A DNA stretch of 22,777 bases, from contig JASHOI010000414.1 in NCBI GenBank assembly GCA_030041195.1, positions 1 to 22,777 on the forward strand. Reading direction: 5' to 3'. Source of the DNA: Streptosporangiaceae bacterium (GTDB lineage: Bacteria > Actinomycetota > Actinomycetes > Streptosporangiales > Streptosporangiaceae). Of the stretch, positions 1 through 22,777 are shown piece by piece. The notes below the pieces were generated by a model. It did not search any database, was not told the origin of the DNA, and was given only the letters and a program-made list of their open reading frames with translations. The position numbers were made by a program, and so were the translations under genes. Position 1 is the stretch's first letter. Every line of letters starts with the position of its first letter.

Positions 1-1
1 T

Positions 2-454
2 GGGACGATGCCCGACCGGCCGCCCGCCCGCCGCCCGGCGCTGGCCAGCGGCGGCATCGGCTGGGGCATCCCGGCCGCGGTCGGGGTCGCGCTGGGGGAC
101 CGGGACCAAGGCGTCACCCGGCCCGTCATCGGCCTGATCGGCGACGGCTCGGCCCAGTACTCCGTGCAGGCCCTCTGGACCGCGGCTCAGCACAAGCTGC
201 CGGTCGTGTACGTGGTCATGCGCAACGAGGAGTACTCGATCCTCAAGTCGTTCGCGGTGCTGGAGGAGACACCGGGAGTTCCGGGCCTGGACCTGCCGGG
301 GCTGGGCATCGCCGACCTGGCCCGCGGGTTCGGCTGCCGCGCGGTCGACGTCGCGACCACGCAGGAGCTGGAGCAGGAGTTCAAGACGGCCCTGGGCGCC
401 GACACCGCGACGGTCATCGTGGTCCGCACGCAACCCCAGCAGGCGATGCTCTAG
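2..454 (+). CDS. mdlC: Benzoylformate decarboxylase-like ThDP enzyme, C-terminal part (5' end outside window)
   Basis: About 150 C-terminal residues of a thiamine-diphosphate-dependent decarboxylase; the reading frame is open from base 2, so the true start lies upstream of the window. The ThDP/Mg-binding motif is visible as GDGSAQYSVQALWTAAQ, followed about 27 residues later by MRNEEY. An NVPGLD-like stretch is present as GVPGLDLPGLG, as in benzoylformate decarboxylases. Family knowledge: the enzyme converts benzoylformate (phenylglyoxylate) to benzaldehyde and CO2 in the mandelate pathway. The neighbouring aldehyde dehydrogenase on the other strand fits as the next step. The acetolactate synthase/oxalyl-CoA decarboxylase branch cannot be fully excluded from the C-terminus alone, but the motif spacing and the ASGGIGWGIPAAVG stretch favour the benzoylformate decarboxylase group. 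The gene converges with ppa. Confidence 0.8.
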   Translation, partial: GTMPDRPPARRPALASGGIGWGIPAAVGVALGDRDQGVTRPVIGLIGDGSAQYSVQALWTAAQHKLPVVYVVMRNEEYSILKSFAVLEETPGVPGLDLPGLGIADLARGFGCRAVDVATTQELEQEFKTALGADTATVIVVRTQPQQAML

Positions 455-553
455 GCGTGATCCACGAATAGGTCGACCGCCGGCTCGGCACCGGGACGTA
501 GGCGTACCGGTCGATACCGTCCTCTGGCCAGGTTCAGGCCGTCGCACCACCGC

Positions 554-588
554 CGTTCGGAATAACTGACATTCATTTTTGCCGAACG
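554..588. terminator. Hairpin between convergent mdlC-like and ppa genes
   Basis: CGTTCGG (554-560) and CCGAACG (582-588) form a perfect 7-bp stem around an AT-rich 21-nt loop that contains a smaller GAAT/ATTC pair and a TTTTT run. It lies in the 156-bp gap between two converging stop codons, which is where a shared transcription terminator would be expected. There is no long T-run after the stem on either strand, so this is a tentative call. Confidence 0.35.
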
Positions 589-610
589 AGCGTTGGTTTC
601 ACTCCCGGCG

Positions 611-1117
611 TCAGCCCGGCTCCGGTTCCCGGGCCTCCCGCAGGCGGCGCCGGGAGGCTTCGACCTCGGCTTCGGCGGCGGCGCGGTCGGCCCAGGAGGC
701 GCCCTCGACGCTCTTGCCCGGTTCCAGTTCCTTGTAGATCAGGAAGAAGTGCTCGATCTCCAGCCGGTCGAACTGGGGCACGTGGTGCAGGTCGCGCAGG
801 TGCTCCTGGCGCGGGTCGCCGGCGGGCACGCAGAGGATCTTGTCGTCACCGCCCTTCTCGTCGCGCATCCGGAACATGCCGATCGGGCGGCTGCGGATCA
901 GGCAGCCGGGGAACGTGGGCTCTTCCACCAGCACCAGCGCGTCGAGCGGGTCGCCGTCCTCGGCCAGGGTGTCCGGCACGAAGCCGTAGTCGGCCGGGTA
1001 CTGGGTCGCGGTGAACAGCGTCCGGTCCAGTCGGATCTGGCCGGTGACGTGGTCGACTTCGTACTTGTTGCGGCTGCCCCGCGGGATCTCGATCAGGACG
1101 TCAAATTCCATGGCCAT
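611..1117 (-). CDS. ppa: Inorganic pyrophosphatase, family I
   Basis: 168 residues, the normal size for a bacterial family I soluble pyrophosphatase. Visible motifs are [16 protein letters not shown] at the N-terminus, [14 protein letters not shown], the metal-binding signature DGDPLD (residues 54-59) and [10 protein letters not shown] (about 85-94). The enzyme hydrolyses PPi to two phosphates in the cytoplasm. The start chosen is the ATG at 1117 (MAMEFDV); the ATG at 1111 is a close alternative. The gene begins 11 bp after the aldehyde dehydrogenase stop on the same strand, so the two are almost certainly co-transcribed. That is unusual for a gene normally found in a housekeeping context; here it probably removes PPi made by the divergently encoded AMP-forming CoA ligase (inference). 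Confidence 0.95.
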
Positions 1118-1128
1118 GGTCCATGATC

Positions 1129-2643
<1,515 letters not shown>

Positions 2644-2739
2644 GGCGTCCCCTTTCGCGGTGTGACCACGACGCTAAGCCGGGACGAACCCAGGGTTAAC
2701 GTGCTGGCGGCACGAGGATGGGCCGTTTCCTCGGACCAC

Positions 2740-2758
2740 CGGCACAACGGTTGTGCCG
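2740..2758. promoter_or_regulatory. 19-bp perfect palindrome (putative operator) in divergent promoter region
   Basis: CGGCACAACGGTTGTGCCG has two perfect 8-base arms around a 3-base centre. It lies in the 182-bp gap (2644-2825) between the divergent aldehyde dehydrogenase-ppa and CoA ligase-adenylate kinase pairs. Size and position fit a dimeric repressor site (TetR-, GntR- or IclR-like) controlling both directions. The cognate regulator is not visible in this window. Nothing else in the gap is clearly recognisable. Confidence 0.6.
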
Positions 2759-2825
2759 CGGTACCAACGCATCGTGACAGGCTTGATACCGGGGACCGAC
2801 GACCCCTGCGGATGCCCGCCGCAGA

Positions 2826-4340
2826 ATGAACAGCGTGAGCAATCTGGCAAAGAACCTGACGGACACGACCCGGGCCCACGGCGGGCGGGTGGCCGTGCGG
2901 GTGGACAACGCGGCGATGACGTACCGGGCACTGGACGAGGCGAGCGCACGGGTCGCCGCGCTGCTGCACGAGCGCGGTCTCAAGCCCGGTGACCGGGTCG
3001 GGATCATGATGCCCAACGTCGCCGAGGTTCCCGTCGTGTACTACGGCGTGCTCCGCGCTGGCGGCGTGGTGGTTCCGATGAACCCGCTGCTCAAGGTGCG
3101 GGAGGTCGCCTACTATCTCGGCGACTCCGGCGCCGGGCTGATCTTCGCCTGGCACGGGTTCGCGGACCAGGCCCGCGGCGGCGCCGAGCAGGCCGACGCG
3201 GAAGCCATCGTGGTGGACGAGGTCAGCTTCCCCGAGCTGCTGGCCACCGTCGACCCGGATTACGAGGTCGTCGACGCCGCCGACGAGGACACCGCGGTGA
3301 TCCTGTACACCTCCGGCACGACCGGCCACCCGAAGGGCGCCGAGCTCACCCACGGCAACCTGATCAGCAACACCGAGGTGTGCCGCGACGAGATCGTGCA
3401 CGCCCGCCCCGACGACGTCATCTTCGGCGGGCTTCCGCTGTTCCACGTGTTCGGGCAGACCGTCGCGCTGAACGTCGCGGTCGCGTCCGGGGCCTGCCTG
3501 ACCCTGCTGCCGCGGTTCGACGCCGACCACGCGCTGCGGATCATCGCCGGCCACCGGGTCACCGTGTTCGAGGGCGTGCCGACCATGTACGTGGCGCTGC
3601 TGCACGCACCCGACCGCGGGGACTACGACACTGCGTCACTGCGTATGTGCATCTCCGGCGGCGCGGCCCTGCCCGTCGAGGTGCTGCGCGGGTTCGAGGA
3701 GGCGTTCGACGTCCCGGTGCTGGAGGGATACGGCCTGTCGGAGACCTCCCCGGTCGCCTCGTTCAACCACATCGACCGCGAGCGCAAGCCCGGGTCGATC
3801 GGCACCCCGATCCGGGACGTGCAGATGCGCGTCGTAACCGCCGATGATCACGATGTCCCGCAAGGCGAGGTGGGCGAGATCGTGATCAGCGGGCCGAACG
3901 TGATGAAGGGCTACTGGCAGCGCCCGGAGGCGACCGCCGAGGCGCTCCGCGACGGCTGGTTCCACACCGGAGACCTGGCCCGCGTCGACGAGGACGGCTA
4001 CTTCTACATCGTCGACCGGAAGAAAGACATGATCATCCGCGGCGGCTACAACGTCTACCCGCGCGAGATCGAGGAGGTGCTCTACGAGCACCCGGCGGTC
4101 GCCGAGGCTGCGGTGATCGGCCTGCCGCACCCGTCGCTGGGCGAGGAGGTGGGCGCCGCCGTGGCCCTCAAGCCGGGTGCCGAGATCACCCCCGAGGAAT
4201 TGCGGGACTACGTCAAGTCCCAGGTAGCGGCGTACAAGTACCCTCGCCACGTATGGATCGTGGACGCGCTGCCCAAGGGGGCGACCGGCAAGATCGTCAA
4301 GCGGGAGATCGTTCCCCCGCCCGGGTTGATCGCTCAGTGA
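2826..4340 (+). CDS. AMP-forming acyl-CoA synthetase (fatty acid/aryl acid-CoA ligase)
   Basis: 504 residues, an ANL-superfamily adenylating enzyme. The P-loop-like A3 motif is YTSGTTGHPKGAELTHGN (161-178), the A5 motif is GYGLSETSP (301-309) and the A7 motif is HTGDLARVDEDGY (about 380-392). The A8 hinge is DRKKDMIIRGGYNVYP (397-412), and the C-terminal catalytic Lys is in KGATGKIVKRE (Lys489). It converts an acid, ATP and CoA to acyl-CoA, AMP and PPi. The sequence resembles long/medium-chain fatty acyl-CoA ligases, but aryl acids are possible and context suggests an aromatic acid. The start is the ATG at 2826; a GTG at 2835 is an alternative, and neither has a strong ribosome binding site. 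The stop overlaps the start of the adenylate-kinase-like gene (GTGA). Confidence 0.93.
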   Translation: MNSVSNLAKNLTDTTRAHGGRVAVRVDNAAMTYRALDEASARVAALLHERGLKPGDRVGIMMPNVAEVPVVYYGVLRAGGVVVPMNPLLKVREVAYYLGDSGAGLIFAWHGFADQARGGAEQADAEAIVVDEVSFPELLATVDPDYEVVDAADEDTAVILYTSGTTGHPKGAELTHGNLISNTEVCRDEIVHARPDDVIFGGLPLFHVFGQTVALNVAVASGACLTLLPRFDADHALRIIAGHRVTVFEGVPTMYVALLHAPDRGDYDTASLRMCISGGAALPVEVLRGFEEAFDVPVLEGYGLSETSPVASFNHIDRERKPGSIGTPIRDVQMRVVTADDHDVPQGEVGEIVISGPNVMKGYWQRPEATAEALRDGWFHTGDLARVDEDGYFYIVDRKKDMIIRGGYNVYPREIEEVLYEHPAVAEAAVIGLPHPSLGEEVGAAVALKPGAEITPEELRDYVKSQVAAYKYPRHVWIVDALPKGATGKIVKREIVPPPGLIAQ

Positions 4341-4915
4341 GACTGCTGCTGCTCGCTCCTCCGGGGGCCGGCAAGGGCACCCAGGGGGACCGGCTGGCGG
4401 CCCGGTTCGGCGTGCGGCACATCGTCGCCGGTGACCTGCTGCGGACCGAAGCACGGGCGGACACCCCGCGCGGCCGCGAGATCGCGGCGGTCCAGGAGCG
4501 GGGCGATCTCGTCCCCGACCAGATCGTGCTCGACGTGCTGACCCCGGCCGTCGTCGATGCCGCCGCGGGCGGCGGGTTCATCCTGGACGGCTTCCCGCGG
4601 ACCCTCCCGCAGGCCACAGCCGCCGCCGAACTCGCGATCCGGCTTGGCGTGACACTGCAGGCGGCGGTCTACCTGCACGCTCCGGACGAGGTGCTGACGC
4701 ACCGGCTGCTGGCCCGCGCCGGCCAGGGCGGACGCACCGACGACAAGGCCGACGTGATCCGGCACCGGCTGCAGGTGTATGCCGAGACCACGGGCCCGCT
4801 GGTGCCCTACTACAAAGCGCGCGGCATCCTCGTCACGGTGAACGCCGATCAGCCACCGGACTCGGTCACCGCCGACATCCTGACCGGGCTGTCTCAGCTC
4901 TCGCTGACCCCTTAG
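4337..4915 (+). CDS. adk: Adenylate kinase-like nucleoside monophosphate kinase, short-LID form
   Basis: 192 residues beginning with a GTG that overlaps the ligase stop codon (GTGA at 4337-4340), a typical translational-coupling junction. The Walker A is APPGAGKGTQ (7-16), the NMP-binding site is GDLLRTEAR (32-40) and the signature is FILDGFPRTLPQA (81-93). The LID region is the short form without zinc cysteines (ARAGQGGRTDDKADVIRHRL, about 126-145). Family reaction: ATP + AMP to 2 ADP. The essential adk of actinomycetes sits in the ribosomal-protein/secY operon, so this copy fused to a CoA ligase is probably a dedicated paralogue that recycles the AMP the ligase releases (inference). Specificity for another NMP cannot be excluded. 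Confidence 0.88.
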   Translation: MRLLLLAPPGAGKGTQGDRLAARFGVRHIVAGDLLRTEARADTPRGREIAAVQERGDLVPDQIVLDVLTPAVVDAAAGGGFILDGFPRTLPQATAAAELAIRLGVTLQAAVYLHAPDEVLTHRLLARAGQGGRTDDKADVIRHRLQVYAETTGPLVPYYKARGILVTVNADQPPDSVTADILTGLSQLSLTP

Positions 4916-4965
4916 CGGCGCCGGGGGACACTGGCGGCTGGCCACCGACTAGAAGGTGCGGACTC

Positions 4966-5934
4966 ATGACGAACCAAATGCCAGAATCTCTGCCTGCCCT
5001 GGGTATCTGCCTCGAGGAGTACGAGTATCCCTATCCGGTTAACTTCTTCCCGGTCACTAACGATCTGCAGTCGCTGAAGATGGCATATATGGATATTCCG
5101 CCGGACAAGGAGCCGAACGGGGAGACCGTCGTCCTTTTCCACGGCAAGGCGTTCGGCTGTTACTACTTTCAGAACGTCATCGAGGCGCTGACCGGCTCCG
5201 GGTACCGCGTCGTCGCCCCCGACCAGATCGGCTGGGGTAAGTCGCCCAAGCCCGATGTGCACTACAGCTTCCAGATGCTGGCCGCCAACACCGCCGCCCT
5301 GCTGGACCACGTCGGCGCGGGGAGAGTTGCGGTGCTGGGTCACTCGACCGGCGGCATGACCGCGGCCCGGTTCACCTTGATGAACCCCGATCGCGTGACG
5401 CACCTGGTCCTGCAAGACCCGCTCGGCCTGGCCGATTACCGGACCGGCATCCCGCCGCAATCCGAGGAAACGCTGTACGACCACGAGGTGCACTGGACCG
5501 ACCCGGCCACGATCCGCGGCTACGTCAAGGGTTACTTCGTGCATCCCGACCCCAAGGTGTGGGAGCCGCTGGCGGACGTCCTGGTCCGGGTGACCCTCAG
5601 CCCCGACTATCCGCGGTGGGCCCGTTCCGCGGCGCTCACCTTCCAGATGATCTACCAGCAGCCGGTCCGTTACGAATATCACCTGATCGCGCCGCCGACG
5701 CTGCTGATCGTCGGAGCCGAAGATCATGTCGTCCCGCTCGGCCAGTACGCCACCCCGGCCGAAGCGGCCCGGCTGGGCGACTTCCCGGCGCTTGCCGCGG
5801 CAGCGGCTCAGGACATTCCCCGGGCCAGGGCGGTAGTGATCCCCGAATGCGGGCACATCCCGCATCTGGAGCAGCCCAGGAAGTTCTTCGCCGAGTTCCT
5901 GCCCTTCCTCTCAGGCGGACGCCGCCCACAATAA
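4966..5934 (+). CDS. Alpha/beta-fold hydrolase
   Basis: 322 residues. The nucleophile elbow is GHSTGG with Ser127. The oxyanion region is VVLFHGKAFG (55-64), the acid is probably Asp253 in IVGAEDHVVPLG and the catalytic His is probably His297 in ECGHIPHLEQP. PDQIGWGKSPKP (85-96) is the usual stretch after strand 4. There is no signal peptide, so it is cytoplasmic. The family includes meta-cleavage product hydrolases, esterases and dehalogenases; the substrate cannot be read from sequence. The ATG at 4966 follows AAGGTG. The first about 40 codons are richer in A/T-ending codons than neighbouring genes, which may reflect a different origin. It lies 50 bp after the adenylate-kinase-like gene and runs into the HIT gene. 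Confidence 0.88.
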   Translation: MTNQMPESLPALGICLEEYEYPYPVNFFPVTNDLQSLKMAYMDIPPDKEPNGETVVLFHGKAFGCYYFQNVIEALTGSGYRVVAPDQIGWGKSPKPDVHYSFQMLAANTAALLDHVGAGRVAVLGHSTGGMTAARFTLMNPDRVTHLVLQDPLGLADYRTGIPPQSEETLYDHEVHWTDPATIRGYVKGYFVHPDPKVWEPLADVLVRVTLSPDYPRWARSAALTFQMIYQQPVRYEYHLIAPPTLLIVGAEDHVVPLGQYATPAEAARLGDFPALAAAAAQDIPRARAVVIPECGHIPHLEQPRKFFAEFLPFLSGGRRPQ

Positions 5935-5946
5935 ATGGAGGTATAT

Positions 5947-6456
5947 GTGTCCACCTCTTCCGGCGAGCGGCCCGTGGAAATCGGTCCGCCGCCGTATTAC
6001 CACCGGTCCGACTGCAACATCTGCCGCAAGCAAGACGGCCTGAAAACGGGGTCGAAGCTCCTGGACGTCCCCCGCCCAGGAGGGTACATCGTCGAACGCG
6101 AGCACTTCCTGGCCGAGCACGCCCCGCTGCAGGAGTCCAGCGCAGGAACGGTCATCCTCGAGGCCAGGCGGCATCTCCTGGATTTCGGCGAGATGACTCC
6201 GGCGGAGCTTGCCGAGTTCGGCTCGATCGCGCACCGGCTCGTCCCGGCGATCAAGGCCGCCACCGGCGTCCAGCGCGTCTATCTGCTGGCGGTGATGGAG
6301 CGCGCGCCGCACTTCCACCTCTGGTTCGTTCCAAAGAAGGACGAGGGAGAACTCCGGGGCGTGGACTACCTGGCGCAGCGGCCCCCTCTTACCGCCTCGT
6401 TCGGCGCGGCAGAAGCGACGGCGCGCAAGATCCGAGAGCAGTTCGAACAGCCCTGA
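5947..6456 (+). CDS. HIT-like family protein
   Basis: 169 residues. The histidine-triad core is recognisable as APHFHLWFVPK (120-130). Two of the three triad histidines are present (His122, His124) and the third position is Trp126, so the motif is HxHxW. A CNIC pair (Cys23, Cys26) near the N-terminus could bind metal. HIT proteins hydrolyse nucleotidyl derivatives, including acyl-AMP in the Hint branch; the activity of this variant is unknown. Start choice: an ATG directly abuts the upstream stop at 5935, but ATGGAGG there reads as the ribosome binding site for the GTG at 5947 (GGAGG, then 5 nt, then GTG), so the GTG is preferred. Probably co-transcribed with the alpha/beta hydrolase. Confidence 0.75.
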   Translation: MSTSSGERPVEIGPPPYYHRSDCNICRKQDGLKTGSKLLDVPRPGGYIVEREHFLAEHAPLQESSAGTVILEARRHLLDFGEMTPAELAEFGSIAHRLVPAIKAATGVQRVYLLAVMERAPHFHLWFVPKKDEGELRGVDYLAQRPPLTASFGAAEATARKIREQFEQP

Positions 6457-6468
6457 CGCCGCGCACAA

Positions 6469-6482
6469 CTTGATGGGTCAAG
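6469..6482. promoter_or_regulatory. Upstream operator-like box, CTTGA-N4-TCAAG
   Basis: CTTGATGGGTCAAG is an inverted repeat with perfect 5-base arms. It lies 118 bp upstream of a near-identical, fully palindromic box at 6587-6602. The pair looks like two sites for one dimeric regulator, one distal and one at the promoter of the pirin gene. Confidence 0.55.
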
Positions 6483-6554
6483 CCGTATGTAATCGCGCTC
6501 GGGCCGTACGGGTCGGAGCAATGACCGGATGATACTGGCCCAAGGCTATGTACC

Positions 6555-6583
6555 TTGACAGGTGAGCAGCCTTGCTTCATGAT
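6555..6583 (+). promoter_or_regulatory. Putative housekeeping-type promoter of the pirin gene
   Basis: TTGACA at 6555-6560 is a perfect -35 hexamer. After a 17-bp spacer comes CATGAT at 6578-6583, a 4-of-6 match to the -10 consensus. The predicted start point is near 6590, inside the palindrome at 6587-6602, as expected for a repressed promoter. Confidence 0.55.
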
Positions 6584-6586
6584 TTA

Positions 6587-6602
6587 ACTTGATAGATCAA
6601 GT
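6587..6602. promoter_or_regulatory. Perfect 16-bp palindrome (putative operator) at the pirin promoter
   Basis: ACTTGATAGATCAAGT has perfect 7-base arms around a 2-base centre. It overlaps the predicted transcription start and lies 20 bp before the pirin start codon. Size and form suit a MarR-type regulator. A related copy at 22183-22196 lies upstream of a MarR-family gene in this same window. Confidence 0.65.
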
Positions 6603-6621
6603 GATTAAGCAAGGGATGACC

Positions 6622-7395
6622 ATGAGCACAACCTCGCTCCTGCGCCCGGACGTCAGCCTTCGCCGCGGCGCGGATCGCCACCAGACAAGGATCGGGTGGC
6701 TGCACGGGCGCCATTCGTTCGACACCGGGATCGACCCGCTGGGCGCCGATACGCATCATGGCGCCCTCGTCGTCAGCAACCACGACACGATCGCGCCCCG
6801 GTCCGGGTTCGACACGCATCCGCACCGGAACATGGAGATCGTGACCTGGGTGCTGACCGGCTCGCTGGTTCATCAGGACTCAGAGGGCCACAGCGGCGTC
6901 ATCTATCCGAACCTGGCGCAGCGCATGACCGCCGGCACCGGGATCCGGCACTCGGAGAAGAACGACCTGCCGGCCGGGAGCCCGGACGCCGATCGGCCGC
7001 TGGACCTGATTCAGATGTGGGTCGTGCCGGACGAGACCGAAGTGGATCCGGGATACGAGCAGCTCGAACTGAACCCGTTCGACGTCCAGGGCCGGCTGGC
7101 GGTGGTGGCGTCTGGGATGACACGGCATCAAAACGAGGCGGCGATCCGGATCCGGAATCGTTATGCCGCTCTCCATGTCGCGCGGCTGGAACCCGGCGAG
7201 AGCGTCGCCGTCCCCGATGCACCTTTTGTTCACGTTTACCTCGCCCGCGGCCAGCTGGACCTCGAGGCGGCAGGCCTGCTCGAAGCGGGGGATGCCGCTC
7301 GCCTGACCGCGGCGGGGGAGCGCCGTCTCGGTGCTGTCGAACCCAGCGAGGTCCTGATCTGGGAGATGCACGCCTCCCTGGGCCCGGCAGCCTAA
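6622..7395 (+). CDS. Pirin family protein (cupin; quercetinase-like)
   Basis: 257 residues from the ATG at 6622, chosen because AGGGA lies 5 nt upstream; an earlier ATG at 6589 sits inside the operator and has no ribosome binding site. The pirin N-terminal cupin metal site is visible as FDTHPHRNMEIVTWVLTG (His/His), then LVHQDSEGHSG and GTGIRHSEKN. The second cupin half is shorter and degenerate. Related bacterial proteins (YhhW type) show quercetin 2,3-dioxygenase activity or act as redox sensors. The C-terminus may be altered: its stop codon lies within sequence belonging to the downstream monooxygenase remnant, so the last few residues (PAA) appear to derive from a deletion junction. Likely controlled through the two CTTGA-N4-TCAAG boxes. 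Confidence 0.9.
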   Translation: MSTTSLLRPDVSLRRGADRHQTRIGWLHGRHSFDTGIDPLGADTHHGALVVSNHDTIAPRSGFDTHPHRNMEIVTWVLTGSLVHQDSEGHSGVIYPNLAQRMTAGTGIRHSEKNDLPAGSPDADRPLDLIQMWVVPDETEVDPGYEQLELNPFDVQGRLAVVASGMTRHQNEAAIRIRNRYAALHVARLEPGESVAVPDAPFVHVYLARGQLDLEAAGLLEAGDAARLTAAGERRLGAVEPSEVLIWEMHASLGPAA

Positions 7396-8498
7396 CGGCC
7401 GCCCTGACCCTGCAGCGTTTCGGCGTGCTGGTGCGCGTCTTCGAGCAAGCACAAGCCTTCAGGGAGATCGGCGCGGGGGTCACCATAACGCCGAATGCCA
7501 TGAATGTGCTTAATTTCCTCGGCATCGGCTCAGGTTTGGCCGAGCAAGCTGGAGTGACGCTGCGCTATTCCGTACGCAGCGCAGCCGACGGCCGCGAGCT
7601 CGAGCGCGGACCCGACCCCGATTCATTCGTGCCCGAATTCGGTGCCCCCTACTGCAACCTTCACCGTGCTGACCTCCACTCGGCGCTGGCCAACGCTGTG
7701 ACAAGGAACGACCCGGACGCCGTTCTGCTCGATCACCGTTTCGATTATCTGGAGCAGGATGGCGACAAGATCATCGCGCACTTCTCGAACCGCACCTCCG
7801 TCGAGGCGCCGGCGCTTATAGGTGCCGACGGCGGAGCATCGGTGGTCCGCGATGTCGTCTTCGGTGGGCAGAACGCGGCGTACACCGGCCACGTGGCGCT
7901 GCGGGCGCTGGTTCCGTTCACGCGAGTGCCCCGGGCGATCACCGAGGATCCCTACGTGCTCTACGTGGGGGCCGGCCGGTCGTTGATCCACTATCCGCTG
8001 CGGCGCCAGAGCACGATGAACTTGCTGGGTAACGCCCAGGCCTCGCAGTGGCAGGCGGAGGGGTGGGCCATTCCGGCCACGGTCGAGGAGTTCCTCGGCC
8101 TGTTTGATGACTTCCCGGCACCCGTGCGAGAGCTGATCGCCGCGATCCCCAGCCCGATCTCTTCAAATGGGGCCTAAGAGACCGGGAACCACTGCAGACG
8201 TGGACCCGCGGCCGGGTGACGATGCTCGGGGATGCGGCCCATCCCATGAGGCCAGGGCGCCTGCATGGCGATCGAAGACGGGATGATCCTGGGCCGTGCC
8301 TTTGCCGAGGCGCAGGACCTCGAAGAGGCGTTTGCTCGTTATGAGGCCGCGCGCCGGGATCGCGCCAACGGCGTTCAGCTGGCATCCCGCTACCAGGGAA
8401 CACAGCATCACGGCTCGACCGCTTCCGGCCCCAGCACGGGGAAGACGGCCGTAACGCTCGGCTTGTTCTCGTACAACCCAGTGACCGAGTCCATCTAA
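7386..8498 (+). pseudogene. FAD-dependent aromatic monooxygenase remnant (salicylate/3-hydroxybenzoate hydroxylase family)
   Basis: Clear homology to class A flavin monooxygenases across three frames. The N-terminal GxGxxG dinucleotide site is gone: the remnant begins at LTAALTLQRFG, directly joined to the pirin gene. Intact stretches follow, including FEQAQAFREIGAGVTITPN and the ALIGADGGASVVRD motif. A missing base near 8156 breaks the frame; the next frame reads LFKWGLRDREPLQTWTRG and the GDAAHPM FAD motif. A second break near 8254-8258 is best explained by a small deletion (about 11 nt by comparison with the family pattern) just before QGACMAIEDG. The C-terminus then runs to the stop at 8498. 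With its FAD-binding start deleted, it cannot encode a working enzyme. Confidence 0.88.
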
Positions 8499-8781
8499 CG
8501 TGAGTCAGCCCCGACCGGTTTGGCCCTCCTGGTCAGGAAAAAGACGTTGCCGCGCTGTCGAGGCAGCTGAAATCATCGCCGGCGTGACGGCGGGCGACCG
8601 TGTTCCGGTGTTGTGGATCTGCGGTCCGGCAGGCGTCGGCAAATCGACGGTGTCATGGCAGCTGTACACGGAGCCGGCCAGTTCGGGGGTGCACGTCGCG
8701 TTCGCCGACAGTGACCAGCTGTGCATGTGCTACCCGGCGCCTGCCGGAGATCCTGGCCGCCAGCGCGTTAAGGCCCTGAAT

Positions 8782-9011
8782 GGGCTCGCAGATCATCAAC
8801 ACGCCGGTTTGATCTTGGCGCCAGGCCCGTTTCCATGATCGCGGTGGGTTTTTCGCAGATACGACAACAAATCCACCGCGATCATGGAAACCGCTGTCTG
8901 ACGCCAGCAAGTCAAACGTAGATTCGGCCAAAGCGCTCACTCTGCCGCGCCGTGCATACCACGCGCCAGGACGCTACAACAGAAAGCAACGGGTTATTTC
9001 GCTGCGAGCAC
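8782..9011. mobile_element. 230-bp MITE-like element with 10-bp terminal inverted repeats and AAT target duplication
   Basis: The left end is GGGCTCGCAG (8782-8791) and the right end is CTGCGAGCAC (9002-9011), the reverse complement matching at 9 of 10 positions. The element is flanked by AAT on both sides (8779-8781 and 9012-9014). Removing the element and one AAT restores the interrupted P-loop gene in frame, which independently fixes the boundaries. There is no room for a transposase, so it must have been moved in trans, perhaps by an IS5-type enzyme (3-bp duplications occur in that family; inference). It carries an internal hairpin at 8829-8891. Confidence 0.82.
8829..8891. repeat. Long perfect inverted repeat inside the MITE-like element
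   Basis: Arm GTTTCCATGATCGCGGTGG (8829-8847) is matched perfectly by its reverse complement at 8873-8891. Four further base pairs (one G-T) extend it inward, leaving a loop of about 17 nt. Outside the perfect arms the flanks still resemble each other (GGCGCCAG and CTGACGCC), so the whole of about 8811-8912 can fold as a longer imperfect hairpin. It lies off-centre in the element, so it may be an element in its own right nested inside the MITE. Confidence 0.85.
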
Positions 9012-9986
9012 AATGTCGGCTCGATGGTCCGTAACCTCTGTTCGGCTGGCGCCCAGTGCGTCATCGTCAACGGGGTTCTCGGCCCGGCGGGCCTGGAGAC
9101 CCCGCTGCTGCCGGACGCCAGTGTGACGATCTGCCGGCTGCGCGCCGATGCAGGTGAGGTCGAACGGCGGTTCATCGCCAGGCACGGGCGCCGGGACGAC
9201 CCCGGCGAGCTGCTGCAGCAGGTCCGGGACGAGATCCGCCTCATGGAGGAAAGCAGCTTTGCCGATGCCTGCGTGGATACCACGGGCGTCCGGGCCGGCG
9301 ACGTTCCTGGCCTGGTCCGCGCCGCGTGCCGGGACTGGCCTGGCTTCACCGGCCGGCTCGGGGACGCCCCGGGCCAGCTCCCCGGCCAGCCTGGCCCTGG
9401 TACCGGCGGGTGGGTCGCGCTGATCACCGGGCCGGCCGGCGTGCGGAAGTCCACGGTCGGGTTCCGCTTCTTCATGAAGTGCCTCAGCGCCGGGCTCACG
9501 GCTGGCTACGTCGACCTTGGCCAGATCGGGTTCCTGCAGCCCCCCGCCGCGGGCGACCCGGGCCGCCAGCGGCTGAAGGCGCGCAACCTGGCCGCGATCT
9601 GGGGTAACTAGCGGGCGGCGGGTGCAACCCATCTCGTCGTAACGGGCATGATCGCCAGCCAGGCGGACATGCAGCTCTACGCCGGCGAACTGCCGGGAAC
9701 CGACATTGCCCTCATCCGGCTGCGGGCTGGCCGCGGCGAACTGAGGCAGAGGATCATGTCGCGCGGCGCAGGCGGAAGCTGGCCAGAGCCCGGAGACCGG
9801 CTCCGCGGCCAGCCCGCCGAGTTCCTCACCAATGTCGCCGACCGGGCCGTGCAGGCTGCCGAGGCACTCGACCGCTCCGGCGTCGGCGGCCGGGCCGTCG
9901 ACACGGCCGGCCTCTCGCCGGACGATCTGGCCAGCATCATCCGCGATGCCGCCGGCTGGCCCTGATCACGCTGGTGCCGGCCGCCG

Positions 9987-10490
9987 TCACTGGCTGAGCG
10001 CGGCTTCGAGCACGTCGCGCGCTGACTGGTCGAAGGCGACGAGCCGCACGTGCTCGACCGTCGTCGAAGTGGCCCGGATGGTTTGCACGGCGATGGTTGC
10101 GGCCTGCTGTGGCGGGAACCCGTAGACGCCGGTGGCGATGGCGGGGAATGCGACGCTGCGGGCCGCGAGCGCGTCGGCGACTTGCAGGCTGCGCCGGTAG
10201 CACGAGGCGAGAACCTCGGCCTCGCCGTGGCTGCCGCCTGCCCAGACCGGCCCTACGGTGTGGATCACATGGCGCACCGGCGGGTTCAGGTCAAATGCGG
10301 GCGTGGCCATCGCGTCACCCGGCTCGCAGGGCGCGATGGCCGCGCCCGCCTCGGCCAGGCGCGGTCCCGCCGCCCGGTGAATCGCCCCATCCACTCCGCC
10401 GCCGCCCAGCAGGGACTCGTTCGCGGCGGTGACGATGGCGTCCACATCCTGCACGGTAATGTCCCCGAGCACGACCTCGATATCGGCCAT
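9987..10490 (-). CDS. Macrodomain protein (ADP-ribose/O-acetyl-ADP-ribose hydrolase type)
   Basis: 167 residues, a single stand-alone macrodomain. The diagnostic signature is AANESLLGGGGVDGAIHRAAG (split here at residues 22-42), with Asn24 and Asp34 at the positions used for catalysis in MacroD/YmdB-type enzymes. IHTVGPVW and ATGVYGFP, the phosphate-binding loop, follow. Family activity: removal of ADP-ribose from acidic residues or deacetylation of O-acetyl-ADP-ribose in the cytoplasm. The ATG at 10490 is preceded by AGGG. It stands alone, converging with the decayed P-loop gene and divergent from the dioxygenase unit. It is intact despite the damage next door. Confidence 0.92.
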   Translation of the reverse strand: MADIEVVLGDITVQDVDAIVTAANESLLGGGGVDGAIHRAAGPRLAEAGAAIAPCEPGDAMATPAFDLNPPVRHVIHTVGPVWAGGSHGEAEVLASCYRRSLQVADALAARSVAFPAIATGVYGFPPQQAATIAVQTIRATSTTVEHVRLVAFDQSARDVLEAALSQ

Positions 10491-10593
10491 GCCCTGACAA
10501 TGCCATCAGACTCGGAATCGCTCGGCGCCGGGTTCGGTCTGGACGGCTCTCCTCTTGTGCTGGCACCGGGAGCCCTCACCTAGTGACCACAAT

Positions 10594-10622
10594 TATCGAT
10601 ATTTTGTTGACTTGTCGATACG
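10594..10622. promoter_or_regulatory. Two-box operator candidate upstream of the dioxygenase unit
   Basis: TATCGATAT begins at 10594, TGTTG lies at 10605-10609 and TCGATA is at 10615-10620. The two TCGA centres are 19 bp apart. The same order, spacing and orientation occur at 17058-17086 next to the GntR gene, with 17 of the first 26 positions identical. It lies about 110 bp upstream of the dioxygenase start, in an AT-rich island that contrasts with its surroundings. Confidence 0.6.
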
Positions 10623-10635
10623 TATGAACTAGACC
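10607..10635 (+). promoter_or_regulatory. Possible promoter of the dioxygenase operon
   Basis: TTGACT (10607-10612) is followed after 17 bp by TAGACC (10630-10635), a moderate match to a housekeeping promoter. It overlaps the second box of the operator candidate, so a bound regulator would block it. Confidence 0.4.
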
Positions 10636-10706
10636 TGGGAAGAGTCAGCCCGGCCAGCCCGCCGGGCGGAGAAGGCGGAATCGAGCCCGGAAGGAGATGG
10701 CACGCG

Positions 10707-11657
10707 ATGAGCATGCACGGTCTGACGTCGATAACCCTGGGCGTCCCGGACGTCGACGCGGCCGCGTCGTACTACGAGGACTTCGGGCTGCGCCGGGTAG
10801 GTGACCGGCCGGGTCACGGTCTGGGGTTCGCGACCGCAGAGGGCGGCGAGCAGCTGGTGTTGCGGCCCGCCGAGCGGCGCCGGCTTCTGGAGATCGGCAT
10901 CGGCGCCGACGATCCCGACGATCTTGGCCGGGTTGAGGCGAGCCTGCGGCGGCTGGGGGTGGAGTTCGAGCGCGACGCCGAGGGCCTGCGGGTGCGGGAC
11001 CCGAACTCGGCTCTCCAGGTGAGCGTGCAGGTCAGCCCCCGGATCACCGAGGTGGCCGCCAAGCAGGAGCCGACCAACGGCCCGGGGCGGCCGGACCGGC
11101 CCAACGGCCGGGCGCCAGCGGTCGAGCGGGAAGGCCGGGTGCGGCCGCGCAGGCTCGGCCATGTCGTGGTCGGATCGCTGGATCAGGAGGCGTCGCAGCG
11201 GTTCTTCACCGAGGGCCTTGGGTTCAAGGTCAGTGATCACGTGCCGGGGCTGGCCTCGTTCATGCGGTGCTCGACCGATCATCACAACCTGCTGGTGCAG
11301 CAGGCGCCGGTGAATTTCCTGCACCACACCGCGTGGGAGGTCGAAGACGTCGACGAGGTCGGGCGGGGGGCAACGGCGATGCTGGAAGGCCATCCCGAAC
11401 GGCACATCTGGGGGCTGGGCCGGCATCACATCGGGTCCAACTTCTTCTGGTACCTGAAGGACCCGGTCGGCAACTTCTCGGAGTACTACTCCGACCTGGA
11501 CATCATCCTCGATGACCAGCTCTGGAAGCCGTCGGTGGTCGAAGGCGCGCGTGGCCTGTACAACTGGGGCCCACCGCCGCCGCCTTCGTTCATCCATCCT
11601 GAGGACCTGGCCGCGCTGATGACCGGGAGCCACGCGCCCGGCTCGGTCGGCTCCTGA
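10707..11657 (+). CDS. Type I extradiol (VOC-fold) ring-cleavage dioxygenase
   Basis: 316 residues with two vicinal-oxygen-chelate modules, the size of 2,3-dihydroxybiphenyl 1,2-dioxygenase/catechol 2,3-dioxygenase proteins. The Fe(II) ligands are expected in the C-terminal module: His152 in RRLGHVVVGS, His206 or His207 in NFLHHTAWEV, and Glu259 in GNFSEYYSD. His240/His241 in GRHHIGSN and the Tyr in SEYYSD match the second-sphere residues of the family. A Pro/Arg-rich linker (about 120-148) separates the modules. It cleaves a catechol-type ring next to the diol; the exact substrate is not readable. The ATG at 10707 follows AAGGAG. First gene of a rightward unit with the FAH hydrolase, acetoacetyl-CoA synthetase and LLM oxidoreductase. 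Confidence 0.9.
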   Translation: MSMHGLTSITLGVPDVDAAASYYEDFGLRRVGDRPGHGLGFATAEGGEQLVLRPAERRRLLEIGIGADDPDDLGRVEASLRRLGVEFERDAEGLRVRDPNSALQVSVQVSPRITEVAAKQEPTNGPGRPDRPNGRAPAVEREGRVRPRRLGHVVVGSLDQEASQRFFTEGLGFKVSDHVPGLASFMRCSTDHHNLLVQQAPVNFLHHTAWEVEDVDEVGRGATAMLEGHPERHIWGLGRHHIGSNFFWYLKDPVGNFSEYYSDLDIILDDQLWKPSVVEGARGLYNWGPPPPPSFIHPEDLAALMTGSHAPGSVGS

Positions 11658-11678
11658 TTCTGGCCCGAGGGAGACGTC

Positions 11679-12548
11679 GTGCGTATCGGACGTGCTAATG
11701 GCCGTCTTGTGATCATCGACGGTGACGGTGTGGTCGACGTCGCGAGCGCCAGCGGCGGCGAGTTCAGCGCCGACCCGGATCGCGTGTTCGCTGTGTGGGA
11801 CCGGTTCACCGAATGGGCTGGCGGGTACGCCGGTTCCGGCGAGCACACCAGCCCGCTCATGCCAGAGGAACTCGGCGCGCCGGTGCTTGCCCCGGCCCAG
11901 GTGTTCGGGATCGGCCTGAACTACCGGGAGCACGCCGCCGAGTCCGGCGTTGACGTGCCGGATGTGCCGCCGGTGTTCACGAAGTTCCGCAGCTGCCTGA
12001 CCGGGCCGTCCGCGACCGTCGAGCTGCCCAGCGACCGGGTCGACTGGGAGGTCGAGCTGGTCGCGGTGGTCGGGAGGGCCGCGGAACGGGTGCCGGAGCA
12101 GAAGGCCTGGTCGTACGTGGCTGGCGTGATGGTGGGTCAGGATCTGTCCGAGCGGGCGGTTCAGCTGGCCGGCCCGGTGCCGCAGTTCTCGCTGGGGAAG
12201 TCGTTTCCCGGCTTCGGGCCGACTGGACCGTGGCTCGTGACGCCCGATGAGCTGCCGGACCGAGATGATCTGCCGTTGCGCTGCTCGGTCGACGGCCGGG
12301 TGCTGCAGGACGGCCGGACCAGGGACATGATCTTTTCCGTTCCCGAGCTGCTGGCCCGGATCTCGGCCGTGTGCCCGATGCTGCCCGGCGATCTGGTATT
12401 CACCGGCACCCCGCCCGGGGTGGGCATGGGGCGCAAGCCGCCCGAGTTCCTCCGCCCCGGCACCACGCTGGTCAGCACCATCGAGGGCCTGGGCGAGTTG
12501 CGGAACCCGCTGATCGCCGGGCCGGGCTTTGCGCAGCCGGGGCGGTGA
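11679..12548 (+). CDS. Fumarylacetoacetate hydrolase family protein
   Basis: 289 residues with the FAH C-terminal fold. IGLNYREHAAE (78-88) and the metal-binding acidic residues Glu124 and Glu126 in DWEVELVAVVG are present. Asp155 is in MVGQDLSER, the active-site Lys174 is in SLGKSFPGFGPTGPW, and FTGTPPGVGMG (241-251) follows. The family contains fumarylacetoacetases, acylpyruvases, 2-hydroxyhepta-2,4-diene-1,7-dioate isomerases and hydratases acting after ring cleavage. The start is a GTG at 11679 with GAGGGAGA upstream, 21 bp after the dioxygenase stop. Its stop overlaps the GTG of the next gene, acetoacetyl-CoA synthetase. That would make sense if this enzyme releases acetoacetate (inference). 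Confidence 0.92.
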   Translation: MRIGRANGRLVIIDGDGVVDVASASGGEFSADPDRVFAVWDRFTEWAGGYAGSGEHTSPLMPEELGAPVLAPAQVFGIGLNYREHAAESGVDVPDVPPVFTKFRSCLTGPSATVELPSDRVDWEVELVAVVGRAAERVPEQKAWSYVAGVMVGQDLSERAVQLAGPVPQFSLGKSFPGFGPTGPWLVTPDELPDRDDLPLRCSVDGRVLQDGRTRDMIFSVPELLARISAVCPMLPGDLVFTGTPPGVGMGRKPPEFLRPGTTLVSTIEGLGELRNPLIAGPGFAQPGR

Positions 12549-14540
12549 CCGCGGTGAGCCTGGGCGGTGAGCCGATCTGGGTACCCGACCCGGACGAGGC
12601 CGCGGCCGCGAACGTGGCGCGGTTCGCCCGCTGGCTCACCCAGACCGGGCGGGGCCGGCTGAGCGGCGACTACCTCGAGTTGTGGCGCTGGTCGGTGGAC
12701 CGGCTCGATGAGTTCTGGTCGGCTGTCTGGGACTACTTCGGCGTCCGATCGGCCGCTCCGTACCAGCGGGTGCTGTCCGGGTCGGTCATGCCGGATGTCG
12801 AGTGGTTCACCGGCGCGCAGGTCAGCTACGCGGAGCACGTATTCCGGGGCCGTGACCTGGGCCGGGTCGCGGTGATCGACGCCCGCGAATCCGCGCGGCC
12901 GGGCGAAGGACCGGTCAGCCGCCTCCTGACGTGGGGGATGCTGCGCGAGCAGACCGGTAGCCTCGCCGCGATGCTCCGCAATCTCGGGGTCGGTCCCGGC
13001 GACCGAGTAACCGGGTACGTGCCCAACGGGGCCGAGGCGGTCGTCGCGTTCCTGGCCACGGCTAGCCTCGGCGCCATCTGGTCCAGCTGCGGTCAGGACT
13101 ACTCGCCGCCGGCGGCGGCCGAGCGCCTGGGGCAGCTAGAGCCCGCGGTGCTGATCGCGGCCGACGGCTACCGCTACGGCGGGCGGGAATTCGACCGGCG
13201 CGGATCGGTCAGCGAGCTGGCGGCGCTGCTGCCCAGTCTCCGCGCGACGATCGTGTTCCCCAGGCTCGGCCTTCCGGCGGCCGCCGCGGCGGGAGAACTC
13301 GGCTGGCCGGGTCCGTCGGGCTCTGCCGACCTGGTACCGCACCCGGTGCCGTTCGGCCACCCGCTGTGGGTGCTGTTCTCCTCCGGCACCACCGGCCGGC
13401 CCAAGGGGATCGTGCACAGCACCGGCGGGGTGCTGCTCGAGCACCTGAAGGCGATGTCGCTCAGCCTGGACCTCGGCGAACAGGACGCGTTCTTCTGGTA
13501 CACCTCGCCGAGCTGGATGGTGTGGAACTACCTGGTCTCGGGCCTGCTGGCCGGGGCGCGGATCGTCTGTTACGACGGAAGCCCGAGCTACCCGTCGTGG
13601 CAGGCGCTGTGGGCGCTGGCCGCCGAGCACCGCGTCACGCTGCTGGGCACCAGCCCCGCGCATCTGCGCGGCTGCGCCCAGGCTGGCGTGGAACCGGCTC
13701 GTGACCATGACTTGTCCGCGCTGCGGTCGCTCGGATCGTCGGGTTCGGCACTGCCGGGCGACGCTTACTTCTGGGTGTCGGATCATGTGGGGCGCCGGGT
13801 CCGGGTCAACTCCACCTCGGGCGGCACCGACGTCGTCAGCGCGTTCGCCGGCGGCTCGCCGGTCGTGCCGGTGTGGCCGGGCGAGCTGTCCGCGCCGTGC
13901 CTTGGGGTGGCCCTCGACTCGTGGGACTCCGGCGGCAGGCCGGTCCGCGGCGCGGTCGGTGAGCTCGTCATCACCAAGCCGATGCCGTCGATGCCGGCGG
14001 CCTTCTGGAATGACCCGGGCGGCTCGCGCTACCGGGAAGCCTACTTCAGCACCTACCCGGGCGTATGGCGGCATGGCGACTGGATTACGGTCACCGACCG
14101 CTGGTCCGTGCTGGTGCACGGCCGGTCCGATGCCACGCTGAACCGCAACGGCGTCCGGATGGGCAGCTCCGACATCTACCACGTGGTCGAGCAGATCGAC
14201 GAGATCGCCGAGGCCCTCGTGGTCGGGGTAGAGCAACCGGACGACGGGGTACTGGATGCCCCTGTTCGTGGTGCTCAACACCGGGCACGATCTCGACGAC
14301 GCGCTGGCCGGCAAGATACGGCGGGCAATCCGCGAGCAAGCCTCGCCCAGGCACGTGCCCGACGAGATCATCGCCGCACCGGCCATCCCGCACACCCGCA
14401 CCGGCAAGAAGCTGGAAATCCCGGTCAAGCGGATCCTGCAGGGCGGCGACCTGGGCCAGGTCGTGGACGCCGGCGCGGCAGACGACCCGGACGCCCTGTG
14501 GTGGTTCGCGGCCTACCGGGCAAGGACGCCGATCCCGTGA
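12545..14540 (+). pseudogene. Acetoacetyl-CoA synthetase, frameshifted near the C-terminal domain
   Basis: About 664 residues if one base is ignored, the normal length for acetoacetate-CoA ligase. The N-terminal ACAS cap has LWRWSVDRLDEFW, and the ATP motif is LFSSGTTGRPKGIVHSTGG. The family-typical FFWYTSPSWMVWNYLVSGLL, RHGDWITVTDRWS and GRSDATLNRNGVRMG follow. The frame then breaks at GGGG (14246-14249): with three Gs it would read DDGYWMPLFVVLNTGHDL and continue to HTRTGKKLEIPVKRIL with the catalytic Lys and the stop at 14540. As written, the upstream frame runs on as unrelated sequence to 14581. Either a real +1 mutation or a homopolymer sequencing error. The GTG start at 12545 overlaps the FAH stop (GTGA); a GTG at 12554 is an alternative. 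Confidence 0.85.
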
Positions 14541-14577
14541 CCGAGAATCGCCGGTCCGGGCGCGAGGAGGAAACGCG

Positions 14578-15540
14578 ATGAAGACGAGCGTGCTGATCCC
14601 CACCACCGGCGACATCGCCACCGTGCGCGAGCACGCCGCGATGGCCGATGAGCTCGGCTACGACTCGATCAACTGCTCGCACATCGCCGCCCGCGATTCG
14701 TTCACCACCCTCGCCGGCCTTGCCCACCTCGCCCCGTCGGTCACCCTGGCCACGGCGGTGGCCCCGATCTACCACCGCTCGCCCGCGTCGATGGCCCAGA
14801 CGGCCGCCACGGTCGACGACCTGTCCGGCGGCCGCTTCCGGCTCGGGCTGGGCACCGGTCACCGGGCCACGATGGGCGGCTGGCACGGGCAGGACATCGG
14901 CAGCCCGGTGACCGAGATGCGCGAGTACGTGGCACTGGTCCGGGCGCTGCTGGCCGGGACCGGGCCGCCGGCCGGTCTTCGCTGGAACTCCAGCTTCGCG
15001 TTCAGCGGCTTCAAGCCTCGTGCCGATATCCCCATCTACCTGGCCGGCCTGTCCCCGGCCATGCTGCGCCTGGCCGGAGAGATCGCCGACGGAGTGGTGC
15101 TGTGGGCGTGCCCCGCCTCCTACGTCGGGGACGTGGTGACGCGGGAGATCGCTGCCGGCCGGGCGCGGGCCGGCCTGGATCTTGACGGATTCGACATCTG
15201 TGCCGCCATCCCGAGCGCTGTCGTCGCCGATCCCGCCGTCGCCCACGCCGGGATACGCGCCGAGCTGCACCGCTACTTCGGCCTGCCTTTCTACCGGGCG
15301 ATGTTCGCCCATGCGGGTTACGAAACCGACATCGCGGCCTACGACGCGGCGGCCGACGTTGGCGCGCAGCGCGCCGCGATCAGCGACGCGTTCATCGATG
15401 ACCTATGCGCCATCGGCAAACCGGAGGACGTGGCGGCGGGCGTGGCCCGCTATCGTGCCGCCGGCGCCACCAACCCGATGATCACCAACATCACCGGCAC
15501 CGACCTGCGACCGGCCCTGCAGGCAGCCGTCAGGACGTAG
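14578..15540 (+). CDS. LLM-class (probably F420-dependent) oxidoreductase
   Basis: 320 residues of the luciferase-like monooxygenase family. Typical features are MKTSVLIPTTGD at the first strand, MADELGYDSINCSH, ASMAQTAATVDDLSGGRFRLGLGTGH (here in parts, about 75-102) and PIYLAGLSPAMLRLAGEIADGVVL. In actinomycetes this branch is mostly F420-dependent, acting on hydride transfer to diverse substrates; FMN use cannot be excluded. The ATG at 14578 has the strongest ribosome binding site of the region (GAGGAGGAAA). It closes the rightward catabolic unit that starts at 10707, 37 bp after the synthetase stop. Its 3' end overlaps the phaC remnant on the other strand by 11 bp. Confidence 0.88.
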   Translation: MKTSVLIPTTGDIATVREHAAMADELGYDSINCSHIAARDSFTTLAGLAHLAPSVTLATAVAPIYHRSPASMAQTAATVDDLSGGRFRLGLGTGHRATMGGWHGQDIGSPVTEMREYVALVRALLAGTGPPAGLRWNSSFAFSGFKPRADIPIYLAGLSPAMLRLAGEIADGVVLWACPASYVGDVVTREIAAGRARAGLDLDGFDICAAIPSAVVADPAVAHAGIRAELHRYFGLPFYRAMFAHAGYETDIAAYDAAADVGAQRAAISDAFIDDLCAIGKPEDVAAGVARYRAAGATNPMITNITGTDLRPALQAAVRT

Positions 15541-16251
15541 GCGCCTGATCGCGCACGTAGCGCCCGGGTGCCGGGTCCAGTCCCGGGCATCGGCCGCCGG
15601 GTGTCTCGGGCCGCGGCCGCGGGTCGCCGGATCGTGCCGTTATCCAGTCGGCCCAGGCCTCCCACCAGCTGCCCTGCTGTCTCTGCGCGCCGGCCAGCCA
15701 CCGCTCGGCGTCAGCGCCGGGTGCCGCACCGGTCCAGTAGTGCGCCTTTGGGGTTGCCCGGCGGGTTCACCAGCCTGGCAGCCCTTCCACGGCGTCAGAT
15801 GGTCGGTGACGGCGCCGGTGACGAACGTCGGGACGGTGATCTGTCGTAGCTGCAGGGGTGTTCCCAGAACGCTGAGCCGCCCGGGGCGGGTAAGCAGGTT
15901 ATCGCGGAAGATGTCCAGGAACTGGCCGTGCAGCGCTCCGGGCAGGTTGGTGCCGTCGGCGTTCCAGGCGAGGATGTCGAAGGCAGGCGGCTTGTCGCCC
16001 ATCAGGTAGTTGTTCACCCAGTAGTTGAAGACGAGGTCGTCGGGGCGCAGCCAGGTGAAGGCGCTGCCCATCTGTCGGCTGGTGATGATGCCGTTGCGCC
16101 GTGACCGGCGGCCGGCGAAGGCGGCCAGCCCGCGCCCGGAGAACGCGGTGATCGGGGCGCGCAGGCCGAAATCGAGCAGGGTGACCGCGTAGGCCATGCT
16201 GTGCACCCGGTCGTCGCCGGTGGCCGCGAGGTGGTTGAGCAGGGTAGTGCA
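15530..16251 (-). pseudogene. phaC: Poly(3-hydroxyalkanoate) synthase remnant (class I PhaC, C-terminal half)
   Basis: On the minus strand, LLNHLAATGDDRVHS, the stretch SAFTWLRPDDLVFNYWVNNY, GDKPPAFDILAWNADGTNLP and FVTGAVTDHLTPWKGC are unmistakably PhaC. Homology starts just after where the lipase-box cysteine should be, with three consecutive TGA codons before it, so the nucleophile and the N-terminal half are missing. After WKGC about 22 residues, including the expected catalytic-His loop, are deleted. The frame then shifts to LVNPPGNPK, shifts again by one extra A, and ends AHYWTGAAPGADAERWLAGAQRQQ, SWWEAWADWI, PAPGRYVRDQ. It is squeezed between the LLM gene and the GntR gene and cannot be active. 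Confidence 0.88.
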
Positions 16252-16293
16252 TCATCATCACCAGCCTGCGGCGGTCGCCGCGCCGCGGCCCGG

Positions 16294-17010
16294 TCAGCGT
16301 GGCCGAGCTTGATCTTGCGTGGCTGGCGGTGTCAGGTCGTCCACGCCGTGCTCGCGGGCGTAAGCGATCAGCAGCGACGGAGCACGGTCGATGTGCTCGG
16401 CCAGCACCTCAATGGCCTGGTCCGCGTCGCGGGCAAGCGCGAGTTCCTTGAGCTGCCGGTGTTCCCGGGCCAGGTCGCGCTGGTGATCGTCGGTGAGCAC
16501 CCAGTACCAGCGCCGGTAGAGCTCGGCGCTGTCCCGGAGCGAGTTGGCGACCGACTCGAGCCGGCGGTTGCCGCACCCGACGAGCAGGGCCTGATGGAAA
16601 TCGCGGTGCCGAATGGACCAATCCTCGCTGACCGTTCCGTCCTCCCGGACGACCGGCGTCCGCTCGAGCCGGTGGTGTGCGGCCAGGATTCCGGTCTCCC
16701 ACTGCAGGTCGCCACGCTCGACAGCGAGGCGCAAGGCGACCGACTCGACCTGGACGCGGGTCTCGGTCAGCTCGGCGATGTCTGCGACCGAAAGGTCGCG
16801 CACCCGAAAGCCGCGTTGCGGCGTGGCGACCAGCAGACCTTGCTCGGTCAGGCGGGTGAGCGCCTCCCGAACCACAGACTGGCTCACCCCGAACCGTTCG
16901 GTGAGCTCGACCATCTTCAGCTTCTGGCTGGGATGCAGGACCCCGTTCAGCAGCTCGGACCGAAGCACCTCGTACACCTGCCCGGTCCGGGTCGCGGGAG
17001 TGATCGTCAC
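16294..17010 (-). CDS. GntR-family transcriptional regulator with FCD ligand domain
   Basis: 238 residues. The N-terminal winged helix (about 8-72) carries the GntR signature LTERFGVSQSVVREALTRL, then the wing GLLVATPQRGFRV. The C-terminal FCD domain (about 77-215) has the metal-binding set Asp137 (RHRDFHQALL), His184 (REHRQL) and His206 (AEHIDRA). It is therefore a FadR/VanR-type repressor responding to a small acid or acyl-CoA. The GTG start at 17010 has no ribosome binding site, but a TATGCT -10 lies 6 nt upstream, so the mRNA is probably leaderless. It is divergent from the FAD monooxygenase, with the two-box motif in between, and probably controls that gene and the matching unit at 10707 (inference). 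Confidence 0.92.
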   Translation of the reverse strand: MTITPATRTGQVYEVLRSELLNGVLHPSQKLKMVELTERFGVSQSVVREALTRLTEQGLLVATPQRGFRVRDLSVADIAELTETRVQVESVALRLAVERGDLQWETGILAAHHRLERTPVVREDGTVSEDWSIRHRDFHQALLVGCGNRRLESVANSLRDSAELYRRWYWVLTDDHQRDLAREHRQLKELALARDADQAIEVLAEHIDRAPSLLIAYAREHGVDDLTPPATQDQARPR

Positions 17011-17016
17011 GTTGTC

Positions 17017-17022
17017 AGCATA
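17017..17022 (-). promoter_or_regulatory. -10 element for a leaderless GntR transcript
   Basis: Read on the minus strand this is TATGCT, separated by 6 nt from the GTG at 17010. Transcription would start at or next to the start codon. Together with the missing ribosome binding site this predicts a leaderless mRNA, a form common in actinomycetes. No good -35 is seen. Confidence 0.45.
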
Positions 17023-17057
17023 GCTTATTTCCGCTGGATAACGTTTTGCTCAACAAA

Positions 17058-17086
17058 TATCGATATAGTGTTGCTCTATCGATTAT
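17058..17086. promoter_or_regulatory. Two-box operator candidate between the GntR gene and the FAD monooxygenase
   Basis: The first box is the 10-bp palindrome ATATCGATAT (17057-17066), then TGTTG (17069-17073), then TATCGAT (17077-17083). The TCGA centres are 19 bp apart, the same architecture and orientation as at 10594-10622. It is centred about 60 bp from the GntR start and about 85 bp from the monooxygenase start, in an AT-rich stretch. Most simply, it is the GntR binding site. Confidence 0.65.
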
Positions 17087-17155
17087 CATCTAGTTGACTG
17101 GCACACAGGAAGCCGGCATCACCGCCGGGAAGGTGCTTCGAGGTGGAGGCGGCCG

Positions 17156-18919
17156 ATGTCGATTCCCGGATCAGAGACCGTGGACGTGCACGTGCTGATC
17201 GTCGGGGCCGGGCCCGCCGGGCTAGGCCTGTCGGTTGCCTTGGCGCGGTACGGGGTGGGGCATCTTCTGGTCGAGCGGCACCGGAGCACGGCGCACACGC
17301 CGCGCGCACACATCATCAATCAGCGCACGGTCGAGATCTTCCGGCATCTGGGGATCAGTGACCGGTTCCACGCGGTCGCCACGCCGCAGCACCTGATGGC
17401 CAACAACCTGTGGGTGACCACTCTGTCCGGCCTGGAGGTCGCCCGGTCGGAGACGTGGGGGACCAGCGCCGAGCGGGCCGCCGACTACCGCACGGCGAGT
17501 CCGGAGCCGATGGCCAACTGCCCGCAGACCGTACTGGAGCCGATGCTTCTGGCCGCCGCCCGGGACTTCGGCGCCGACGTCCGGTTCGGGTGGGAGTTCA
17601 TCAGCCTCGCCCAGGACACCGGCGGCGTCACCAGCGTGATCCGGCACCGCGATACGGATGCGACGCTGACGGTGCGGTCGCAGTACGTGGTGGGCGCCGA
17701 CGGTGCCCGCAGCCGGGTTCTCGGCGAGGCCGGGCTGACCGCCGAAGGGCCGGATGACCTGGCCAGAGCGGCGAACATCTGGTTCCGCGCCGACCTGTCC
17801 CGGTACCTCGCGCACCGGCCCGGAGTGCTGACCTGGAACGTGATGCCCGGGCCGCTGCCGCCGCTCCGGCTCGGCACGCTGATCTGCCACAAGCCGTTCA
17901 CCGAGTTCGTGCTGGCCTTCATGTACGACCCCGGGCAGCTGTCGCTGGACACGCTGAGCCATGACGACCTGTACAGCCGGATACGCGCCTTCGTGGGAGA
18001 GGACGTCGACGCCGAGATCCTTGGCGTCGCCGGATGGCAGGTACGCGCGCAGATCGCGCCAGGCTACGCGGCCGGACGCGTGTTCTGCATGGGCGACGCG
18101 GTTCACCGGCACCCGCCGACCAACGGCCTTGGGCTCAACATGTCCATCGCGGATGCGTACAACCTGGGCTGGAAGCTGGCTCTCGTCCTGGACCGGCGGG
18201 CGGGCGCCGCGCTGCTGGACAGCTACTCGGCGGAACGGCAGCCGGTCGGGGCGCAGGGCGTCCAGCGCGCCATCACCAGCCTGCAGGAAGGAGCCGCGGT
18301 GGAGGCCGCCCTCGGCTACGAGCCGGGGCAGCCCGCCGAGGCGGGCTGGCAAGCTCTCAGCACCTTGTACGAGCCCGGTCCGGCCGGGGACGAGCGCAGG
18401 GATGCGCTGCACAAAGCGATCGAGCTGAGCAACTACCAGTTCAATGCCCACGGCGTCGAGCTCGGGTACCGCTACCGAAGCGACGCCATCGCCGATGACG
18501 CCAGCCCGGACCCCACTCCGGCGCGCGACCCGCAGCTGTATTACCAGCCGACTACCCGTCCCGGCGCCCGCGTGCCGCACGCCCGGCTGGAACGCGACGG
18601 CGTGCCGGTGTCCTCGCTCGACCTGGTCGACGACCTGGCCTTCGCGCTGCTCACCGGGCCCGGCGGTGAGGCATGGAGCCGCCCGGCGGCGGAGGTCTCC
18701 GCGGACGCGGGGGTACCGGTCCGGGTCCACGTCATCGGGGGCCGGGACGGTGTGACCGACCCTTACGGCGAGTGGGCCGCAGTGCGTGAGGTGGAGACCA
18801 GCGGCTGTGTCCTGGTGCGCCCTGACCGGCACGTGGCGTGGCGATCCGTGCGTTACACGCCAGACAGCGCGGCGCAGCTCGCCGCCGTCATCGGGCAGGC
18901 ACTGGGCCAGCCAGGCTGA
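17156..18919 (+). CDS. FAD-dependent aromatic monooxygenase (phenol hydroxylase/TfdB-like)
   Basis: 587 residues. The N-terminal FAD site is VLIVGAGPAGLGLSVALARYG with GAGPAG at 17-22 (quoted here in part). The DG motif is VVGADGARSRV (about 178), and the GD motif is FCMGDAVHRHPPTNGLGLN (about 310-328) with NLGWKLALVL after it. The C-terminal 100 residues form the thioredoxin-like domain of the phenol 2-monooxygenase/2,4-dichlorophenol hydroxylase branch. The enzyme uses NAD(P)H and O2 to hydroxylate a phenolic ring, which could give the catechol cut by the dioxygenase at 10707 (inference). The ATG at 17156 follows GGAGG with a 6-nt spacer. It is complete, unlike the other flavin monooxygenase at 7386. 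Confidence 0.92.
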   Translation: MSIPGSETVDVHVLIVGAGPAGLGLSVALARYGVGHLLVERHRSTAHTPRAHIINQRTVEIFRHLGISDRFHAVATPQHLMANNLWVTTLSGLEVARSETWGTSAERAADYRTASPEPMANCPQTVLEPMLLAAARDFGADVRFGWEFISLAQDTGGVTSVIRHRDTDATLTVRSQYVVGADGARSRVLGEAGLTAEGPDDLARAANIWFRADLSRYLAHRPGVLTWNVMPGPLPPLRLGTLICHKPFTEFVLAFMYDPGQLSLDTLSHDDLYSRIRAFVGEDVDAEILGVAGWQVRAQIAPGYAAGRVFCMGDAVHRHPPTNGLGLNMSIADAYNLGWKLALVLDRRAGAALLDSYSAERQPVGAQGVQRAITSLQEGAAVEAALGYEPGQPAEAGWQALSTLYEPGPAGDERRDALHKAIELSNYQFNAHGVELGYRYRSDAIADDASPDPTPARDPQLYYQPTTRPGARVPHARLERDGVPVSSLDLVDDLAFALLTGPGGEAWSRPAAEVSADAGVPVRVHVIGGRDGVTDPYGEWAAVREVETSGCVLVRPDRHVAWRSVRYTPDSAAQLAAVIGQALGQPG

Positions 18920-19069
18920 GCGTCGCCGAGCGGGCCGGTGTCAGGCAGTCATGTCCGAGCGCGGCTGCCCTCCGGATTCGTCGAGCAGACGCCGTGTGCG
19001 CCACAACGGGCAATCATGGAGAGCCGACAGTCGAGCAGCGGGCACCCGCAGATCAACGATGAGGTCGTG

Positions 19070-20011
19070 ATGAGGATCGATGTGCACGCGCACTACTGGA
19101 CCGAGGACTATCTCGATCTGCTGAAGGACCTGGGCCGAACCGATACCGGCGTGGCGCGCGGCCTGGGCGCCGGCGGGGGCGGCGAGCTGGCGGCGCGGCT
19201 CAAGCTGATGGACCGGGCGGGGGTGGAGATGCAGGTGCTGTCGGCCTGCCCGCAGTCTCCCTACGTCGAGGACCGGGCGAAGGCGGCCAGCGCGGCCAGG
19301 TTCGTCAACGACCAGTACGCGGGGCTGGTGGGCCGGCACCGGGACCGGTTCGCCGCGTTCGCTGCGCTGCCGATGCCGCACATCGATGAGTCGCTGGGCG
19401 AGATCGGCCGGGCGCTGGATGAGCTGGGCATGGCCGGGGTGGCGCTGAACACCAGCGTGCTGGGGCACGCGCTGGCCGAGCCCGGGTTCGAGCCGGTGTT
19501 CGCCGAGCTGAACCGCCGGGGCGCGGTGCTGTACCTGCACCCGGCCGGCAACAGCGCCTGCTCGCCGCTTATCCGGGACTATCACCTGACCTGGATGGTC
19601 GGCGCGCCGGTGGAGGACACGATCTCGATCATGCAGCTGATCACGCGCGGCGTCCCGGCGCGCCACCCGGACATCAAGATCATCAATTCGCATCTGGGCG
19701 GGGCGCTGCCGATGCTGCTGCAGCGTGCCGATGACCAGTACCGCTGGGAGGCACCCGGCACCCCCGAGCGGCCCAGCGTGGCCGCGCGCCGGATGTGGTA
19801 TGACACCGTCGGCCACGGGCACGTTCCCGCGCTGCGCTGCGCGATCGGCTCCTTCGGCGCGGACCGGCTCCTGCTCGGCACCGACTTCCCCTACGAGAAC
19901 GGCGACACCTTCGTCCGCGCGGTCGGCTACATCAGCGACCCCCAGATCGACCCGGCCGCCGCCCGCGCCATCCTCGACCACAACGCCACCGCCCTGCTCG
20001 GCACCGGATAG
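19070..20011 (+). CDS. Amidohydrolase, ACMSD/gamma-resorcylate decarboxylase-like family
   Basis: 313 residues with a metal-dependent TIM-barrel fold. The metal ligands are DVHAHYW (His6, His8), YLHPAGN (His157), INSHLGG (His208) and LLGTDFPYE (Asp272), the pattern of 2-amino-3-carboxymuconate-semialdehyde decarboxylase-type enzymes. Members catalyse non-oxidative decarboxylation or hydrolysis of aromatic and ring-cleaved acids. The ATG at 19070 is chosen because GAGG lies 5 nt upstream and because the HxH motif is normally within the first 10 residues; the 44-codon upstream extension shows no conserved sequence. It follows the FAD monooxygenase after 150 bp in which I see no gene, and probably belongs to the same unit. 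Confidence 0.9.
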   Translation: MRIDVHAHYWTEDYLDLLKDLGRTDTGVARGLGAGGGGELAARLKLMDRAGVEMQVLSACPQSPYVEDRAKAASAARFVNDQYAGLVGRHRDRFAAFAALPMPHIDESLGEIGRALDELGMAGVALNTSVLGHALAEPGFEPVFAELNRRGAVLYLHPAGNSACSPLIRDYHLTWMVGAPVEDTISIMQLITRGVPARHPDIKIINSHLGGALPMLLQRADDQYRWEAPGTPERPSVAARRMWYDTVGHGHVPALRCAIGSFGADRLLLGTDFPYENGDTFVRAVGYISDPQIDPAAARAILDHNATALLGTG

Positions 20012-20066
20012 CAACGCCCGTCGCGAGAACCCAGAACCTTCCAGCTCCGGGTGAATCCAACGCTGG

Positions 20067-20849
20067 CTAGTGACCGGGCTGAACGGTCGGTTGCAGAAGT
20101 GCCGAAAACCGGCGGGCGAACAGGTAGGCGTCGCCAGGCCAGCGCGCGGACAGGTAATTGCGGTCGGTCACGGCGAAGGCGGGCCTGTCGTCGGTAGCGG
20201 TGCCGCGAGCGCCGAGCACTACCGGTCCTCGCTCGAACTGGTGCCGCGCGTCGTCCAGGGCGGCTTTGACCTCATCCTCGACGTACGCGGGATAGGTCCG
20301 GTAGTAGCGGCCGAGCTGCCAGGCGGTAGCCAGGTAGGCCAGGCGTTCCATGTACTTGGGCAGGCAGGTCGTCCGGCGGTCGGCCAGCAAGCTGCGGCCG
20401 GTGGCGGCATCCGAAGTCCGGGCCAGGACCAGGACGCCGTGGCAGATCGCGCCCACAGGCCTGCCCAGCGCCCAGAACCGGGCCACCTGGTCGCGCAGCA
20501 CCGTCGAGCCCAGGTATTGGCGCATCCCCGGGGCGTGCCCGCCGGGCAGCAGCAGGCCATCGAAGGCGGCCGGGTCCAGCGCTCGCCACGCCTGTGTGCT
20601 GGTGAATTCCTCGGCCTTGGCCAGCTCGGCGTAAAAGCGCCTGGCCTCGGGCGCGGCGCCCAGCTGCCCGAAGATCACTCCGGACAGCAACCGGGGATCG
20701 GCGGCGGGGACCGTGCCGGCCCGCTCGGTGGCGAAGACGACCTGATGCCCCGCATCACGCAGCACCCGCCAGGGCACCGCGACCTCCGTCACATCGAAAT
20801 CCCGATCCGGCAGCGGCATCAGCACACGCACCTGGCCATCATCTCGCAC
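20067..20849 (-). CDS. DJ-1/PfpI family protein
   Basis: 260 residues, class I glutamine-amidotransferase-like fold. Glu22 (FDVTEVAVPW) and the nucleophile Cys136 in VGAICHGVLVLA are present, with GLLLPGGHAPGMRQYLG (98-114) as the strand before the elbow. Relatives act as glyoxalase III/deglycase, chaperones or isonitrile hydratases; the activity here is unknown. The start is a GTG at 20849 (MRDDGQVRVLMP); the GTG at codon 7 is a possible alternative. It lies 28 bp after the KdpD-like stop on the same strand, so the two are probably one operon. It converges with the amidohydrolase (55 bp between stops). Confidence 0.88.
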   Translation of the reverse strand: MRDDGQVRVLMPLPDRDFDVTEVAVPWRVLRDAGHQVVFATERAGTVPAADPRLLSGVIFGQLGAAPEARRFYAELAKAEEFTSTQAWRALDPAAFDGLLLPGGHAPGMRQYLGSTVLRDQVARFWALGRPVGAICHGVLVLARTSDAATGRSLLADRRTTCLPKYMERLAYLATAWQLGRYYRTYPAYVEDEVKAALDDARHQFERGPVVLGARGTATDDRPAFAVTDRNYLSARWPGDAYLFARRFSALLQPTVQPGH

Positions 20850-20877
20850 ACACCGCGGAGCGGCCCCAGCACGTTCC

Positions 20878-22011
20878 TCACGTGGTCGTCTCGCGACGCC
20901 ATTCGCTGCTGGTCTTGTCCGGCTGTCCGACGTTCACGACCTGGACCGGAAGGTCGCTGGCCAAACGCACCACCTGATCTGCCACGGTGGATCCGGTCAG
21001 CAGCCGCGACCACCGTGACCGCCGGCGTGACCCGATAACCAGTTGCGCGGCACCGGCCTTGCGGGCGGCCTGGATCAGTCCCGAGGCAGGGTCGGCAGCT
21101 TTGACTTCAGCGAACGTGCCGTGCAGCTGCCTGAGCTGCCGCCGGTCTTCCGTCAGCCGCTCCGTGACCGGCCGGTCCAGATTATCGAGGGGCCGGACGT
21201 GCACCCCGTGCAGCCGGGCATTGGACAGCTCGGCCAGCCGCGCAGCGTACCGGATCAGCCACCGGTCGGCAGGCGAGCCCTGCAGACCGACCACGATGAC
21301 GGCGGCTTCGATGGGCTCGCAGCCAGGGTGCGTGGCCAGGAACGCCGCGCCCGGGTCGGCAATGGAGTCATCGAGCCACAGCTGGGCAAGCTCGCGCAGC
21401 GCGGCCAGGTTCGCGTACCGGAAATAATTCGACAGCGCGGTGTCCGCCTGGTCCGCGCGGAAGACCAGCCCGTCGGCCAGGCGCCGGCGCAGCGCCGCGG
21501 GCGTGAGGTCGACCAGCTCAACCTGCCCGGCCCGGACAAACTCATCCGGCACCGGCTCGCCCGGGTGCACCCCGGTGATCCGCGAGACCAGCGCGCCGAG
21601 CGACTCGATGTTGCCCACGTTCAGAGTGGTGTACACATCGATGCCGTGGTCGAGCAGCTCGCCGACATCCTGCCAGCGCTTCGGGTGGCCAGAGCCGGGC
21701 ACGTTTGCGTGGGCCAGCTCATCCACCAGGGCCAGTCCGGGGCGCCGGTCAAGGACCGCCGCGACATCCAGTTCCTCAAGGGCCGCCCCGCGGTAGCTCA
21801 CCGTGCTGGTGAGCACCTCGAGATCATCCACCTCGGCGGCGGTCGCCGCGCGCCCGTGACGCTGCAAGAACGCGACGACCGCGTCGACGTCAGCGCGCCG
21901 CTGGGCACGCGCGTCCCGCAGCATCGCGTAGGTCTTCCCCACCCCCGGGGCAATGCCGAGGTAGGTGCGCAGCGTTCCCTTGGCGGCATGCGGTCGCACC
22001 GCGTCAGCCAT
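20878..22011 (-). CDS. Stand-alone KdpD N-terminal domain protein with universal-stress domain (no histidine kinase)
   Basis: 377 residues from the ATG at 22011, chosen because GGAG lies upstream and KdpD proteins start close to the P-loop. The KdpD domain (about 10-220) has Walker A GIAPGVGKTYAML (19-31), Walker B ALVDELAHANVPG (94-106), KRWQDVGELL and GIDVYTTLNV. A Usp domain (about 235-360) follows, with the nucleotide loop VIGSRRRSRWSRLLTGST. The transmembrane, GAF and histidine-kinase parts of full KdpD (about 850-900 residues) are absent, and no kdpFABC or kdpE is nearby. It is a soluble sensor-like module of unknown output, perhaps responding to K+ or nucleotides such as c-di-AMP as KdpD Usp domains do in some bacteria (inference). 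Confidence 0.87.
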   Translation of the reverse strand: MADAVRPHAAKGTLRTYLGIAPGVGKTYAMLRDARAQRRADVDAVVAFLQRHGRAATAAEVDDLEVLTSTVSYRGAALEELDVAAVLDRRPGLALVDELAHANVPGSGHPKRWQDVGELLDHGIDVYTTLNVGNIESLGALVSRITGVHPGEPVPDEFVRAGQVELVDLTPAALRRRLADGLVFRADQADTALSNYFRYANLAALRELAQLWLDDSIADPGAAFLATHPGCEPIEAAVIVVGLQGSPADRWLIRYAARLAELSNARLHGVHVRPLDNLDRPVTERLTEDRRQLRQLHGTFAEVKAADPASGLIQAARKAGAAQLVIGSRRRSRWSRLLTGSTVADQVVRLASDLPVQVVNVGQPDKTSSEWRRETTT

Positions 22012-22182
22012 CCAGATGCTCCAGTTCCGCGTCCTTCTCGCCATCGGCCTGGCCCGGATCACCATCCCGGCCTGCCTGCACCTTCTCAGTATCCGGCAGC
22101 ACACCCGGCTGCTGCCCCGGCGAGGCGGACCTGAACGAGGACGGCTACCCGGCCGGCGGCATATCCCCCGGCTGGCCAGGCG

Positions 22183-22196
22183 CTTGAATTCTCAAA
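22183..22196. promoter_or_regulatory. Third CTTGA-N4-TCAA box
   Basis: CTTGAATTCTCAAA matches the two boxes at the pirin promoter (6469-6482 and 6587-6602) at 9 of the 10 arm bases and with the same 4-base spacing. It lies 172 bp upstream of the KdpD-like start and about 295 bp upstream of the MarR start. Confidence 0.45.
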
Positions 22197-22332
22197 CCTA
22201 GCGCCAGGCAACAAGTCAACGGTTCAAGCAACATCGGGGCCCGGTAGCTTAATAAGCTCGGTCGCGGACATCGCCGATCACCGTCGCACCGGGGCTGCGG
22301 TCAGGTGTGGGCCCGGCGACCGGGTTCCTTTG

Positions 22333-22385
22333 AAGATCTAGGAGGATCCGGTGCAGATACCGCACGCCATCCTCCTAGATCTTTT
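22333..22385 (+). terminator. Perfect 15-bp-stem hairpin followed by a T-run
   Basis: AAGATCTAGGAGGAT (22333-22347) is matched perfectly by ATCCTCCTAGATCTT (22369-22383), with TTTT at 22382-22385. The 21-nt loop holds a further GTGC/GCAC stem. It looks like an intrinsic terminator for rightward transcription, but no rightward gene lies upstream within the gap; see findings. Each arm also contains a Shine-Dalgarno-like AGGAGGA or its complement. Confidence 0.5.
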
Positions 22386-22425
22386 CAGCCGCGGGCCGGC
22401 GGTGGGGGTGAAAGCACTGTGCGTA

Positions 22426-22479
22426 ATCACTTCAAGGTTCCAGTAACTTCGGGTGCACGGCATTGCAGCTGTAAGTGAT
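22426..22479. promoter_or_regulatory. Separated inverted pair upstream of the MarR gene
   Basis: ATCACTT (22426-22432) and AAGTGAT (22473-22479) are exact reverse complements, 40 bp apart, with the inner one 11 bp before the MarR start codon. Possibly autoregulatory sites. Seven-base pairs at this distance can arise by chance. Confidence 0.3.
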
Positions 22480-22490
22480 ATTCTCGTGGC

Positions 22491-22777
22491 ATGAGCGCTG
22501 CCGAGGAGTCCCTGGCCGACGAGCACGCCGAGTTGTGGCTCACGCCGGGCCAGCTGGCCTCGTGGCTGTCGGTCGTCCGGCTGATGACCCGGCTGCCGTG
22601 GGCCATCGACACCCAGCTGCAGCGCGACGCCGACCTGAGCATGATCGAGTACATGACGATGGCGATGCTGTCCGAGGCGCCGGACTGGACGCTGCGGATG
22701 AGCGAGCTGGCCGAGCGCACCAGCTCATCGCTGTCGCGCCTGTCGCACCTGGTGAAGCGGCTGGAGAGCCGGGATTA
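22491..22777 (+). CDS. MarR-family transcriptional regulator, N-terminal part (3' end outside window)
   Basis: 95 complete codons from the ATG at 22491, running off the window. LTPGQLASWLSVVRLMTRLPWAIDTQL is the first helical dimer segment (quoted in part: about residues 17-43). Next come the wHTH helices LSMIEYMTMAMLSEAP, LRMSELAERTSSSLSRLSHLVKRLE and the start of the wing (SRD). Typical full length is about 150-170 residues. There is no clear ribosome binding site before the ATG. It is divergent from the KdpD-like gene across the structured gap, and a candidate to bind the CTTGA-N4-TCAAG boxes (inference). Confidence 0.88.
   Translation, partial: MSAAEESLADEHAELWLTPGQLASWLSVVRLMTRLPWAIDTQLQRDADLSMIEYMTMAMLSEAPDWTLRMSELAERTSSSLSRLSHLVKRLESRD

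Follow-up and report, generated by a model that had tools for sequence, protein, structure and literature searches.

The locus described here raises the question of why genes for an adenylate kinase (ADK) and an inorganic pyrophosphatase (PPase) should stand beside the gene for a single AMP-forming CoA ligase. Hydrolysis of PPi and recycling of AMP are usually viewed as cell-wide housekeeping. The window, i.e. the whole stretch of 22,777 nucleotides that was analyzed, belongs to an uncultured actinobacterium of soil type and carries two divergent gene pairs separated by a spacer of 182 bp (Table 1). On the minus strand the PPase gene (ppa) lies 11 bp downstream of an aldehyde dehydrogenase (ALDH) gene, and on the opposite arm the ligase gene and adk overlap by 4 bp (GTGA), the GTG start of adk lying within the ligase stop. 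The gene order, strands, 11-bp gap and 4-bp overlap of the original prediction were all confirmed by the coordinates and by family searches. Third-position GC is 0.90-0.94 in each of the four frames.

Table 1. Features of the window, with coordinates and the evidence for each
Feature	Position	Strand	Evidence
Benzoylformate-decarboxylase-like C-terminal fragment	8-454		NF005485, E=9e-45
Soluble inorganic pyrophosphatase (PPase), 168 aa	611..1117	-	ATG at 1117, TGA at 611; PF00719, E=9e-57
Aldehyde dehydrogenase (ALDH), 504 aa	1129..2643	-	ATG at 2643, TGA at 1129; PF00171, E=5e-179
Dyad CGAGGA-N9-TCCTCG	2713..2733	.	Inside inverted repeat I1; CGAGG/CCTCG arms kept in L302
Perfect palindrome CGGCACAAC-G-GTTGTGCCG, 19 bp	2740-2758	.	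Inverted-repeat search
AMP-forming acyl-CoA ligase, 504 aa	2826..4340	+	ATG at 2826, TGA at 4338-4340; PF00501 and PF13193
Short adenylate kinase (ADK), 192 aa	4337..4915	+	GTG at 4337, TAG at 4915; PF00406, E=2e-41
Broken 3' part of PHA synthase gene (phaC), several frames	15548..16233	-	TIGR01839, E=6e-46 over one piece

Based on domain searches, the ligase is a member of the ANL superfamily, the AMP-binding (PF00501, 335.9 bits) and AMP-binding_C (PF13193, 79.5 bits) domains both scoring above their gathering thresholds. Ligases of this superfamily convert an acid, ATP and CoA to acyl-CoA, AMP and PPi, which is the reaction predicted here from family membership. Benzoate had been suggested for assays, and family models and solved structures do not favor a benzoate ligase, the sequence being nearer to fatty-acyl types. 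The long-chain-fatty-acid type (NF004837, 495.9 bits against a cut-off of 476) was the only ligase family model above its cut-off among the 25 models listed. Among solved structures, benzoate-CoA ligases ranked below malonyl-, feruloyl- and fatty-acyl-CoA synthetases, the best match being a malonyl/benzoate ligase chimera. The ADK was assigned by PF00406 (142 bits) and NF011104 (176.8 bits, cut-off 160). Residues G10-Q16, R36, R88, R123, R133 and R144, which we take to be the P-loop and the conserved arginines with their usual roles, are invariant in 24 aligned ADKs. The PPase contains the domain of soluble family I pyrophosphatases (PF00719, 191.6 bits) and scores under the cut-off of the equivalog model NF002317 (168.3 vs 200), while the Aldedh domain of the ALDH is full length (PF00171, residues 15-482).

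Relatives of the locus were sought in 218 genomes of one family, which was taken as Streptosporangiaceae because SecY and ADK of one member, G140, match those of Nonomuraea gerenzanensis at 97% and 98%, respectively. ADK matches at E<=1e-50 were found in 12 of the 218 genomes, with identities of 80% (G1208), 77% (G1087) and 49-53% (the other ten). Both adk genes of at least 77% identity overlap a window-type ligase gene by GTGA, and the ligases concerned are 82% (contig L301 of G1208) and 81% (contig L302 of G1087) identical to that of the window. The other ten adk loci of the family gave no ligase match, several of them lying on contigs of less than 7 kb. The predicted pairing of CoA ligase and adk is therefore conserved in two of two close relatives, which rules out that it is peculiar to this strain. 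Identity to the window ADK is 78-93% for the best 120 relatives listed, and P0203, a ligase relative at 88%, is named in NCBI as from a Streptosporangiaceae MAG. One of the 120 listed ligase relatives, P0159 (697 aa), consists of a ligase followed by an ADK in one protein, the ADK part being 82% identical to that of the window. P0159 might be an assembly error, and even then it would place ligase and ADK next to each other in another genome. Two longest-contig sizes (10858 and 53977) recur among both the ADK and the ligase relatives, and two others (6241 and 12700) among both the ligase and the PPase relatives; when sizes were jittered by 10%, as many coincidences of at least 6 kb arose at frequencies of 0.004 and 0.0015, respectively, and at 0.08 and 0.06 when counted from 2 kb. 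There were no such coincidences between ADK and PPase relatives. The gene grouping is judged from these comparisons to be more than chance.

Contig L302 shares the divergent layout, with an ALDH remnant followed by an intact PPase gene whose product is 91% identical to that of the window. Only 76 codons of the gene remain, in frame; it retains its start and end and lacks the middle. In a database protein, P0269, the final ~65 residues of an ALDH run on in frame into a PPase, and the seven leading residues resemble the ALDH start; this too could be an assembly error. It would thus surely be the case for the genome with L302, and probably for P0269, that the ALDH was lost and the PPase retained. 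No ppa was found on the 10.2-kb contig L301. Beyond the PPase, L302 carries genes for a PucR-type regulator, a poly(3-hydroxyalkanoate) (PHA) depolymerase, which scores 277.5 bits with TIGR02240 and so passes the cut-off of 250.6, and a PHA synthase resembling class II.

The spacer between the two arms had attracted attention for its perfect palindrome. The palindrome is present, but it is weak evidence because 16 of 1000 dinucleotide-shuffled versions of the spacer contained a perfect inverted repeat whose arms were no shorter and because L302, with the same divergent layout, is without it; on the same two grounds it was ruled out as a shared operator. From an alignment of two spacers only, the CGAGG/CCTCG dyad is the better candidate for an operator.

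The same parts in another order were found in G095, which gave the lowest ADK E-value in a search of 394 genomes of the class and was the sole match at E<=1e-52 in a phylum-wide draw of 396 genomes. Its run comprises genes for a depolymerase-like hydrolase, ADK (52%), ligase (64%), PHA synthase (PhaC) and PPase (78%). In that order, the first three junctions overlap by 10, 1 and 1 bases, and the fourth is a 2-base gap. The contig stops within the PPase gene and a second contig carries on with an exact overlap. The hydrolase scores 216.6 bits against TIGR02240, under the cut-off of 250.6. The ligase and PPase genes are separated by that for the PHA synthase, and the run is without ALDH. Elsewhere this genome has a second ppa and two more adk genes, one of which is flanked by secY and map; the adk and ppa of the cassette are extra copies. 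In the ADK tree, the module copy of G095 clusters with solitary ADKs from five other genomes (support 99), apart from the group of the window (nine rows, support 99), which suggests that adk was recruited twice. An alternative is that the solitary ADKs of the G095 group are ones whose ligase was lost. The ligase tree unites the window, L301, L302, P0146, P0159 and P0203 (support 100), with the placement of G095 unsettled, and the ligase and PPase trees are too weak for dating the grouping. The grouping of adk, ppa and ligase is kept in relatives and has probably arisen more than once.

By comparison of these loci, ADK and ligase appear to form a tight pair with the PPase as a frequent third, and the ALDH appears to be optional on the ppa transcript. 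The locus had been read as an acid-activation module with built-in removal of PPi and AMP. What stands of this reading is that adk and ppa are partners of the ligase (the overlap in two of two relatives, the fusion P0159, and ppa beside the pair in G1087 and G095). What falls is the ALDH as an essential part, given the 76-codon remnant in G1087, the truncation in P0269 and its absence from the G095 run. The aldehyde-to-acid step is not the core, although the window, with its intact ALDH, may be a case in which it applies. A full aldehyde pathway, in which an aldehyde (e.g. benzaldehyde from benzoylformate decarboxylase) would be oxidized by the ALDH and the acid passed to the ligase with PPi and AMP cleared locally, would fit the intact ALDH and the benzoylformate-decarboxylase-like fragment of the window, as well as two plasmid contexts in which an ALDH gene adjoins adk with a ligase in the run. 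Set against it are the survival of the PPase without an intact ALDH in L302 and P0269, the ALDH-free run of G095 and the affinity of the ligase to fatty-acyl types, and no ALDH family model among the 25 listed reached its cut-off. We consider this pathway quite improbable.

Ligase-adk layouts are rare, being found in 1 of 394 genomes of the class and 2 of 218 of the family, and Actinomycetes often carry extra adk genes, most of which stand alone. A set of 40 loci was drawn from the extra-adk matches listed for 36 genomes, and two of these loci were canonical secY loci. None of the remaining 38, of which 11 (L229-L239) contain only distant ADK-like proteins, had a ligase within ~6 kb (eight ligase queries, E<=1e-10; some contigs were shorter), and ligase-adk as a general actinomycete rule was ruled out on this count. 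A further 11 adk loci, searched with the window ligase as the single query, yielded no window-type ligase. Because no ligase was detected within ~6 kb of these 38 and 11 loci or of the ten of the family, extra adk genes would mostly be kept for other reasons. One locus, L216, has an adk-ppa pair without a ligase. In alphaproteobacterial chromosomes, an ADK query from Bosea matched 27 of 318 genomes at E<=1e-52, at 26 secY loci and one contig edge. A contig scan covered at least 80 adk loci, of which 78 had SecY by tblastn (not L009 and L026), the best ADK identity listed being 45%, and a viral scan gave two distant ADK loci. Based on these surveys, the cassette is real, yet rare and scattered.

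Plasmids provided a second set of examples. Twenty plasmid adk contexts, several of them near-copies, were hand-picked for lineage spread from 214 records. An AMP-forming ligase gene was present in the same run in 13 of the 20, and in 9 of these 13 it lay upstream of adk directly or via ppa. Six contexts had no AMP-forming ligase in the adk run, and one, a ribosomal locus, was dropped. In one of the six, the same strand carries a ligase gene 7.5 kb further downstream. Enterococcus accounts for 61 of the 214 records; in the one context inspected, adk is located behind a copper ATPase gene. The plasmid of Bosea vaviloviae carries the run phaE-phaC-CoA transferase-phaP-hydrolase-acs-ppa-adk, in which ppa and adk overlap by 4 bp. 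On pRL10 and in R. sullae the order is CoA transferase-hypothetical-acs-adk, and on pRltTA1A it is CoA transferase-hypothetical-acs-ppa, so that the slot behind acs on rhizobial-type plasmids is filled by adk, ppa or both. One of three rhizobial ppa contexts adjoins acs. These runs bear on a further explanation, by which paralogous adk and ppa genes drifted to a place near a ligase and were kept for general metabolism, or not kept. The rarity of the layout and the many solitary adk genes are what such drift would leave. It does not account well for stop-start overlaps preserved between genomes, the fusion protein P0159, the retention of the PPase where the ALDH was lost, or the plasmid runs in which unrelated acs genes are grouped in a comparable way, and we regard it as unlikely.

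A connection of the ligase family with PHA was evident from its neighbors. In 8 of 30 ligase loci, G095 among them, phaC lies at most 0.8 kb downstream of the ligase gene, and a ninth has only a weak PhaC match (26%). Twenty loci, chosen from the 30 with preference for those bearing PhaC, were read further out: ligase-PhaC was found in eight, with a hydrolase next in seven of these, and adk or ppa in none of the 20. In the window, tblastn pieces of phaC cover PhaC residues ~312-563. An intact phaC beside the ligase is present in L302 and G095 and not in the window, where the broken gene is a possible relic of the PHA link. A PHA depolymerase near the window ligase was not supported, the hydrolase of the window reaching 40.8 bits against the TIGR02240 cut-off of 250.6.

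The explanation that we favor is that the ligase has its own by-product disposal, adk and ppa being its partners, and we hold this to be probable. The reactions of ADK, PPase and ligase are established for their families. The ligase would form acyl-CoA, AMP and PPi. The PPase would destroy PPi and so make the ligation one-way, and the coupled ADK would convert AMP and ATP to two ADP, which are recharged by the cell, so that AMP near the ligase stays low. ADK and PPase would then work for this ligase in particular and not for the cell at large. Less surely, ligases of this type may re-activate the 3-hydroxy acids freed by the depolymerase in medium-chain PHA turnover, since PhaC and a hydrolase of depolymerase type recur behind members of this family. 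With phaC broken in the window, the ligase there would act on other acids or together with PHA genes elsewhere.

The ADK reaction is reversible, and the ligase might conversely run backwards, making ATP from acyl-CoA, AMP and PPi with ADK supplying the AMP. Acs1 of Syntrophus is a precedent, and the same source, in the portions available, describes Syntrophus as without soluble PPase genes (PMC4992975). Here a soluble-family PPase (PF00719) encoded beside the ligase would destroy the PPi that is needed, which makes this direction very improbable.

Taking by-product disposal as the preferred reading, AMP-forming CoA ligases may repeatedly have gained a private adk and ppa, up to fusion, for one-way acid activation at low local AMP, chiefly in storage-polymer turnover; this generalization is offered tentatively. 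If it is true, synthesis and breakdown of a storage polymer would run side by side at a cost borne by one ligase. The tying of adk and ppa to one ligase in unrelated bacteria would suggest that the shared pool is insufficient for some pathways. To drive CoA-thioester chemistry, in cells or cell-free, both the cassette and the naturally fused ligase-ADK would be ready parts. A full-text search (titles and starts of abstracts, mostly non-subscription literature) found no publication in which the triad, or either of the pairs ligase-adk and ligase-ppa, is presented as a unit, and none describing the acs-ppa-adk or acs-adk plasmid runs. The work on PPi in Syntrophus came closest.

Three known systems may be compared with the locus. 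In Syntrophus aciditrophicus, an AMP-forming CoA ligase, adenylate kinase and the economy of PPi are likewise considered jointly; the system differs in its opposite direction (ATP from PPi) and its membrane PPases, and the available portions of the source describe no ligase-adk-ppa gene unit (PMC4992975). In Pseudomonas putida, PHA granules carry an acyl-CoA synthetase alongside PhaC and the depolymerase (PMC2788523, PMC2959000), and it has been considered whether making and degrading PHA at the same time amounts to a futile cycle (PMC2959000, PMC3918157). The cooperation there of ligase, PhaC and the PhaZ depolymerase resembles the arrangement proposed here, whereas the portions of these sources that were available name neither adk nor ppa as a partner (PMC2788523, PMC2959000, PMC3918157). 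G095 and L302 have ligase, PHA synthase and depolymerase-type genes in a single region, and the window differs in that its phaC is only a broken piece. The acs-ppa-adk and acs-adk plasmids of Bosea, Rhizobium, Shinella, Micrococcaceae and Prescottella are like the window in that an AMP-forming CoA ligase is partnered with ADK, PPase or both, encoded directly behind it. They differ in that the ligase is annotated as acetate--CoA ligase (~650 aa) and the ADK is 37-40% identical to that of the window. The Bosea plasmid run lies inside a PHA operon.

The AMP-forming acyl-CoA ligase of the window has a listed relative of 756 aa (P0174) whose tail carries no resemblance to adenylate kinase (ADK), and an adk gene in frame behind the ligase is therefore not seen in every relative. 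The tail of P0174 looks like a non-coding frame.

Among the loci surveyed for extra adk genes in Actinomycetes, a ligase was searched for around the adk and ppa (pyrophosphatase) genes of L216, and none was detected. Upstream of this pair were NhaA-like and aldehyde dehydrogenase (ALDH) genes, while genes named by eye as dihydroxyacetone kinase L subunit-like and PTS enzyme I-like were located beyond it.

Features of the window and of the compared loci
Feature	Location	Position	Strand	Remark
Benzoylformate-decarboxylase-like TPP enzyme	window	8-454	+	C-terminal fragment at the window's edge
Acetoacetyl-CoA-synthetase-like ORF	window	12371-14581	+	named by reading of the sequence alone
PHA synthase gene	window	15548-16233	-	3' part only, broken across several frames
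adk then ppa	L216 (genome G025)	4586-6677	-	
ALDH, with a divergent ADK-like protein directly behind it	L228 (genome G058)	5969-8178	-	ADK-like protein at about 30% identity
Plasmid adk	L317 (Enterococcus faecalis plasmid)	5001-5621		adjoins copper ATPase gene tcrB
Slot behind acs: ppa	L316 (pRltTA1A)			
Slot behind acs: adk	L187 (pRL10)			
Slot behind acs: adk	L188 (R. sullae)			
Slot behind acs: ppa-adk	L186 (Bosea)			

Within the window, the decarboxylase-like fragment and the pyrophosphatase gene are convergent. The synthetase-like ORF possibly contains a frameshift. Its similarity to ligases stops near 14248 and the final stretch resembles a different frame. The broken polyhydroxyalkanoate (PHA) synthase piece and the ligase-adk pair lie about 11 kb apart.

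Matches to adk were found in 61 Enterococcus plasmid records. On the plasmids pRltTA1A, pRL10 and those of R. sullae and Bosea, the regions of acs, the CoA ligase gene, include a CoA transferase, and a class III PHA synthase gene (phaC) was named for three of these four regions (L186, L187 and L188).
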